Assembly (NCBI RefSeq): GCF_024448985.1
Contig: NZ_JAMOII010000005.1
Span: 1 to 64,000, forward strand
Direction of reading: 5' to 3'
Source: Stutzerimonas stutzeri
GTDB taxonomy: Bacteria > Pseudomonadota > Gammaproteobacteria > Pseudomonadales > Pseudomonadaceae
DNA: 64,000 nt
The position numbers and the translations under genes were made by a program. Below the pieces are notes generated by a model. It saw nothing but the letters and a program-made list of their open reading frames with translations, ran no database searches and was not told where the DNA came from. Of the stretch, positions 1 through 64,000 are shown one piece after another (the stretch's first letter is position 1; each line of letters opens with the position of its first letter).

Positions 1-363
1 GGTGTGTACGACGTTTTCGCCCTTCGGGTAGTAATACAGCCGATACTCAGCCAGGTTGATCACGATGCCCTCCCGCGGCCCAGGCGGAAGAATGAAGCGC
101 GTCGGCAGAATGATGTCGGTACCTTCACCCGGCAGCCATGGATCGACGCCCGGATTAGCCGCAACCAGCTCCAGATAGCCCAGATCATGCGTCTCGCCCA
201 AAGCCGCGAAGGTGTCCTCGTATTTGGCCTTGATGACTTGGATCTGCCCAACCACGTCTTCGCCTTCCGGGGGCAACGGCAACTCCAGCGCAGCAGAGCG
301 GCCAGCCAACAGCAACGCAGCGAAGGACAAACAGGAGGCGACTACAGACGCACGCGAGAGCAT
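1..363 (-). CDS. L,D-transpeptidase (YkuD/ErfK family), N-terminal part only
   Basis: The first 121 codons are in the window and the gene continues past its left edge. The protein starts with a signal peptide (hydrophobic to about residue 25, ending SAALE). A LysM-like stretch follows at about 38-92, with a GVDPWLPGEGT motif and then ILPTRFILP. The beginning of the YkuD catalytic domain is at GIVINLAEYRLYYYP. Family members cross-link peptidoglycan or attach lipoprotein to it in the periplasm. The catalytic Cys/His region is outside the window. The ATG at 363 has an AGGAA ribosome site. Family assignment is firm; substrate is not known. Confidence 0.85.
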   Translation of the reverse strand, partial: MLSRASVVASCLSFAALLLAGRSAALELPLPPEGEDVVGQIQVIKAKYEDTFAALGETHDLGYLELVAANPGVDPWLPGEGTDIILPTRFILPPGPREGIVINLAEYRLYYYPKGENVVHT

Positions 364-429
364 CAGGTGTTCCTTGAAAAATTGATTGTGTTGCCGGCGA
401 TTGTACTCGAAGCGACGGCGGCAGCCGAG

Positions 430-711
430 CTACCAGGCGCTAACGGCAGACGGGAGGCCTTTGCGCTGCGCGCCCAGCGCGTCGCGGCATGCCGGACAGA
501 GCTGGCGACTCTTGAGAGTAGAGCGCTCGACATCCTGCCAATGTGGTCGCGCAGGCAAAAAACCGCCGCAGAGCGTACGGTCGCCCCGGCCACTCAATTC
601 GAGCTGACGCAGCGCAAGATGCAGACGATTCTCGCGACAGGCGAAAAGGTCGAACTGCTCGTCCGGGACGATGAGGCGATAGGCAAATAGGGTCCAGGCT
701 GGGCGCGGCAT
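430..711 (-). CDS. Small conserved-type hypothetical protein with a CxxC motif
   Basis: This 93-residue protein begins MPRPAWTLFAYRL and ends after an LCPACRDAL segment, with further cysteines at FACRENR and TLCGGF. The spacing could suit a small zinc-binding fold, but that is inference. The ATG at 711 is preceded by GGAG seven bases upstream, and I prefer it to the longer reading from 759, which lacks a good ribosome site. It lies between the L,D-transpeptidase gene and tesA on the same strand. I recall a hypothetical gene at this place in P. aeruginosa. Function unknown. Confidence 0.6.
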   Translation of the reverse strand: MPRPAWTLFAYRLIVPDEQFDLFACRENRLHLALRQLELSGRGDRTLCGGFLPARPHWQDVERSTLKSRQLCPACRDALGAQRKGLPSAVSAW

Positions 712-755
712 CTGAGGCTCCAATCGAGGGCCGCGACAGTAGCCGCGCGCGCACC

Positions 756-1361
756 TCAAAGCAAGGGTTCGAGCACTGGCCAGACGTTATTCAGCAGCCT
801 CTGCTGCGCGGCAGCCGTAGGGTGGATGCGATCGGACTGCATCATGCCCTCGACCCCGCCTACGCCCTCAAGAAAAAACGGCACGTAAGGTAATTCTTTT
901 TCCTCGGCAAGCGAGTCGAACGCCCGGGCGAACGCCGTGGTGTAACGCTGCCCAAGGTTGGGCGGCAAACGCATGCCGAGCAATACGACCTTGGCGTTTG
1001 CCTTTCGCGATTGCTCAACCATCGCCGCGAGATTCTCTTTCAGCTGCGCTGGTGATTGCCCGCGCAGACCATCGTTGCCACCCAGCTCCAGAATAACCAC
1101 CTCGGGGCCATGCTCCTTGAGCAGCGTGGGCAGTCTGGCCAGCCCACCAGCACTGGTGTCGCCACTGATCGAGGCGTTCACCACCCGATAATCCCCCCCT
1201 TCTGTATCAAGGCGTTGCTGAAGCATATGTACCCAGCCCTGGCTGGTTTCCAGCCCAAAAGCAGCGCTGATACTATCCCCGACCACCAACACCGTTCCCG
1301 CCAAGGCTCCCTGAGCCCAGCACAACAGCACTAGAACTCCATATTTCAGCCAATTTCGCAT
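756..1361 (-). CDS. tesA: TesA, periplasmic arylesterase / lysophospholipase (SGNH hydrolase)
   Basis: This 201-residue protein has a signal peptide (ending about residue 21) and the SGNH blocks in order: GDS with catalytic Ser30, GGNDGLRG with the block-III Asn, and DRIHPT with Asp177 and His180. The family hydrolyses aryl esters, acyl thioesters and lysophospholipids in the periplasm. The ATG at 1361 has GGAG on its own strand. It is only ten bases from the divergent ybbA start, the same arrangement as in other proteobacteria. The length matches P. aeruginosa TesA as I recall it. Confidence 0.95.
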   Translation of the reverse strand: MRNWLKYGVLVLLCWAQGALAGTVLVVGDSISAAFGLETSQGWVHMLQQRLDTEGGDYRVVNASISGDTSAGGLARLPTLLKEHGPEVVILELGGNDGLRGQSPAQLKENLAAMVEQSRKANAKVVLLGMRLPPNLGQRYTTAFARAFDSLAEEKELPYVPFFLEGVGGVEGMMQSDRIHPTAAAQQRLLNNVWPVLEPLL

Positions 1362-1371
1362 CGGAATCTCC
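1362..1371. promoter_or_regulatory. Ten-base divergent spacer that serves as ribosome site on both strands
   Basis: Only CGGAATCTCC separates the tesA start codon (minus strand) from the ybbA start codon (plus strand). It reads GGAATCTCC on plus and GGAGATTCC on minus, so the same bases supply a GGA-type ribosome site in each direction. Both promoters must therefore lie inside the opposite gene. Confidence 0.7.
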
Positions 1372-2058
1372 ATGAGCGCCAGCATTCTCTACGCCCGGAA
1401 CCTTAGCAAAGCGGTACCCAGCGCGGAAGGCGAGCTGGCGATACTCGACGATGTGTCCCTGAGTCTGAACAAGGGCGACAGCCTGGCCATCGTTGGCACT
1501 TCAGGTTCCGGCAAGTCGACCCTGCTCGGCCTGCTCGCCGGTCTGGACCTCCCCAGTTCGGGCGAGGTGCGTTTGGTTGACCATTCATTAACAGAGCTGG
1601 ACGAAGATCAGCGCGCCAGGGTGCGTGCTGAACATGTCGGCTTCGTTTTCCAGTCGTTTCAACTGCTCGACAGCCTCAATGCGCTGGAGAACGTCATGCT
1701 CCCGCTGGAGTTGCATGGCCGCCGCGACGCCCAGACGAAGGCGACCGAGCTGCTCGAACGAGTCGGCCTCGGCGCTCGCCTGCATCACTATCCCAGGCAG
1801 TTGTCTGGCGGCGAACAGCAACGCGTCGCGGTCGCCCGCGCCTTCGCCGCGGAACCCAAAATACTGTTTGCCGACGAGCCGACCGGCAATCTCGATAGCC
1901 ACACCGGTGCGAACATTACCGAACTGCTTTTCGAACTGAATCGGGAGCGCGGAACGACACTCGTGCTGGTCACCCATGACGAACGGTTGGCACAGCGCTG
2001 CCAGCACCTGCTCCGCCTGGAAGGCGGTCGCGAACTTCGCGACGAGCAGACCCGATGA
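1372..2058 (+). CDS. ybbA: YbbA-type ABC transporter ATP-binding protein (LolD-like)
   Basis: This 228-residue ATPase has Walker [10 protein letters not shown] at 42-50, signature LSGGEQQ at 144-150 and Walker B ILFADEP at 164-170, followed by a D-loop and a TLVLVTHD H-loop. It belongs to the MacB/LolD type of ATPase that works with long FtsX-like permeases. It overlaps the next gene by four bases (ATGA), so the two are translationally coupled. In E. coli the pair is ybbA-ybbP beside tesA. The transported substrate is not settled. Confidence 0.92.
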
Positions 2059-4556
2059 AGCGCGTGCCCGCCAGCCGACTGGCTGCCCTGGCGCTGCGCC
2101 AACTGTTACGGGACGCTCGCGCTGGAGAGCTGCGCGTGTTGTTTTTCGCGCTATTGATTGCAGTCGCGGCCAGCACCGCCATCGGCTATTTCGGCGCACG
2201 CCTGAACGATGCGATGCTGCTGCGCGCCACTGAGTTTCTGGGTGCCGATCTGGTCTTGCGAGGCAGCGAACCCGCCGAGCCAGCCCAGGTTGAGGCGGGC
2301 CTCCGCCTTCAGCTCGACCATTCTGGTGTTGTGGAGTTTTCCAGCGTTGTCGCGACCGATGACAACCTGCAACTGACTAGCGTCAAGGCCGCCGACAGTA
2401 ATTACCCACTGCGCGGCGAACTGCGCAGCGCAGCCGCGCCTTATCAACCGGAACAAGCCGGCCCCGGCCCGCAGCCGGGCGAAGCCTGGGCCGAAGCGCG
2501 CCTGTTCGCCGCGCTCGACCTGCAGATCGGCGACTACATCGAAGTCGGCAACAAGCCATTGCAGCTGACTCGGGTGCTGACTTACGAACCGGACCGAGTC
2601 GGAGATTTCTACAGCCTGACCCCTCGCGTCTTGATGCACCTCGACGATCTGAATGCAACCGGCGTCGTGCAGCCTGGTAGCCGCGTACGTTATCGCGAAC
2701 TCTGGCGCGGCTCGGCGACTCAGCTCAAAGCCTATGAAGAGGCGATTAAACCTGAGCTGCAAGCGCATCAACGCATCGAGACAGCCAAGGACGGCAATCG
2801 CCAGATCGGTGGCGCCTTGGGGCGCGCCGAGCGCTACCTGAACCTGGCCAGCTTGGCCGCAGTGCTGCTTGCCGGTGTCGCGGTAGCCTTGTCGGCTGCT
2901 CGTTTCGCTGCTCGCCGCTTCGACGCCAGCGCCCTGCTGCGCTGCCTTGGGCTGTCCCGGCGCGAGGCGCTGATGCTCTACACATTGCAGTTGGGTTATC
3001 TAGGCCTGGTTGCCAGCGTAGCTGGCGCATTGTTGGGGTGGGCGGCTCAACATGGTCTGTTTTTCCTACTTCGCGATCTTGTAGTCAGCGAAGTGCCGCC
3101 GGCCACGCTCTGGCCAGCTCTGGCGGGGATCGCGACCGGCTTGGTCGCCCTGGCTGGTTTCGCCTTGCCGCCGCTGGCTGCGTTAGGCCGCGTGCCGCCA
3201 CTGCGGGTGCTGCGCCGTGACATGTTGCCGGTCCCGCCTAGTTCCTGGCTGGTGTATGGAGCCGCAGTGTTAGCTCTCGGGCTGATCATGTGGCGCCTGA
3301 GCCTGGACTTGCAGATCACCCTGGCATTACTGGGTGGCGGACTGCTGGCCACTCTCGTACTCGGCGGACTGCTGTTACTGGCGCTGCGCGGATTGCGCCG
3401 CACCCTTTCGGGCGCCTCGCTGCGATGGCGTCTGGGTCTTGGACAGCTGCTTCGCCATCCGCTTGCCGCAGCCGGCCAATCACTGGCCTTTGGGCTGATC
3501 CTGCTGGCCATGGCGCTGATTGCACTGCTGCGCGGCGAATTGCTCGATACCTGGCAAGACCAGCTACCGGACGACGCACCCAACCACTTCGTGCTTAACA
3601 TCCTGCCGGCTGACCGCGATGCGTTCGCCGAACGTATCGAGAGCCTGTCGGATCACAGCGCACCCTTGTATCCAGTGGTGCCTGGTCGCCTGGTCGCGAT
3701 CAACGGTAAACCGGTGCGCCAGCTGGTCAGCAAGGAAAGCCAGGGTGAGCGAGCGATTCGCCGGGACCTGAGCCTGACCTGGGCGGCTGAGCTCCCATCC
3801 GACAATCATCTGACCGCAGGCCACTGGTGGGACGGCAAACGCAGCGAGCTGCCGGGCGTCTCTGTCGAAGCCGAGTTGGCCGAAAGTCTGCAAGTGAAGC
3901 TAGGCGACCGACTCAGCTTCACGGTCGGCGGGCTGACCCGAGACGTCAGCGTGACCAGCCTGCGCGAGGTCAACTGGGACAGCTTCCAGCCTAACTTCTA
4001 CATGATCTTCGAACCAGACACCTTGCAGGACGTGCCCGCAACCTACATGACCAGCTTTCATCTGCCCGAAGGCAAGGACCGTGAACTGGTGCAGCTGGCA
4101 CGAGATTTCCCGTCGGCGACGATATTGCAAGTCGAGGCCTTGCTCAGTCAGCTGCGCAGCATCCTGGCGCAGGTTTCGCTCGCGGTGGAATACGTGCTGA
4201 TGTTCGTTCTGGCGGCAGGCCTGGCGGTACTGTTCGCTGGGCTGCAGGCGACCCTGGACGAGCGCATCCGCCAAGGGGCCCTTCTGCGCGCACTGGGAGC
4301 AGAACGCAAATTGTTGCTCAAAGCCAGGCGTGCTGAGTTCGGCGTGCTCGGCGCCGCCAGCGGCCTGCTTGCGGCATTGGGCTGCGAATTGGTCAGCGCC
4401 CTGCTCTACCACTTCGTTTTCGACTTGCGCTGGGAACCCCATCCCTGGCTCTTGTTGCTGCCATTGATCGGCGCGCTGCTGGTCGGTTCGGCTGGCGTAA
4501 TAGGCACGCGCCGAGCATTGAACGCCAGCCCGCTAAGTGTGCTTCGCGAAAGCTAA
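2055..4556 (+). CDS. ybbP: YbbP-type FtsX-like ABC permease, large
   Basis: This 833-residue inner-membrane protein starts with an N-terminal membrane helix ([18 protein letters not shown]), then has a periplasmic domain of about 200 residues, a core of several helices (about 265-510), a second periplasmic domain and a C-terminal FtsX-like domain with three helices. This is the two-module plan of YbbP/LolC-like permeases. It is translated directly from the end of ybbA. I recall the P. aeruginosa counterpart as a predicted permease of unknown substrate, so an envelope export role is inferred from family only. Confidence 0.9.
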
Positions 4557-4612
4557 GCCAGCGAAGCACAAGTGCTTTTAGAATGTGCCTTTCTTGCCTT
4601 ACCGGATAACCC

Positions 4613-5110
4613 ATGAGCCGCTATCGTCCTCCCCGCCCCGCCGGCACACCACTAATCACGCCCGAGGGGGAGGCACGGCTGCGTGCCGAGCTGCACGAGC
4701 TTTGGCATGTCAGGCGTCCGCAAGTCACCCAAGCGGTTAGCGAAGCGGCGGCACAGGGCGACCGCTCCGAAAATGCCGAATACACCTACGGCAAGAAAAT
4801 GCTGAGGGAGATAGACAGCCGGGTGCGCTTTCTCACGAAACGATTAGAAAAGCTCAAGGTAGTCAGCCAGAAGCCGAGCGACCCGAACAAAGTGTACTTT
4901 GGCGCCTGGGTGACGGTAGAAGACGAAGAAGGTGAACAGGCCCGCTACCGCATCGTCGGACCGGACGAACTAGATCTGCGCCAAGGCTTGATCAGCATTG
5001 ATTCTCCGTTGGCCAGAGCATTGGTGGGCAAAGCACTGGATGCCGAGGTGCAGGTGCAAACGCCAACCGGCCCGAAACTTTGGTACATAATCGGCATCGC
5101 CTATCCATGA
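4613..5110 (+). CDS. greB: Transcription elongation factor GreB
   Basis: This 165-residue protein has the GreA/GreB coiled-coil N-terminus, including the motif [14 protein letters not shown] whose acidic tip stimulates transcript cleavage in backtracked RNA polymerase, and a C-terminal FKBP-like domain ending [14 protein letters not shown]. The YGKK after SENAEY and the basic start ([11 protein letters not shown]) favour GreB over GreA. It stands alone 56 bases after ybbP on the same strand. Confidence 0.93.
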
Positions 5111-6350
<1,240 letters not shown>

Positions 6351-6356
6351 GCTGCG

Positions 6357-6378
6357 GCCGGGGCCAATCGGCCCCGGC
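6357..6378 (+). other. Perfect 9-bp stem-loop between lipA and its foldase gene
   Basis: GCCGGGGCC, loop AATC, GGCCCCGGC. There is no following T run, so it is probably not a full terminator. It could protect the 3' end of lipA mRNA or reduce read-through into the foldase gene. Confidence 0.6.
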
Positions 6379-6397
6379 ACTGACACAAGGCATATCG

Positions 6398-7408
6398 ATG
6401 AAAAAACTTTCGATCTTGTTCGTTCTCGCTGTGGCCATTGGCGTCCTGGTCGATTGGCGTAGTAAGGCTGAGCCGGCCTCCGCAACGCCTGAGCTACCGC
6501 TCGCCAAATTATCCGCACCGACCCAGACAAGAAGCCTCCCGCCGGCCCAACCGGCGGTGCAAACCCAGGCAAACCCCCGCCTACCGGCCTCCTTCGCCGG
6601 CACCGAAATCGATGGTCAACTTCGAACGGATTCCCACGGCGAGCTGATCATCGACGGCGATATCCGTCGTGTCTTCGACTATTTCCTGGCCTCGATTGGT
6701 GAGGAGTCGATCGAGGCCAGCGTTACCCGCCTGCGTCGCTATCTGGAAGAGAAGCTTTCGCAGCCCGCTGAAGGCCAGGCATTGCGCCTGCTGGGCCAGT
6801 ACCTCGACTACAAGCGGCGACTGCTAATACTTGAAAAGGACCATGCGCAACTGGCCGATCTGAATGCCATGCGCGAACGGCTGAGTGCGGTTCGGCAACT
6901 GCGCGCCGGAATATTCGACGACCACGTCCATCAGGCGTTCTTCAAGCTGGATGAAGCCAGCGATAGTTTCACGCTGGATAGGCTGGCAATTCGTCATGAT
7001 CGAACCCTGGATGCGGCCGCGAAAGGCGCCGCCATCGACCGTCTGCAAGCCAGCTTGCCGGCCGAATTGCTGGATACGCTCGTTCCCCGACTGCAGAACG
7101 AGCTACGCGAGCAGACACAAGCGCTGCAAGCCAGCGGCGCCACCGCCGGGGAGTTGCGTCAGCTGCGCCAGCAGTTGGTAGGCAACGCGGCAACCGAACG
7201 CCTGGAAAAGCTCGATCAAAAAAGGCAGCAATGGAAGCAACGGCTGAATGCCTATCTCGAAGAAAAAGCCCTTGTGGAAAATAGCCGCGGCCTTGGCGAG
7301 ACAGAAAAACGCACCGCCATCGAGCGCTTGGCAGCAGAGCGTTTCGATGAAAACGAACGCAAGCGCCTATTGGTCGCTGGACAGTCAGTAATCGAAAGAA
7401 GCGACTAG
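6398..7408 (+). CDS. lifO: Lipase-specific foldase (lipase chaperone, Lif/LipH)
   Basis: This 336-residue protein has an N-terminal membrane anchor (about residues 4-19) and a Pro/Ala-rich linker. The steric chaperone domain follows, with the family pattern around DGDIRRVFDYFLASIGE, close to the conserved RxxFDY(F/C)LSxxGE motif. The rest is long charged helices. It folds LipA in the periplasm before secretion. It lies 47 bases after lipA on the same strand, the usual lipase operon. Confidence 0.93.
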   Translation: MKKLSILFVLAVAIGVLVDWRSKAEPASATPELPLAKLSAPTQTRSLPPAQPAVQTQANPRLPASFAGTEIDGQLRTDSHGELIIDGDIRRVFDYFLASIGEESIEASVTRLRRYLEEKLSQPAEGQALRLLGQYLDYKRRLLILEKDHAQLADLNAMRERLSAVRQLRAGIFDDHVHQAFFKLDEASDSFTLDRLAIRHDRTLDAAAKGAAIDRLQASLPAELLDTLVPRLQNELREQTQALQASGATAGELRQLRQQLVGNAATERLEKLDQKRQQWKQRLNAYLEEKALVENSRGLGETEKRTAIERLAAERFDENERKRLLVAGQSVIERSD

Positions 7409-7499
7409 CCACTTCTGGAAACAGGACTGGCAAAGCGCTCGGTTGGCGTAATGCTGTTCACTCAGGCAAATCTGCGTTTCAGGCAGGCCTGCGGCCTGT

Positions 7500-7579
7500 A
7501 TTCGCCGCGAGGGCGCGCCTCCCACTGGAGCCGCAGAATGCGACCGCTGCTTCGTGGGAGCCCCGACTTCGGGGCGAAT
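7500..7579. repeat. REP-like inverted pair
   Basis: Two diverged copies face each other: 7500-7525 (ATTCGCCGCGAGGGCGCGCC then TCCCAC) and 7554-7579 (GTGGGAGCCCCGACTTCGGG then GCGAAT). They sit between the convergent ends of the foldase and transglycosylase genes. A further copy is at 53482-53507. Confidence 0.7.
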
Positions 7580-7600
7580 GACTTAACTGAACAGCGTTAC

Positions 7601-9007
7601 TCAATTGGCGGCGCTTTGCGGCCCGCCTTCGAGCAGATAGCGCTCGCGCGTATAGGCCAGGTAGTACTTGTTCACCGCGTTGACGTAGCTGACCACGCCC
7701 ATGCCCATGGTTTCCATGGCGATCCGTTCGACCTGAAAAAACCATTGGTCAGGGTTCAGCCCACGTCGGCGGGCCTCGGCCCGCATGCTTTGCACCCGCT
7801 GAGGCCCCATGTTGTAGGCAGCCAGGACGAACGCCATGCGTTCGCGCTCGTTCAGCCTGGGGCTGGCGAAGAATTCGCGACGGATGTTGGCCAGGTACTT
7901 CGCGCTGGCCAATACATTGTTGTCCAGCTTGCCGATGTCGCTGACGCCCATGCTGCGGGCGGTGGCCGGGGTAACCTGCATGAGCCCGGTGGCACCGGAT
8001 GCGCCCCGAGCCGCCGGGTTGAGGGTCGACTCCTTGAACGCGAGCGCAGCCAAGTTGAGCCAATCCATATCCTGCTGCTGAGCATGCCGCTGCAGGGTCG
8101 GACGCACCTTCTCCAGGCGCTGTCGCCCGACGCGATCGAGCGGATACTGCACCCGATAGAGGCGCCGATAAACCCGAACGAAAGCGGCGTCCTGATTATC
8201 CGGCGCACTGTAGCCCTTGAGGAAGCGATCGACATTTGCGCGCAACGTACTCGCCTCCTTTCGCATGAACCAGTGCATATCGGCGCGCTTACCCAGCGTC
8301 AGCTGCGATTCGATGCGCAGCTTCGGCAGCACTTTTGCCCAACGTTCGGCGATGGTCTGCTCGACCACAGACGCCGGGTAGACGCCGGCCTGCACCATCT
8401 CCAGCACATCCTCCACGGCAAGCGTTGGGTCGACCCACTCGACTGCAATCGGCGCGCGCCCAGCCTGCATCAAGCCTTGGTTGACGGCTTCCAGCGCAGC
8501 GCCGGCAGCGCTGCCGGCCGGTAGTGCCAGGCTACGCCCCGACAACTGCTCGAAGCTTTTATAGCGATGGCCGCCCTGTCGACCCACCAGCACCATCGGA
8601 ACCTCGTCGACAACAGCCCGACTGCGACTTACCCTGTGCATCGCTCCAAGCTCGAGGAGCTCTCCGGGTGCAACCAGATCACCCTCGCCTCTTTGCAGCG
8701 CGCCAAGCAACTGGTCTTTGGCTTTCGGAATGATTTCCAGGGTGATCGACGAACCCTTCGAACCGCGATTGAGAAACTGCTCGAATGCACGCAAACGCAC
8801 ATATTCGACACCTATGGCTTCTCCCTTGACCTCGCCCGAGCTGTTGCGACTCTGATTGACTAGGACACGCAACGTCCCACTGCGGCGAATCTCGGCCAGA
8901 TCGCGCACCGTCTCCGTCGGCTGCCATGCCTGCGGGCCAACCACGCGCGCAGCGGCTGGCCAGGATGCAAGCATCAGCAGCCACAGCAGGGGCAATAGAC
9001 GGATCAT
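7601..9007 (-). CDS. MltF-like membrane-bound lytic murein transglycosylase
   Basis: This 468-residue protein has a signal peptide (MIRLLPLLWLLMLASWPAAA). An extracellular solute-binding-type domain follows (about 43-285), then a lytic transglycosylase SLT domain (about 315-460). The catalytic Glu is Glu326 in AFKESTLNP, followed by GASGATGLMQVTPATA and AYNMGPQRV. This two-domain plan is that of MltF. No lipobox Cys is seen, so it may be periplasmic rather than a lipoprotein. I recall a gene of this type next to the lipase operon in P. aeruginosa, and it is separate from the main mltF there. The ATG at 9007 is chosen because it directly starts the signal peptide. Confidence 0.88.
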   Translation of the reverse strand: MIRLLPLLWLLMLASWPAAARVVGPQAWQPTETVRDLAEIRRSGTLRVLVNQSRNSSGEVKGEAIGVEYVRLRAFEQFLNRGSKGSSITLEIIPKAKDQLLGALQRGEGDLVAPGELLELGAMHRVSRSRAVVDEVPMVLVGRQGGHRYKSFEQLSGRSLALPAGSAAGAALEAVNQGLMQAGRAPIAVEWVDPTLAVEDVLEMVQAGVYPASVVEQTIAERWAKVLPKLRIESQLTLGKRADMHWFMRKEASTLRANVDRFLKGYSAPDNQDAAFVRVYRRLYRVQYPLDRVGRQRLEKVRPTLQRHAQQQDMDWLNLAALAFKESTLNPAARGASGATGLMQVTPATARSMGVSDIGKLDNNVLASAKYLANIRREFFASPRLNERERMAFVLAAYNMGPQRVQSMRAEARRRGLNPDQWFFQVERIAMETMGMGVVSYVNAVNKYYLAYTRERYLLEGGPQSAAN

Positions 9008-9184
9008 TCGTGATTTATACGCTCGATGGGATAACAAGCAGGAGTGGACTACCCTGCCGCAAGGTGGCGAAGGTTCTCACAGGCGTTGCCGAGCCGCCAG
9101 CGACAGCTTTTACCCAACATTAGATATCAAATCTAACTGTTTGATTTCCATTGTTATATTTTCATCTTATAAGCGAGAGGTTTC

Positions 9185-10006
9185 ATGCAGCTTGTCGATA
9201 TTGGCGTCAACCTGACCCACCCCAGCTTATCTCGCGATCCCCGCGCCATACTGGATCGCGCCTACGCGGCAGGCGTCACACAGCTGATTCTGACGGGTAC
9301 TAGCATTGATGAAAGCGAAGCGGCTCTGGCGCTCTGTCGCGAACTGGATGAAAGCCGGCAACGCTTGTTTTGCACGGCGGGCATTCATCCTCATGCTGCG
9401 AACCAGTGGATCGCTGAAACCGCCACCCAACTGAAAGGTTTACTCGCCGAACCGGAGGTTCGGGCAGTCGGTGAGTGCGGCCTGGACTTCAACCGCGACT
9501 TCTCCCCTCGCGCTCAGCAGGAGCGGGTCTTGGAAGAGCACCTGCAACTGGCAGTGGAGACCGGGCTGCCGGTGTTCCTTCATGAGCGCGACGCCGATCA
9601 GCGCTTGGTAGAGATCCTGCGACCTTTTCGCGATCAGCTCAGCGCCGCGGTCGTGCATTGCTTCACTGGCGAGAAACGCGCCCTTTACGCCTATCTGGAT
9701 CTCGACCTGCATATCGGCATCACCGGCTGGATCTGCGACGAGCGTCGCGGCACCCACCTGCATCCGCTGGTTCGCGAGATTCCTGCAGCACGACTGATGT
9801 TCGAAAGCGATGCGCCCTACCTGCTGCCCCGTACGCTACGGCCCAAACCCAAGGGTGGTCAGAACGAACCCGCTTTTCTGCCGGAGGTCTTGCGCGAGGT
9901 CGCCCGCCATCGCCGCGTAAGCGAAGAGGAACTGGCTGCCTCCAGCACCGCGTGCGCCCAGACGTTTTTTGGTATCTCGCCTCTGACTGAGTCCAAACAG
10001 CCCTAA
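9185..10006 (+). CDS. tatD: TatD-family metal-dependent 3'-5' DNase
   Basis: This 273-residue TIM-barrel hydrolase carries the TatD metal-ligand motifs in order: DIGVNLTH near the N-terminus, [24 protein letters not shown] and [12 protein letters not shown]. The C-terminal [14 protein letters not shown] segment is also typical. Members degrade DNA 3'-5' and process damaged ends. The upstream region is AT-rich and a GAGAGG ribosome site precedes the ATG. The gene follows the divergent transglycosylase gene, as I recall it in P. aeruginosa. Confidence 0.9.
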
Positions 10007-10088
10007 AGCCAGACGTTGTCCTGCCGTTATAAGAACTAGTTCTCAACGTTTTGCTAACACCTCCTGCCACTACATAAGAAGCGCGCTC

Positions 10089-11561
10089 ATGGTTCTTTGG
10101 ATTCGCGATCTTTCCCTGAAGTACAAATTCTGGGCTCTGAATATGGTGACCTTCGTCACCACCCTGTTGCTGGTGCTATTCGCGTTACAGCTAGAGCAGC
10201 GGGCACGCAGCCAAGATGCGCAGACCAGCGCCCAAGAAATGGCCAACGTGTTGCAGAGCTGGCCGCAGGAAAGCGCGCTTGCGCGGCACCCCGATCTACT
10301 GGTATTTGCGGCAGGTCAGCCGGTAGTCATCGAAGGCCAAAGCGCCGCACCGCGCCAGGGCTGGATGGACATCGATCACGACCGCTTTTTCGCGACCAAC
10401 CCGGTCATCGGCGCGCAGCTGATTGCCAGGCCAGGCGGCGAAATCCTTGCGGTTCTGGCTCGCACACCTAGCGTCTTGCAGCTGATAAAGGAGCATTTCT
10501 TCAGCTATGCGCTGGCGGTCGCTGTGCTGATGTTGGCGTTGCTGGCGGCTTCGCAGGTGATGATTCGCTTCCTCCTCAGCCATCTCAACACCTTGAAAGA
10601 CGTCATGCTGCATGTAGAGCGCAGCGGTGATCTTGCCGTACGAGTACCGCTAGAAAGCCGCGATGAAGTGGGACAGATGGCCGCCGCGTTCAATGCCATG
10701 CAGGCCGGGTACCAGCGCATCGTCGGTACGGTGACCCAGGCTGCGACACGTTTGGACGAAGGGGCCAGCCGCCTGGCTTCTAGCATGAGCGATGTTCGCC
10801 AAGGCATGCTCGGCCAAAAGAGCGAAACCGATCAGGCGGCTACCGCGATCAACGAAATGACCGCGACCGTCCACCACATCGCCGATCATGCGCGAGAAAC
10901 ACGGGACCAATCCCAGCATGCCGACCGCCTCGCAGGCGACGGGCACAGTGTCGTGTCCCGCGTCGAACGCTCCATTTCCAGCCTGTCCCAAGGCGTGCAG
11001 CAAACGGCCGAGACGATTGGCCAGCTTGCCGCCGACAGTCAGAAGATCAACGGTGTCGTCAGCGTCATTCACAGCATCGCCGAGCAGACCAACCTACTCG
11101 CGCTGAATGCAGCCATCGAAGCGGCTCGTGCCGGCGAGATGGGCCGTGGCTTCGCGGTGGTCGCCGATGAAGTGCGCAATCTGGCCAAACGCGTACAAGT
11201 CTCGACTGACGAAATCACTCAGATGATTGCCGGACTCCAGGCCATGACCCGCGATGCGGTGGAATTCATGCAGGAAAGCTCGTTGAAGGCTGATGATTGC
11301 GTGAACGAAGCTCGTGAGGCAGGACTGGCGCTGGAAGCGATCACCGCGGCTGTGGCGCAGATGCGTGAGAGCAACACGCAGATCGCTGATGCCGCAGAGC
11401 AGCAGAGCGATGTGGCCGAAGAGCTCAATCGTTCGGTGACCGGCATTCGCGACGTCACCGAACAGACCGTCACGCAGACCGCCGCTTCGGCTACTACCAG
11501 TTCAGAGCTAGCGGCGCTCTCCGGAGAGCTGAGCAAGGCGATTCAGCAATTCAAGCTATAA
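10089..11561 (+). CDS. Methyl-accepting chemotaxis protein
   Basis: This 490-residue receptor has one N-terminal membrane helix (about 14-34), a short periplasmic sensor of about 100 residues, and a second helix (about 140-163). A HAMP domain with the [16 protein letters not shown] motif and a cytoplasmic signalling domain follow. The tip is at [20 protein letters not shown] followed by [16 protein letters not shown]. The short sensor is not assigned to a known fold. It stands alone after tatD. Ligand unknown. Confidence 0.93.
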
Positions 11562-11570
11562 GAAATGTTA

Positions 11571-11603
11571 GCCGGCGCAAGATCAGCTCGATTTTGCGCC
11601 GGC
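11571..11603 (+). terminator. Probable terminator of the chemoreceptor gene
   Basis: A 10-bp inverted repeat (GCCGGCGCAA ... TTGCGCCGGC) lies nine bases after the stop codon. It has a strong stem but no following T run, so efficiency is uncertain. Confidence 0.5.
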
Positions 11604-11659
11604 GCCGTCGATAGCAGCCCTTTCTGGTAGCCCTTTCGAGTCCGACCTTGAAGGATAGG

Positions 11660-12457
11660 TCAGCCGAACACCGTTACCGTCTGGCGACTCAACGCCACCA
11701 GTTCACCCTCGGCTGTCCAGAGTGCCGCGGCACAATGACCGTAGCCATCCTGGGCGTGCTCGATCACCGCGCGATAGCGACACCATTCGTGGGTGTCAAA
11801 CTGCGGTACCGGCTGGATGAACTCGATGGTCCAGGTCAGCGAACTGCCAGGTGCGAAGCGCTTCAAGTGCGACAGTGGCGCTGGCGGCCATGCGTCCACC
11901 AATGCCAGTAGATGCGCGACGGTGACCGGCTCGCGTTCGACCTCACCGCGCAGCCGCACCCAGCCGCCCATTTCGCGTGAAGGATTGCCGCTGAACGGCA
12001 ACCCGCCGATCCCCCAACGCATCGCCAGATAACGTGTAAATTCTGGCGCCACGCCTGGAACGTAGGGCAGCTCCTGACACTCATCAACCGGCGGCATTGC
12101 CGGTGCCGGTTCCGCCGGGACCTGAATGGCCGATGTCCGCGCCGCGCCGAAACTTCCCTGGATGATGGTCACCACCTGGCCGTCCTGCACAGCCCGCCCA
12201 AGCACCTGACTGACAGCCTTGCCCTCGCGCAGCACTTCGGCCTCGAAACTCACCGGGGTATCGACCATCAGCGGGCCGACGAAGGTAATGGCCAGCGAGC
12301 GTACCGGCCGGCCTTCCGGCACCTGCGCGTGCATGGCCTCATAGACCAGTGCTGCAACCAGCCCACCAAAGCCCGCGCGACCCTGCCCCCATGTGGCGGG
12401 CACGATAATGTCGTTCGGGTTTTCACGCACGGCTTGTATCAATTCGGAAAGGGTCAT
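11660..12457 (-). CDS. Acyl-CoA thioesterase, double-hotdog (TesB-like) family
   Basis: This 265-residue protein has two hotdog halves. The first has GRAGFGGLVAALVYEAMHAQV and RSLAITFVGPLMVDTPVSFEA; the second has SLTWTIEFIQPV and CRYRAVIEHAQDGYGHCAAALW. The pattern fits the acyl-CoA thioesterase-like (TesB type) superfamily, which releases fatty acids from CoA. The ATG at 12457 has GAGGTGG just upstream, better than the in-frame GTG two codons earlier. It stands alone between two minus-strand blocks. Substrate is not known. Confidence 0.8.
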   Translation of the reverse strand: MTLSELIQAVRENPNDIIVPATWGQGRAGFGGLVAALVYEAMHAQVPEGRPVRSLAITFVGPLMVDTPVSFEAEVLREGKAVSQVLGRAVQDGQVVTIIQGSFGAARTSAIQVPAEPAPAMPPVDECQELPYVPGVAPEFTRYLAMRWGIGGLPFSGNPSREMGGWVRLRGEVEREPVTVAHLLALVDAWPPAPLSHLKRFAPGSSLTWTIEFIQPVPQFDTHEWCRYRAVIEHAQDGYGHCAAALWTAEGELVALSRQTVTVFG

Positions 12458-12556
12458 GCCCACCTCGGCTTGTTCTTTTCAGTCGGTCATCTTATCGCCG
12501 ACACGCGAGTAACGGCATGCGATTGGCATTCGGTGATAACGCACCATCGCGCATCA

Positions 12557-14575
12557 CTATCGTTCGGGCGAGGCTGTTCTTCTGTTTCTGCCGATACCGG
12601 AGCGCCACGGGAGCTGACGTCTCACCTTTGCAAGGGCCGCTTGCATCGCGCCTCTGTCAGCCGGACGGCCGGCATAACGAGCCATCTCATAGAGCCGAGA
12701 AAAATCGAGGATCGAATCGGCGGCTACCGGAAGCTGACTTGCCGCACGCTCGGCGAAATTCCTCGCCCCCTCGCCCGCCTGTCGCTCGACGCCCTGACGA
12801 GCCAGCAGCCGTTCGAAGCGGCGAAACAGGCGCAGCTGCGGGTCGCGCTCACGTCGCCAGGGTTTCAGCAGCACCAAGGCCAGGATGATCATCAACACAG
12901 CGGTAGTGATGACGGTCAGCAGCCCGAGCTTGCGTTCGTCGAGTTTGCCGAACAGACCTTTCAGAACGTCCAGCTGACGCTCGCCCTGATAGCCGAGCAC
13001 CCAACGCTGCCAGCCATAGTTGAGGCTGTCCCAGCCGAATCGCAGCTGGTTCAGCCAGCCAATGTCACGATAGCGCCGCAGCGCCAGCGGGGAGTCATCG
13101 AGAAGCGCGTCTTCCTCGGAGAGCGCTTGCTCCAGCCCCAGCTCAATGCGCTCGGGCGCTACCTGAAATGTCGGATCGACCGCAATCCAGCCTCGATCCG
13201 CACTCCAGTATTCGACCCAGGCGTGGGCGTCGAGCTGACGAACCGACAGGTAGTTGCCCGACGGGTTGATTTCGCCGCCCTGATAACCCGCCACGACCCG
13301 GGCCGGTATACCAGCGGCGCGCAGGACGAAGGTCATCGCGCCAGCGTAGTGAATACAGAAGCCATTCAGCGTATCGAACAGAAAGCCATCGACGATATCG
13401 GCGCCGACCGATGAAGGCTGCAGCGTGTAACGGTAAGGCTGTCGATTGAAATGCTGAAGGAGCGCCTGCACGACGGCTTCGGGGTCCGAATGCTCACGGC
13501 GCAACGCCGCAGCCCAGGCACGACTGCGCGGATTGCCCTGCGCTGGAAGCTGTAAGGCACGCTCCAGCGTGGCGGGCTCGGCTGCGGGTTCGCGCAACGA
13601 CTCGGGCCATGAGGTCGCCTGGTAAAGCAAAGCCTGATGGATCGGGCGCGGACGCTGCAGATGGAAATCAGCCATCAGTTGACCGTTTTCGACATCGACC
13701 TGGGCCACGTCCAGCGCGTAGAGCCAAGATCGGCCACTGGGCTGCATGACGACGGTGTAACTCACCGCAGTGCCGTCGGGCGTCCACTCAGGCGCCGGCG
13801 AAAACTGCGACGCGAGCGACTGGGACCAGCGCCGGCCATCGAAGCGCTCGAAGGTGACGGCCCGCCAGTACAGCTGGTCCCGCTCTGGAATCGGACCTTC
13901 GAAGCTAGCCCGGAATGCCAGCTCGGCGGACCGGCTCAGCTCGGCAATATCACCTGGCGACATGCTGTCGGAAAGCCCGGTCACACCACGATCATTGGGC
14001 TGCGGCAACGACCAAAGCGGCCCCATGCGTGGGAACAGCACGAACAGCACAAGCATCAGCGGTACGGCTTGCAACAGCAACGATCCTGCCAGACGCAGCG
14101 TCGGCCAGGGATGAGTATCGGTACTGCTCTGCTGCAGGCCGATCATCGCCGCCAGCAGCGCGGTGACCGGCAGCAGGCTGTAGAGCCCGGCCGGCAGGCT
14201 GTCGTTGAATAGGTAACTCGTGGTCACGGTGAAGAAGCCGAGGAAGATCAGCACCCAGGCATCGCGCCGGCTGCGCATTTCTAACAGCTTGAGTATGAAC
14301 GCGGCGATCAGCAGCACGACGCCAGCGTCGAGCCCGATCAGGCCGCCGCGAGAAAGGTACACACCGCCGCCCACGCCGATCATCATCAGCGCTTTTATCC
14401 AGCCTCGCGGATAACGAGCGCGCATACGGAATATTTGCACTCGCCAACTGGCGCAGGCCAGCCAGAGGCCGATGATCCACAACGGCAGATGACCGAGATG
14501 CGGCAGGATCACCAGCACCTGAGCGACCAGCAGCCAGATCAGCCCGTTTCGTGGAATCGTCTGGAGCCTGCTCAT
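12557..14575 (-). CDS. tgpA: TgpA-type membrane transglutaminase-like protein
   Basis: This 672-residue inner-membrane protein has about five to six N-terminal helices up to residue 182, a large periplasmic region, and a transglutaminase core. The catalytic triad is Cys407 (NGFCIHYA), His451 (LDAHAW) and Asp467 (AVDPTF). A further helix lies at about 556-576, with a cytoplasmic tail. The plan matches P. aeruginosa TgpA, an essential periplasmic transglutaminase as I recall. The ATG at 14575 overlaps the DUF58 gene stop (ATGA), so the long N-terminal extension read from 14719 is rejected. Confidence 0.92.
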   Translation of the reverse strand: MSRLQTIPRNGLIWLLVAQVLVILPHLGHLPLWIIGLWLACASWRVQIFRMRARYPRGWIKALMMIGVGGGVYLSRGGLIGLDAGVVLLIAAFILKLLEMRSRRDAWVLIFLGFFTVTTSYLFNDSLPAGLYSLLPVTALLAAMIGLQQSSTDTHPWPTLRLAGSLLLQAVPLMLVLFVLFPRMGPLWSLPQPNDRGVTGLSDSMSPGDIAELSRSAELAFRASFEGPIPERDQLYWRAVTFERFDGRRWSQSLASQFSPAPEWTPDGTAVSYTVVMQPSGRSWLYALDVAQVDVENGQLMADFHLQRPRPIHQALLYQATSWPESLREPAAEPATLERALQLPAQGNPRSRAWAAALRREHSDPEAVVQALLQHFNRQPYRYTLQPSSVGADIVDGFLFDTLNGFCIHYAGAMTFVLRAAGIPARVVAGYQGGEINPSGNYLSVRQLDAHAWVEYWSADRGWIAVDPTFQVAPERIELGLEQALSEEDALLDDSPLALRRYRDIGWLNQLRFGWDSLNYGWQRWVLGYQGERQLDVLKGLFGKLDERKLGLLTVITTAVLMIILALVLLKPWRRERDPQLRLFRRFERLLARQGVERQAGEGARNFAERAASQLPVAADSILDFSRLYEMARYAGRPADRGAMQAALAKVRRQLPWRSGIGRNRRTASPER

Positions 14576-15534
14576 CGGCGGCCCTCCCGCTCCAGGCCGA
14601 ACAGCGCCAGCTCGCGCAGGCAATGGTTGCGGTGATCGACGCCGGCGTCCGGGCCGATGGTTGTCGCAGCGATGCGCAAGGCGAAGGGTTGCTGACGTGC
14701 CGACAACTCGACGACCCAATGGCAGAGCAGCGACAGCCGTGCCTCGATATCACCGTCGAGCGCATCCAGATCGAGTAACGGCTCCTCCCCGAGCAAGGCA
14801 GTGAAATCCTTGACTAGCAAGCCCTGACCGCGGGAATAGGCCTTCCAGTTAAGTCGTCGCCGTGAGTCGCCCGGCTGCCAGGGCTTGAGCCCCTGGTAAT
14901 CGTCAATGCCAGGCCCCGATGCGCGGCTTCCCTCACGCTCTTCTTCGGCCGCCCCGGCTGCTTCTGGCAGCTCGCCAATCGCAGGGCGGGGATACACCAG
15001 CGCGGCCAGCTGCAGATCGACCCAACTCCAAGCCACCAGAATGCCCAGTGGAAAGCGGCTCTCGACACGCAGGCGCCCGGGCCGCAGCCAGCCACGGTGC
15101 TCGGTCGCCAAGCTCAAGTCGACCTCGCAAGTCCCGCCTGCCGGCACGTCGACCACTTGCAGACCGCTTTTCGGCCATCCCAGCGCGACCGCCTGATAAA
15201 GACGTCCACGACTTTCCAGCCTGACCTGCAGACGCGCCTGTTCACCGAGAAATACGGCCTGCGAGCCGCCGGCATGTAGCGTCAACCCGGCTAGATTGCG
15301 CCAGGTATGCAGGATCGCGACCATATAGACCGAGCCGAGCAGAAACGTCAGCGCATAGGCGAGGCTGTTCTGGTAGTTGATCGCCGCAACCAGCATCAGC
15401 AGCAACGCAATCAGAAAGGTCATCCCCACCGGCGTCGGCATGATGAATATTCGCCGCTGGTCGAGGCGCATGCTCGGGCCCGGCGGAATGCGCTTCAACA
15501 GCCAGCGATCACGTAGCCGCGGTAGTAGTCGCAT
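14572..15534 (-). CDS. DUF58 domain membrane protein
   Basis: This 320-residue protein has two membrane helices (about 31-70) and a DUF58 signature at SRASGPGIDDYQGLKPWQPG followed by DSRRRLNWKAYSRG. It resembles the vWA-like partners always found with MoxR ATPases. It sits between moxR and tgpA and overlaps tgpA by four bases. The ATG at 15534 has AAGGATC upstream. Role in the complex is inferred from its neighbours. Confidence 0.9.
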   Translation of the reverse strand: MRLLPRLRDRWLLKRIPPGPSMRLDQRRIFIMPTPVGMTFLIALLLMLVAAINYQNSLAYALTFLLGSVYMVAILHTWRNLAGLTLHAGGSQAVFLGEQARLQVRLESRGRLYQAVALGWPKSGLQVVDVPAGGTCEVDLSLATEHRGWLRPGRLRVESRFPLGILVAWSWVDLQLAALVYPRPAIGELPEAAGAAEEEREGSRASGPGIDDYQGLKPWQPGDSRRRLNWKAYSRGQGLLVKDFTALLGEEPLLDLDALDGDIEARLSLLCHWVVELSARQQPFALRIAATTIGPDAGVDHRNHCLRELALFGLEREGRR

Positions 15535-15567
15535 GTTGATCCTTTGCGCAATTGCTGCGATTGCCCA

Positions 15568-16485
15568 TCAGAGCGCCGGCACTTCGCGCAACAGCCACTG
15601 CACCAGCGCACCGCCGCCGTGGCCGGTGGCATCGGCGCGCTCACGCAGACGATGGCCGACGACGGACGGCAGCACGGCTTGCACATCTTCAGGTATGGCG
15701 TAGTCGCGACCATCGAGAAAGGCCCAGGCGCGTGCCGCGGCCAGCATCGCGAGGCTGCCACGCGGCGACAGGCCCCAGGCGAACTGTGGTTGCGTGCGGG
15801 TGGCCTCGACCAGTCGCAGAACGTAATCGACCAATGCATCGCTAACTCGAACCTGCGCCACTGCATTCTGAATTTCCACCAGCGCGGCGCGGTCGAGCAG
15901 AGGCTCCAGCCGAACGAGCAGATCGCGGCGCGAATCGCCCAATAACAATGCCTTTTCCGCGGCTTTAGCCGGATAACCCAGCGACAGCCGCATGAGGAAG
16001 CGATCCAGCTGCGATTCGGGCAAAGAGAAAGTACCGCCAGAGCTGACCGGGTTTTGCGTGGCGACAACGAAGAAGGGATCGGGTAGCGGTCGCGTGGCGC
16101 CCTCAATGGTCACCTGCCCTTCTTCCATGGCTTCGAGCAATGCGCTCTGGCTTTTTGGAGTGGCCCGGTTGATTTCGTCCGCCAGGATCAGCTCGGAGAA
16201 GATCGGCCCCGGATGAAACGCAAATTGGCCGCTGTCCTTGTCGAATACTGAGGTGCCGAGGATGTCGCCCGGTAGCAGGTCCGAGGTGAACTGAATCCGC
16301 TGGAACTCCAGCCCCATTACCTTGGCGAGAGCGTGGCTGAGGGTCGTCTTGCCCATGCCTGGCAGATCCTCAATCAGCAGATGCCCTCTCGCCAGCAGAC
16401 AGGCCATGGCCAACCGCACCTGTGATTGCTTGCCGAGCAGTACCTCATTCACCGCTCGCAGACAGACGTCCAATCTCGTGCGCAT
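15568..16485 (-). CDS. MoxR-family AAA+ ATPase
   Basis: This 305-residue AAA+ ATPase has Walker A LPGMGKTT (41-48), Walker B ELILADEINR, sensor 1 VVATQNP and sensor 2 GLSPRGSLAM. MoxR proteins act as chaperone-like ATPases for metal or complex assembly, usually with a DUF58 and a transglutaminase or vWA partner, as here. I choose the ATG at 16485 because AAGGAG stands six bases before it. An upstream in-frame GTG at 16524 would add 13 residues. Confidence 0.9.
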   Translation of the reverse strand: MRTRLDVCLRAVNEVLLGKQSQVRLAMACLLARGHLLIEDLPGMGKTTLSHALAKVMGLEFQRIQFTSDLLPGDILGTSVFDKDSGQFAFHPGPIFSELILADEINRATPKSQSALLEAMEEGQVTIEGATRPLPDPFFVVATQNPVSSGGTFSLPESQLDRFLMRLSLGYPAKAAEKALLLGDSRRDLLVRLEPLLDRAALVEIQNAVAQVRVSDALVDYVLRLVEATRTQPQFAWGLSPRGSLAMLAAARAWAFLDGRDYAIPEDVQAVLPSVVGHRLRERADATGHGGGALVQWLLREVPAL

Positions 16486-16644
16486 GCCGCTCTCCTTCAG
16501 TTCGTCCAGCGATGCTACTGACACCGGGAGCCTCAGGCAAAGGCGCAGGAAACCTGTTGTGACGAGGTTCCAGGTTGTGATCGAAGGCCGGCGTTAACGA
16601 AGATGGATCGAACGGACCACTCGGCTCCGAAGCATAAGCTTCCT

Positions 16645-16672
16645 CGTAGGGCCGAACACGTTCGGCCCTACG
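16645..16672. repeat. Perfect 13-bp hairpin, REP-like
   Basis: CGTAGGGCCGAAC, two bases AC, GTTCGGCCCTACG. It lies between the stop of the lipoprotein gene and the moxR start (both minus strand). There is no T run on either side, which favours a REP-type palindrome over a terminator. Confidence 0.6.
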
Positions 16673-16700
16673 ACTTTCTTCCAGCAAGACGGTAACGGCA

Positions 16701-16979
16701 CTAACGTCCCGCGCGCGACTCACGCAAGTAGAAGCGAGCCTTCTTGGCCTTTTCAACGCAGCCCTGGAACGCCTCGAATTGCTGCTGGGTCTTGGCACCA
16801 GTCAGCAGCGCCATTGCTTTGGAATAGCTCACGGTACCGGCGAAACCTTCCGCTTCCGCTAGGCTCTGCTCTTCCCAGGCAGCGTTCAGCTGAGAGGCAC
16901 AGTTATCTCGATAGGCGGTTTTCGCGGCGCAGCCTGTCAGGGCCAGCGCCAGTACGGTCAAACAGATCAGGTTTTTCAT
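16701..16979 (-). CDS. Small lipoprotein
   Basis: This 92-residue protein has a lipoprotein signal peptide ending in the lipobox LTGC (Cys17), then a mostly helical mature part with two cysteines (DNCAS and FQGCVEK). The residue after the lipid Cys is Ala, so outer-membrane sorting is expected. Its ATG overlaps the mnmH stop by four bases, so it is co-translated with selD-mnmH. I do not recognise its function, and the selenium connection is only positional. Confidence 0.8.
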
Positions 16980-18097
16980 CGCTGCATCTCTCCATTGTGC
17001 TTATCTGCGGCGCGCTCGCGCAGGAACTCGACCACGGCGTCCTGCTCGCCCGCAAACTCGATTCGGGAAGCCTTGCTCTCGCGCTGATAGGCATACATGG
17101 GATCGTAATATTGCTTCAGCAATGCCTCGATCCAGCCGCGATGCAAATCGACCGAGCCGGTAGCGGCCTGCTCGGCAAGCGCCTGCTCCATAACCTCAGC
17201 CAGTTGCTTGTAGCTTTCGCCCCCAAGCCGCTTACTGATATTGACCAGACTTTGCCGTAAACGCTCGGCGAATGCTGTGAAGCCTTCCTCGCCTTCCTCA
17301 GCGACGAATTCGGCGCAGAGATCGATCACGTAGTCCTTGAGAATTCGCTCGACCCGTCCATCGATGCTGTCTTCCAGCCACACCAGCGGATAATGTTGCA
17401 TGCCGTGGAACAACGGCAACGGAATGGAGCAACGCCCCACCAGCCGCGCCTCGTCTTCAAGCACGAACTGCCTGACACCGGCGTGCTGCAGCTTCAGCAA
17501 GCGAATCGCCAAGGCATTTTCGAAATCGATCTGCGCCGGTTGCGGCGTGGCGCGCTTGCCGAAACTCGAGCCTCGGTGATTGGCGATGTTTTCCAGGTCG
17601 ACGCTGTGTTCCAGGCGTGCCAGCACTTCGGTCTTGCCGGTGCCGGTCATGCCACCCACCAGCACGAAGTCGTCGTGCGCCGCCGCGTGCTCAAGCGTAT
17701 CGAGCAGAAAGTGGCGCATCGCCTTGTAGCCGCCGGTCACACGCGGATAGTCGATTCCCGCCTCGGTCTTGAGCCATTGCTGGACCAATTGCGAACGCAG
17801 CCCGCCACGGAAACAGTAGATGTAGCCCTGCGGATTGTTACGTGCGAAGTCGGCCCACGCCTGGATGCGCTCGGCCTTGATCGTCCCACTGACCAGGCGG
17901 TGACCGAGTTCGAGCGCCGCCTGCTGGCCGTGTTGCTTGTAGCAGGTGCCGACCTTCTGCCGCTCGACGTCGTCCATCAGCGGCAAATTGACCACGCCCG
18001 GGAAAGCACCCTTGGCAAACTCCACGGGCGCACGGGCATCCATCATCGGAACATCGTTGAGAAACAGTTCACGAAAGTTGTTGGTATCGCTGCGCAT
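16976..18097 (-). CDS. mnmH: tRNA 2-selenouridine synthase MnmH (SelU/YbbB)
   Basis: This 373-residue protein has an N-terminal rhodanese domain with catalytic Cys95 in [11 protein letters not shown] and a P-loop [11 protein letters not shown] (148-158). It replaces sulphur by selenium at the wobble uridine of tRNAs for Lys, Glu and Gln, using selenophosphate. The ATG at 18097 shares a base with the selD stop (TGATG) and has GAGG upstream; TTG codons upstream are not preferred. Its partner selD directly precedes it. Confidence 0.94.
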
Positions 18098-19131
18098 CAA
18101 CAAACCTCGACCGCAAAGGCGCCGGCATCGACCAACTCGCCGATCGGTTCCAATGCCAGACCGAGCTCGGCCGCCACCGTGAGAAATTCCGACTCGCCTC
18201 CGGGCGCCACCGCCACCAGCAGTCCACCGCTGGTTTGCGGGTCACAGAGCAGCTGCTTGTGCGCTTCATCGAGCGTAGCGATGCGGTCGCCATAACTTTC
18301 GAAGTTGCGCTCGGTGCCACCGGGAACGCAGCCCTGCTCCAGGTAATACTCGACGCCCTCCAGACGCGGCACGCGGGCGTAGTCGATGCGCGCGGTCACA
18401 CCGCTGCCGTCGGCCATTTCCACCAGATGCCCGAGCAGGCCGAAACCGGTGACGTCGGTCATGGCGCGCACGCCCGCGAGTTTGCCGAAACGACTGCCCG
18501 GCCGGTTGAGCGTGCACATCAGGTCACGCGCCCGGCCAACGTCTTCGTCGCGCAGCTTGGCCTTCTTTTCCGCCGTGGTGAAAATGCCGATGCCCAGCGG
18601 CTTGGTCAGATAGAGCTTGCAGCCGACCGATGCCGTGTCGTTGCGCTTCATCTGGGCCTTGTTCACCAGCCCGGTTACCGCCAGGCCGAAGATCGGCTCG
18701 GGCGCATCGATCGAATGGCCGCCGGCCAGGGGAATACCTGCCGCGTCACAGACGGCTCGCCCTCCAGCAATCACTTCGCGGGCCACTTCCGGCGGCAACA
18801 GGTTGACCGGCCAGCCAAGAATCGCGATGGCCATCAGAGGATCACCGCCCATGGCATAGATGTCGCTGATCGCGTTGGTGGCGGCGATGCGACCGAAGTC
18901 GAACGGATCATCGACGATGGGCATGAAAAAATCGGTGGTCGACACCACGCCGCGCTCTTCGTCGATGCCATACACGGCGGCATCGTCACGCGAGGCGTTG
19001 CCGACCCACAGGCGCGGATCGAGATTCTGCGCGCCACTGCCGGCGAGGATCACATCCAGCACCTTGGGCGAAATCTTGCAGCCGCAGCCGGCACCATGGC
19101 TGTACTGAGTAAGGCGGATGGGTTCGCTCAT
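18097..19131 (-). CDS. selD: Selenophosphate synthetase SelD
   Basis: This 344-residue enzyme makes selenophosphate from selenide and ATP. The N-terminal active loop is [11 protein letters not shown], with cysteines 16 and 18 and Lys19, so it is a Cys-type rather than a Sec-type SelD. Later metal- and ATP-binding motifs include [31 protein letters not shown] and [13 protein letters not shown]. It is coupled to mnmH, which points to tRNA selenation as at least one use. No selA or selB is in the window. Confidence 0.95.
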
Positions 19132-19240
19132 CTGGAAAGGCCCTCATGACGCTGGCAAAACGGGCGCCGATTGTAGCAAAGGCCGAAGCCGCCTTCGCTG
19201 CGCCGCGATGGTGATGTTTTCGTTGCCACGCCTGGCTTTA

Positions 19241-19271
19241 ACTTGAAGCTTGCGGCATGAAGCTTGAAGCT
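19241..19271. repeat. Short tandem-like repeat of CTTGAAGC
   Basis: CTTGAAGCTTGC and GAAGCTTGAAGC stand close together just upstream of the patatin gene. A similar cluster (AGCTTCAAAGCTTCAAAG) lies at about 28864-28880. Such AAGCTTGAAGCTT strings are common between pseudomonad genes. Function unknown. Confidence 0.4.
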
Positions 19272-19298
19272 ATCGCCCCTGCCATTAGGGAGAATCGC

Positions 19299-20285
19299 AT
19301 GGGCAACAAGGTCGCACTGGTATTGGGGTCGGGTGGCGCGCGGGGTTATGCGCATATTGGAGTCATTGATGAGCTGACGGCGCGGGGCTATGAAATCAAA
19401 TGCGTCGCAGGCTGCTCGATGGGTGCGGTAGTTGGCGGAATCTACGCAGCGGGCAAGCTGGACGAATATCGCGATTGGGTCGAAAGCCTGGATTACCTGG
19501 ACATGCTGCGCCTGGTCGATCCAAGTTTCAGTCTCGGGGCGATACGAGGGGAAAAGATCTTCGGACGTATTCGCGACATGCTGGGCTCGATCAACATCGA
19601 GGATCTGCCGATCCCCTTCACAGCCGTCGCGGCCGACCTGACCAACCAGCAGGAAATTTGGTTTCAGGAAGGCAACCTGGAGCAGGCGATGCGCGCCTCG
19701 GCAGCCATCCCGAGCCTGTTCACGCCGGTCATGCAGGGCAACCGGATGCTAGTCGACGGTGGCATCCTCAATCCGTTGCCGATCGTGCCGGTCGTTTCCG
19801 CCCACTGCGACATCATCATCGCGGTCAACCTCAACGCCAACAACCATCTGCAATACCCGCTGCCGGAGGTAATCCGTCCGGGTCGCTTCGATGCGATGGT
19901 CAACTCGATCAGCTCGCACATTCCGTTCTGGCGCAGCAAGGGACTGGAAGAGCAACTTGCCGAGCTTCAGGCTGCGGAAGAAGGCGATGGCACCCAGCCG
20001 CCGGCAGCGCCCTCCGGGCAGAGCGCACCGAAATCGGCAGAAGGATCGATGGTCGTGGATGTGGGTAGCCCAGCGTCCTTGCTGGAGCTTATCAACCAGA
20101 GCTTCGAGGTCATGCAATCCTCGCTGACGCAGTACAAGATCGCCGGTTATCCCCCGAACGTGCTAGTCAACATTCCTAAGCGTGCGTGCCGTTTCTATGA
20201 GTTCTACAAGGCGCCAGAGCTGATCAAGCTGGGCCAGATCGTCGCCCGAGACACGCTCGACAAGTACGAGGAAGAACAGCGTTAG
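19299..20285 (+). CDS. Patatin-like phospholipase (RssA family)
   Basis: This 328-residue cytoplasmic-looking protein starts with the oxyanion motif GSGGARGYAHIG, has nucleophile Ser40 in GCSMG and catalytic Asp153 in VDGG. These form the patatin Ser-Asp dyad. The C-terminal part (about 230-270) is Pro/Ala-rich and variable. The ATG at 19299 has AGGGAG upstream; an earlier in-frame ATG is not preferred. It ends 18 bases from the convergent PerM gene. The natural lipid substrate is unknown. Confidence 0.88.
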   Translation: MGNKVALVLGSGGARGYAHIGVIDELTARGYEIKCVAGCSMGAVVGGIYAAGKLDEYRDWVESLDYLDMLRLVDPSFSLGAIRGEKIFGRIRDMLGSINIEDLPIPFTAVAADLTNQQEIWFQEGNLEQAMRASAAIPSLFTPVMQGNRMLVDGGILNPLPIVPVVSAHCDIIIAVNLNANNHLQYPLPEVIRPGRFDAMVNSISSHIPFWRSKGLEEQLAELQAAEEGDGTQPPAAPSGQSAPKSAEGSMVVDVGSPASLLELINQSFEVMQSSLTQYKIAGYPPNVLVNIPKRACRFYEFYKAPELIKLGQIVARDTLDKYEEEQR

Positions 20286-20303
20286 TCACCGCTGATCGCC
20301 CTT

Positions 20304-21395
20304 TCAGCGAGGGTGCGTCTGATCGAATCCACTGCCCGCCAGCTTCTCCGGACTGGTGACTTCCGGCACCTCCTTGATCAGCCAGTCACCCAGCAGGCTG
20401 TAGGCAACCGCCAGTAGCGTCGGCCCTAAGAACAGGCCCATGAAACCGAACGCCAGTACGCCACCAAACACGCCAAGCAGCACGACTACCAACGGCAGAT
20501 TACCGCCCCGGCTGATCAAATAGGGCTTCAGCACGTTGTCCACGCCGCTGATGATGAACATACCCCAGACACCGAGAAACACTGCCATACCGTACTGGCC
20601 CTGCCAGGCCAGCCAGGCCACCGCTGGCCCCCATATCAGTGGCGGAACCATCAGAAAGCTGAACGCGAAGGTCAGCAGACCGAGAATCAACGCACCCGGT
20701 ATGCCGGCAATGCTGAACCCCACATAAGCGAGGATCGCCTGAGCAGCGGCCGTACCGATCACACCGTTGACGACACGCTGTACCGTACCGGCTACCAACT
20801 CTAGGTAATGATCGGCACGGTCGCCAATCAACCGATGCAGCAGGCTGTGAATGAAGGCTGCGAGTTTAGGTCCGTCGCGATAGAAGAAAAACACCAGCAC
20901 CAGGCTGAGCGCCAATTCCAGCATCCCACCGCCAATGCGCGCACTGCGCACCAGCACCCAGTTGCCGACCTGGCCGATGTAAGGGCGAATGGTGGCGAAG
21001 AAGGCTGTGCCCTGTTCATCCAGGGTGTTCCATAGCCCCAACAAGCGGTCGCCTACCAGCGGCAACTCGCCGAGCCAGTCGGGGGGCGGCGGCAAGCCCT
21101 GCATCTGGAGGTCGTGCACCAGCACGTTGACCTCTCGAATGTGGTCGGCAATGTTAAAGCCCAGCCACACCAGCGGTACCGCTACCAACACCATCCAGCC
21201 AAACGTCAGCAGCGTTGCGGCGAGAGTGGAGTTGCCCTTCAACCAGCGTGTCAGTATGCGCATGACCGGCCAGCTCGCGAACGCCAGTACCGCAGCCCAG
21301 AACAGCGCGGAAGCAAACGGAGCCAGCACCCACACACAGGCACCGAGCAGCACCAGGAGCAGAATCTGCACCAGCAGACGATCGTTGTTGAGCAT
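20304..21395 (-). CDS. PerM / AI-2E family permease
   Basis: This 363-residue membrane protein has about seven to eight helices, starting with two at residues 6-45. The family's C-terminal pattern includes ALILGLLTFAFSFLMVPPLI followed by WGPAVAWLAW and FGFMGLFLGPTLLAVAYSLL. The family includes TqsA and PerM, but transported molecules are mostly unproven. The ATG at 21395 leads straight into the first helix; an upstream start reading through 21500 would add an uncharacteristic Cys-rich tail. Confidence 0.85.
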   Translation of the reverse strand: MLNNDRLLVQILLLVLLGACVWVLAPFASALFWAAVLAFASWPVMRILTRWLKGNSTLAATLLTFGWMVLVAVPLVWLGFNIADHIREVNVLVHDLQMQGLPPPPDWLGELPLVGDRLLGLWNTLDEQGTAFFATIRPYIGQVGNWVLVRSARIGGGMLELALSLVLVFFFYRDGPKLAAFIHSLLHRLIGDRADHYLELVAGTVQRVVNGVIGTAAAQAILAYVGFSIAGIPGALILGLLTFAFSFLMVPPLIWGPAVAWLAWQGQYGMAVFLGVWGMFIISGVDNVLKPYLISRGGNLPLVVVLLGVFGGVLAFGFMGLFLGPTLLAVAYSLLGDWLIKEVPEVTSPEKLAGSGFDQTHPR

Positions 21396-21471
21396 CAGGT
21401 TACCTATCGAAGAAAAACGTGGTGCGAGCAAAGCGCACCGGGCAGTGCGCCATTGCAGTCTGAAACGCCCT

Positions 21472-22275
21472 TCAGCGCAACAGTTTGATTCGCAAGCCAC
21501 TCTCTTCGGACACTTCGGCCTCCAGGCGTCGCGCCCGGATTCGCTCCTGCGTCAAGGCTTCATGCCACTCTGCCGCCCCTTCACCTTCGAGCGCCACTCG
21601 TACGGTGCTGTCGAGCCGCAGCACATTGGCCAGCAGGGCGCCCCACTCCGCCGTGGGCTCTTGAGGCAACCGCGGCAGCCAGAGCTCGCCGGTATCCTTC
21701 AGTTGGCGCAACAACGTCGCCGGATTCGGCAGAATGACGCCAAGCGTCTCATCGGGACTGAACTGTTCCACTTGCAGATAAGGGCGACCATTGCCGCGGG
21801 TAATGCCGTAGAGCGCCATGAAGCGATCAGAATCGCCGGGCAGGCGCGCCAGCAGATAGGCCTGTCTGGCCTCCGGGCCATAAAGCGTCGAGCGCCCGAA
21901 AATCTCGTTGGCCCACAGGCTGCTCGATCCACACTGGCGCCCTTCGCACCAGAAAAGCAATTCGGCACCGCCTTCCAACAGGCTATTGCGCGCCAGCTCG
22001 AATGCTTCGATACCGGTATGGACCGCCGGTAACAGGTAAGTCACGGCCGTCAGCTGCCCGCTCGCCGTAACCTGATCGCTCATCCGCAAGCGACCGCTAA
22101 TGCGCCGAATCGAATCCAGCGGGTAGGTCCGCTCCAGCACTGGCTGTTCCTCGAACGCCACGATCTGCGCCTGCGGATAGCGTGGCAGCGACTCGAAATC
22201 CCGGCTGCCAGGAAGGTCGGCAGCGCTCACCACACCGGCAAAAGCTCCCAACGTGAAAATCCATGCAGCTCGCAT
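21472..22275 (-). CDS. DUF4892 periplasmic protein
   Basis: This 267-residue protein has a signal peptide (MRAAWIFTLGAFAGVVSA). The mature part contains ISGRLRMSDQVTASGQLTAV and a Cys pair in LLFWCEGRQCGSSS. The overall pattern matches DUF4892, found mainly in pseudomonads. The ATG at 22275 has GAGG eight bases upstream, overlapping the stop of a small upstream frame. Function unknown. Confidence 0.8.
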   Translation of the reverse strand: MRAAWIFTLGAFAGVVSAADLPGSRDFESLPRYPQAQIVAFEEQPVLERTYPLDSIRRISGRLRMSDQVTASGQLTAVTYLLPAVHTGIEAFELARNSLLEGGAELLFWCEGRQCGSSSLWANEIFGRSTLYGPEARQAYLLARLPGDSDRFMALYGITRGNGRPYLQVEQFSPDETLGVILPNPATLLRQLKDTGELWLPRLPQEPTAEWGALLANVLRLDSTVRVALEGEGAAEWHEALTQERIRARRLEAEVSEESGLRIKLLR

Positions 22276-22283
22276 ACCGGCCC

Positions 22284-22418
22284 TCAACGGATCGCACCGC
22301 TGGCTTCTAGACATGCGGGTGCGCTTCCGAGCAGCCGCGAGCAAGAAGACAGGCCGAGTTCATCGAGCACAACGGATACCGTGTGGCCTTGGGCATGGCG
22401 GGTAAGGAAGGTAATCAT
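22284..22418 (-). CDS. Possible 44-residue protein coupled to the DUF4892 gene
   Basis: A short frame begins MITFLTRHAQGHTVSVVLD and ends eight bases before the DUF4892 start, with that gene's GAGG overlapping its TGA. A weak AGGGA lies ten bases before its ATG. The coupling-like geometry is the only support. No family recognised; it may be chance. Confidence 0.35.
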   Translation of the reverse strand: MITFLTRHAQGHTVSVVLDELGLSSCSRLLGSAPACLEASGAIR

Positions 22419-22520
22419 GGGTGGTCCCTGGTGAGGCGATTGCCCAGCCTCACCAGTTGGCAAAAGCAAGTCAAGCAAGGCTTTGCGACAGATTCTTGCG
22501 TAACTGCGCTACCGCCTGAA

Positions 22521-23378
22521 TCAGGACGCAAAGAACGGATTGAAAACAGCCGAAACCGCTTCGGTACCTGCCTGATCATCCAGGTGCAGATGGTGCCCGC
22601 CCGGCAAACGGTGCAGCGTGAACGGCAGGGATTCACACAACTCAAGTGTTTCGGGCCGGGTCATCAGCCCCTGCTCCGCCAGGATCAAGCTGGCTGGACA
22701 GGTCACCCGCTGAGCGAATGCCAGCGCGTGCGCACGCGTCAGGCGCATTGGGGATGGCAGCATGAGTCGGGCATCGGTGCGCCAGGTATAGCCACCCGGA
22801 ACCGGCATCAACCCCCGCTGGGCAAGGCGTTCGGCCGCCTCCCGGCTGACCGCTCCGACACCTTTCATGCGTGCCGCGACAGCCTGTTCGAAAGTGGCAT
22901 AGACCGGTTTGCGTTTCTCATCGACGGCGAGCAGCGCCTGCAACGATTCGCCGAGCTTCTGCGGCGCGGTGTCGGCCTCGCCGGTATAGGGAATCACCCC
23001 ATCGATCAATGCCAGACGCTCGATTCGATCAGGCATGGCGCCAGCTAATAGCACCGACACGATCGCCCCCATCGAATGGCCCAGCAGGGAGAACTGCTGC
23101 CAGCCGAATTGCTCGGCAGTCTGCAGCACGTCGTGAGCGTAATCCCAGATGTTGTAGGCGGCGCCGACCGGACGATGATCGGAATGACCATGTCCCGGTA
23201 GGTCCAACGCGACGATACGGACGCCGTTCAGCAACGGCGCCAGACGGGAAAAGGTGGCGGCGTTGTCCAGCCAGCCGTGCAATGCAATGACGGGCCGGCC
23301 ATCCTCTGGACCGTAGAGATGCGCCGCAACTTCGATATGCGGCAGGCTCAGGCGAATCTCTTCGAACACAACAGTCAT
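22521..23378 (-). CDS. Alpha/beta hydrolase
   Basis: This 285-residue cytoplasmic-looking hydrolase has the oxyanion motif ALHGWLDNA, the DLPGHGHSD strand, nucleophile Ser in LLGHSMGAI and a terminal GGHHLHLDD with the catalytic His. It overlaps the preceding hydrolase gene by four bases, so the two are made together. The substrate is not predictable. I recall two neighbouring hydrolase genes at this locus in P. aeruginosa. Confidence 0.88.
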   Translation of the reverse strand: MTVVFEEIRLSLPHIEVAAHLYGPEDGRPVIALHGWLDNAATFSRLAPLLNGVRIVALDLPGHGHSDHRPVGAAYNIWDYAHDVLQTAEQFGWQQFSLLGHSMGAIVSVLLAGAMPDRIERLALIDGVIPYTGEADTAPQKLGESLQALLAVDEKRKPVYATFEQAVAARMKGVGAVSREAAERLAQRGLMPVPGGYTWRTDARLMLPSPMRLTRAHALAFAQRVTCPASLILAEQGLMTRPETLELCESLPFTLHRLPGGHHLHLDDQAGTEAVSAVFNPFFAS

Positions 23379-24181
23379 GCGGCACCTCTTCTATCCAGAT
23401 CGCTCCAGCGGCTGAACAATTGTTTGAGTAAAGCGGCCGTGGCGCGAGGGTGCTCGAGCGGAAACATGTGTCCACCGGGCAGAGTATGCGACTCGCCGTG
23501 CGCAACCAGCCGAAGCAGATACGCATGATGCGGCAGCACCACCCGGCTTTGGCTGCCGCGCACCACGGCAAGCGGAATCTTCAGAGCATGCGGCCAGCCG
23601 GGCGTAACATGCGGCACGCTGCGGTAGATACGGATTTCCGTTTCGGGATCGAAGCGCAAACGCAACCCCTCGGCGGTTGGCTCCAGTCCATGTTCGACGT
23701 AGGCGTCCAGGCACTCGGGATCGAATGCACGAAACAACGTCTTGCTGGCGAAATATTCCCGCGCCTCATTCACGCAACTGAACGCCTCGCGGCGACCGAC
23801 GGTACGACCCGCTGGAGTGAGCCGATCGATGAAGCCGAAACGCTTCGCCACCCAGATCAGGGTCTGATCGAACCAGGTCGTCATCGGCGAATCGAGCATG
23901 ACAACCCCGCGGTAAAGCTCGGGACGTTGCAAGGCAGCGTGATAATGCAGCATGCCTCCCAGCGAATGGCCGACACCCCACACCGGCTCGTTCAGAGCTG
24001 TGAGCTGTTCGATGAGTTCCTGCACCAGGTTTTGCCAATTGTCATCCACCGGAAAGCGCGGATCATGGCCGTGCTGGTCAAGATGAGTAACGGTGTACTC
24101 CGGCGCCAAGGCGCCGAACAGCTTGCGATAGGTGCCCGAAGGAAAACCGTTGGCGTGCGCGAAGAAGATGCGTTGCGTCAT
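23375..24181 (-). CDS. Alpha/beta hydrolase
   Basis: This 268-residue hydrolase opens with FFAHANGFPSGTYRKL, has nucleophile Ser in GVGHSLGGM, and the catalytic His in PGGHMFPLEHP. It is upstream of and coupled to a second alpha/beta hydrolase. The two share fold but little sequence, so a recent duplication is unlikely. Substrate unknown. Confidence 0.88.
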   Translation of the reverse strand: MTQRIFFAHANGFPSGTYRKLFGALAPEYTVTHLDQHGHDPRFPVDDNWQNLVQELIEQLTALNEPVWGVGHSLGGMLHYHAALQRPELYRGVVMLDSPMTTWFDQTLIWVAKRFGFIDRLTPAGRTVGRREAFSCVNEAREYFASKTLFRAFDPECLDAYVEHGLEPTAEGLRLRFDPETEIRIYRSVPHVTPGWPHALKIPLAVVRGSQSRVVLPHHAYLLRLVAHGESHTLPGGHMFPLEHPRATAALLKQLFSRWSDLDRRGAA

Positions 24182-24286
24182 GGGCTCGCTGCAATAAGTG
24201 AAAGACAGCTATTTTCTGGTCACCTTTCCCCTTACGGCAAACGGCCTGAGCGGCAGAACCCAAGGCGGTCCTGCCAAACAAGGCAT

Positions 24287-24742
24287 TTATGACGCTTCTG
24301 AGGGCCGAGGGCTCTTCTCACCCACCGGCACGACAGCTACGGTCAGCCGGGAAATGCAGCTGAGCTTGCCGTCATCGCCACTCAGACGGATATCCCAGAC
24401 ATGGCTGGAACGCCCCAGGTGAACAGGACGGCAGACCGCCGTGACGCGACCGCTGCGCAGCGCGCGGATGTGGTTGGCATTGACTTCGAGCCCAACGCAA
24501 TAGAATCGGCTCGGATCGATACACTGGAAGCTGGCCATGGAGCCCACGGTTTCGGCGAGTACTACCGAGGCGCCGCCATGCAGCAAACCAAAGGGCTGAT
24601 GGGTTCGTGAATCGACCACCATGCTCGCGGTAAGGGACTGGTCATCGACCGCTTCGAAACGAATGTCGAGCAGTTCGACGATGGTGTTCTGGCGGTTTGC
24701 ATTGAATTGATCGAGGTCCGGGGGACGATGCCAAATGCTCAA
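24287..24742 (-). CDS. Hotdog thioesterase, YdiI/EntH-like
   Basis: This 151-residue single-hotdog protein has the motif PFGLLHGGASVVLAETVGSM, where HGG and the following Glu correspond to the catalytic region of YdiI/YbdB (4-hydroxybenzoyl-CoA type) thioesterases. The N-terminal IWHRPPDLDQFNA and the GRSSHVWDIRL strand also fit. It is in a minus-strand series with two hydrolases and may act in acyl-CoA clean-up. Substrate not predicted. Confidence 0.87.
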   Translation of the reverse strand: MSIWHRPPDLDQFNANRQNTIVELLDIRFEAVDDQSLTASMVVDSRTHQPFGLLHGGASVVLAETVGSMASFQCIDPSRFYCVGLEVNANHIRALRSGRVTAVCRPVHLGRSSHVWDIRLSGDDGKLSCISRLTVAVVPVGEKSPRPSEAS

Positions 24743-24805
24743 GTGACGCTCTCCGTGGTTTTTATTCTAAATTTAGGGCTGGCGTGTGCCTGCAGGTGCC
24801 TTAGC

Positions 24806-25264
24806 TCATTCGGGATGCCGTAGCCCGACGAGGCGCATCGAGCCCGTCGCAAGATAATCTCCTTCCAGCTCGGCCAGACTGGCCGTGGCCATGGACAGCG
24901 GCGCATCGCGATGGCCACTGACCAGCCAACCGCCCAACACACCGACGAAGGGTTGGTGAGTCACGAGCAATAAATGCTGCTCGATGCGACGGTCGAGATA
25001 GAGCATGGCATCCTTCGGGTCGGACTCCGGCGTCAGCCAGGGCACCGTCTCGACCGCTCCGGTAAAGCCAAGCGTCTGACGGATGATCTCGGCGGTTTGC
25101 TGAGCTCGCTGGTACGGACTGACGAGGATGGCCTGAAGAGGTTGTCCCTGCAAATGACTGGCAGCATGCTCCACTTCAAGTTGGCCGGCCGCCGTCAGGT
25201 TGCGCTCCGCATCGGTACGGGCTCTGGGCTCGGCCTCGCCGTGGCGCAGTAGCCACAGCTTCAT
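24806..25264 (-). CDS. sixA: Phosphohistidine phosphatase SixA
   Basis: This 152-residue histidine phosphatase begins MKLWLLRHGEAEPRA with the RHG catalytic motif and has VSPYQRAQQTAEI and VTHQPFVGVLGGW, the second catalytic His. SixA removes phosphate from histidines of phosphorelay or PTS proteins. It overlaps the upstream DUF4389 gene by four bases. Confidence 0.9.
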   Translation of the reverse strand: MKLWLLRHGEAEPRARTDAERNLTAAGQLEVEHAASHLQGQPLQAILVSPYQRAQQTAEIIRQTLGFTGAVETVPWLTPESDPKDAMLYLDRRIEQHLLLVTHQPFVGVLGGWLVSGHRDAPLSMATASLAELEGDYLATGSMRLVGLRHPE

Positions 25265-25599
25265 GGCTGCGGCTCCTGCTTCGGAGCCTCGGGCGCGACA
25301 GGCGATGCCGTTTCAATGTCAGCGGGACGCGGCTTGGGCCAATCCGACATCGGCCACGGCTTGCGATCGGTGTTGAACGTGCCGAAGCGACCTATTTGCG
25401 CCACGTACTGGCTGAGGCTGTCACCCAGCTCTTGCAGGCTCACGTTGACCTTACCGTTCAGCGCCCGCAGGACCATCTGCGCCACCACGACGACCAGCAG
25501 CACCAGCTCGGCCACTTGCCAGACAAAAAAGAAAAGCAGCATCCAGATTGCGCGCAAGATCAGCGACTCACGTTCCGCGCTACGTTGTGATGTGTTCAT
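25261..25599 (-). CDS. DUF4389 membrane protein
   Basis: This 112-residue protein has one or two adjacent membrane helices (about 15-45: WMLLFFFVWQVAELVLLVVV) and a polar C-terminus rich in Pro. The pattern matches DUF4389, small membrane proteins often found next to gpsA and sixA in pseudomonads. It starts 18 bases after gpsA ends. Function unknown. Confidence 0.82.
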   Translation of the reverse strand: MNTSQRSAERESLILRAIWMLLFFFVWQVAELVLLVVVVAQMVLRALNGKVNVSLQELGDSLSQYVAQIGRFGTFNTDRKPWPMSDWPKPRPADIETASPVAPEAPKQEPQP

Positions 25600-25617
25600 C
25601 CATACCTCCGGTGTCGT

Positions 25618-26640
25618 TCAGAAGCCATCGGTGGAGATGAAATCCACGTCTGTCTTCGGCTCGCCGCGCATCAGCAGCTCGATTACCTGTTCCAGCGTAC
25701 GCCCCTCGAACAGAATGGCATGTAGCCCCGTGACCAGCGGCATATAGACCTGCAGCTCTTCGGCCTTGGTTTTCAATACCTTGATGGTGTTGACGCCCTC
25801 GGCAACCTCACCCAGGCGTGACACGGCCTGTTCTAGGCTCAGGCCCTCGCCAAGCGCATGGCCCACCTGAAAATTGCGGCTTTTCGACGAAGTGCAGGTG
25901 ACGATCAGATCTCCGACGCCCGCCAGTCCAAGAAACGTCATGGGATTGGCTCCCAGCCGGACGGCAAAGCGCGTCATCTCGGCGAGCGCACGCGTGATCA
26001 GCATGCTACGTGTGTTCTCACCCATGCCGAGCGCGGCGGCCATACCGGCCATGATCGCGTAAACGTTTTTCAGCGCGCCCCCGAGTTCCACACCGAACCG
26101 ATCGGCACTGGCATAGACGCGGAAGGTCCGCCCGTGCAAAGCCTGCTGCACGCATCGGCATAGCGCCTCGTCGTGGCTGGCCACCACGGTTGCGGTCAGC
26201 GCATGCTCGGCCACCTCGCGAGCGAGATTCGGACCCGAGATCACACCGATTCGAGCCTGCGGTGCGATTTCCTCCAAGATCTGGCTCATCAGCATGAAGC
26301 CATTCGTCTCGATGCCCTTGGTCGTGCTGACCAGCATCTTGCCCGACAGCTGAGCGGCGAACGGCGTTAGCGCCTGGCGTAGCGCGCTGGACGGGAGCGC
26401 CACGAAGACCAGCGAGCAATCCGCCAGCGTCTGTCCCAGATCAGTGACTGGACAGACCTGAGGAAGGATCGTCACGCCTTTGAGGTATCGAGGGTTCTGG
26501 CGCTGCGTGCGAATGAACTCGGCCTGTTCGGCATCGCGCATCCACAGGCGCACTCCTTGACCATTCTCGGCCAGTAGATTCGCAATGGCGGTACCGAAGC
26601 TACCGCCGCCAAGCACCGCAATGGGTTGCTGTTCAGTCAT
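25618..26640 (-). CDS. gpsA: Glycerol-3-phosphate dehydrogenase [NAD(P)+] GpsA
   Basis: This 340-residue enzyme has the N-terminal Rossmann motif [15 protein letters not shown], then [24 protein letters not shown] (catalytic Lys) and [14 protein letters not shown]. It makes sn-glycerol-3-phosphate for phospholipid synthesis in the cytoplasm. The ATG at 26640 is chosen; a start 7 codons upstream is in frame but unlikely. It heads the operon gpsA-DUF4389-sixA and diverges from fabA. Confidence 0.95.
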
Positions 26641-27055
26641 GGGGTATCCGTTCTGAGCCACTCGGTGGCAGTGCCGGCATTATACGTAGCCGTCAGTGCG
26701 CAGCCAGTGCAAAGCCCAACGTCATTGGAATCATCAGGTTACAGTTTCCAGCGGTATATTGAGCCGGCAGAAGCCGCTTTATTCGGCTAGCTCTCGCTAT
26801 CGTCATGACACTTTGTTCATCGGGTCATAACGGACAGAACGTCACATGGTCGTTGTCATAGATCAGGAGTGTTAAAGTATCGGCCCGTTTCTACCATGGT
26901 CTTCCTACGAGTTGGTCGAAACGAGCGGTATCCTTGGGCTGTGACTTTCAGCGCAGGGTGACAGTCTATGACTAGTCTTTATGATCGGACTCTTCAATCT
27001 TGAGTCAGATAAAAAGCAGCAAGCCCTCCATAAAAGGGACCATTGAGGAATACGC
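26641..27055. other. Divergent gpsA/fabA intergenic region
   Basis: No gene is seen in 415 bases. A candidate fabA promoter is at 26958-26985. A weak inverted repeat GACTC-N9-GAGTC is near 26988-27006. I could not identify a clear DesT or FabR site by eye. Confidence 0.5.
26958..26985 (+). promoter_or_regulatory. Candidate sigma-70 promoter of fabA-fabB
   Basis: -35 GTGACA (26958-26963), 16-base spacer, -10 TATGAT (26980-26985). The predicted start is about 65 bases before the fabA ATG, which has GAGGAA upstream. Confidence 0.4.
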
Positions 27056-27571
27056 ATGACCAAACAACAGGCCTTTACTCGGGAAGATCTGCTCCGTTGC
27101 AGCCGCGGCGAGCTTTTCGGGCCCGGTAATGCGCAACTGCCTGCGCCGAACATGCTGATGGTCGATCGCATCGTTCATATCAGCGAAGTGGGCGGCAAGT
27201 ACGGCAAGGGCGAGTTGGTCGCCGAGCTGGATATCAACCCCGATCTCTGGTTCTTTGCCTGTCATTTCGAAGGTGATCCGGTAATGCCGGGCTGCCTGGG
27301 TCTCGATGCCATGTGGCAACTTGTAGGGTTCTACCTCGGTTGGCAAGGCAATCCGGGCCGTGGTCGTGCGCTAGGCTCAGGAGAAGTTAAATTCTTCGGC
27401 CAGGTCCTGCCGACCGCCAAGAAGGTCACCTATAACATTCATATCAAGCGCACCATCAGTCGCTCGTTGATCCTCGGCATCGCCGACGGCACAGTCAGCG
27501 TCGATGGCCGCGAGATCTACAGTGCCGAAGGTTTGCGTGTCGGCCTGTTTACCTCTACCGATAGCTTCTGA
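27056..27571 (+). CDS. fabA: 3-hydroxydecanoyl-ACP dehydratase/isomerase FabA
   Basis: This 171-residue hotdog enzyme has catalytic His70 ([13 protein letters not shown]) and Asp84 (LGLDAMW) at the same positions as E. coli FabA. It dehydrates 3-hydroxydecanoyl-ACP and isomerises the product, starting unsaturated fatty acid synthesis. It is followed 11 bases later by fabB, its pathway partner. Confidence 0.97.
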
Positions 27572-27582
27572 AGGACTTCCGC

Positions 27583-28800
27583 ATGCGTCGCGTCGTGATC
27601 ACCGGCCTGGGTATCGTTTCCTGCCTCGGCAATGACAAAGACACCGTTTCCGCCAACCTGCGCGCCAGCCGCCCCGGCATTCGCTTCAATCAAGCCTATG
27701 CAGACATGGGTCTGCGCAGCCAGGTCTCAGGCTCGGTTGATCTGAACCTCGAGGAGCTGATTGACCGCAAGGTCCTGCGCTTCATGGGCGATGCGGCGGC
27801 TTATGCCTATCTGGCCATGCAGCAGGCATTGGAAGACTCCGGCCTCAGCGCCGATGACATTTCCAATCCACGCATCGGCCTGATCGCCGGTTCCGGTGGT
27901 GCTTCGACCATCAACCAGATGGAAGCCATCGACATCCTGCGGGACAAGGGCGTCAAGCGCATCGGCCCATACCGCGTGCCGCGCACCATGAGCAGCACCG
28001 TATCGGCCTGTCTGGCCACGCCGTTCCGCATCAAGGGCATCAACTACTCCATCGCTTCGGCCTGCGCCACCAGCGCGCATTGTATCGGCGCGGCGATGGA
28101 GCAGATCCAGCTGGGCAAGCAGGACGTGATCTTCGCCGGCGGCGGCGAAGAGGAACACTGGAGCCAGAGCTGCCTGTTCGACGCCATGGGCGCCCTCTCC
28201 AGCCAGTACAACGACACGCCGGAAAAAGCCTCGCGCGCATACGATGCCAAGCGTGACGGTTTCGTCATCGCTGGCGGCGGCGGCATGGTGGTGGTCGAAG
28301 AACTGGAGCATGCGCTCAAGCGCGGTGCCAAGATCTACGCGGAAATCGTCGGCTACGGCGCCACATCCGACGGCTATGACATGGTCGCCCCGAGCGGCGA
28401 AGGCGCGCTGCGCTGCATGCAGCAGGCGATGGCCACCGTCGAAGGCCCGATCGACTACCTAAACACCCATGGCACTTCCACGCCAGTGGGCGACGTGGCT
28501 GAAGCCAAGGCCGTGCGCAACATGTTCGGTGACAAGCTTCCGGCCATCAGCTCGACCAAGAGCCTGTCCGGTCATTCACTGGGCGCCGCAGGCGTGCACG
28601 AAGCGATCTACTCCATGCTGATGATGGAAGGCAACTTTATTGCCGGCTCGGCCAACATCGATGAGCTGGATCCGGAAGTTGCTGATCTCCCAGTCGTTCG
28701 CGAGACCCGCGAGAATGCCAAGATCGACACCATCATGAGCAATAGCTTCGGCTTTGGCGGCACCAACGCAACGCTGGTACTCAAGCGCTGGAAAGGCTGA
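27583..28800 (+). CDS. fabB: Beta-ketoacyl-ACP synthase I FabB
   Basis: This 405-residue condensing enzyme has nucleophile Cys161 ([12 protein letters not shown]) and the two catalytic His residues in [11 protein letters not shown] and [11 protein letters not shown]. FabB elongates the cis-3-decenoyl-ACP made by FabA. It is in an operon with fabA and ends before a strong terminator. Confidence 0.97.
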
Positions 28801-28821
28801 TCGTCCGAACAGCGCAGTAAT

Positions 28822-28860
28822 GAAAACGCCCCGATCAGCAAGCTGATCGGGGCGTTTTCA
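28822..28860 (+). terminator. Strong terminator after fabB
   Basis: A near-perfect inverted repeat GAAAACGCCCCGATCAGC / GCTGATCGGGGCGTTTTC ends in TTTTC on the plus strand and also in TTTTC on the minus strand. It may act in both directions, but the sstT stop lies beyond it. Confidence 0.9.
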
Positions 28861-28913
28861 TGTGAGCTTCAAAGCTTCAAAGCTCAAGCTGAAGTAAATC
28901 GCAGGGAGTCGGT

Positions 28914-30158
28914 TCAGCTTAAGCCTTCATCCGTCACTGCGACTGTGTCGCCATGAGCCATACAGGACGCCGCTGTAAACAGCGCGTCAGTGGATGAATT
29001 CAGCGCAGTTTCAGCCGAATCCTGCACCACACCGATGATGAATCCGACCGCAACCACCTGCATGGCCATATCGTTGGATATTCCGAACAGACTGCAAGCT
29101 AGCGGAATCAACAACAGCGAGCCACCAGCCACACCGGAAGCACCGCAAGCGCAGATAGAAGCGAGCAGACTGAGCAGAATGGCGGTAGGAATATCTACAA
29201 CGACACCCAGCGTATTGACAGCGGCGAGGGTCAGCACCGTGATGGTGATGGCTGCCCCGCCCATGTTGATGGTCGCGCCCAGCGGAATCGACACCGAGTA
29301 GGTGTCCTTATGCAACCCGAGACGCTCACACAGCTGCATGTTGACTGGGATGTTTGCCGCCGAACTGCGCGTGAAGAACGCAGTGATGCCACTTTCACGC
29401 AGACAGGTGAAGACCAGAGGATAGGGATTCTTGCGAATCTGCCAGAACACGATCAACGGATTCACTACCAGCGCCATGAACAGCATGCTGCCGACCAGAA
29501 CTAGTAGCAGTTTCAGGTAGCCAGTCAGCGCCGAGAAGCCGGACTCGGCAAGCGTTCCGGCTACCAGACCGAAGATGCCCAGCGGCGCAAAGCGGATCAC
29601 CATCTTGACGATCAGCGTTACACCTTCCGACATATCGGTTATCAGGTCACGCGTGCTGTCACGTGCATGGCGGAAGGCAAATCCGAGACCTATGGCCCAT
29701 GCCAGAATGCCGATGAAGTTCCCTTCGATAAGTGCCCGTACCGGGTTGTCTACCACGTTGAACATCAGCGTTTGCAGCACCGCGCCAACACCGGTGGGCG
29801 GGATCACATCGTTCGCCTGGCTGGTCAATATCAGCGTCGTTGGAAACAGTGCACTGGCTATCACCGCTACCACAGCGGCGCTCAAGGTACCCAAGGCATA
29901 GAGCATCAGAATCGGCCGGATATGCGTCGGCTGCCCGCGTTTATGGTTGGCCAGCGACGCTGTCACCAGCACGAACACCAGGATCGGGGCGACAGCCTTC
30001 AATCCAGACACGAACAGATCACCCAGCAAGCTGACCGACTTTGCCGCTTGCGGAAACAACCAGGCCAGCAGACAACCGGCGACAAGCCCAACAACGATCT
30101 GCGTTACCAGACCGACGCGGTTATAAGCTCTGAAAAGACGGGTTGATAGGTTGGACAT
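28914..30158 (-). CDS. sstT: Serine/threonine:Na+ symporter SstT
   Basis: This 414-residue protein of the dicarboxylate/amino acid:cation symporter family has about eight membrane helices. Family signatures include [14 protein letters not shown] and [20 protein letters not shown]. The N-terminus [18 protein letters not shown] is characteristic of SstT, which imports Ser and Thr with Na+. The ATG at 30158 is preferred to an upstream start that would add a charged extension. Confidence 0.93.
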
Positions 30159-30351
30159 TACAGAGTCTCGGCGTAAGAGGCTGGAGCGAACCCAAGGCTT
30201 TCCCGGCAATGGAGCAAGCGAAGGTTCGAATAAAAACGCCGAATAGTACGCATCCTACGCCGATATGCCCAGCATTGAGACGAACCGAGGGCTGCCGCCG
30301 ATTTGGCTGCGGTACAGCGACGCCCCGGCGGACCGGGGCGTCATGGGTCGA

Positions 30352-31977
30352 TCAGATCCGGAAACGCGCAACCATCTCGTTCAATCGGGTCGCCAAATGC
30401 GACAGCTCCTGGCTCGCTGCGCTGGTCTGATTGGCGCCTGCCGAGGACTGCAATGAGAGGTCACGGATATTGACTAGATTACGGTCGACCTCACGTGCCA
30501 CCTGGGCCTGTTCCTCCGATGCGCTGGCGATGACCAGATTGCGCTCGCTGATCTGGCTGATGGCCTTGGTGATATCCTCAAGCGCCTCACCGGCCGTGCG
30601 AGCAACGTCCAGCGTGCTACGCGCCCTTTCGTTGCTGGAGCGCATAGCGTGAACAGCCTTGTCGGTACCCTGATGCACGTCACCGATCATCTGCTCGATT
30701 TCTTGAGTGGACTGCTGAGTACGGTGCGCCAGTGCTCTTACTTCATCCGCAACGACCGCAAACCCGCGCCCAGCCTCCCCAGCGCGTGCCGCTTCGATGG
30801 CTGCGTTGAGTGCCAGCAGATTTGTCTGCTCGGCGATCGAGCGGATCACATCCAATACCTTGCTAATGTCTCGTACCTGGCCGGCCAGTTGCTCGACCTG
30901 ACTCGCTGTAGTGGTGACGTCACCCGCCAGCAAACCGATGGATTCAACTGTTTTGATCACCTGCTCACGGCCATGCTGCGCAGTCTTGTCCGATTCGCGC
31001 GAAGCTTCTGAAGTTGCCACCGCATTGCGGGCAACCTCGTCCACTGCTGCAGTCATTTCATTCACGGCGGTAGCGGCCTGCTCGATTTCGTGGTTCTGCT
31101 GATGCAGCCCGCGGGTCGAGTCCTCGGTTACGGCGTTGAGTTCTTCGGCCGCCGAAGCGAGTTGATTGGACGAATCGGAAATGCCCTGGAGGGTGTTGCG
31201 CAGATTTCCTTGCATGGCTTTGAGCGCCACTAGCAGACGAGCAGGCTCGTCATTACCATCAATGATGAAATCCTGCGTCAGGTTGCCAGAGGCTACGGTC
31301 TCGGCGATGCCTACCGCTTGGTTCAAGGGATGAACAATACTGCGAGTGAACAACCAAGCCAGCCCAAAGGTGAGCAACGCTGCCAGTGCGATTGTGAAGA
31401 TGGTCCAGAGCTTGGCGGAGTCAAATATCTCGGACGATCGTTCAGCGGAACGAGCTGCGCCCTGATTGTTGTAAGCCACCAGGGCGCGCAAAGCTTCACT
31501 AAGATGACTGGCGGCAGGATTCATTTTGGTTTCGATGATCGAAACCATTTCCTGAATTCGTCCTTCGCGATCCAGCGGGATAATTTCGTTGACTACCTTG
31601 TAATAGCTTTCCCGTGTTGCCTGATATTGGCGAAACAGCTCTTCCTCTTGGGGGGAGATGATTGTCTTTTTATAGGCGCTCTCCATATCTTTCAGCTGCT
31701 CATCGAAGCTGGCCAGGGTCGCCCTTGTATTTTCCAACGTCGCCGCATCACGGTTCACCGCAAGCCGGAGGTTGTAAAGCCGAATCCGTAGGATGTGCTG
31801 ATTCAGATCGCCGAGCGCCATAATGCTAGGCAGCCAGCCTTCATTAACGTCTTTCGATTCAGCATTCATCTGCCCCATCTGTTTGAGCGACAGCAGGCCC
31901 AGAAGCAGAACAATCAAGCCGATGAGGCCAAATCCCAACACTGAGCGTCGGGGAATGGTTAGTTTTCGCAGGGACAT
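30352..31977 (-). CDS. Methyl-accepting chemotaxis protein with four-helix-bundle-type sensor
   Basis: This 541-residue receptor has a first membrane helix (about 14-34), a periplasmic sensor of about 155 helical residues (4HB_MCP-like by length and pattern), a second helix (about 190-212), HAMP, and a signalling domain. The tip is [20 protein letters not shown] followed by [16 protein letters not shown]. No C-terminal pentapeptide for CheR/CheB is seen. It is monocistronic. Ligand unknown. Confidence 0.93.
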
Positions 31978-32094
31978 GGGACTTCTCCACACCATGAATT
32001 AAAGACGCACACACCGGACAAGCCGATGCCGTTAGCGAGCTTATCGTCCCCGCTTAGCTTTTTCTAAAGGGGTACAACTATTTTTTGGCGCCAA

Positions 32095-32120
32095 AAACCG
32101 TTCGTCCAGATGAACGGTTT
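32095..32120 (-). terminator. Terminator of the amidohydrolase gene
   Basis: AAACCGTTC, 8-base loop, GAACGGTTT. On the minus strand the stem is followed by TTGG, giving a TTTTT run just after the amidohydrolase stop. An adjoining 16-base perfect palindrome TTTTTGGCGCCAAAAA lies at 32082-32097. Confidence 0.75.
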
Positions 32121-32129
32121 ATGTCGAAG

Positions 32130-33134
32130 TCACCGAGAAGGCAAGAGCGCCAGGAAGTTATCGCGCGCAACCATGCGTGCCGTATCGGGAGACAGTGCAT
32201 CGAGGAACGGCACAAAAGCCTGCATGGATTCGCCCAGGCTATCGAAGCGTCCGACGACATCCGATCCCAACACGAAACGGCTCGGATGGCGCTCTACGAG
32301 CTTTATCCAATCCGGATTGGGCTGCTCTTCTCCATCGAGCAGGTAGGGCTTGAGCATCGTCCATGATAGATCGATGTAAAGGTTTGGATAGTCATCCAGC
32401 AATCGAGTGACCGTTTCCAGAAGAAAATTGAGCTTTTCCTGATGGCGGTGTAGCTCCATGCTCGTGCCCGCGTGCGCCCAAATGAAGCGGGTATGGGGAT
32501 GATTACGCAGCGCCTCCTCCAGCTCACCCAGATACAACGGATTACGCTCACGCTTGGAAGTAACGTTGGAGTGCAACATCACCGGCAAATCGAACTCGGC
32601 CGCGAGGTGGTAGACGCGTGTCAGCGCTTCATTGTTGGCGCGAGGTGTATCGCCTTCGGTCAAGGCAGTGACGTCGTCGTGCCGCGTGAATATTTCTCCC
32701 AGCCCCTGCCAAAGACCCGGATCGAGTTCGAGCATTCGCCGGATATGCGCATCGGCATTCTTGTCGTTGGGATTGAAGCCTGAGAGAAACGGATGGAAAC
32801 GGCGTCGCTGCTCGTCGCTCAGCTCTTTCAGGGCCGCGGCAACCACCACATCGGTCGCGCTGTACCAATAAACCGGCGCGTCGTCGCCAGCATAGTAGCG
32901 AGGCCGCTTGGGTTCGTTTTCGTGCCACTTTTTGGCAACGGGGATGCCGCTGATCATCACATGGTCAATGTCACCGGCGTCCATGGCCTCGAGCAACTTT
33001 GCCATGCCATCGCTTTCCTGGAAGAAATCAACGAAATGCAGATGCGAGTCGCTGTAGCGATAGTCCCGCGCTTGGACCGGTGCGATCGAGGCGACCAGAC
33101 ACATCGCGACAAAACAGTTTCGTAAGTTGAACAA
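32130..33134 (-). CDS. Periplasmic amidohydrolase-family protein
   Basis: This 334-residue protein has a signal peptide (about 1-22, ending VQARDYRYS). The amidohydrolase motifs are SDSHLHFVDFF near the N-terminus, VMLHSNVTSKRERN, RFIWAHAGTS and VLGSDVV. They resemble the amidohydrolase 2 (ACMSD-like) group of TIM-barrel hydrolases/decarboxylases, which use a divalent metal. A secreted member of this group is uncommon. It is monocistronic. Substrate unknown. Confidence 0.8.
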   Translation of the reverse strand: MFNLRNCFVAMCLVASIAPVQARDYRYSDSHLHFVDFFQESDGMAKLLEAMDAGDIDHVMISGIPVAKKWHENEPKRPRYYAGDDAPVYWYSATDVVVAAALKELSDEQRRRFHPFLSGFNPNDKNADAHIRRMLELDPGLWQGLGEIFTRHDDVTALTEGDTPRANNEALTRVYHLAAEFDLPVMLHSNVTSKRERNPLYLGELEEALRNHPHTRFIWAHAGTSMELHRHQEKLNFLLETVTRLLDDYPNLYIDLSWTMLKPYLLDGEEQPNPDWIKLVERHPSRFVLGSDVVGRFDSLGESMQAFVPFLDALSPDTARMVARDNFLALLPSR

Positions 33135-33256
33135 CCAATGACCTCCTGACAGCCAAGCGGATAGACCACCTTACCGCGTGGCGGTTCAGTAGCAGAATGC
33201 GGTTTGGCTCGGGTGTCGGCGAACGCCCGAAAAAGCAGGCTATAGACCTGAACGCA

Positions 33257-33280
33257 AAAGGCCCGTCAATGACGGGCCTT
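33257..33280 (-). terminator. Terminator of htpG
   Basis: AAGGCCCGTC, AAT, GACGGGCCTT. On the minus strand the stem is followed by TTGCG, giving a TTTT run. It lies 20 bases after the htpG stop. Confidence 0.8.
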
Positions 33281-33299
33281 CCAAACGCCTATGCGTACC

Positions 33300-35207
33300 T
33301 TAGGCTGAAAGCTCAACCAGCAGCTTGTTCAACCGCTGAACATAGCTGGCTGGGTCCTTGAGGCTATCACCGGCGGCCAGCGCGGCCTGATCGAAGAGAA
33401 TGTGCGCCAAATCGGCGAAGCGATCCTCGTCCGGCTCGGCATCAAGCTTTTCAATCAACGGATGCTGCGGGTTGATCTCAAAGATCGGCTTGGACTCCGG
33501 CACCTTCTGCCCGCTGGCCTCGAGAATCTGGCGCATCTGCAGCCCCAGATCCTGCTCACCAATCGCGAGGATCGCCGGCGAATCGGTGAGACGGTGCGAT
33601 ACCCGCACCTCGGCCACCTCATCACCCAGCGCGCCTTTCAGACGCTCGACCAGACCTTCCTTCGCCTTGGCGATTTCTTCCTGGGCTTTCTTGTCCTCTT
33701 CCGAGTCCAGCTTGCCAAGATCCAGATCGCCACGCGCGACGTCTACGAACTGCTTGCCATCGAACTCGGTGAGGTAGCTCATCAGCCACTCATCGATACG
33801 ATCGGTAAGCAGCAGCACTTCGATGCCCTTCTTGCGGAAGACTTCTAGATGCGGGCTGTTCTTGACCTGGGCGTAGGATTCACCGGTCAAGAAGTAGACC
33901 TTGTCCTGTCCTTCCTTCACGCGACCCAGGTAGTCGGCCAGCGACACACTCTGCTCACCAGAAGCGTCCAGGGTCGAAGCAAAGCGCAGAAGACCAGCGA
34001 TCTTCTCCTTGTTGGCGAAGTCTTCGGCCGGACCTTCTTTCAGCACTTGGCCGAACTGCTTCCAGAAGTTCTTGTAGTCCTCCGGCTTATCCTTGGCCAA
34101 TTTGTCCAGCATGTCCAGGACGCGCTTGGTCAGTGCCGACTTCATCGAGTCGATGACCGGATCTTTCTGCAGGATTTCCCGCGACACGTTCAGCGACAGG
34201 TCGTTGGAATCGACCACGCCCTTGATGAAACGCAGGTACAGCGGCAGGAACTCATCGGCCTGGTCCATGATGAACACGCGCTGTACGTAGAGCTTGAGCC
34301 CCTTGGGCGCCTCGCGCTGATACAGATCGAACGGAGCGCGTCCCGGAACGTATAGCAGCGACGTGTATTCGAGCTTGCCTTCGACCTTGTTGTGGCTCCA
34401 AGCCAAGGGGTTCTCGAAGTCATGACCGACGTGCTTGTAGAACTCCTGATACTCTTCGTCCTTCACCTCGGTACGTGGACGGGTCCAGAGCGCGCTGGCC
34501 CGGTTGACGGTTTCCCATTCGGGCTCGGCCGGCTTGTCCTTCTCCTCACCATGAAATTCCTTGGGCAATTCGATTGGCAAGGCGATGTGGTCGGAGTACT
34601 TCTTGATGATGTTGCGCAGACGCCAGCCATCGGCGAACTCTTCTTCGCCCGACTTGAGGTGCAGAACGATACGGGTTCCGCGCTCCGGCTTGTCGAGGGT
34701 AGCGACTTCGAAATCACCCTCACCCTTCGACGACCAGTACACGCCTTCCTCGGCGGGCGTACCGGCGCGGCGACTGAACACCTCGACCTGATCAGCAACG
34801 ATGAATGCAGAGTAGAAACCCACCCCGAACTGACCGATCAGGTGCGAATCCTTTTTCTGATCGCCCGAGAGGTGCTTCATGAAATCTGCGGTACCAGACT
34901 TGGCAATGGTACCCAGATGGGTGATGACGTCATCGCGATTCATGCCGATGCCGTTATCCTCGAGGGTAACGGTCTTGGCGTCCTTGTCGAACGTGACACG
35001 GATCTTCAGGTCGGCACCGCCTTCGAGCAACTCCGGCTTGGCCAGCGCTTCGAAACGCAGTTTGTCGGCGGCATCGGACGCGTTGGAAATCAGCTCGCGG
35101 AGGAAGATCTCCTTGTTCGAATACAGCGAATGGATCATCAGGTGAAGCAGTTGCTTCACCTCGGTCTGGAAGCCCAGGGTTTCTTTGTTTTGAGTTTCCA
35201 CACTCAT
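33300..35207 (-). CDS. htpG: Chaperone HtpG (Hsp90)
   Basis: This 635-residue Hsp90 has an N-terminal GHKL ATPase domain: [16 protein letters not shown], then LEDNGIGM and [15 protein letters not shown]. The middle domain has NVSREILQ, and a C-terminal dimerisation domain follows. It is a cytosolic ATP-dependent chaperone. The ATG at 35207 begins [19 protein letters not shown] as in relatives. A sigma-32 promoter precedes it and a terminator follows, so it is monocistronic. Confidence 0.97.
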
Positions 35208-35264
35208 CGTCTTGCAAACTCCACATCGTCAATGGCAGGGACCGCGATTGCGGCAATGACAAGC

Positions 35265-35292
35265 AGATGGGGGCTGGGTGAGGAAAATCAAG
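35265..35292 (-). promoter_or_regulatory. Sigma-32 heat-shock promoter of htpG
   Basis: On the minus strand, -35 CTTGATT (35292-35286), 13-base spacer, -10 CCCCATCT (35272-35265). The consensus is CTTGAAA-N13-15-CCCCATNT, so the -10 element is perfect and the -35 has two changes. The predicted start is about 50 bases before the ATG. Confidence 0.75.
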
Positions 35293-35359
35293 TGCGTCGA
35301 GCGGCAGCCTCTACTTCAGCTCGAAGCCGGAAACGCCAGACAGGTGACGGTGGCCCGTG

Positions 35360-36610
35360 CTACGGCTCAAGCAGTTCGAGGAGGACGATGTCGTCCGGCG
35401 CAAGATTGTAGATAGCCTCTCCAGGCCCTTTCAGAATCCGCCGAATTGCCAGGCTTCCGTCTCGATCGACACCAACGAAGCGCCCTTCCGCTACCCCGCC
35501 GCGTTCCGTATGTGCCCGCACCTGAAGATGCTCATAGCGCGCTGGATTACGCAGTAACCGCTCGAGCGAAAACCGCTGACGGCGATCGGTGCGAGGCAGC
35601 GGCGTGCTGTCCATAAGCACTTCCGGCTGGATTGCCGCCACCTTGGGTTGTGTTTCGACGTCTACAAGCAGAGGAGGATAATCGTCGTTTTCGACCGCCC
35701 AGCCTCGTTCATCCTTACGAACATTCAGCTCGAAACGGTCAGTCGTCCCTTTCACCGCTGCTTGCACAGAGACAACCAGGGCCGATGCCGGAAAGCTGAC
35801 CCGCGCAAGCGATTCGATGGTTACGGCGGGCGTCTGGAAACGTCTCTGCAGGTAATCCTCGGCCAAATAGGAGAGCGTATCGGTCGAATCGTGAGTCAGA
35901 TCGACCTGACCCGAGCGATAACGAAGACCGTCCGTGAAAAGCTCGACATGGCCGCTGATACTGGTGCGGTAATAAGCCGGTAGAACTAGATGAAAGCCGC
36001 CGGCCAGCCTGTTCGGTGGTACCGGCTGCAGATCGAGATGCAGGGTGTAGCCGCTCTTGATCGTGCGCGCTTCCGGCAAAGCCTGCTCCGGACGCATCCA
36101 GTTAATCTCGATTTCGGGCATCGGATTGGCATCCTGCGGCAGCACATCGACCTGCAACGCGCCCGTCGGAACGGCCCCCAAGCGAATGCTGATCTCCTGC
36201 AATGCGAACAGACCATCACCCTCCCGTAGCGTCAGCACGCCATCCATGAGGGTGCCAGAGTGGGGATTGAACGGGCGCCCATCAAGCTGACCGTGCAGTT
36301 GGATGGCCAGGTCATGGCTCTGCGCACGTTCGTCCGGCTCAAGCCATTTGAGGCTGGCAATTGCCGCGATTCGTTCCGGCTCATGATTGGCGAGCAGTAT
36401 GAATCCAACAACCAGAGGTATGAATCCCAGCCCCGACAGTCCGATGGCGTTGCGAGCGACACTCCAGTGTCGAATCACGTAGATCAGAGTAATAGGCGGA
36501 AGCAGGCTTCCAATACCCCACAGCAAGCCCGTGCCAAAGGCCAGAACGATCAACCAGACGATACCCGCTACTATCAGCAGTAGCCCGCCCAGTATCAGCA
36601 ACGCATCCAT
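35360..36610 (-). CDS. Membrane-anchored protein of unknown function
   Basis: This 416-residue protein has three N-terminal membrane helices (about 4-25, 27-46 and 54-75), then a long soluble part with no motif I recognise. The soluble part is rich in beta-type pattern, with a C-terminal segment FVGVDRDGSLAIRRILKGPG that could be a small SH3/Sm-like fold. I recall homologues in pseudomonads with vague names such as MFS transporter, which three helices do not support. It lies between htpG and the thioesterase pair on the same strand. Confidence 0.75.
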   Translation of the reverse strand: MDALLILGGLLLIVAGIVWLIVLAFGTGLLWGIGSLLPPITLIYVIRHWSVARNAIGLSGLGFIPLVVGFILLANHEPERIAAIASLKWLEPDERAQSHDLAIQLHGQLDGRPFNPHSGTLMDGVLTLREGDGLFALQEISIRLGAVPTGALQVDVLPQDANPMPEIEINWMRPEQALPEARTIKSGYTLHLDLQPVPPNRLAGGFHLVLPAYYRTSISGHVELFTDGLRYRSGQVDLTHDSTDTLSYLAEDYLQRRFQTPAVTIESLARVSFPASALVVSVQAAVKGTTDRFELNVRKDERGWAVENDDYPPLLVDVETQPKVAAIQPEVLMDSTPLPRTDRRQRFSLERLLRNPARYEHLQVRAHTERGGVAEGRFVGVDRDGSLAIRRILKGPGEAIYNLAPDDIVLLELLEP

Positions 36611-36652
36611 TCAACACCCTTCATACATCTATAGTGGCGACCGCCAGACGTA

Positions 36653-37099
36653 TCAGGGCTCGTTGACCTTGAAGTGACAACGTGCAGTGGCTATTGGCTC
36701 GGCCTGATTCGTTTGCCAGGCTGTCACGGCGACGTTGGCTACCCGACGCCCCTGACGCCAGACCTGGCATGCGGCAAAGGTGTCACGATAGTGACCGGCC
36801 CGAAGATAATCTATCGAGAAGTCGATGATTTTGGGTAAATGTGGCGCGCCCATGAACATCAATAGATGGAGCATCGCAGCATGCTCCATGAAACCGGCAA
36901 TCACACCACCGTGGATGGCCGGAAGCGTGGGATTGCCGATGTTGTCCAGGTTCTTTGGCAGCCGGAATACCATCTCATCGCCCAGCCGCAAACACTCGAT
37001 GCCAATGAGCTTGGCATACGGCACCATTTGCAGCAGCGCATCGTAATTGTTGCTGGCGTGAGCTTCGCTGACCAACGCATCAAGATCCAGACGGCTCAT
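36653..37099 (-). CDS. PaaI-type hotdog thioesterase (second of a pair)
   Basis: This 148-residue hotdog protein has PAIHGGVIAGFMEHAAMLHLLM, the HGG motif of PaaI/YigI-like thioesterases, and ending strands VANVAVTAWQTN. It overlaps the preceding hotdog gene by four bases (ATGA). The two share fold but are quite different, so they may form a heteromer or act on related acyl-CoAs. That is inference from coupling. Confidence 0.85.
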   Translation of the reverse strand: MSRLDLDALVSEAHASNNYDALLQMVPYAKLIGIECLRLGDEMVFRLPKNLDNIGNPTLPAIHGGVIAGFMEHAAMLHLLMFMGAPHLPKIIDFSIDYLRAGHYRDTFAACQVWRQGRRVANVAVTAWQTNQAEPIATARCHFKVNEP

Positions 37100-37554
37100 C
37101 GAGGCACCTCCGGCGCAGGAAGCGGGGCGTTCGTGCCCATACGCATGAATGCCCCGACGACGTGTGCGATCGGCTCATTGATATTGCGCTGGTACGCCAC
37201 CCCGCGCGTGAAGATTACTGTCGGTGTGACCCGATAGCATTCCGCGAAGCCGAACACATCGTGATTCGGTTCCGCCGGGTGCATGTAATCGATGCGCAGG
37301 TCGAGCGTCGGACAGATTTCCAGCTCGGGAAGCGCACACGCCGTGGAGATACCGCAGGTCGTGTCCATGAGCGTAGTGATCGCCCCGCCGTGAACGCGCC
37401 CGCTTTCGGGATCGCTAACGATCTTTTCGCTGTACGGGAGGCGCAGCGTGAGCCCTTTAGCATCGGCGTGTTCGACGCTCATGCCGAGGACTTGGCAGTG
37501 ACGTAAGAAGGAAAGGAAGCGCTGGGTACGCTCCAGTATCAGGCTATCGCTCAT
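37096..37554 (-). CDS. PaaI-type hotdog thioesterase (first of a pair)
   Basis: This 152-residue hotdog protein has SGRVHGGAITTLMDTTCGIS, the PaaI-type active-site segment with HGG and a following Asp, and TLDLRIDYMHPAEP. It is coupled to a second hotdog gene. Members release free acids from aryl- or acyl-CoA. Specific substrate unknown. Confidence 0.87.
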   Translation of the reverse strand: MSDSLILERTQRFLSFLRHCQVLGMSVEHADAKGLTLRLPYSEKIVSDPESGRVHGGAITTLMDTTCGISTACALPELEICPTLDLRIDYMHPAEPNHDVFGFAECYRVTPTVIFTRGVAYQRNINEPIAHVVGAFMRMGTNAPLPAPEVPR

Positions 37555-37570
37555 GCGAACTCTCGAATGT

Positions 37571-37597
37571 AAAAAAAGCCGGCCATATTAACCGGCT
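37571..37597 (-). terminator. Terminator of the DUF599 gene
   Basis: On the minus strand AGCCGG, 9-base loop, CCGGCT followed by TTTTTT. It separates DUF599 from the downstream thioesterase pair. Confidence 0.8.
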
Positions 37598-37610
37598 CGT
37601 TCGTTGCGCT

Positions 37611-38336
37611 CTATTCCTTGGGAAGCTCGGCAGGCATGGTTGGCGTAAATACCATCACCTTCAACACGTCGGAATGGAATTCGCGCCGATAGAGGATCAA
37701 CACGACTCCAGCCGTTACACCCATGAAGAACCAGGGATGGATGAACCAGGCCAGCGTGGCCATGCCGAAATAATACGCACGCAGCCCGAAGTTGAACTGG
37801 TTGGCCGCCATCGAAATAACTCGGGCGGAGCGCTCGGCAAATGACTTGCGCTCCTGGTCGCTGACGTTGCGCTCACCGGCCATGGGCGCCGAGGCCACCA
37901 GCACAGCGGCAAAGTTGTACTGCCGCATGCACCAGCTGAAGGTAAAAAAGGCGTAGACGAAGACGATACCCAGTGAGAGCAGTTTGATTTCGGAAAGTCC
38001 TCGGCTCACTGGTTGCGCGAACGGCAAATCAGCCAGCAGCGAAACCGCTCTGTCCGAAGCGCCCAGCGCGGTGAGAATGCCCGCCAGGATAATCAGCGTA
38101 CTGGATGCGAAGAAGCTGGCATTGCGCTCCAGATTGCCGATCACGTTCGCATCGGCGATCCGGTTGTCACGCATCAACATGCGCTGCATCCAGTCCTGAC
38201 GGTAAAGATGCAGTACCGAGGCCAGACAAGCCGTATCCCTGGCTCGCCAACTGGCGTACCGGGTATATCCGGCCCAACAGAGGATGAACCAGACCACGGC
38301 AATCAGGTGCGGCAGCAGATGACTCGGAATAGACAT
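37611..38336 (-). CDS. DUF599 family membrane protein
   Basis: This 241-residue protein has four to five membrane helices, beginning LLPHLIAVVWFILCWAGYTRY. It contains the segments DNRIADANVIGNLERNASFF and RVISMAANQFNFGLRAYYFG, which are typical of DUF599. The ATG at 38336 is chosen over a GTG-type start 14 codons upstream. Monocistronic. Function unknown. Confidence 0.85.
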   Translation of the reverse strand: MSIPSHLLPHLIAVVWFILCWAGYTRYASWRARDTACLASVLHLYRQDWMQRMLMRDNRIADANVIGNLERNASFFASSTLIILAGILTALGASDRAVSLLADLPFAQPVSRGLSEIKLLSLGIVFVYAFFTFSWCMRQYNFAAVLVASAPMAGERNVSDQERKSFAERSARVISMAANQFNFGLRAYYFGMATLAWFIHPWFFMGVTAGVVLILYRREFHSDVLKVMVFTPTMPAELPKE

Positions 38337-38418
38337 AACGCCTCCAAACACTCGCGCCTGATTATAGCCAGCCAACACCGACGCCTCGGCTCCAGGTTTG
38401 CAATTCCAGGTGCGCTCG

Positions 38419-39732
38419 TTAACGCTGGGCGGTCCGAGCGGTACCGAGCAGCCGATCGATCACAAATGCTATCGCCAGAGTGACCAGCACCGGTACTAGC
38501 CAACCCATGCTCTGCGCCGCCAGCGGCAACATGGTGAACAGATCGGGAACCAGATTCGTGAAGCCGGCAGCCGAAAGACCATCCGCAACGCCGAAAACGA
38601 GGGTCACGGCCATCACCGGAACGAATACACGGCTCGGCGAGACCCAGCAACGGTCAAGCAGACTCAGCGCAACCAGCATGATCGCAAGTGGATAGAGTCC
38701 GACCAGCACCGGTACGGAAACGCTGATCAGCTGGGTCAGCCCCTGGTTCGACACCAACAGGCTAAACAGAGTGAACACGACCACCACCACACGGTAACTG
38801 ACCGGAAGGAGACCACTGAAATATTCGCCACAGGCAGTTGTCAGTCCGACCGCAGTGGTCAGACACGCCAGGGTTATCACTGCAGCCAACAACAAGCTGC
38901 CCGTAGTACCGAATGTGTGTTGCACGTAACTAGTGAGGATCTGCACACCGTTCTGCGCTTCGCCCGCAATGCCCTGGCTAGTCGCGCCAAGATAGAAAAG
39001 CGCCAGATAAACAAGCGAAAGCCCAACCGCTGCAATGGCTCCGGCAATCACAGAATAGCGTGTTACCAGCGCGGGTTCCGTCACACCTCGGTCACGAATG
39101 GCGGTGGCGATAACAATGCCGAACACCAGCGCACCCAACGTATCCATCGTCAGATACCCTTCGAGAAAGCCCTTGAGTAATGGACCGCTGCGGTAGCTTT
39201 CAGCTGTGGTACCGATTTCACCGGCGGGCGCGAAAAGAGCTGCCCCACCGAGAACCAGCAAAGCCGCAAGCAGCACCGGCGTAATGAATTTACCGACCCG
39301 ATCGACCAGCTGACCGGGATTCAGCACGAGAAACAGCGTCGCAGCAAAGAACAACGCGGTGTAAACGAACAGCGGCATAGCCGAGTTTCCGGTGAACGGC
39401 GCCACGCCCATTTCGAAGGACACTACCGCTGTGCGCGGCGTCGCGAACAGCGGGCCGATGGCCAGATATACGGCAACGGCTAGCAGGGTTCCGGCGCCCC
39501 GCCCCAGTGGCGCGGTTAGCCTGTCCATACCGCCGCCAACACGCGCCAGCGCAATTACGGTGAGCAGCGGCAAGCCAACACCGGTCAACAAGAAACCCAT
39601 CGCGGCGGGCCAGATGGAATGCCCGGCAGCCATACCGGCGCTGGGTGGGAAGATAATATTGCCAGCGCCGAGAAAGAGCGCGAATGTCATGAATCCAAGG
39701 GCCAGCAGATCCAGGCCTTTCAATTGAGTCAT
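38419..39732 (-). CDS. brnQ: Branched-chain amino acid:cation symporter BrnQ/BraB
   Basis: This 437-residue transporter has about twelve membrane helices and opens with LLALGFMTFALFLGAGNIIF, the LIVCS-family signature, followed by PPSAGMAAG. It imports Leu, Ile and Val with Na+ or H+. In P. aeruginosa the braB gene stands next to sucD, the same neighbour as here. Confidence 0.93.
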   Translation of the reverse strand: MTQLKGLDLLALGFMTFALFLGAGNIIFPPSAGMAAGHSIWPAAMGFLLTGVGLPLLTVIALARVGGGMDRLTAPLGRGAGTLLAVAVYLAIGPLFATPRTAVVSFEMGVAPFTGNSAMPLFVYTALFFAATLFLVLNPGQLVDRVGKFITPVLLAALLVLGGAALFAPAGEIGTTAESYRSGPLLKGFLEGYLTMDTLGALVFGIVIATAIRDRGVTEPALVTRYSVIAGAIAAVGLSLVYLALFYLGATSQGIAGEAQNGVQILTSYVQHTFGTTGSLLLAAVITLACLTTAVGLTTACGEYFSGLLPVSYRVVVVVFTLFSLLVSNQGLTQLISVSVPVLVGLYPLAIMLVALSLLDRCWVSPSRVFVPVMAVTLVFGVADGLSAAGFTNLVPDLFTMLPLAAQSMGWLVPVLVTLAIAFVIDRLLGTARTAQR

Positions 39733-40187
39733 CGTTTATTACCACTGCAGGAGGTTCTGGTTCGAAGGACGCACCCAGGCGCATCCTTCTCGGCAAGCGG
39801 ACAGTATCCGCCGAGCCACGCGAGAAAAAAGGGCGCACATTAATGGAATTCCCGCTCTAGAGCGAGACTTTGCCAATTTTCGACGATGTTGCGCTGACAA
39901 AGCCAACCACTTCGCCTGCGGCGACGGCGCATAAACAGCTGAGCATTACGAAATCGGAAAAGCGCCCTTCGCATGCCACGTAATTCAGCCTTTTACGATC
40001 CGATCAAAAACGGCCTTCGCTCTGAACCGCTGAAGCGGTCCAGTTAAGCGATGCAGCTGACGCCCATGCTGTGCGTTGTTAGCCAGCCGACTAAAGAGAG
40101 TTAGCTGCACCAGCTGCAACTCAGGACTCCGGAAACAAAAATGCCAGTCAGACAGGCTGACTGGCATCTCGTGTCGCAGGTCAGGGA
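39733..40187. other. Intergenic region between brnQ and sucD
   Basis: 455 bases with no convincing gene. The sucD terminator occupies 40134-40167. The remainder should hold the brnQ promoter; I see no clear known operator or RNA. Confidence 0.5.
40134..40167 (-). terminator. Terminator of the sdh-suc block after sucD
   Basis: On the minus strand ATGCCAGTCAG, 5-base loop, CTGACTGGCAT then TTTTGTTT. An 11-bp stem. Confidence 0.9.
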
Positions 40188-41075
40188 TCAGCCCTGCTTG
40201 ACTTCCCAACCGGTCAGTTCTGCAAGCGCCTTGCCGATATCGGCAAGCGAGCGAACAGTCTTGACACCAGCGTCCTGCAGCGCAGCGAATTTCTCATCAG
40301 CGGTACCCTTGCCACCGGAGATGATCGCACCGGCATGGCCCATGCGCTTACCGGCAGGAGCCGTCACACCTGCAATGTAGGAAACGACCGGCTTGGTGAC
40401 GTTGGCCTTGATGTAGGCTGCGGCCTCTTCTTCGGCGGAACCACCGATCTCACCGATCATCACGATCGCTTCGGTCTGTGGGTCTTCTTGGAACAACTTG
40501 AGGATGTCGATAAAAGTCGAGCCAGGGATCGGGTCGCCACCGATGCCGACGCAGGTGGACTGACCGAAACCAGCGTCAGTAGTCTGCTTGACCGCTTCGT
40601 AAGTCAGGGTGCCGGAACGCGAAACGATACCGACCTTACCTGGCAGGTGGATATGGCCAGGCTGGATGCCGATCTTGCACTCGCCGGGAGTGATTACGCC
40701 CGGGCAGTTCGGACCGATCAGACGCACGCCCAGCTCGTCGCACTTGATCTTTACTTCAAGCATGTCGAGGGTCGGGATACCTTCAGTAATGCAGACGATC
40801 AGTTTGATGCCACCGAACGCAGCTTCCAGGATCGAGTCCTTGCAAAAAGGCGCTGGCACGTAGATGACTGACGCATCAGCACCGGTAGCCGCAACGGCTT
40901 CCTTGACGGTGTTGAACACCGGAAGGCCTAGGTGCGTAGTGCCGCCTTTGCCCGGCGTGACACCGCCGACCATTTTGGTACCGTATTCGATAGCCTGTTC
41001 GGAGTGAAAGGTGCCCTGCGAGCCGGTAAAGCCCTGGCAGATGACCTTGGTGTCTTTATTGATCAGGACGCTCAT
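40188..41075 (-). CDS. sucD: Succinyl-CoA synthetase alpha subunit SucD
   Basis: This 295-residue protein has the CoA-binding N-terminus ([17 protein letters not shown]) and the phosphohistidine segment [12 protein letters not shown]. It forms the TCA enzyme with SucC, making ATP or GTP from succinyl-CoA. Its ATG overlaps the sucC stop (TAATG). Confidence 0.97.
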
Positions 41076-42241
41076 TATTTGCCCTCCGCGGCTTTGACGA
41101 CTTGAATGGCCGCATCGGTCAGGCTGGTCGCACCGATGATGTTGAGACCACTTTCACCCAGCATTTTTGCGCCAAGCTCAGCATTGTTACCTTCCAGACG
41201 GACAACCACTGGCACTTTTACGCCGACTTCCTTGACCGCGCCGATGATGCCTTCTGCGATCATGTCGCAACGGACGATGCCACCGAAAATGTTGACTAGA
41301 ACGGCGGCAACGTTTTCGTCGGAGAGAATGATCTTGAACGCCTCGGTTACGCGCTCTTCGGTAGCGCCACCGCCGACGTCGAGGAAGTTGGCTGGCTTGC
41401 CACCATGCAGATTAACAATGTCCATGGTGCCCATGGCCAAGCCAGCACCGTTGACCATGCAGCCGATGTTGCCATCAAGCGCCACGTAATTCAGCTCCCA
41501 CTTGGCCGCGTGGGCTTCGCGCGGATCATCCTGAGAAGGATCCTGCATGCCGCGCAGTTTGGGCTGACGGTAGATGGCGTTACTATCAATGTTCAACTTG
41601 GCATCCAGGCAATGCAGATTGCCGTCTTTCTTGATGACCAGAGGGTTGACTTCCAACAGTGCCAGGTCGTAATCGACGAAGAGCTTGCCCAACCCTACGA
41701 AGATATGTACGAACTGCTTGACCTGATCGCCCTTAAGGCCCAGCTGGAAAGCCAGCTCGCGGCCCTGAAACGGCTGCGCTCCAACTAGCGGGTCGATCGT
41801 AGCCTTGAGGATTTTCTCGGGAGTGTCATGAGCGACCTTCTCGATGTCCACGCCACCTTCGGTGGACGCCATGAACACGACCCGTCGAGTGGCCCGATCA
41901 ACTACTGCGCCCAGGTAGAGCTCTTTATCGATATCAGTGCAAGCTTCGACGAGAATCCGGCTGACTGGCTGGCCGTTGGCGTCGGTCTGGTAGGTCACCA
42001 GACGCTTATCCAGCCACTGCTCGGCAAACGCACGGGCTTCGTCCTTGCTACGCACGAGCTTCACACCACCCGCTTTGCCGCGACCGCCAGCATGTACCTG
42101 GGCCTTTACTACCCACTCAGTACCGCCAATTCTGTCGCAAGCTTCAGCCGCTTCTTTCGGACTATCAACTGCGTAGCCTTTAGAGACCGGCAATCCGTAC
42201 TCGGCAAACAGCTGCTTACCCTGATATTCGTGAAGATTCAT
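41075..42241 (-). CDS. sucC: Succinyl-CoA synthetase beta subunit SucC
   Basis: This 388-residue ATP-grasp protein begins [20 protein letters not shown] and has [17 protein letters not shown] and [17 protein letters not shown]. It is coupled to sucD. A 179-base gap separates it from lpd, so an internal promoter is possible. Confidence 0.97.
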
Positions 42242-42420
42242 CTTAGCTACCGTTCGGTTTGATGTACGTCAGACGTTGCACGTATGCCGCGTCGCCTCAA
42301 GTCGCTGAAAACTATACAAAACACCTTTCAGGGACCTGTCATACCTTGCATTGAAGGTATCGACGGCATCGCGAGAACTCAAAGGAGCCAACGCGAGCCG
42401 TCTACACTACCGCAGCGCTA

Positions 42421-43878
<1,458 letters not shown>

Positions 43879-43950
43879 CTAAAAAATCAAAGGCCACAGG
43901 CAGTAGGCCCAGCATTCGCCTAGCCTGCCAACTGCAGCCCGTGACGCTTG

Positions 43951-45177
43951 TTAGATGTCCAGCAGCAGGCGAGCTGGATCTTCTAGCAGGTTCTTGATCG
44001 TGACCAAGAAGCTTACCGCTTCCTTGCCATCGATCAGACGGTGATCATAAGACAGCGCCAAATACATCATCGGCCGGATGACAACCTGACCGTTGACGGC
44101 CATGGGACGTTGCAGAATGTTATGCATGCCCAGAATGGCAGCTTGGGGCGGGTTAACGATAGGAGTCGACATCATCGAGCCGAACGTACCGCCGTTGGTA
44201 ATAGTGAACGTGCCCCCTGTCATTTCGTCGATCGACAGCTTGCCGTCGCGAGCCTTCTTACCGAAGGTGGCGATGCCGCTTTCGACTTCGGCCAAGTTCA
44301 TCAGCTCAGCGTTACGCAGGACCGGCACGACCAGACCGCGGTCACTGGACACGGCGACGCCGATGTCTTGATAGCCGTGATAGACGATGTCGGTACCATC
44401 GATCGATGCATTGACTGCCGGGAAGCGCTTCAGCGCCTCGACAGACGCCTTGACGAAGAAGGACATGAAGCCCAGACGAACGCCGTTGTGAGTCTTCTCG
44501 AACAGATCCTTGTACTTCGAACGCAGGGCCATGATTTCGGTCATGTCGACTTCGTTGAAGGTGGTCAGCATCGCCATGTTCGACTGTGCTTCGACCAGAC
44601 GCTCGGCAACCTTGGCGCGCAGGCGGGTCATCGGGACGCGCTTCTCGGTACGATCACCGGCAGCGGTAACGACGGGCGCGGCAGCAACTGCAGCGGGCTT
44701 GGCGGCAGCGGCGGGTGCGGACTTCTTAGCTTCGATTGCAGCAACCAGATCTTCCTTGGTGACGCGACCGTCTTTGCCAGTGCCCTTAACGCTGTTGGGA
44801 TCAATGCCATTTTCTTCGGCGAGCTTGCGCGCGGCCGGAGCGAGGATGGCATCTTCACCGCCCGCGGCAGGTGCCGGCGCAGCAGCAGGGGCAGCGGCCT
44901 GAGCCGGGGCTGCAGCAGGCGAAGACGCGGCGGCGGTAGCGCCAGCATCCAGCTTGCCGAGCAGCTCGCCGCTCAGTACGGTGTCGCCCTCATTCTTGAC
45001 GATTTCGCTCAGTACGCCATCCGCTTCGGCCAGTACTTCCATCACGACCTTGTCGGTCTCGATGTCGACGATCAGTTCGTCGCGCTTGACTGCATCGCCC
45101 GGCTGCTTGTGCCAGGTAGCAACGGTGCCGTCAGCAACCGATTCAGGAAATTGAGGGGCTTTGATCTCGATAGCCAT
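43951..45177 (-). CDS. sucB: Dihydrolipoyl succinyltransferase (E2) SucB
   Basis: This 408-residue E2 has one lipoyl domain (lipoyl Lys43 in [11 protein letters not shown]), an Ala/Pro linker (about 82-108), and a peripheral-subunit-binding domain ([20 protein letters not shown]). The catalytic domain ends [14 protein letters not shown]. It transfers succinyl from lipoamide to CoA. It is 69 bases after sucA. Confidence 0.97.
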
Positions 45178-45246
45178 TAGCTGGGGTCCTATTTGATTCG
45201 GTTTCTACATCGAGGCCGCGGTTTTCGCGGCCCCTTGCAAGAATGA

Positions 45247-48078
45247 TTAAATGGTGAAGGCGTCCTGCAGCAGTTTCTCCTGCTGTTCGGCGTGCATGGA
45301 TGCATAGCCGACCGCAGGCGCAGCAGAAGCTTCACGACCCGCGTACTGCAGGAAGAGCTCTTTCTTGTGCGCGACGGCAACGCGACGCATGTGGTGCTGG
45401 CTGCAGTACCACGCGCCCTGGTTCATCGGCTCTTCCTGACACCAGACGATGCTCTTGAGGTTCTGGTACGGCGCGAGCACCTCAGCCAGATCATCCTCCG
45501 GGAACGGGTACAGCTGCTCGAGACGAACAATCGCGATATCTTCGCGGCCTTCGTTACGACGCTTGTCTAGCAGATCGTAGTAGACCTTGCCGCTGCACAT
45601 GATCAGACGTTCGACCTTGCTCGGCTCGATCTGATCGATTTCAGGAATCACAGTCAGGAACGAGCCCTGGGTCAGTTCCTCCAGCGTCGAGGTCGCAAGC
45701 TTGTGGCGCAGCAGCGACTTCGGGGTCAGGGCTACCAGTGGCTTGCGCAGCGGGCGGATCGCCTGACGACGCAGCATATGGTAGACCTGCGCCGGCGTGG
45801 TCGGCACGCACACCTGAATGTTGTGCTCGGCACACAGCTGCAGGTAGCGCTCCAGGCGGGCCGACGAATGCTCGGGACCCTGACCTTCATAGCCGTGCGG
45901 CAACAACATTGTCAGACCACAGAGACGGCCCCACTTGTGCTCGCCACTGGTGATGAACTGGTCGATAACAACCTGCGCACCGTTGGCGAAGTCACCGAAC
46001 TGAGCTTCCCAGACCACCAGCGCGTTGGGCATGGTCGTGGCGTAACCGTATTCGAACGCAAGCACCGCTTCTTCGGACAGGAAGGAGTCGTACAGGTCGA
46101 AGCGCGGCTGACCTTCGTAAAGATGCTGCAGCGGAATGTAGGTACTGCCGTCCTTCTGGTTATGCAGCGCCGCGTGGCGGTGCGAGAAGGTACCGCGGCC
46201 AACGTCCTGGCCACTGATGCGTACCGGATGACCTTCGAACAACAGGGTCGCGTACGCCAGCGTCTCGGCATAGCCCCAGTTGATCGCCAGCGCACCGGCC
46301 CCCATCTTCTGACGGTCTTCGAGGATCTTGGATACCTGGCGCTGCACCACGAAGCCTTCAGGGACTGCCAACATCTTGCTGGACAGTTCCTGCAGAGCTT
46401 TCAGGTCGAAACGGGTATCGTGGCGCGCAGTCCAGGCATGGCCCAAATATGGGCGCCAATCGACGAAGAGCTCCTTGTTGGGCTCTTTGACCAAGCTCTT
46501 GACTACGTGCAAGCCGTTGTCCAGCGCAGCCCGATATTCATCGACCTTCGCCTGCACCTGCGCGTCTTCCAGCACTTTGGACTGAATCAGTGAATCGGAA
46601 TACAGCTCACGGGTGGTGCGCTGCTTGGCGATCTTCTGATACATCAGTGGCTGAGTACCGCTCGGCTCGTCCGCTTCGTTGTGACCACGACGACGATAGC
46701 AAATCAAGTCGATGACGATGTCGCGCTTGAACTGCATGCGGTAATCGACAGCCAACTGCGTAACGAACAGAACAGCCTCCGGATCATCCGCATTCACATG
46801 GAAGATCGGCGCCTGGATCATCTTCGCAACGTCGGTCGCGTACTCGGTAGAGCGCGCGTCTTCCTGCTTGTTCGTCGTGAAGCCGACTTGGTTGTTGATC
46901 ACGATGCGGATGGTGCCGCCGGTACGATAGGCCCGGGTCTGCGACATCTGGAACGTTTCCATGACCACGCCCTGGCCGGCGACCGCCGCATCACCATGGA
47001 TGGTTACCGGGAGCACCTTGTCGCCTACCGAATCAGAACGACGGTCCTGACGCGCACGAACGGAACCTTCGACCACCGGGGAAACGATTTCCAGGTGAGA
47101 CGGGTTGAAGGCCATCGCTAGATGGATTTCGCCACCTGGCGTCATCACGTTCGAGGAAAAGCCCTGGTGGTACTTAACGTCGCCAGAGCTGAGACCTTCG
47201 ACCTTCTTGCCTTCGAACTCGTCGAACAGGTCGCGCGGGTTCTTGCCGAAGGTATTGACCAGCACGTTAAGACGGCCGCGGTGGGCCATGCCGATGACGA
47301 TTTCCTTGGTGCCGTACGAACCGGAACGCTGAATAATCTCGTCGAGCAGTGGAATCAGACTCTCGCCGCCTTCCAGGCCGAAGCGTTTGGTGCCCGGATA
47401 CTTGGTACCCAGGTACTTTTCAAGACCCTCGGCAGCAGTTAGACGCTCAAGCAAATGGCTTTTGATTTCCGACGAGAAGACGGGACGCCCACGGACGCTT
47501 TCCAGGCGCTGGATGAACCAGTTGCGCTGATCGGAATCGACGATATGGGTAAATTCGGCACCAATGGTGCGGCAATATGTCTCTTGCAACGCCTGCTGAA
47601 TTTCCCGCAATGTCGCCTGATCCCTGCCCATGGCAAGGTCACCGGTGCGGAAAACCGTATCCAAGTCGGCATCGGTCAAAGCGTAGTTGTTAATGGCAAG
47701 ATCAGCCGGAGCCGGGCGCTGCTGCAAGCCGAGCGGATCGAGCTGTGCAGCCTGATGCCCACGCATCCGGTATGCCTGTATCAGACGCAGGACTTCGACC
47801 TGCTTCTTCTCATGCTCGCTACTAACGCTGCCTGCCGAAACAGGCTGTGCGCGACGCTGGTTCTTGGCCAGCAGGACGAAGTGATCGCGAATCGTTGAAT
47901 GCGAAACATCGGCCGTAGCGCCGCCACTGATGGGCAACTTCTGGAAGTAAGTGCGCCACTCTTCGGGCACAGCGTTGGGATCGTGCAGGTAGAGCTCATA
48001 AAGCTCTTCCACATAGGCAGCGTTACCACCGGATAGGTGGGCACTGTCCCACATGCGCTGCATTACGCTTTCTTGCAT
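45247..48078 (-). CDS. sucA: 2-oxoglutarate dehydrogenase E1 SucA
   Basis: This 943-residue thiamine-diphosphate enzyme has an E2-binding N-terminus (SVMQRMWDSAHLSGGNAAYV), IGMAHRGRLNVLVN, the ThDP motif in the region GDAAVAGQGVVMETFQMSQT, and RGTFSHRHAALHNQ. It decarboxylates 2-oxoglutarate. A ribosome site AAGGTGA precedes the ATG. It begins 291 bases after sdhB. Confidence 0.97.
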   Translation of the reverse strand: MQESVMQRMWDSAHLSGGNAAYVEELYELYLHDPNAVPEEWRTYFQKLPISGGATADVSHSTIRDHFVLLAKNQRRAQPVSAGSVSSEHEKKQVEVLRLIQAYRMRGHQAAQLDPLGLQQRPAPADLAINNYALTDADLDTVFRTGDLAMGRDQATLREIQQALQETYCRTIGAEFTHIVDSDQRNWFIQRLESVRGRPVFSSEIKSHLLERLTAAEGLEKYLGTKYPGTKRFGLEGGESLIPLLDEIIQRSGSYGTKEIVIGMAHRGRLNVLVNTFGKNPRDLFDEFEGKKVEGLSSGDVKYHQGFSSNVMTPGGEIHLAMAFNPSHLEIVSPVVEGSVRARQDRRSDSVGDKVLPVTIHGDAAVAGQGVVMETFQMSQTRAYRTGGTIRIVINNQVGFTTNKQEDARSTEYATDVAKMIQAPIFHVNADDPEAVLFVTQLAVDYRMQFKRDIVIDLICYRRRGHNEADEPSGTQPLMYQKIAKQRTTRELYSDSLIQSKVLEDAQVQAKVDEYRAALDNGLHVVKSLVKEPNKELFVDWRPYLGHAWTARHDTRFDLKALQELSSKMLAVPEGFVVQRQVSKILEDRQKMGAGALAINWGYAETLAYATLLFEGHPVRISGQDVGRGTFSHRHAALHNQKDGSTYIPLQHLYEGQPRFDLYDSFLSEEAVLAFEYGYATTMPNALVVWEAQFGDFANGAQVVIDQFITSGEHKWGRLCGLTMLLPHGYEGQGPEHSSARLERYLQLCAEHNIQVCVPTTPAQVYHMLRRQAIRPLRKPLVALTPKSLLRHKLATSTLEELTQGSFLTVIPEIDQIEPSKVERLIMCSGKVYYDLLDKRRNEGREDIAIVRLEQLYPFPEDDLAEVLAPYQNLKSIVWCQEEPMNQGAWYCSQHHMRRVAVAHKKELFLQYAGREASAAPAVGYASMHAEQQEKLLQDAFTI

Positions 48079-48273
48079 GTCTGGTCACCTTCGATAAGGA
48101 GACACCACCAGCGTGGAGACCGCAGCATGACTTCCCAAGTTCTGAAGCAGCGACCCAGGTAAAGCCACTACGGACCGCGCAGATAGTTTCCGAGAACCAC
48201 CCCGGATGCTCCTGCTGGTCATCAAATTTTCAGAGCGAAATCTCGGCTTTGTGGGCTGAGATTCCTACTAAGA

Positions 48274-48307
48274 CTACGGCGCCGTCGTTTGAACTTCGGC
48301 GCCGTAG
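48274..48307. other. Stem-loop between sdhB and sucA
   Basis: CTACGGCGCCG, 12-base loop, CGGCGCCGTAG, an 11-bp perfect stem in the 291-base sdhB-sucA gap. It has no T run on the minus strand, so it may be a processing or stabilising structure rather than a terminator. Confidence 0.55.
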
Positions 48308-48369
48308 GTGTCGCGGTAAAGCATTAGGGGCCTACGGTCACCCAAGTAACCGTGGCCACCGTTGGCACG

Positions 48370-49074
48370 TCAGGTTGCACTCTGCAACAGCATGTTCCGC
48401 ACATGACCAATCGCCTTGGTCGGGTTCAACCCTTTCGGGCAAACACTTACGCAGTTCATGATGCCGCGGCAGCGGAACACACTGAACGGATCGTCCAGCG
48501 CAGTCAGACGGTTCTCAGTCTCGGTGTCGCGGCTATCGGCCAGGAAGCGGTAGGCCTGAAGCAGCGCAGCCGGGCCAAGGAACTTGTCCGGATTCCACCA
48601 GAAGGACGGGCAACTGGTCGAGCAGCAAGCGCACAAAATGCACTCATACAGACCGTCAAGCTTTTCCCGATCTTCCGGACTCTGCAGACGTTCGATAGCC
48701 GGAGCAGGCGTATCGTTCATCAAATAAGGACGAACCTTCTCGTACTGCTTATAGAAGATGCCCATATCGACGGCCAAGTCACGGATAACTGGCAAACCAG
48801 GCAGCGGGCGAACCACCAGCTTGCTGCCCTTGACCACGGCAGACAGCGGAGTGATGCAGGCCAGACCATTCTTGCCGTTCATGTTCATGCCATCGGAGCC
48901 ACAGACTCCTTCGCGGCAGGAACGGCGATAGGAGAAACCTTCGTCCTGCTCCTTGACGAGCGCCAAGACGTCAAGAACCATCAGATCTTTACCATCGGTA
49001 TTGATCTGGAAGTCCTGCATGTATGGCTTTTCGTCTTTATCCGGGTTGTAGCGATAAACGCTCACTTGCAACAT
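48370..49074 (-). CDS. sdhB: Succinate dehydrogenase iron-sulphur subunit SdhB
   Basis: This 234-residue protein has three cluster-binding sets: SCREGVCGSDGMNMNG with GLAC for 2Fe-2S, CILCACCSTSCP, and CRGIMNCVSVCPKGLNP for 4Fe-4S and 3Fe-4S. It passes electrons from SdhA to quinone. It starts ten bases after sdhA ends. Confidence 0.97.
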   Translation of the reverse strand: MLQVSVYRYNPDKDEKPYMQDFQINTDGKDLMVLDVLALVKEQDEGFSYRRSCREGVCGSDGMNMNGKNGLACITPLSAVVKGSKLVVRPLPGLPVIRDLAVDMGIFYKQYEKVRPYLMNDTPAPAIERLQSPEDREKLDGLYECILCACCSTSCPSFWWNPDKFLGPAALLQAYRFLADSRDTETENRLTALDDPFSVFRCRGIMNCVSVCPKGLNPTKAIGHVRNMLLQSAT

Positions 49075-49084
49075 ATCGGCGACC

Positions 49085-50857
49085 TCAGTAAGTCCGGACC
49101 TTGGGTTCGAAAGTCGGAACTGTCTTCGGAGAGAAGTTCACGGCACGCTTGGCTACACGCTTCTCACCTGGGAAGTACAGGGTGTGGCACAGCCAGTTTT
49201 CATCGTCACGCTCTTCGTAATCCTCACGAGCATGCGCACCGCGGGATTCTTTGCGGTTTTCAGCAGCAATGGCAGTCGCTTCGGCAACCTCCAGCAGATT
49301 CTGAAGTTCCAGCGCTTCGATACGCGCAGTATTGAACGCCTGACTCTTGTCAGAAATGTTGACGGTAGCGATACGCTGACGCAGATCAGCCAACTGGGCG
49401 ATGCCCTTCTGCATATATTCGCCAGTACGGAACACACCGAAGTAGTTCTGCATACAGCTTTGAAGTTCTTTACGCAGCGAAGCAACATCTTCACCAGCGG
49501 TCCGCTCGTTCAGACTGGCCAGGCGATTCAGCGCCACGTCCAAATCTGTTTCCGTAGCTCCGCGATGCTCGATACCGTCCTTCAGCGCCTTTTCCAAATG
49601 CAGACCAGCTGCGCGGCCGAATACGACCAGATCCAGCAGCGAGTTACCGCCCAGACGGTTGGCGCCATGCACGGATACGCATGCCACTTCGCCTACGGCA
49701 AACAAGCCATCGATAATCTTGTCATTGCCGTTGGCATCCTGAGTCATTGCCTGACCGTGGATATTGGTGGCGATGCCGCCCATCATGTAATGGCAGGTCG
49801 GAACCACAGGAACCGGAGCCGTGACAGGGTCGACGTGAGCGAAGGTCTTGGATAGCTCACAGATGCCCGGCAGGCGGCTGTGCAGCACTTCTTCGCCGAG
49901 GTGATCAAGCTTGAGCATCACATGATCGCCGTCCGGGCCACAGCCGTTGCCAGCCAGGATTTCCTTGACCATCGAGCGAGCAACGACGTCACGACCGGCG
50001 AGGTCTTTCGCGTTCGGAGCATAACGCTCCATGAAACGCTCGCCATGCTTGTTGATCAGGTAACCACCTTCACCACGGCAACCTTCGGTTACCAGCACGC
50101 CAGCACCGGCGATACCAGTCGGGTGGAACTGCCACATCTCGATGTCCTGAACCGGCACACCGGCACGCAGCGCCATACCGATCCCGTCACCGGTATTAAT
50201 CAGGGCGTTGGTCGTGGAAGCATAAATACGACCGGCACCGCCGGTAGCCAGAACCACGGCCTTGGAACGGATATAAACCGTTTCGCCGTTTTCGATGCAG
50301 ATCGCGATGATGCCGACAATGGCACCATCCTGGTTCTTCACCAGGTCGACGCCGTACCACTCATTAAGGAAGGATGTGCCGGCTTTCAGGTTGGCCTGAT
50401 AGAGCGTATGCAGCAGCGCGTGACCGGTACGGTCGGCCGCAGCACAGGTCCGAGCAGCCTGACCGCCCTTGCCATAGTCCTTGGACTGTCCACCAAATGG
50501 ACGCTGGTAGATACGGCCCTGCTCGGTACGAGAGAACGGCAGCCCCATGTGCTCCAGTTCGAACACCGCTTCAGGGCCAACGGAACACATGTACTCGATA
50601 GCGTCCTGGTCGCCGATGTAATCGGAACCCTTGACGGTATCGTACATATGCCAACGCCAATCATCGTTCGGGTCGGCCGAAGCGATAGCGCAGGTGATAC
50701 CACCCTGAGCGGAAACGGTATGGGAACGGGTCGGGAAAACCTTGGTTACCACTGCAGTTTTGTGGCCACCTTGGGCCAGCTGCAGCGCGGCGCGCATGCC
50801 CGCGCCACCGCCACCAATAATGATGGCGTCATAAGAAAGAGTACGAATGCTAGCCAT
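49085..50857 (-). CDS. sdhA: Succinate dehydrogenase flavoprotein SdhA
   Basis: This 590-residue flavoprotein has the FAD motif [15 protein letters not shown] and the covalent-flavin His46 in [13 protein letters not shown]. Substrate-site motifs include [11 protein letters not shown] and [10 protein letters not shown]. It oxidises succinate to fumarate on the inner face of the membrane. It starts three bases after sdhD. Confidence 0.97.
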
Positions 50858-50860
50858 GGA

Positions 50861-51229
50861 TCAGATACCCCAAAGAATCTGCACACCCCAGACGAAGAAT
50901 GTGAACATGGCGATGCCACACACTGCCTGGAAGAGGAAACGCACACCGGTAGCCCACTTACCGATTGCCATGTTGGTCAGGTAGTCAGTGGAAATCGTCC
51001 ACATACCAACCCACGCATGCACACTCAGGGCGACCAGCGCCAGCAGACTGAAGATACGCATCCAGCTGGACGAGAAGAGTCCCTGCCACTGAGCGTATTC
51101 CAGCCCCGGATTCACAAGCAGGTATCCGATCAGAAAAATGAAATAAGCCGCGAGAACCACCGCAGAGACGCGCTGAGCCATCCAGTCGTACAGACCCGAT
51201 CGCGAGAAGTTCGTGACGTTAGTTACCAT
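50861..51229 (-). CDS. sdhD: Succinate dehydrogenase membrane anchor SdhD
   Basis: This 122-residue protein has three membrane helices (about 22-40, 57-80 and 95-118). A His in SVHAWVGMW is the expected haem b ligand. It overlaps the end of sdhC by seven bases. Confidence 0.95.
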   Translation of the reverse strand: MVTNVTNFSRSGLYDWMAQRVSAVVLAAYFIFLIGYLLVNPGLEYAQWQGLFSSSWMRIFSLLALVALSVHAWVGMWTISTDYLTNMAIGKWATGVRFLFQAVCGIAMFTFFVWGVQILWGI

Positions 51230-51597
51230 ATCCAGACTCCCGCCAGAACGATCAGCACCGCCGAAACGGCCAGAACGATTTTCGAGCCCAGCTTGCCGCC
51301 TTCCAGCGTCTCACCATGCCCGGTGTCCATGATCAGGTGACGCACACCAGCCACCAGGTGATACAGCAATGCAGAAAGCAGCGCCCAGACCACCAGCTTG
51401 GCTAGCGGGCTGCTGATATACGCTTTCACTTCTTCGAAGCCTTCGGCAGAAGAAAGCGAGACATCCAGCGCAAGCAGCAGAATGGCCACACCAACAAACA
51501 GTATCACGCCGGAAATGCGATGAAGGATTGAGGTGTAGGCAGTGATTGGGAGCTTTATTGTCCTAAGATCTAGGTTTACAGGTCGTTGGCTTTTCAC
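51223..51597 (-). CDS. sdhC: Succinate dehydrogenase cytochrome b556 subunit SdhC
   Basis: This 124-residue protein has three membrane helices and the motifs SILHRISGVILF and HLVAGVRHLIMD, which carry the quinone site and haem ligand region. It starts with GTG at 51597 (MKSQRPVNLDLRTIKLP), as I recall for P. aeruginosa. It heads sdhCDAB-sucAB-lpd-sucCD. Confidence 0.96.
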   Translation of the reverse strand: MKSQRPVNLDLRTIKLPITAYTSILHRISGVILFVGVAILLLALDVSLSSAEGFEEVKAYISSPLAKLVVWALLSALLYHLVAGVRHLIMDTGHGETLEGGKLGSKIVLAVSAVLIVLAGVWIW

Positions 51598-51728
51598 GGC
51601 TTTTTTTCACACTTGAGAGCCCCCGAAAACGCAGGGCAGTTGTTGGGAAGAGCACGCAGCGGTACCCGCCACCCACGAGTGACAACCCACAGGAAACTGC
51701 CTGTTAGGCCCCTGCCGGTCGGTCGCCG

Positions 51729-51757
51729 AGTATAAACAGTTAGGTGGCTAATGACAA
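51729..51757 (-). promoter_or_regulatory. Sigma-70 promoter of sdhCDAB
   Basis: On the minus strand, -35 TTGTCA (51757-51752), 17-base spacer, -10 TATACT (51734-51729). Five of six bases match consensus at each element, with ideal spacing. Confidence 0.65.
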
Positions 51758-51872
51758 TGTGGTGAAGTGCCACTAAAGGCGGATGGCGCCCCTGTTTACA
51801 AATGCCGTAAATAGCATCTTCTGGTTGCGAATTCACCCCTAAAAGCCCTCTGTAACAGGGAGCCCGCGCAAA

Positions 51873-51900
51873 TTGACTTTGAGATTTATCTCACTATAGT
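51873..51900 (+). promoter_or_regulatory. Sigma-70 promoter of gltA
   Basis: -35 TTGACT (51873-51878), 16-base spacer, -10 TATAGT (51895-51900), about 58 bases before the gltA ATG, which has AGGAGG upstream. Confidence 0.6.
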
Positions 51901-51958
51901 GATGCGGGCCCTGCGTGGGGGGCCATGATGATTCCAAGCATAAAACAGGAGGCCATAC

Positions 51959-53230
51959 ATGGCTGACAACAAAGCGCAGTTGATCATCGAAGGCGCAGAC
52001 GCCATCGAACTGCCCGTTCTAACCGGCACCGTTGGGCCTGACGTAATCGATGTTCGAGGCTTGACCTCCACGGGTCGTTTCACCTTCGATCCCGGCTTCA
52101 TGTCCACCGCCTCTTGCGAATCCAAGATCACCTACATCGACGGTGACAAAGGCGTTCTGTTGCATCGCGGCTACCCGATCGAACAACTGGCCGAAAAAGC
52201 AGATTATCTCGAGACCTGCTACCTCCTGCTGAATGGCGAATTGCCTACCGCCGAGGAAAAGGCGAAGTTCATCAGCACCGTGCAAAACCATACGATGGTT
52301 CACGAGCAGCTCAAGTCTTTCCTTAATGGTTTCCGCCGCGATGCACACCCCATGGCCATCATGTGTGGTGTTGTCGGTGCGCTGTCGGCGTTCTATCACG
52401 ACTCGCTGGACATCAACGACCCGAAGCATCGCGAAATTTCAGCGGTACGCCTGGTCGCCAAGATGCCGACTCTGGCCGCCATGGTTTACAAATACTCCAT
52501 GGGTCAGCCGATGATGTATCCGCGCAACGACCTGAACTACGCTGAAAACTTCCTTCACATGATGTTCAACACACCTTGTGAAGTGAAGCCGATCAGCCCG
52601 GTGCTGGCTAAGGCCATGGACCGCATCTTTATTCTGCACGCCGATCACGAGCAGAACGCTTCTACCTCTACCGTCCGCCTTGCAGGCTCCACCGGCGCTA
52701 ACCCATTCGCCTGTATTGCCGCTGGCATTGCAGCACTCTGGGGCCCGGCACACGGCGGCGCCAACGAAGCCGTCCTCACCATGCTGGACGAGATCGGCGA
52801 TGTATCGAACATCGAGAAATTCCTGGCCAAGGCCAAGGATAAGAATGATCCATTCAAGCTGATGGGCTTCGGCCATCGCGTCTACAAGAACTTCGACCCG
52901 CGCGCCAAGGTCATGAAGCAGACTTGTGACGAAGTGCTGGGTGAGCTGGGTATCAACGATCCGCAACTCGAACTGGCAATGAAGCTGGAAGAGATTGCGC
53001 TGAACGACCCCTACTTCGCCGAGCGCAACCTGTACCCGAACGTCGACTTCTACTCGGGCATCATTCTCAAGGCGATCGGCATTCCGACCAGCATGTTCAC
53101 GGTGATCTTCGCCCTGGCACGCACCGTCGGCTGGATTTCGCATTGGAAAGAAATGATCGCATCCGGCCAGAAGATTGGTCGCCCGCGTCAGCTGTACACC
53201 GGCCACCCGCAGCGCGACCTGCCTCGCTGA
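51959..53230 (+). CDS. gltA: Citrate synthase GltA
   Basis: This 423-residue type II citrate synthase has the catalytic His segment [20 protein letters not shown], the second His in [15 protein letters not shown], and the catalytic Asp in NVDFYSGI. It condenses acetyl-CoA with oxaloacetate. It is monocistronic with its own promoter and terminator and diverges from the sdh operon. Confidence 0.97.
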
Positions 53231-53264
53231 GTTGTTAGCTGGAAATACAGTCCAAGACTGCTGA

Positions 53265-53297
53265 GAAACCCCGCCAAATCGGCGGGGTTTCTTTTTT
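53265..53297 (+). terminator. Terminator of gltA
   Basis: GAAACCCCGCC, 5-base loop, GGCGGGGTTTC followed by TTTTTT. A perfect 11-bp stem. Confidence 0.92.
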
Positions 53298-53601
53298 CTG
53301 GGCAGATAAATCCAGAAAAGTCTGGTCCATCCTTGATCGCTCGATGCTCCGCGTGGGAGTGACTGCTCCGGACGTTCTACGCCCGGTCTGCGCGCTAGAC
53401 CACTCGCCGCTGACGCGGGGATCAGGACAGCATTCCTACGCAGGAATAAATGGCAATCGCTGTCCAAGGCTGCACCGAATTGTAGGAGGCGCGCCCTCGC
53501 GGCGAATCCGGATCAAATGGCCAAACAAGGCCAAGGGAAAACACTCCAAGCAACGGTATCGGCGAAACCAGGCGGGAGCGCAAGAACGATCAAGCCAGTG
53601 A
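53298..53601. other. Intergenic region between gltA and the YkgJ gene
   Basis: 304 bases with no gene. It carries one REP-like copy at 53482-53507. Nothing else is recognised. Confidence 0.5.
53482..53507. repeat. Single REP-like copy
   Basis: GTAGGAGGCGCGCCCTCGCG then GCGAAT. It differs by one base from the reverse complement of the copy at 7500-7525, showing that this is a dispersed family. Confidence 0.65.
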
Positions 53602-53853
53602 TCAGGCAGTCGCCTGCTCCAACCAGCCAAGCAATCGAATCGCATCATCCCGATGATCGCCACAGATACTACGATCGGCCTTGAAAGCAGCACAAACAGC
53701 TGGCCTTGCAGGTGACCCAAACAGCCCGCACAGATTCGAATCGGAAAGATGCGAACAACGCGCTCCAGCCGGCTTACCGAAAGGCATGCCAGGGATAGGC
53801 GAACTGATCGAAGGGGCAATACAGCAGGCACCACAACCGGGACGGCAATTCAT
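53602..53853 (-). CDS. YkgJ-family cysteine-cluster protein
   Basis: This 83-residue protein begins MNCRPGCGACCIAPSISSP and continues GARCSHLSDSNLCGLFG, then RPAVCAAF and DRSICGDHR. The cysteine pattern fits the YkgJ / CxxCxxCC family thought to bind zinc or an iron-sulphur cluster. I take the ATG at 53853, where the family usually starts, rather than the longer reading from 54051. Function unknown. Confidence 0.85.
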   Translation of the reverse strand: MNCRPGCGACCIAPSISSPIPGMPFGKPAGARCSHLSDSNLCGLFGSPARPAVCAAFKADRSICGDHRDDAIRLLGWLEQATA

Positions 53854-54044
53854 TCCAATGTTCCGAAATGAAAAAACGGGCGGCGATAATAATCGTTGTC
53901 TGGGCAGAAGCACCAGATCCCGAGATAAGTGCCGGAAGCTTGCTAGGCGAACAGCATCCAATAGGGCTTCCTGTCGCTCGCTAGGCGGGAACCGATTGTT
54001 CTTGGCACCACACACCGCCGGACAGTCCGGACTGCAAGACAGAC

Positions 54045-54062
54045 TGTCCATTCACGCGGACA
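54045..54062. promoter_or_regulatory. Distal enhancer-like inverted repeat of the tannase gene
   Basis: TGTCC-N8-GGACA, a perfect 5+5 inverted repeat. Its centre is 163.5 bases before the -12 GC. The same motif stands upstream of the porin gene. Confidence 0.6.
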
Positions 54063-54075
54063 TTACAGCCCGTCA

Positions 54076-54093
54076 TGTCGCTTCCACTGGACA
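54076..54093. promoter_or_regulatory. Proximal enhancer-like inverted repeat of the tannase gene
   Basis: TGTCG-N8-GGACA, one mismatch from the perfect form. It starts 31 bases (about three helical turns) after the distal copy. Its centre is 132.5 bases before the -12 GC. Confidence 0.55.
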
Positions 54094-54201
54094 GCGATCC
54101 GCACTGACGGGCACCCGAACTAATTTCATCTTCATCGAGCGAGAGCGGCGCGATACCAGACGATCGACCGGCTATCGGGAGCTGAGCCTCAGCGCTTGGG
54201 C

Positions 54202-54218
54202 CTGGCACGCGTTTGGCT
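54202..54218 (+). promoter_or_regulatory. Sigma-54 promoter of the tannase gene
   Basis: CTGGCACGCGTTTGGCT: TGGCAC-N5-TGGC against consensus TGGCAC-N5-TTGC. GG is at 54204-54205 and GC at 54216-54217, ten bases between. The leader to the ATG at 54317 is about 88 bases. Confidence 0.6.
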
Positions 54219-54316
54219 CCGGCTGATGCGCCTGGCCGCTGCCGTATTCTTTCGTCCGGGCGCACTCGCCTCGTGGCGTCTGCCGCGGGCACGACAACAA
54301 GAAGAAGGAAGCCCCC

Positions 54317-55993
54317 ATGAAAGCACTCCGTGCAACCCACGCACGCCGCTCGGCGTCGTCGCGTCTGCTGCTTGCCGCTCCCGCTCTACTGGCAGCGGCG
54401 ATTGCCCAACCCACTCTCGCCGCCAGTTGCAACGAAATGGCCGGAACCAAGGTTCCCAGCGCGGCGATCGCGTTGCCTACTTCCGGTGCCAAGGTCACCG
54501 CCGCCACGCTGGTGGCGGGCGGTGGCAGCACGCCGTAGACCTTCGGCGCGCATTGCGACCTGAGCGTCGAAATTGCCCCGGTCGATCCGAGCGCACCAAC
54601 GATCAAGATGCGCATCGTTCTGCCAGAACAATGGAACGACAAGGCGATGATGTACGGCGGTGGCGGCTACAACGGCACCGTTCCCAACGTGGCGGGCAAC
54701 GTCCCGGCCGGACCGGTCGACCAGCCGACGCCGCTGGGCCGTGGCTATGCCGTATTCGCCAGCGACTCGGGGCACGTCGCCAATCCGGTCAACCCTGGCG
54801 ATTTCGCCTGGAACGACGAAGCGCTGACCAATTACGCCCACGATGCGCTGAAGAAAACCCGCGACACCGCGATGTACCTGATCGAGCAACGTTACGGTCG
54901 CCAGCCGTTGCGCAGTTATTTCGCCGGCGGCTCAACCGGTGGGCGCGAGGCGCTGGCGGTGGTGCAGCAGTGGCCAAAGGATTTCCAGGGCGCGATCGTC
55001 CTTTACCCCGCCTACAACGCGGCGGCGCTGGATCTGCAGTTCGGTCGCATCACCAGAGCCTTGGCCGCTCCCGGCGCCTTTCCCAACCTGGAGAAACGCG
55101 CGGCATTGCTGGAGGCGTCGATGCAAGCCTGCGACGAGCTGGACGGCGCACGTGACCGGGTGATCAGCAATCAGGCGGCCTGCAATGCCCGGTTCGATCC
55201 CGCCAAGGCCAAGCTCAACGGCCGTCCGCTGCGCTGTCGTGGCGGAGCCGATACCGGCAATGACTGCCTGTCCGATGCGCAGATCAAGGCCCTCAAGGTG
55301 TTCGACACGCCCATCCGCTTCAGCCGGCCACTGGCCAGCGGCGAGCGCGGCTACCCCGGCTTCAATACCTGGGGCACCGATCTCGGACGCCCGGGCGAAG
55401 GGCTGCAATTGGTGGTCAATCGGCTGGGCTTGAATACGTTGCAGCCGGACTATCCGATGCCCGTACACGACACCGGTTTCGCGGAGGGAGCGCCTTATCA
55501 TTCGGGGTTCTGGGATGAGTGGGTGCGCTACTTCGTCACCCGTAATCCAGCCTTCAACTCGTTGACGCTGGACCCGACCAACCTGGGGCCCTGGCAGGCG
55601 CGAGTCGATGCGCTGTCGCTGCGTCAGGACGTCAACCAGACCGATCTCTCGGCGTTCGCCGACAACGGCGGCAAAATTCTCATGGCTCACGGCACCTCGG
55701 ATCAGCTGGTCAGCACTCGCGCGACGGCCGAATACTACCAGCGCGTGCAGCGGGACATGGGCGTCGGCCAGACCCGACGGTTCATGCGCTATTACGAAAT
55801 CCCCGGCTACGCCCATGCGGCCAGCACGGTATTCAACGCCGCCTGGGATTCGCTGACGACGCTGGAAAACTGGGTCGAACGAGGCATCGTGCCCAAGCGG
55901 CAGGTCGTCACCGACACCGCCGCGGTGCCGGGTCGTACCCGTCCGCTGTGCGAATACCCGGCCTGGCCGAATACGTCAGCAAGCGCGACGTGA
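54317..55993 (+). pseudogene. Tannase/feruloyl esterase family gene split by an in-frame amber codon
   Basis: Codons 1-73 encode a signal peptide (MKALRATHARRSASSRLLLA..., cleavage near LAASCNE) and the start of the mature protein. Codon 74 is TAG (54536-54538). The same frame then runs on without a break to 55993, giving 558 codons in all. The alpha/beta hydrolase core has Ser206 in AGGSTGGRE, Asp462 in GTSDQLVS and His500 in IPGYAHA, and the family's CDELDGARDRVI calcium-type loop. The usual Cys beside the Ser and beside the His are both absent. A single C-to-T change (CAG to TAG) would explain the stop. Translation restarting at ATG 54608 would lack the signal peptide. It may be a recent nonsense mutation, a sequence error, or read through by a suppressor. 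Confidence 0.85.
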
Positions 55994-56187
55994 ACAAGGC
56001 CTCGAGCTTCGTCTGCGTAAAAAACCAGAAAGGCTGGTAATGAAGCGGGGTGGGTGCGAGCCCACCCCACTGAAGCCGCCTGCCCCGATCAATGCATGCG
56101 CATGGCGCGCAACGACAAACCTGCTCGCGCGATGCCCCTGCCGGCGACACAGACTGCTCCAGTTATCCACGCTCGACCTCCAGCAAG

Positions 56188-56205
56188 CGTCCGGCCTGCT
56201 GGACA
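56188..56205. promoter_or_regulatory. Distal enhancer-like inverted repeat of the porin gene
   Basis: CGTCC-N8-GGACA, one mismatch. Its centre is 173.5 bases before the -12 GC, exactly ten bases further than the distal copy of the tannase gene. Confidence 0.55.
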
Positions 56206-56229
56206 TTAGCAGCCCCGCATTTCAGTACA

Positions 56230-56247
56230 TGTCCAACATGGCGGACA
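56230..56247. promoter_or_regulatory. Proximal enhancer-like inverted repeat of the porin gene
   Basis: TGTCC-N8-GGACA, perfect, and extended to ACATGTCC...GGACATGT (56227-56250). Its centre is 131.5 bases before the -12 GC, against 132.5 for the tannase gene. Confidence 0.6.
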
Positions 56248-56354
56248 TGTTTGGTTCACCCCTCGCCCTCTTCGCCTCTGCCGGCCAACCGCCTGCACCC
56301 CTCTGGCTCGCTTGTTTCAGATTCTATTCATCTTTTTCTCTTGGTTCGCAGGGA

Positions 56355-56371
56355 CTGGCACGGCATTCGCT
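56355..56371 (+). promoter_or_regulatory. Sigma-54 promoter of the porin gene
   Basis: CTGGCACGGCATTCGCT: TGGCAC-N5-TCGC, one mismatch. GG is at 56357-56358 and GC at 56369-56370 with ten bases between. The leader to the ATG at 56473 is about 91 bases. Confidence 0.55.
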
Positions 56372-56472
56372 CAAGCAGTTCCATCGTTCCAAACAGGCGC
56401 AGACCTGAATCGGTACGACTTTGCCAATGATTCATCCGCAACGCTGCACCAATAACAACAAGAGGAAACCCC

Positions 56473-57732
56473 ATGCAACATGACCGCAAGACCATCTGCC
56501 AACTGCTATGCGCAGGCGCCGCACTGAGCGTCGCCGGACCCGCCAGCGCGGCTTTCTTCGACGACAGCAAAGCGGCTATCGAGCTGCGCAACTTCTACAT
56601 GAACCGCGATTTTCGCGGCAGCGAGTCCACACAAGCCAAGGCCGAGGAATGGGCTCAGGGCTTCATCTTGAAAGTCGAGTCCGGCTACACCGAAGGTCCG
56701 ATCGGCTTTGGCGTCGACGCCCTCGGTTTGCTTGGCGTCAAACTCGACTCCAGCCCCGATCGCTCGGGGACCGGCATCTTGCAACGGGACTCGTCCAATC
56801 AGCCGCAGGACGATTATGGCTCGGCCGGGGTGACGGCCAAGGCGAAGCTGTCCAGCACCACCCTGCATGTCGGCACCCTGCAGCCGGTGCTGCCGGTCAT
56901 CATGCGTAACGACAGCCGCCTGTTGCCCAACACCTATCGCGGCGCCTGGCTGCAAAGCAAGGAAATCGAAGGGCTGACCCTCGATGCCGGCAAGCTCACC
57001 GACATTAGCTATCGCGATTCGTCGAACAGCGAAGACATGACCGTTTTCAACAGTGGCCTGCGCAACATCACCTTTGGCAACAAGACCACCAGCGATGAAT
57101 TCCTGTTTGCCGGCGGCCGTTACCAGTTCACCCCTGAGCTGACCGGTAGCTACTACTACGGCGGGCTGGACGGCATTTACGACCAGCACAACTTCAACGT
57201 CGTGCATATCTTGCCGATCGGTGACAACCAGAGCTTCAAGACCGATCTGCGCTACGTGCGTTCCACCGACGATGGCGGCAGCAACGTCGACAACAACGCC
57301 TTTGGCGCGCTCTTCACCTACAAGATCGGTGGTCATGGCTTCACCGGTGGCTATCAGAAGATGAGTGGCGATACCGGCTTTGCCTACATCAGCGGCGGCG
57401 ATAACTCGCTGATCAATCTGTTGCAGATCAATGACTTCGGTAACGAAGATGAGAAATCGTGGCAAGTCCGCTATGACTACGACTTCGCCGCCATGGGCAT
57501 TCCCGGGCTGAGCCTGATGACCCGCTACGTGACCGGCGATAACGTTGATCGCGGCGCAGGCCTGAGTGAAGGAAAGGAGTGGGAGCGGGACACCGATATT
57601 GCCTATGTCATACAGGATGGCCCTTTGAAGAACCTGGGCCTGAAGGTGCGTAACGCCACGGTGCGCAGCAACTTCGGCGCCGATCTGGACGAAACCCGGC
57701 TGATCCTGAGCTACACCATGGCGCTGTGGTAA
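56473..57732 (+). CDS. OprD-family outer-membrane porin
   Basis: The 419-residue precursor has a signal peptide (about 1-27, ending GPASA) and the OprD-family start AFFDDSKAAIELRNFYMNRDF. The LPVIMRNDSRLLPNTYRGAW segment and a final strand ending YTMALW are typical of 18-strand Occ channels. These channels admit small carboxylates or amino acids. The neighbouring tannase-family esterase and aromatic-pathway genes suggest an aromatic acid substrate (BenF/OpdK-like), which is inference. It has its own terminator. Confidence 0.92.
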   Translation: MQHDRKTICQLLCAGAALSVAGPASAAFFDDSKAAIELRNFYMNRDFRGSESTQAKAEEWAQGFILKVESGYTEGPIGFGVDALGLLGVKLDSSPDRSGTGILQRDSSNQPQDDYGSAGVTAKAKLSSTTLHVGTLQPVLPVIMRNDSRLLPNTYRGAWLQSKEIEGLTLDAGKLTDISYRDSSNSEDMTVFNSGLRNITFGNKTTSDEFLFAGGRYQFTPELTGSYYYGGLDGIYDQHNFNVVHILPIGDNQSFKTDLRYVRSTDDGGSNVDNNAFGALFTYKIGGHGFTGGYQKMSGDTGFAYISGGDNSLINLLQINDFGNEDEKSWQVRYDYDFAAMGIPGLSLMTRYVTGDNVDRGAGLSEGKEWERDTDIAYVIQDGPLKNLGLKVRNATVRSNFGADLDETRLILSYTMALW

Positions 57733-57772
57733 CAGCGCAGCAGTACTGAACGCTCCTCTCCTCGTTGGTCTT

Positions 57773-57801
57773 ACCGGGTCTGTAATGGCCCGGTTTTTTT
57801 T
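57773..57801 (+). terminator. Terminator of the porin gene
   Basis: ACCGGG, loop, CCCGGT followed by TTTTTTT. Confidence 0.85.
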
Positions 57802-57969
57802 GGTTCTGGCGTAGAAACAGCAAGTTTGGAGTTCGCCTATTTTTGGCATATGAACACCGCCTCAGTGCCTTCGGAATTTCCTGGCCTCTCGCTCTCTTTG
57901 TTGAACGACCGCCAGCGTTCAGGCGCGCACTCTGTCGCCCGCTTCTGAAGGATGAGCGGAATCGTCGTG

Positions 57970-58235
57970 GAAGAGGTTGAGCGGCATGGACGCTGCGAGA
58001 GCCGTGATAGGCCAGGGATGGCCCACCACGGCAGGCCTCTAGAACGATGATGGAGTGAAACGGAGCACAGCGAAGTAACAGCCGCAGGCTGGCCCGAAGG
58101 GCAAGCGAAGCGCGTAACGAACCCCGGCGCAGCCGGGGCCGGATGGCGGGGCAAGCGTTTTTGGTTACTTTTCCGGGGCCGGCCATCCGGCGTCTGGAAA
58201 AAAGTAACTCGCCCAGCAGGACGAAACAGAAGTCA
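57970..58235. repeat. Long pseudomonad intergenic repeat element
   Basis: This stretch resembles a dispersed intergenic element I recall from pseudomonad genomes. It contains nested inverted repeats: CCCCGGCGCAGCCGGGG (58122-58138), GCCGGATGGC...GGCCATCCGGC, and TTGGTTACTTTTCC (58160-58173) against GGAAAAAAGTAACTCG (58196-58211). The outer boundaries are approximate. Confidence 0.5.
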
Positions 58236-58351
58236 TCAGCGAGACGCGACGATCAACTTATGCACCTGTAACACCAATCAGAACACACAAATTGCCAGTC
58301 CGGCTTCAAGCTCAACCCCCTGAAAGCCCCTGCATGAAACCTGGTCTTTCA

Positions 58352-59140
58352 TCAACCGCGAAGAAAATCCAACACGCGTTGCGTGAAGGCGTCGCCAACC
58401 TCGACGTTGGACAGGTGTGCGGCTTCGAACTCCACCAGTTTCGCGCCGGCTACGCGCTCCTGTATGAAACGTCCGTGCTCGGGCGTCGTCACCGGATCCT
58501 TGCTGCCGCAGACGACCAACATCGGCACCTTGATGGCGCCCAACTGCTCACGGTAATCGGCATCACGCACCGCAACGCAGCTAGCGGCATATCCGGCCGG
58601 TGAGGTGGTGGCGATCATCTGGGTAATGCGACTGGTCTGGACGGGCTCATTCTCGGCAAATGCCGGGGTGAACCAGCGCGCGATGGAGGCGTCGCGCATG
58701 TCGCGCATGGCCTGTTCGCCGCCCTTGAGCACGGTATCGATGCGCTCGTTCCAGACCTCGTCGGTGCCGATCTTCGCGCCTGTATTACAGATCACCAACC
58801 GTGTCAGCCGCTCGCTGGCATTAATGCCCAGCCACTGGCCGATCAGCCCGCCCATGGACAGGCCACAAAAGGCGAAACGGTCGATGCCAAGGGAGTCGAC
58901 CAGCTCCAGGACATCCTGCCCGAGCTGTTCGATGCTGTACGGCCCCGCCGTGACAGCCGATTCGCCGTGACCGCGCGTGTCATAACGCAGTACGCGGAAA
59001 TGTTCGCTGAACGTCGGGACCTGCGCATCCCACATATGCAGACCGGTCCCCAGTGAGTTGGATAGCACCAGCACCGGCGCATCGACCGGGCCTTCGAGAC
59101 GGTAATTCAGTTCGCCATCGGCGAGTTTGACGGTGGGCAT
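58352..59140 (-). CDS. pcaD: 3-oxoadipate enol-lactonase PcaD/CatD
   Basis: This 262-residue alpha/beta hydrolase has nucleophile Ser95 in FCGLSMGGLIG, oxyanion region LSNSLGTGLHMWD, and the terminal catalytic His in EAAHLSNVE. It opens 3-oxoadipate enol-lactone in the beta-ketoadipate pathway. The ATG at 59140 with GGAGAG upstream is preferred over the long reading from 59311. It follows pcaF on the same strand, with repeats between. Confidence 0.93.
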   Translation of the reverse strand: MPTVKLADGELNYRLEGPVDAPVLVLSNSLGTGLHMWDAQVPTFSEHFRVLRYDTRGHGESAVTAGPYSIEQLGQDVLELVDSLGIDRFAFCGLSMGGLIGQWLGINASERLTRLVICNTGAKIGTDEVWNERIDTVLKGGEQAMRDMRDASIARWFTPAFAENEPVQTSRITQMIATTSPAGYAASCVAVRDADYREQLGAIKVPMLVVCGSKDPVTTPEHGRFIQERVAGAKLVEFEAAHLSNVEVGDAFTQRVLDFLRG

Positions 59141-59272
59141 GGGAATCTCTCCAGGAAGTCGATTTAAAGGTAGCCGCAAAGAGCAAAAAAGATGGGCTTG
59201 CGGCGTGCCGCCATGAGGAACCCATCGTGGTGCGAAGGCCATCAAAGGTGTATGCCGCGATGGCGGTGGCAA

Positions 59273-59414
59273 CGGTGGGCTAAAGCCCACCCTACGGGAG
59301 CGGACCTTCACGCAAAGTGCTGGCTTCGTAGAGCGGGCCGGGCGGCGCTCCGCCTCAGCCCACCGCAGCAGCGTAAAGACTCAGCACTGCCGTAGGGTGG
59401 GCTTCAGCCCACCG
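59273..59414. repeat. REP-like pair between pcaF and pcaD
   Basis: Copy 1 (59273-59297) contains GTGGGCTAAAGCCCACCCTA. Copy 2 (59390-59414) is its inverted form, TAGGGTGGGCTTCAGCCCAC. A partial third copy CTCAGCCCACCGCAGCAGCG lies at about 59354-59373. The pair may fold in the pcaF-pcaD transcript. Confidence 0.65.
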
Positions 59415-59429
59415 CAACAGCGCAAGAAG

Positions 59430-60635
59430 TCAGACCCGCTCGACCGCCAACGCCAACCCCTGCCCCACGCCAACGCACATAGTCGCCAGACCGAGCTTGC
59501 CGCCAGTTTTTTCCAACGCGTGCACAGTGGTCAGCACCAGGCGTGCGCCGCTCATGCCCAGCGGATGTCCGAGAGCAATCGCACCGCCCTGCGGGTTGAC
59601 CTTCGAACTGTCATCTTCCAGCCCCAAATCACGAGTGACCGCCAATGCCTGCGCGGCAAAGGCCTCGTTGAGTTCGATCACGTTGAAGTCCCCCACGGCC
59701 ATGTTCAGCCGCTCGCACAACTTGCGCACCGCCGGCACCGGGCCGTAACCCATCACACGAGGCGCAACACCGGCGCTGGCCATTCCGAGCACCTTGGCGC
59801 GTGGCGTGAGGCCATATTTCTGCACCGCTTCGGCGCTCGCAAGAATTAGCGCAGCCGCACCGTCGTTGACGCCCGAGGCGTTGCCGGCGGTGACCGTCTT
59901 GTCGGGGCCGTTGACCGGCTTGAGCTTGGCCAGCGCTTCAGCCGTGGTGTCCGGGCGCGGATGCTCGTCGGTGTCGACGACCGTATCGCCCTTGCGACCC
60001 TTGATCACCACCGGCACGATTTCCTCGGCGAAGAAGCCCGCGGCCTGTGCCTTGCCGGTGCGTTGCTGGCTGCGCAATGCGAAAGCGTCCTGGTCCTCGC
60101 GGCTGATCTTGTGCTCCTCGGCCACGTTGTCGGCGGTCTGCGGCATGGCATCGACGCCGTACATTTCCTTCATCTTCGGGTTAATGAAACGCCAGCCGAT
60201 GGTGGTGTCCTCGATCTTCTGCGTACGGCCAAACGCGGTGTCGGCCTTGCCCATCACATAGGGCGCGCGGCTCATAGACTCGACGCCACCGGCGATGGCC
60301 AGTTCCATTTCACCGCACGCGATGGCGCGGAAGGCGCTACCCACTGCATCCATGCCCGAAGCGCAAAGGCGATTGAGGGTCACCCCCGGCACGGTATCCG
60401 GCAACCCGGCCAGCAGCGCGGCCATACGCGCTACGTTGCGGTTGTCTTCACCGGCCTGATTGGCGCTGCCCATAAAGACTTCTTCGATAGCAGCCGGATC
60501 GAGCTGCGGATTGCGCTCCAGCAGCGCTTTGATCGGGGTTGCGGCCAGGTCGTCGGCGCGCACCGCGGCCAGCGAGCCGCCGAAGCGGCCGATGGGCGTA
60601 CGTACGGCGTCGCAGATAAAGACTTCGCGTGTCAC
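59430..60635 (-). CDS. pcaF: 3-oxoadipyl-CoA thiolase PcaF
   Basis: This 401-residue thiolase has the acyl-enzyme Cys91 ([13 protein letters not shown]), [12 protein letters not shown] with the catalytic His, and the C-terminal Cys in TMCVGVGQG. It cleaves 3-oxoadipyl-CoA to succinyl-CoA and acetyl-CoA, the last step of the pathway. It starts with GTG at 60635, has a strong GGAGGTGA ribosome site, and overlaps the pcaJ stop (GTGA). Confidence 0.95.
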
Positions 60636-61390
60636 TCGTCACCTCCAGATTGTCCATGGGCGGCGGCCGTGCGGGCCTCCAAAGCGCGCAGGGCAACCAG
60701 TTCGCTGTCGGTCGGTGGCGCAGTTTCACCGAGCTCGTCAGCAAAACGGATCGCCCAGCCAGTGTTCTCGATCACCTGTTCGCAGGTCACGCCCGGGTGC
60801 AGCGAGGTCACCACGAATTCGTTGGACCCTGCTTCAGGCTCCATGATGCAGAGGTCGGTGATGATTCCCACCGGCCCGCTGCCCGGCAATCCGAGCTGCT
60901 TGCGATGCTCGCCGCCCTCGCCGAAACCGACGGATGTGATGAACGCCAGCTTGTCGACGAAGGTACGGTGCGATTGCTTGAGAATGATCAGCACCTGCTT
61001 GGCCGATCCCGCAATTTCAGGCGCCCCGCCCGCCCCTGGCAAGCGGACTTTCGGTTGGTGATAGTCGCCGATCACCGTGGTGTTGATGTTGCCGTACTTA
61101 TCCACCTGCGCAGCGCCGAGGAAGCCGACATCGATGCGCCCGCCCTGCAGCCAGTAGCGGAAGATCTCACCTGTAGGCACCACGGTATCGGCGGTTTCGG
61201 CCAGCTCGCCGTCACCAATGGACAGCGGCAATACCGAGGGCTTGGCGCCAATGGGGCCGGACTCGTAGATCAGCACGACTTCCGGCGCATGGGTCAGGCG
61301 CGCCAGGTTCGCCGCCTTGGACGGCAGGCCGATTCCGACGAAACAGACGCTGCCATTGCCAAGTCGGCGCGAGGCAGCAACGGTCATCAT
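60632..61390 (-). CDS. pcaJ: 3-oxoadipate CoA-transferase subunit B, PcaJ/CatJ, with altered start
   Basis: This 252-residue frame matches the CoA-transferase B subunit: [30 protein letters not shown], probable catalytic Glu43 in IYESGPIG, and [11 protein letters not shown]-like strands. From memory, relatives begin a few residues earlier with a short leader ending NEMMTVAA. Here the ATG at 61406, probably the native start, is out of frame with the rest by a 5-base loss. The in-frame ATGATG at 61390-61385 has no visible ribosome site. The partner subunit pcaI is not in the window; its expected upstream place is taken by truncated benA. Transferase activity is therefore doubtful unless pcaI is elsewhere. 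Confidence 0.85.
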
Positions 61391-61406
61391 TTGGTGCTGT
61401 AGTCAT

Positions 61407-62447
61407 GGCCTCGGCACTCTCGCCCTTGGGCGCGATGCAGTAGATGGTGACTTCGGTCTCGTCGACCGAGATCGGCCGAGCGATGCGCAGCTGCGAGCCG
61501 AACTGGTCCATCAGGTAGAGGTTCGGGTACAGGCAGAGGTTGCGCGAGTTGCCGATCATCCAGTCGGCACGGGCCTCGCCGACTTCGGCGACCAGCTCGT
61601 CTCGGCGACTGTACAGCGGACGGTCTTCGGGGTTGTCCCAGCGCGTCCAGAGCAACAAGTGGCCGTTCTCGAAGGAGTAGAAACCGCCGCCCTTCTTGCC
61701 CCAGCCGCCGGCGCTCATGGTGCGGATCTGTTCGCCGGCCTCACGCAGCTTGCGCTGATTCTGGGTGGCGGCGTAGTTCCAGTGCACGGCGGTGACGTGG
61801 TAGCCGTCAGCACCGTTCTCGGCAGTCAGTTTCCAGTTGCCGCCGAAGACGTAGCTGGAGGAGCCACGCAGCACCTCGATGCCATCCGGCGACTGGTCGA
61901 CCACCATGTCGATGATCTTCTTCGACTCGCCAAGAAACTCTCCCAGCGGGGCCACGTCGTCACGCAGGCTGCCGAACAGAAAACCCCGGTAGGACTCGAA
62001 GCGCGCGATCTTCTTCAGATCATGCGAGCCGTCGCAATTAAAACTGTCCGGGTATCCGGCTTCCTTCGGATCCTTGACCTTCAGCAGCTTGCCGGAGTTG
62101 TTGAACGTCCAGCCGTGGAATGGGCAGGTATAGGTGGCCTTGTTGCCGCTCTTGAAGCGACAGAGCATCGCGCCGCGGTGGCTGCAGGCATTGATGAAGG
62201 CGTTGAGCTCGCCATCCTTGTTGCGCGCGATGAAGATCGGCTGGCGACCCATATAGGTCGTGTAATAGTCGTTCTTCTCGGGGATTTGGCTTTCGTGAGC
62301 GAGATAAAGCCAGTTGCCCTCGAAGATGTGCTTCATCTCCAACTCAAACAACCGAGGGTCGGTGAACATCTCTCGCTTGCAGCGGAAGATGCCCTTCTCT
62401 TTATCGTCTTCTACAAGCGAATCAAGGTAGTCGAATCCCAGGGCCAT
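61407..62447 (-). pseudogene. benA: Truncated benzoate 1,2-dioxygenase large subunit (benA'), fused to pcaJ
   Basis: From the ATG at 62447 (GGAGG eight bases upstream) 347 codons match BenA. The Rieske site has Cys88/His90 and Cys108/His111 ([16 protein letters not shown]), and two of three mononuclear-iron ligands are His217 and His222 in [11 protein letters not shown]. BenA is about 450 residues in relatives. Homology stops after GESAEA, and the next base starts what looks like the pcaJ start region. The frame continues as nonsense to 61212. The third iron ligand (an Asp in the missing part) and about 100 residues are lost, and benB, benC and benD are absent, so this is not a working dioxygenase. 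Confidence 0.9.
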
Positions 62448-62484
62448 AGCCGGGGCCTCCATTGTTATTGTGTCTACGTGATGA

Positions 62485-62490
62485 AGGCTA
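62485..62490 (-). promoter_or_regulatory. Predicted -10 element of the ben promoter
   Basis: TAGCCT on the minus strand, 21 bases after the proximal BenR-type site. From memory the Pm promoter of TOL plasmids has TAGGCT at the same spacing, and the following sequence up to CAATAA...AATGGAG is also similar. Confidence 0.55.
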
Positions 62491-62511
62491 CGGCGCATGA
62501 AGCGGCATCAA

Positions 62512-62526
62512 TATCCGTTTCTTGCA
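62512..62526 (-). promoter_or_regulatory. Proximal BenR/XylS-type operator
   Basis: On the minus strand TGCAAGAAACGGATA, matching the XylS/BenR consensus TGCA-N6-GGNTA exactly. Confidence 0.8.
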
Positions 62527-62533
62527 CCACCTT

Positions 62534-62548
62534 TATCCGTTTTCTGCA
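62534..62548 (-). promoter_or_regulatory. Distal BenR/XylS-type operator
   Basis: On the minus strand TGCAGAAAACGGATA, a direct repeat of the proximal site with seven bases between them. The pair is the usual arrangement for benzoate-induced promoters. Confidence 0.8.
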
Positions 62549-62675
62549 AAAACAACAGGCGGCGCGATCCGACCATGGAAGCTGATATGGCAAAAATTCT
62601 GGAGGGTATAAACGGAAAGAGTGAAGCAAGCGGGGCGTTGGCCAACCCCATCGGGGCTGGCCCTCAGGTTGACCG

Positions 62676-64000
62676 TCAGGGTTGGCTCATCACCGCAGCG
62701 ATGCTCTGCGCCAGGTCATCCTGAGTGAAGGGCTTTCCAAGCCTGGGCAGTTCGCCTGCCAGCCCGGTTGGCTGGTCGGCATAACCAGTGACAAGGATCA
62801 CTGGGAGGTCTGGATACCGCTGCCTGATGACTTCGGCCAGTTGTGTGCCGGTCATTTGCGGCATGGCCTGATCGGTCAACACTAGCTGAACCCTGTTCTG
62901 CGCGAGGATTTCCAGCGCCTGCTTCGCTGACTCAGCCTCGAACACATGGCAACCAAGCTCCTCGAGCATCGCGCCGGTCGTCATCAATACAAGGGGGTCG
63001 TCATCCACCGCCAGTACGCTGAGCGCCACAGGACAATGCGACTCAGACGCCTGCGACTGTTCAGCTTCAGCCGGCATACCGGCACCTGCGGCAAGCGGCA
63101 ACCACAGCTCAGCGGTAGTGCCGCGCCCCTTCTGGCTTTTTAGCACCAAACCGCCACCAGACTGCGCGGCAAGGCCATGGACCATCGAGAGCCCCAGCCC
63201 CGTGCCCTTGCCGACGCCTTTGGTGGTGAAGAACGGCTCCGTTGCACGTTCGAGCGTCGCCTCGTCCATGCCCTCGCCCTCATCGGCCAAGGCCAGGCAG
63301 AGATAGTCTCCGGGTTCCAGCCCGCCGTCCTTTGAGTCGAGTCGGTGCTCACGCGCCGAGATGGTGACGGTGCCGCCCTCGGGCATGGCGTCCCGGGCAT
63401 TTACCGCCAGGTTGAGCAGCGCCAGTTCGACCTGGTTGGCATCCGCCAGGATGGGTTTGAGCGAGAGGGGGAATCGGGTTTCGATCTGAATCCGAGGGCC
63501 AAGCGACTGCTGAAGCAGATCGGCCATATCACGTACCAGAGCCGGCGCATCGACCAGTTCGAGATTGAGTTCCTGGCGCCGAGCAAAGGCCAGCATGCGC
63601 TGGGACAGGGAGACGCCGCGCTGAGCACCGCGAATGGCGTTGTCCAGCAACGGGACGATTTGCGGATCGTCAGGCACCCGTCGGCGCACAATCTCCAACC
63701 CGCCCAGCACGGCATCAGAAGATTGTTGAAGTCGTGAGCGATGCCTCCGGTCAAGCGGCCTAAGGACTCCAATTTCTGTGACTGGAACAGTGCCTCCCGC
63801 GCCTCTTCCAGCTCACGCTGGGCCTCGACGGCTTCGGTGATGTCGCGGGTAATCTTGGCGAAACCTATAAGGGTGCCCGTCTCACTGCGGATCGGGTCGA
63901 CGACCACATTGGCCCAGAAGCGCGAGCCGTCTTTGCGCACACGCAAGCCCTGGCTTTCGAACCGTCCTTCGCGCAAAGCGGTATCGAGACCGCGCTGCGG
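62676..64000 (-). pseudogene. PAS-hybrid histidine kinase, frameshifted and cut by the window edge
   Basis: Reading on the minus strand from the right edge there is a PAS domain (DGSRFWANVVVDPIRSETG, ITRDITE), a linker helix and an H-box LGRLTGGIAHDFNNLLM. The frame breaks at 63711-63713. In the next frame it continues LGGLEIVRRRVPDDP, a HATPase domain (NLAVNARDAMPEGG, GTGLGLSMVHGLA) and a receiver domain (VLAVDDDPLVLM, phospho-acceptor Asp in VLTDQAMP). One extra base after ATG would restore MxVLGGLE. The separate downstream frame starting GTG at 63710 lacks the H-box. It is a one-base loss in the gene or a sequence error. Confidence 0.85.

Follow-up and report, generated by a model that had tools for sequence, protein, structure and literature searches.

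The closest described system is that of HbcR (PA2005) in Pseudomonas aeruginosa, which is said, in work by Lundgren and colleagues from 2015, to exert sigma-54-dependent control of bdhA. The locus analysed here resembles it in that a PAS-AAA+-Fis enhancer-binding protein (EBP) is linked to genes for 3-hydroxybutyrate dehydrogenase and a gntP-like permease, and in that the promoters are of the sigma-54 type with upstream sites. It differs in that its EBP appears to belong to a sister clade, with the operator TGTCCA-N6-TGGACA and not TGTCTC-N6-GAGACA, and in that the predicted targets include a tannase-family esterase, an OprD porin and probably phaZ. We consider it probable that the locus is part of a second 3-hydroxybutyrate regulon, which is controlled by this HbcR-sister EBP and contains the esterase, the OprD porin and bdhA.

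Paired sites and sigma-54-type promoters

In the window, i.e. the whole 64-kb stretch of DNA that was analysed, the following features are relevant.

54024..54041, + strand: third, weak operator-like site AGTCCGGACTGCAAGACA; 8/10 half-site bases, 21 bases (2 turns) to the next site
54045..54062, + strand: distal operator site of the esterase gene TGTCCATTCACGCGGACA; 10/10 half-site bases, 11/12 to TGTCCA-N6-TGGACA
54076..54093, + strand: proximal operator site of the esterase gene TGTCGCTTCCACTGGACA; 9/10, orthologues have sites at similar positions
54203..54218, + strand: sigma-54-type -24/-12 promoter of the esterase gene TGGCACGCGTTTGGCT; 11/12 to TGGCACGNNNNTTGCW, ATG at 54318, 115 bases on
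54318..56041, + strand: gene of the tannase/feruloyl-esterase family (PF07519); Pfam 2.5e-98 (long open stretch), signal peptide by eye
56188..56205, + strand: distal operator site of oprD CGTCCGGCCTGCTGGACA; 9/10 half-site bases
56230..56247, + strand: proximal operator site of oprD TGTCCAACATGGCGGACA; 10/10 half-site bases
56356..56371, + strand: sigma-54-type -24/-12 promoter of oprD TGGCACGGCATTCGCT; 11/12, ATG at 56473, 117 bases on
56473..57732, + strand: OprD-family porin (PF03573, 7.1e-154); the same family adjoins bdhA at the loci L145, L148 and L152

Re-reading of the sequence confirmed the two promoters and the four repeats (54045, 54076, 56188, 56230) of the original prediction; the outer five bases are imperfect in two of the repeats (TGTCG/GGACA at 54076 and CGTCC/GGACA at 56188). 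The claim of two sites upstream of the esterase gene was incomplete, since the weaker third site at 54024 had been overlooked. A site of 8-10/10 is located at -174 to -180 in nine of the 28 named orthologous esterase promoters. The positions of the sites relative to the -12 GC were correct but the distances were half a base off; from centre to centre they are 132 and 131 bases for the proximal and 163 and 173 bases for the distal sites. Both promoters contain the GG-N10-GC core within TGGCAC-N5-TTGC (11/12 each), and at least two dyad sites lie approximately 100-200 bases upstream, which in the window are on one face of the helix (spacings of 21, 31 and 42 bases, corresponding to 2, 3 and 4 turns) and which are conserved in orthologous promoters. 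The distances at the two genes were originally described as the geometry that a sigma-54 enhancer-binding protein needs. Between species the proximal offsets range from about -72 to -157, and thus the near-identical distances in the window reflect no general rule.

For the scans we used a fixed rule (promoter of at least 10/12; at least two sites of at least 8/10, one of them at least 9, located 50-200 bases upstream). It gave two matches in the window, exactly the esterase and oprD promoters. Since the rule was drawn up with these sites already known, the weight rests not on these two matches but on the controls: there was no match in 40 dinucleotide shuffles and none in 1,001,008 bp of control loci. 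A lone site means little, because its genome-wide frequency (34 + 26 matches) is about that of the control pattern read in reverse (32 + 22); what counts is the paired arrangement together with a promoter. Five loci with perfect palindromes (L139-L143) all failed the paired rule; the genes that contain or adjoin the site there are unrelated, as far as they could be named by eye. A loose genome pattern gave 56 matches vs 43 for the reversed control, summed over 38 genomes, so that its informative part is solely the recurrence at the same genes. A tighter site combined with a different distance range recovered few of the targets.

Conservation and the linked activator gene

The arrangement is kept at 26 of the 29 esterase promoters (window and 28 named relatives) and at 20 of the 22 oprD promoters (window and named relatives). 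Repeats and promoters, the loss of which in orthologues the original prediction had named as evidence against it, are therefore conserved; the half-sites are maintained among the relatives and the site centres drift.

An NtrC-type activator gene linked to the regulon had also been predicted, and indeed a gene for a PAS-AAA+-Fis sigma-54 EBP was found beside the esterase and bdhA genes. Of the 28 named loci, 15 have it in the 1 kb preceding the esterase gene (in L071 as a fragment at the contig end). In the window genome the EBP gene itself (G000:C3:385965-387449) is located elsewhere, adjoins bdhA and is the single match at E 1e-120. A natural control is provided by two species, those of L081 and L082, in which the esterase gene is without sites; their genomes lack this EBP and harbour just a 51% relative, in contrast to all seven other genomes searched, in which it is present at 84-94%. 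When loci were picked for this EBP alone (n = 21), 17 passed the strict rule, and the four misses had weaker sites and promoters of 10-11/12. Co-occurrence of esterase and EBP in 37 genomes (30, 1, 2 and 4) corresponds to a Fisher p of 0.001, a value that ignores kinship. Judged from gene linkage, the EBP is likely the activator that acts at these sites. The original prediction knew of no activator with this site, and among the papers listed, titles and abstract starts likewise revealed none on this operator.

That a different EBP such as CbrB acts at these sites is, in our opinion, very improbable. CbrB binds in the promoter region of P. putida bhbP (PP3074) in ChIP-seq and alters its expression, according to PMC6296734, but the CbrB subsites given there, TGTTAC/GTAACA, are unlike TGTCCA. 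Further, the presence of the sites tracks one EBP clade.

Two EBP clades and their operators

An EBP tree that does not contain PA2005 separates the clade of the window EBP from an HbcR-like clade with 100/100 support. The PAS domains of the two clades are merely about 41% identical, which means that the ligand may differ, and the HTH regions are about 32% identical. After the genes of the window clade we found 43 sites of the TGTCCA type and none of the TGTCTC type (20/20 loci); after those of the HbcR-like clade there were 26 sites of the TGTCTC type and none of the TGTCCA type (15/16 loci, one tie). A looser window-type rule was passed by one of six HbcR-like loci (L244). Genes of both clades adjoin bdhA. 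At locus L251, which belongs to the HbcR-like clade, the order is liuE-hmgA-fahA-EBP-gntP-bdhA (names by eye); this corresponds to the order in PAO1, which would place PA2005 in the HbcR-like clade. The identification of the linked EBP as an HbcR orthologue was dropped, since 50% relatives form the second clade, which stands beside gntP-bdhA and has another operator. Like the sites, the promoters, their conservation and the gene linkage, this operator split is read from the sequence, and on these grounds the window EBP appears to represent a sister clade of HbcR with its own operator.

Could the activator nevertheless be HbcR itself, the characterised EBP for (R)-3-hydroxybutyrate, with extra genes added to the known regulon? 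The fact that bdhA is adjoined by both clades would fit, and P. fluorescens PFLU2630, which was named HbcR, is activated by (R)-3-hydroxybutyrate according to PMC10482368. We regard this as improbable in view of the fully supported split of the clades, the TGTCTC-N6-GAGACA operator used by the clade with the L251 gene order, and the single match in the window genome mentioned above. Moreover, the genome of L082 retains the 51% relative, yet its esterase gene has no sites. As a point against the proposed ligand, PMC8694187 assigns the PAS domain of PA2005/HbcR to an autoinducer on the basis of conserved residues. Neither PA2005 nor HbcR is mentioned in the main text of a binding-site atlas (PMC8041468).

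Predicted targets and substrates

In the window genome bdhA carries the same sites and promoter, and BdhA passes the NCBIfam cut-offs for 3-hydroxybutyrate dehydrogenase, i.e. a gene for this dehydrogenase is present under the same operator. Of 12 genomes of other Stutzerimonas that have a close homologue, 11 carry sites and promoter in front of a gntP-like permease gene (in the remaining genome the match is on another contig), and bdhA follows the permease gene in 12/12. The PHB depolymerase gene is probably also a regulon member in the window genome. Its product passes the model for extracellular short-chain PHA depolymerase of catalytic type 1 (NF050058; 204 vs 150 bits), and upstream of phaZ there are two sites and a promoter-like element, which is weaker (9/12). 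However, a close PhaZ homologue exists in just 3 of 56 genomes of the genus, and thus most esterase carriers are without such a partner. In front of phaZ at L148 and L152 there are sites, yet a promoter of 8/12 or better is missing within 400 bases. The originally predicted regulon of esterase and porin with a shared sigma-54 promoter type and a linked activator is supported, and is extended by bdhA, the gntP-like permease and probably phaZ.

The porin belongs to the substrate-specific OprD family (513.1 bits at a PF03573 cut-off of 25 bits) and, unlike known OprD porins, stands in a 3-hydroxybutyrate setting. At the three loci listed above, oprD adjoins bdhA without the esterase gene, and at two of them it is located between the EBP gene and bdhA, in the clusters phaZ-EBP-oprD-bdhA (L152) and phaZ-TRAP-EBP-oprD-bdhA (L148). 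This ties the porin to 3-hydroxybutyrate independently of the esterase. Nor is oprD always next to the esterase gene, as no OprD match above 60% was found in L060, L063, L064, L068, L081, L082 and the short contig L061. The cargo may be a 3-hydroxybutyrate oligomer or the acid; among the papers listed, there was none with a title or abstract start on an OprD porin for 3-hydroxybutyrate.

The esterase passes the PF07519 cut-off of 29.8 bits with 330.5 (open stretch in the window) and 364.1 bits (L060), and its orthologues are 78-97% identical. The solved proteins closest to it in sequence are MHETase and feruloyl esterases. It shares with MHETase the profile match and the alpha/beta-hydrolase nucleophile motif, and 34 homologues show no variation at the Ser, Asp and His columns that line up with the triad of MHETase. 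In contrast to MHETase, the cysteines flanking Ser and His are absent. The nucleophile motif GGSTGGRE is found in 80/80 homologues, none of which has Cys before Ser, and the residue after the catalytic His is A, S, V or G in 74 of 80 (the pattern missed six) and Cys in 0/74. The CS-D-HC group of feruloyl esterases, tannases and MHETase has Cys before the nucleophile Ser and after the catalytic His, and the esterase lacks these residues.

The family takes its name from aromatic esters, and this, together with the closeness to MHETase, speaks against a role in 3-hydroxybutyrate metabolism. An aromatic-acid regulon, in which benzoate, gallate or a hydroxycinnamate would be the product of the esterase and the porin would be of the BenF-like aromatic type, is also suggested by genes for a ring dioxygenase alpha subunit and of beta-ketoadipate type (the latter by eye) at 1-5 kb in the window, and by hmgA-fahA-like genes flanking L152 and a fahA-like gene flanking L147. 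Still, we find it quite unlikely, given that the sites are common to bdhA and the gntP-bdhA operon, that oprD adjoins bdhA without the esterase gene, and that the EBP loci contain bdhA, a TRAP or gntP-like transporter, CoA transferase or phaZ. As judged from co-regulation only, the probable reaction of the esterase is the release of 3-hydroxybutyrate from oligomers; this would give a name to the acid that the original prediction had it release. Among the papers listed, titles and abstract starts showed none on a tannase-family enzyme acting on such oligomers.

The esterase gene of the window strain is broken twice, by an in-frame stop codon (TAG, 54537) and by a frameshift within approximately the last 25 codons, while the frame is open in relatives, and thus the enzyme may be dead in this strain. 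The original designation as a secreted esterase went too far, in that the enzyme, with a signal peptide recognised by eye, may be periplasmic or act outside. We see an even chance that in this strain the gene is decayed with its promoter as a relic, and that only oprD and bdhA matter, which is compatible with the 3-hydroxybutyrate regulon in the relatives. The promoter and the sites are intact, and both lesions could be assembly errors.

For the 3-hydroxybutyrate regulon we infer the following mechanism, including EBP binding, ligand, esterase substrate, porin cargo and enzyme location. The repeats would be the upstream activating sequences of the HbcR-sister EBP, the PAS domain of which would sense 3-hydroxybutyrate or a close relative. 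Bound to two or three in-phase sites, the EBP would activate sigma-54 RNA polymerase and switch on the separate promoters of the esterase, the porin and bdhA, and further probably those of the PHB depolymerase gene (window genome) and the gntP-like permease gene (other Stutzerimonas). Oligomers released by the depolymerase or by other organisms could then enter, as such or as the acid, through the porin; the esterase, periplasmic or outside, would cleave oligomers to 3-hydroxybutyrate, and BdhA would oxidise it.

It is tempting to speculate, albeit tentatively, that Pseudomonadaceae harbour two old sister activators for 3-hydroxybutyrate, which stay insulated because each half-site of their operators differs at two positions. 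The HbcR-like activator would serve the monomer operon and the window EBP, perhaps by sensing an oligomer, the scavenging of polymer-derived oligomers; Stutzerimonas would have recruited a tannase-fold enzyme without the cysteine pair of the family as periplasmic 3-hydroxybutyrate-oligomer hydrolase, which would receive its substrate through a dedicated OprD porin. The results are important for several reasons. For an orphan sigma-54 site, an activator, an operator and a class of ligands can now be put to the test, and a new substrate is predicted from regulation alone for a tannase/MHETase subgroup. Further, sister regulators with separate operator codes offer a clean pair for studying the insulation of duplicated activators, and the proposed regulon bears on pseudomonads living off bacterial polyester made by others.

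Outside the Stutzerimonas group, 52 esterase loci (52-67% identity) gave no match to the fixed rule, and two comparisons of the esterase neighbours, covering 43 and 47 of these loci, revealed no common partner. HbcR-related EBPs are encoded near the esterase gene at three loci outside this group (L089, L115 and L119).

Sites and promoters of the esterase and oprD genes

The original prediction placed a sigma-54 promoter and two operator-like inverted repeats (refined here to TGTCCA-N6-TGGACA) ahead of both the esterase gene and the oprD gene, and all claimed positions were confirmed in the window sequence. A third, weaker site adds to a ladder of two-turn and three-turn spacings upstream of the esterase gene, and the spacing of the oprD pair corresponds to four helical turns. 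The elements are:

54024: third, weaker site upstream of the esterase gene
54045 and 54076: paired repeats upstream of the esterase gene
54203-54218: -24/-12 promoter of the esterase gene
56188 and 56230: paired repeats upstream of the oprD gene
56356-56371: -24/-12 promoter of the oprD gene

These two promoters were the only matches in the 64-kb window to a fixed rule demanding a promoter that scores 10 of 12 or better and, 50-200 bases upstream, at least two sites of at least 8 of 10 half-site bases, one of them at least 9. The rule gave no match in 40 dinucleotide shuffles of the window. The control loci, 1,001,008 bp made up of 52 loci of distant esterases and 13 from the genome under study (G000) that were chosen for holding a site, likewise gave none. 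Single sites across G000 are at background level (34 + 26 matches vs 32 + 22 for the reversed control).

Orthologues of the esterase with 78-93% identity were found in 31 of 37 same-genus genomes, G000 included (G014, with only a short 70% match, was scored as lacking it), and in 28 named Stutzerimonas-group loci (L058-L084 and L135) from the best 80 of 166 relatives. In the window and these 28 loci, a promoter element scoring 9 of 12 or better, together with two or more sites, is kept at 26 of 29 esterase and 20 of 22 oprD promoters, so that the scan of relatives bore out the expected conservation. Exceptions among the esterase promoters are L080, with a single site, and L081 and L082; for oprD they are L065, again with a single site, and L079. 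Since no OprD match above 60% was in reach at seven loci (L060, L061, L063, L064, L068, L081, L082), the porin gene does not invariably adjoin the esterase gene. Site positions 2-4 and 15-17 carry 1.7-2.0 bits in both sets alike, values inflated by the preselection of sites at 8 of 10 or better, and the centre drifts. The proposed in-phase geometry holds in the window; offsets and spacings vary between species. The shared sigma-54 regulon is real and conserved.

The candidate activator and its linkage

G000 encodes 16 strong and three weak sigma-54 activator domains. The candidate activator, an enhancer-binding protein here called the window EBP, lies 2.2 kb from the 3-hydroxybutyrate dehydrogenase gene bdhA, whose product scores above the cut-off for TIGR01963 and NF009093 and which has sites and a promoter of its own:

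G000:C3:385965-387449: window EBP gene (PAS domain, AAA+ domain and Fis-type HTH)
L138 (bdhA locus of G000), 6548 and 6600: site pair of bdhA
L138, 6717: promoter of bdhA

The anticipated linkage of an NtrC-type activator gene to the sites was found in 15 of the 28 named loci, where the esterase gene is preceded by an EBP orthologue at a distance of at most 1 kb (only a fragment of it in one of them, L071). When loci were chosen for an EBP of the window clade alone (one from G000, three from the same genus and 17 from other Pseudomonadaceae), 17 of 21 satisfied the strict rule in 270,785 bp of sequence; the remaining four (L149, L151, L154, L155) have weaker sites ahead of a promoter of 10-11 of 12. 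A pattern scan of 38 genomes yielded 56 matches vs 43 for the reversed control, and therefore match numbers alone are barely informative. The matches recur at the esterase promoter, at the oprD promoter and ahead of a gntP-related permease gene, the last in 11 of 12 genomes having a close homologue (the match of the twelfth is on another contig); in all 12 the permease gene is followed by bdhA. The permease type of locus L156 matches PF02447, and the Stutzerimonas type, which reached no Pfam family, is called gntP-like because the two types are 48-50% identical.

A natural control is provided by S. azotifigens (L081) and S. nosocomialis (L082), which have the esterase without paired sites. The EBP search found nothing in the former genome and a 51% relative only in the latter; all seven genomes searched alongside harbour the EBP at 84-94% identity. 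Among the 37 same-genus genomes, 30 have both esterase and EBP, four neither, two the EBP alone and one, a 71% complete genome, the esterase alone (Fisher p 0.001, uncorrected for kinship). The EBP is carried by 42 of 56 genomes of the genus sample. We consider it very likely that the window EBP clade acts on the window sites.

Relation to HbcR and role of the regulon

In the EBP tree, PA2005 (HbcR) itself not being among the rows, the 50% relatives of the window EBP split off with 100/100 support as a second clade (17 and 21 rows), with a median identity to the window EBP of 41% in PAS, 62% in AAA+ and 32% in HTH. These HbcR-like EBP genes adjoin bdhA, with a gntP-like gene present too in 16 of 17 loci. 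The order in L251, one of these loci, is liuE-hmgA-fahA-EBP-gntP-bdhA (gene names by eye), which we take to be that around PA2005 in PAO1. In hand-set stretches just 3' of the EBP gene, sites scoring 10 of 12 or better were 43 TGTCCA-type and no TGTCTC-type in the window clade (20 loci, 9,832 bp), and 26 TGTCTC-type and no TGTCCA-type, with one tie, in the HbcR-like clade (16 loci, 5,071 bp); both consensus strings derive from the loci counted, so that the finding is the split and not the score. Five window-clade loci with no target gene after the EBP gene (L138, L144-L146, L150) were left out of the count, and one of six HbcR-like loci (L244) satisfied a looser window-type rule. Judged from these sequence comparisons, the clade split, the operator split and the L251 order together suggest that characterised HbcR probably reads TGTCTC-N6-GAGACA and that the window activator is probably a sister with its own operator, not HbcR itself as far as can be told. 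A P. fluorescens protein named HbcR is reported to be activated by (R)-3-hydroxybutyrate (PMC10482368), and the PAS domain of PA2005 was assigned to an autoinducer from conserved residues (PMC8694187); the main text of PMC8041468 names neither PA2005 nor HbcR.

The regulon includes bdhA in G000 and the gntP-like permease gene with bdhA in relatives; other EBP loci contain TRAP transporter genes, CoA transferase, oprD and PHB depolymerase. L145 has oprD with sites in a genome without the esterase, and L148 and L152 show the arrangement EBP-oprD-bdhA, which argues that OprD is independent of the esterase. A probable further member lies outside the window:

G000:C5:143111-144796 (142857-144796 including the upstream region): gene for a PHB depolymerase whose start looks signal-like (NF050058, 204 bits vs cut-off 150)

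It is preceded by two operator-like sites and a 9 of 12 promoter, a looser cut-off at which the control loci still gave no match; close homologues occur in three of the 56 genus genomes (two of the other 55). Most likely, the activator of the regulon is the sister of HbcR and its role is the use of 3-hydroxybutyrate and its oligomers; that the acid concerned is 3-hydroxybutyrate appears likely to us. Among the papers listed by the literature searches, none was, by title or abstract start, on a TGTCCA-type operator, a tannase-family 3-hydroxybutyrate esterase or an OprD porin for 3-hydroxybutyrate. Several operator sites close to consensus, at L145:1494-1742 and at about 10461-10604 of L146, stand ahead of a possible promoter, AGGCACAGAACCTGCT, which precedes TRAP transporter genes adjoining the EBP gene.

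The esterase and further observations

The esterase matches PF07519, and the Ser, Asp and His aligning with the MHETase triad are invariant across 34 aligned homologues. Unlike MHETase, the window-type esterase has no cysteines flanking Ser and His, which sets it apart as a separate subgroup. Its co-regulation suggests that it would cut 3-hydroxybutyrate oligomers or other 3-hydroxybutyrate esters; whether it is a 3-hydroxybutyrate oligomer hydrolase is in our view evenly balanced. By eye, the Stutzerimonas esterases have an ordinary signal peptide at their start, where several homologues from Burkholderiales carry a lipobox; a periplasmic or outer membrane location fits this better than free secretion does. 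In the window gene, codon 74 is an in-frame TAG (54537-54539) and a frameshift falls within roughly the last 25 codons (about 55960). The orthologues compared have open frames; the two lesions may reflect either decay or assembly error.

EBPs sharing 38-50% identity with the window EBP (over short stretches in L115 and L119) lie near an esterase homologue in L089 (Cupriavidus sp. AU9028), L115 (Comamonadaceae MAG) and L119 (Polaromonas MAG), all three without TGTCCA sites. The esterase of L085, a contig labelled Solirubrobacterales and perhaps mis-binned, is 67% identical to that of the window, at the level of Cupriavidus homologues. Actinobacterial homologues of 52-59% identity (L121, L130, L132-L134, L136, L137; Georgenia, Amycolatopsis, Crossiella, Bailinhaonella) suggest that the subgroup has spread widely by horizontal transfer.

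At 60632-62498 (minus strand) of the window lies a ring-hydroxylating dioxygenase alpha-subunit ORF, which had no relatives among the loci compared. Its tail appears to be in the wrong frame and overlaps an ORF that by eye is CoA-transferase-like, an arrangement suggestive of a deletion or an assembly error. A separate conserved arrangement has TGTCGC/GCGACA-type repeats, with matches in G011, G016, G017, G020 and G024; in L216 (G003:C1:2188062-2188203), these repeats stand 127 bases ahead of a TGGCAC-N5-TTGC-type promoter and the gene after the promoter resembles a quinoprotein dehydrogenase.
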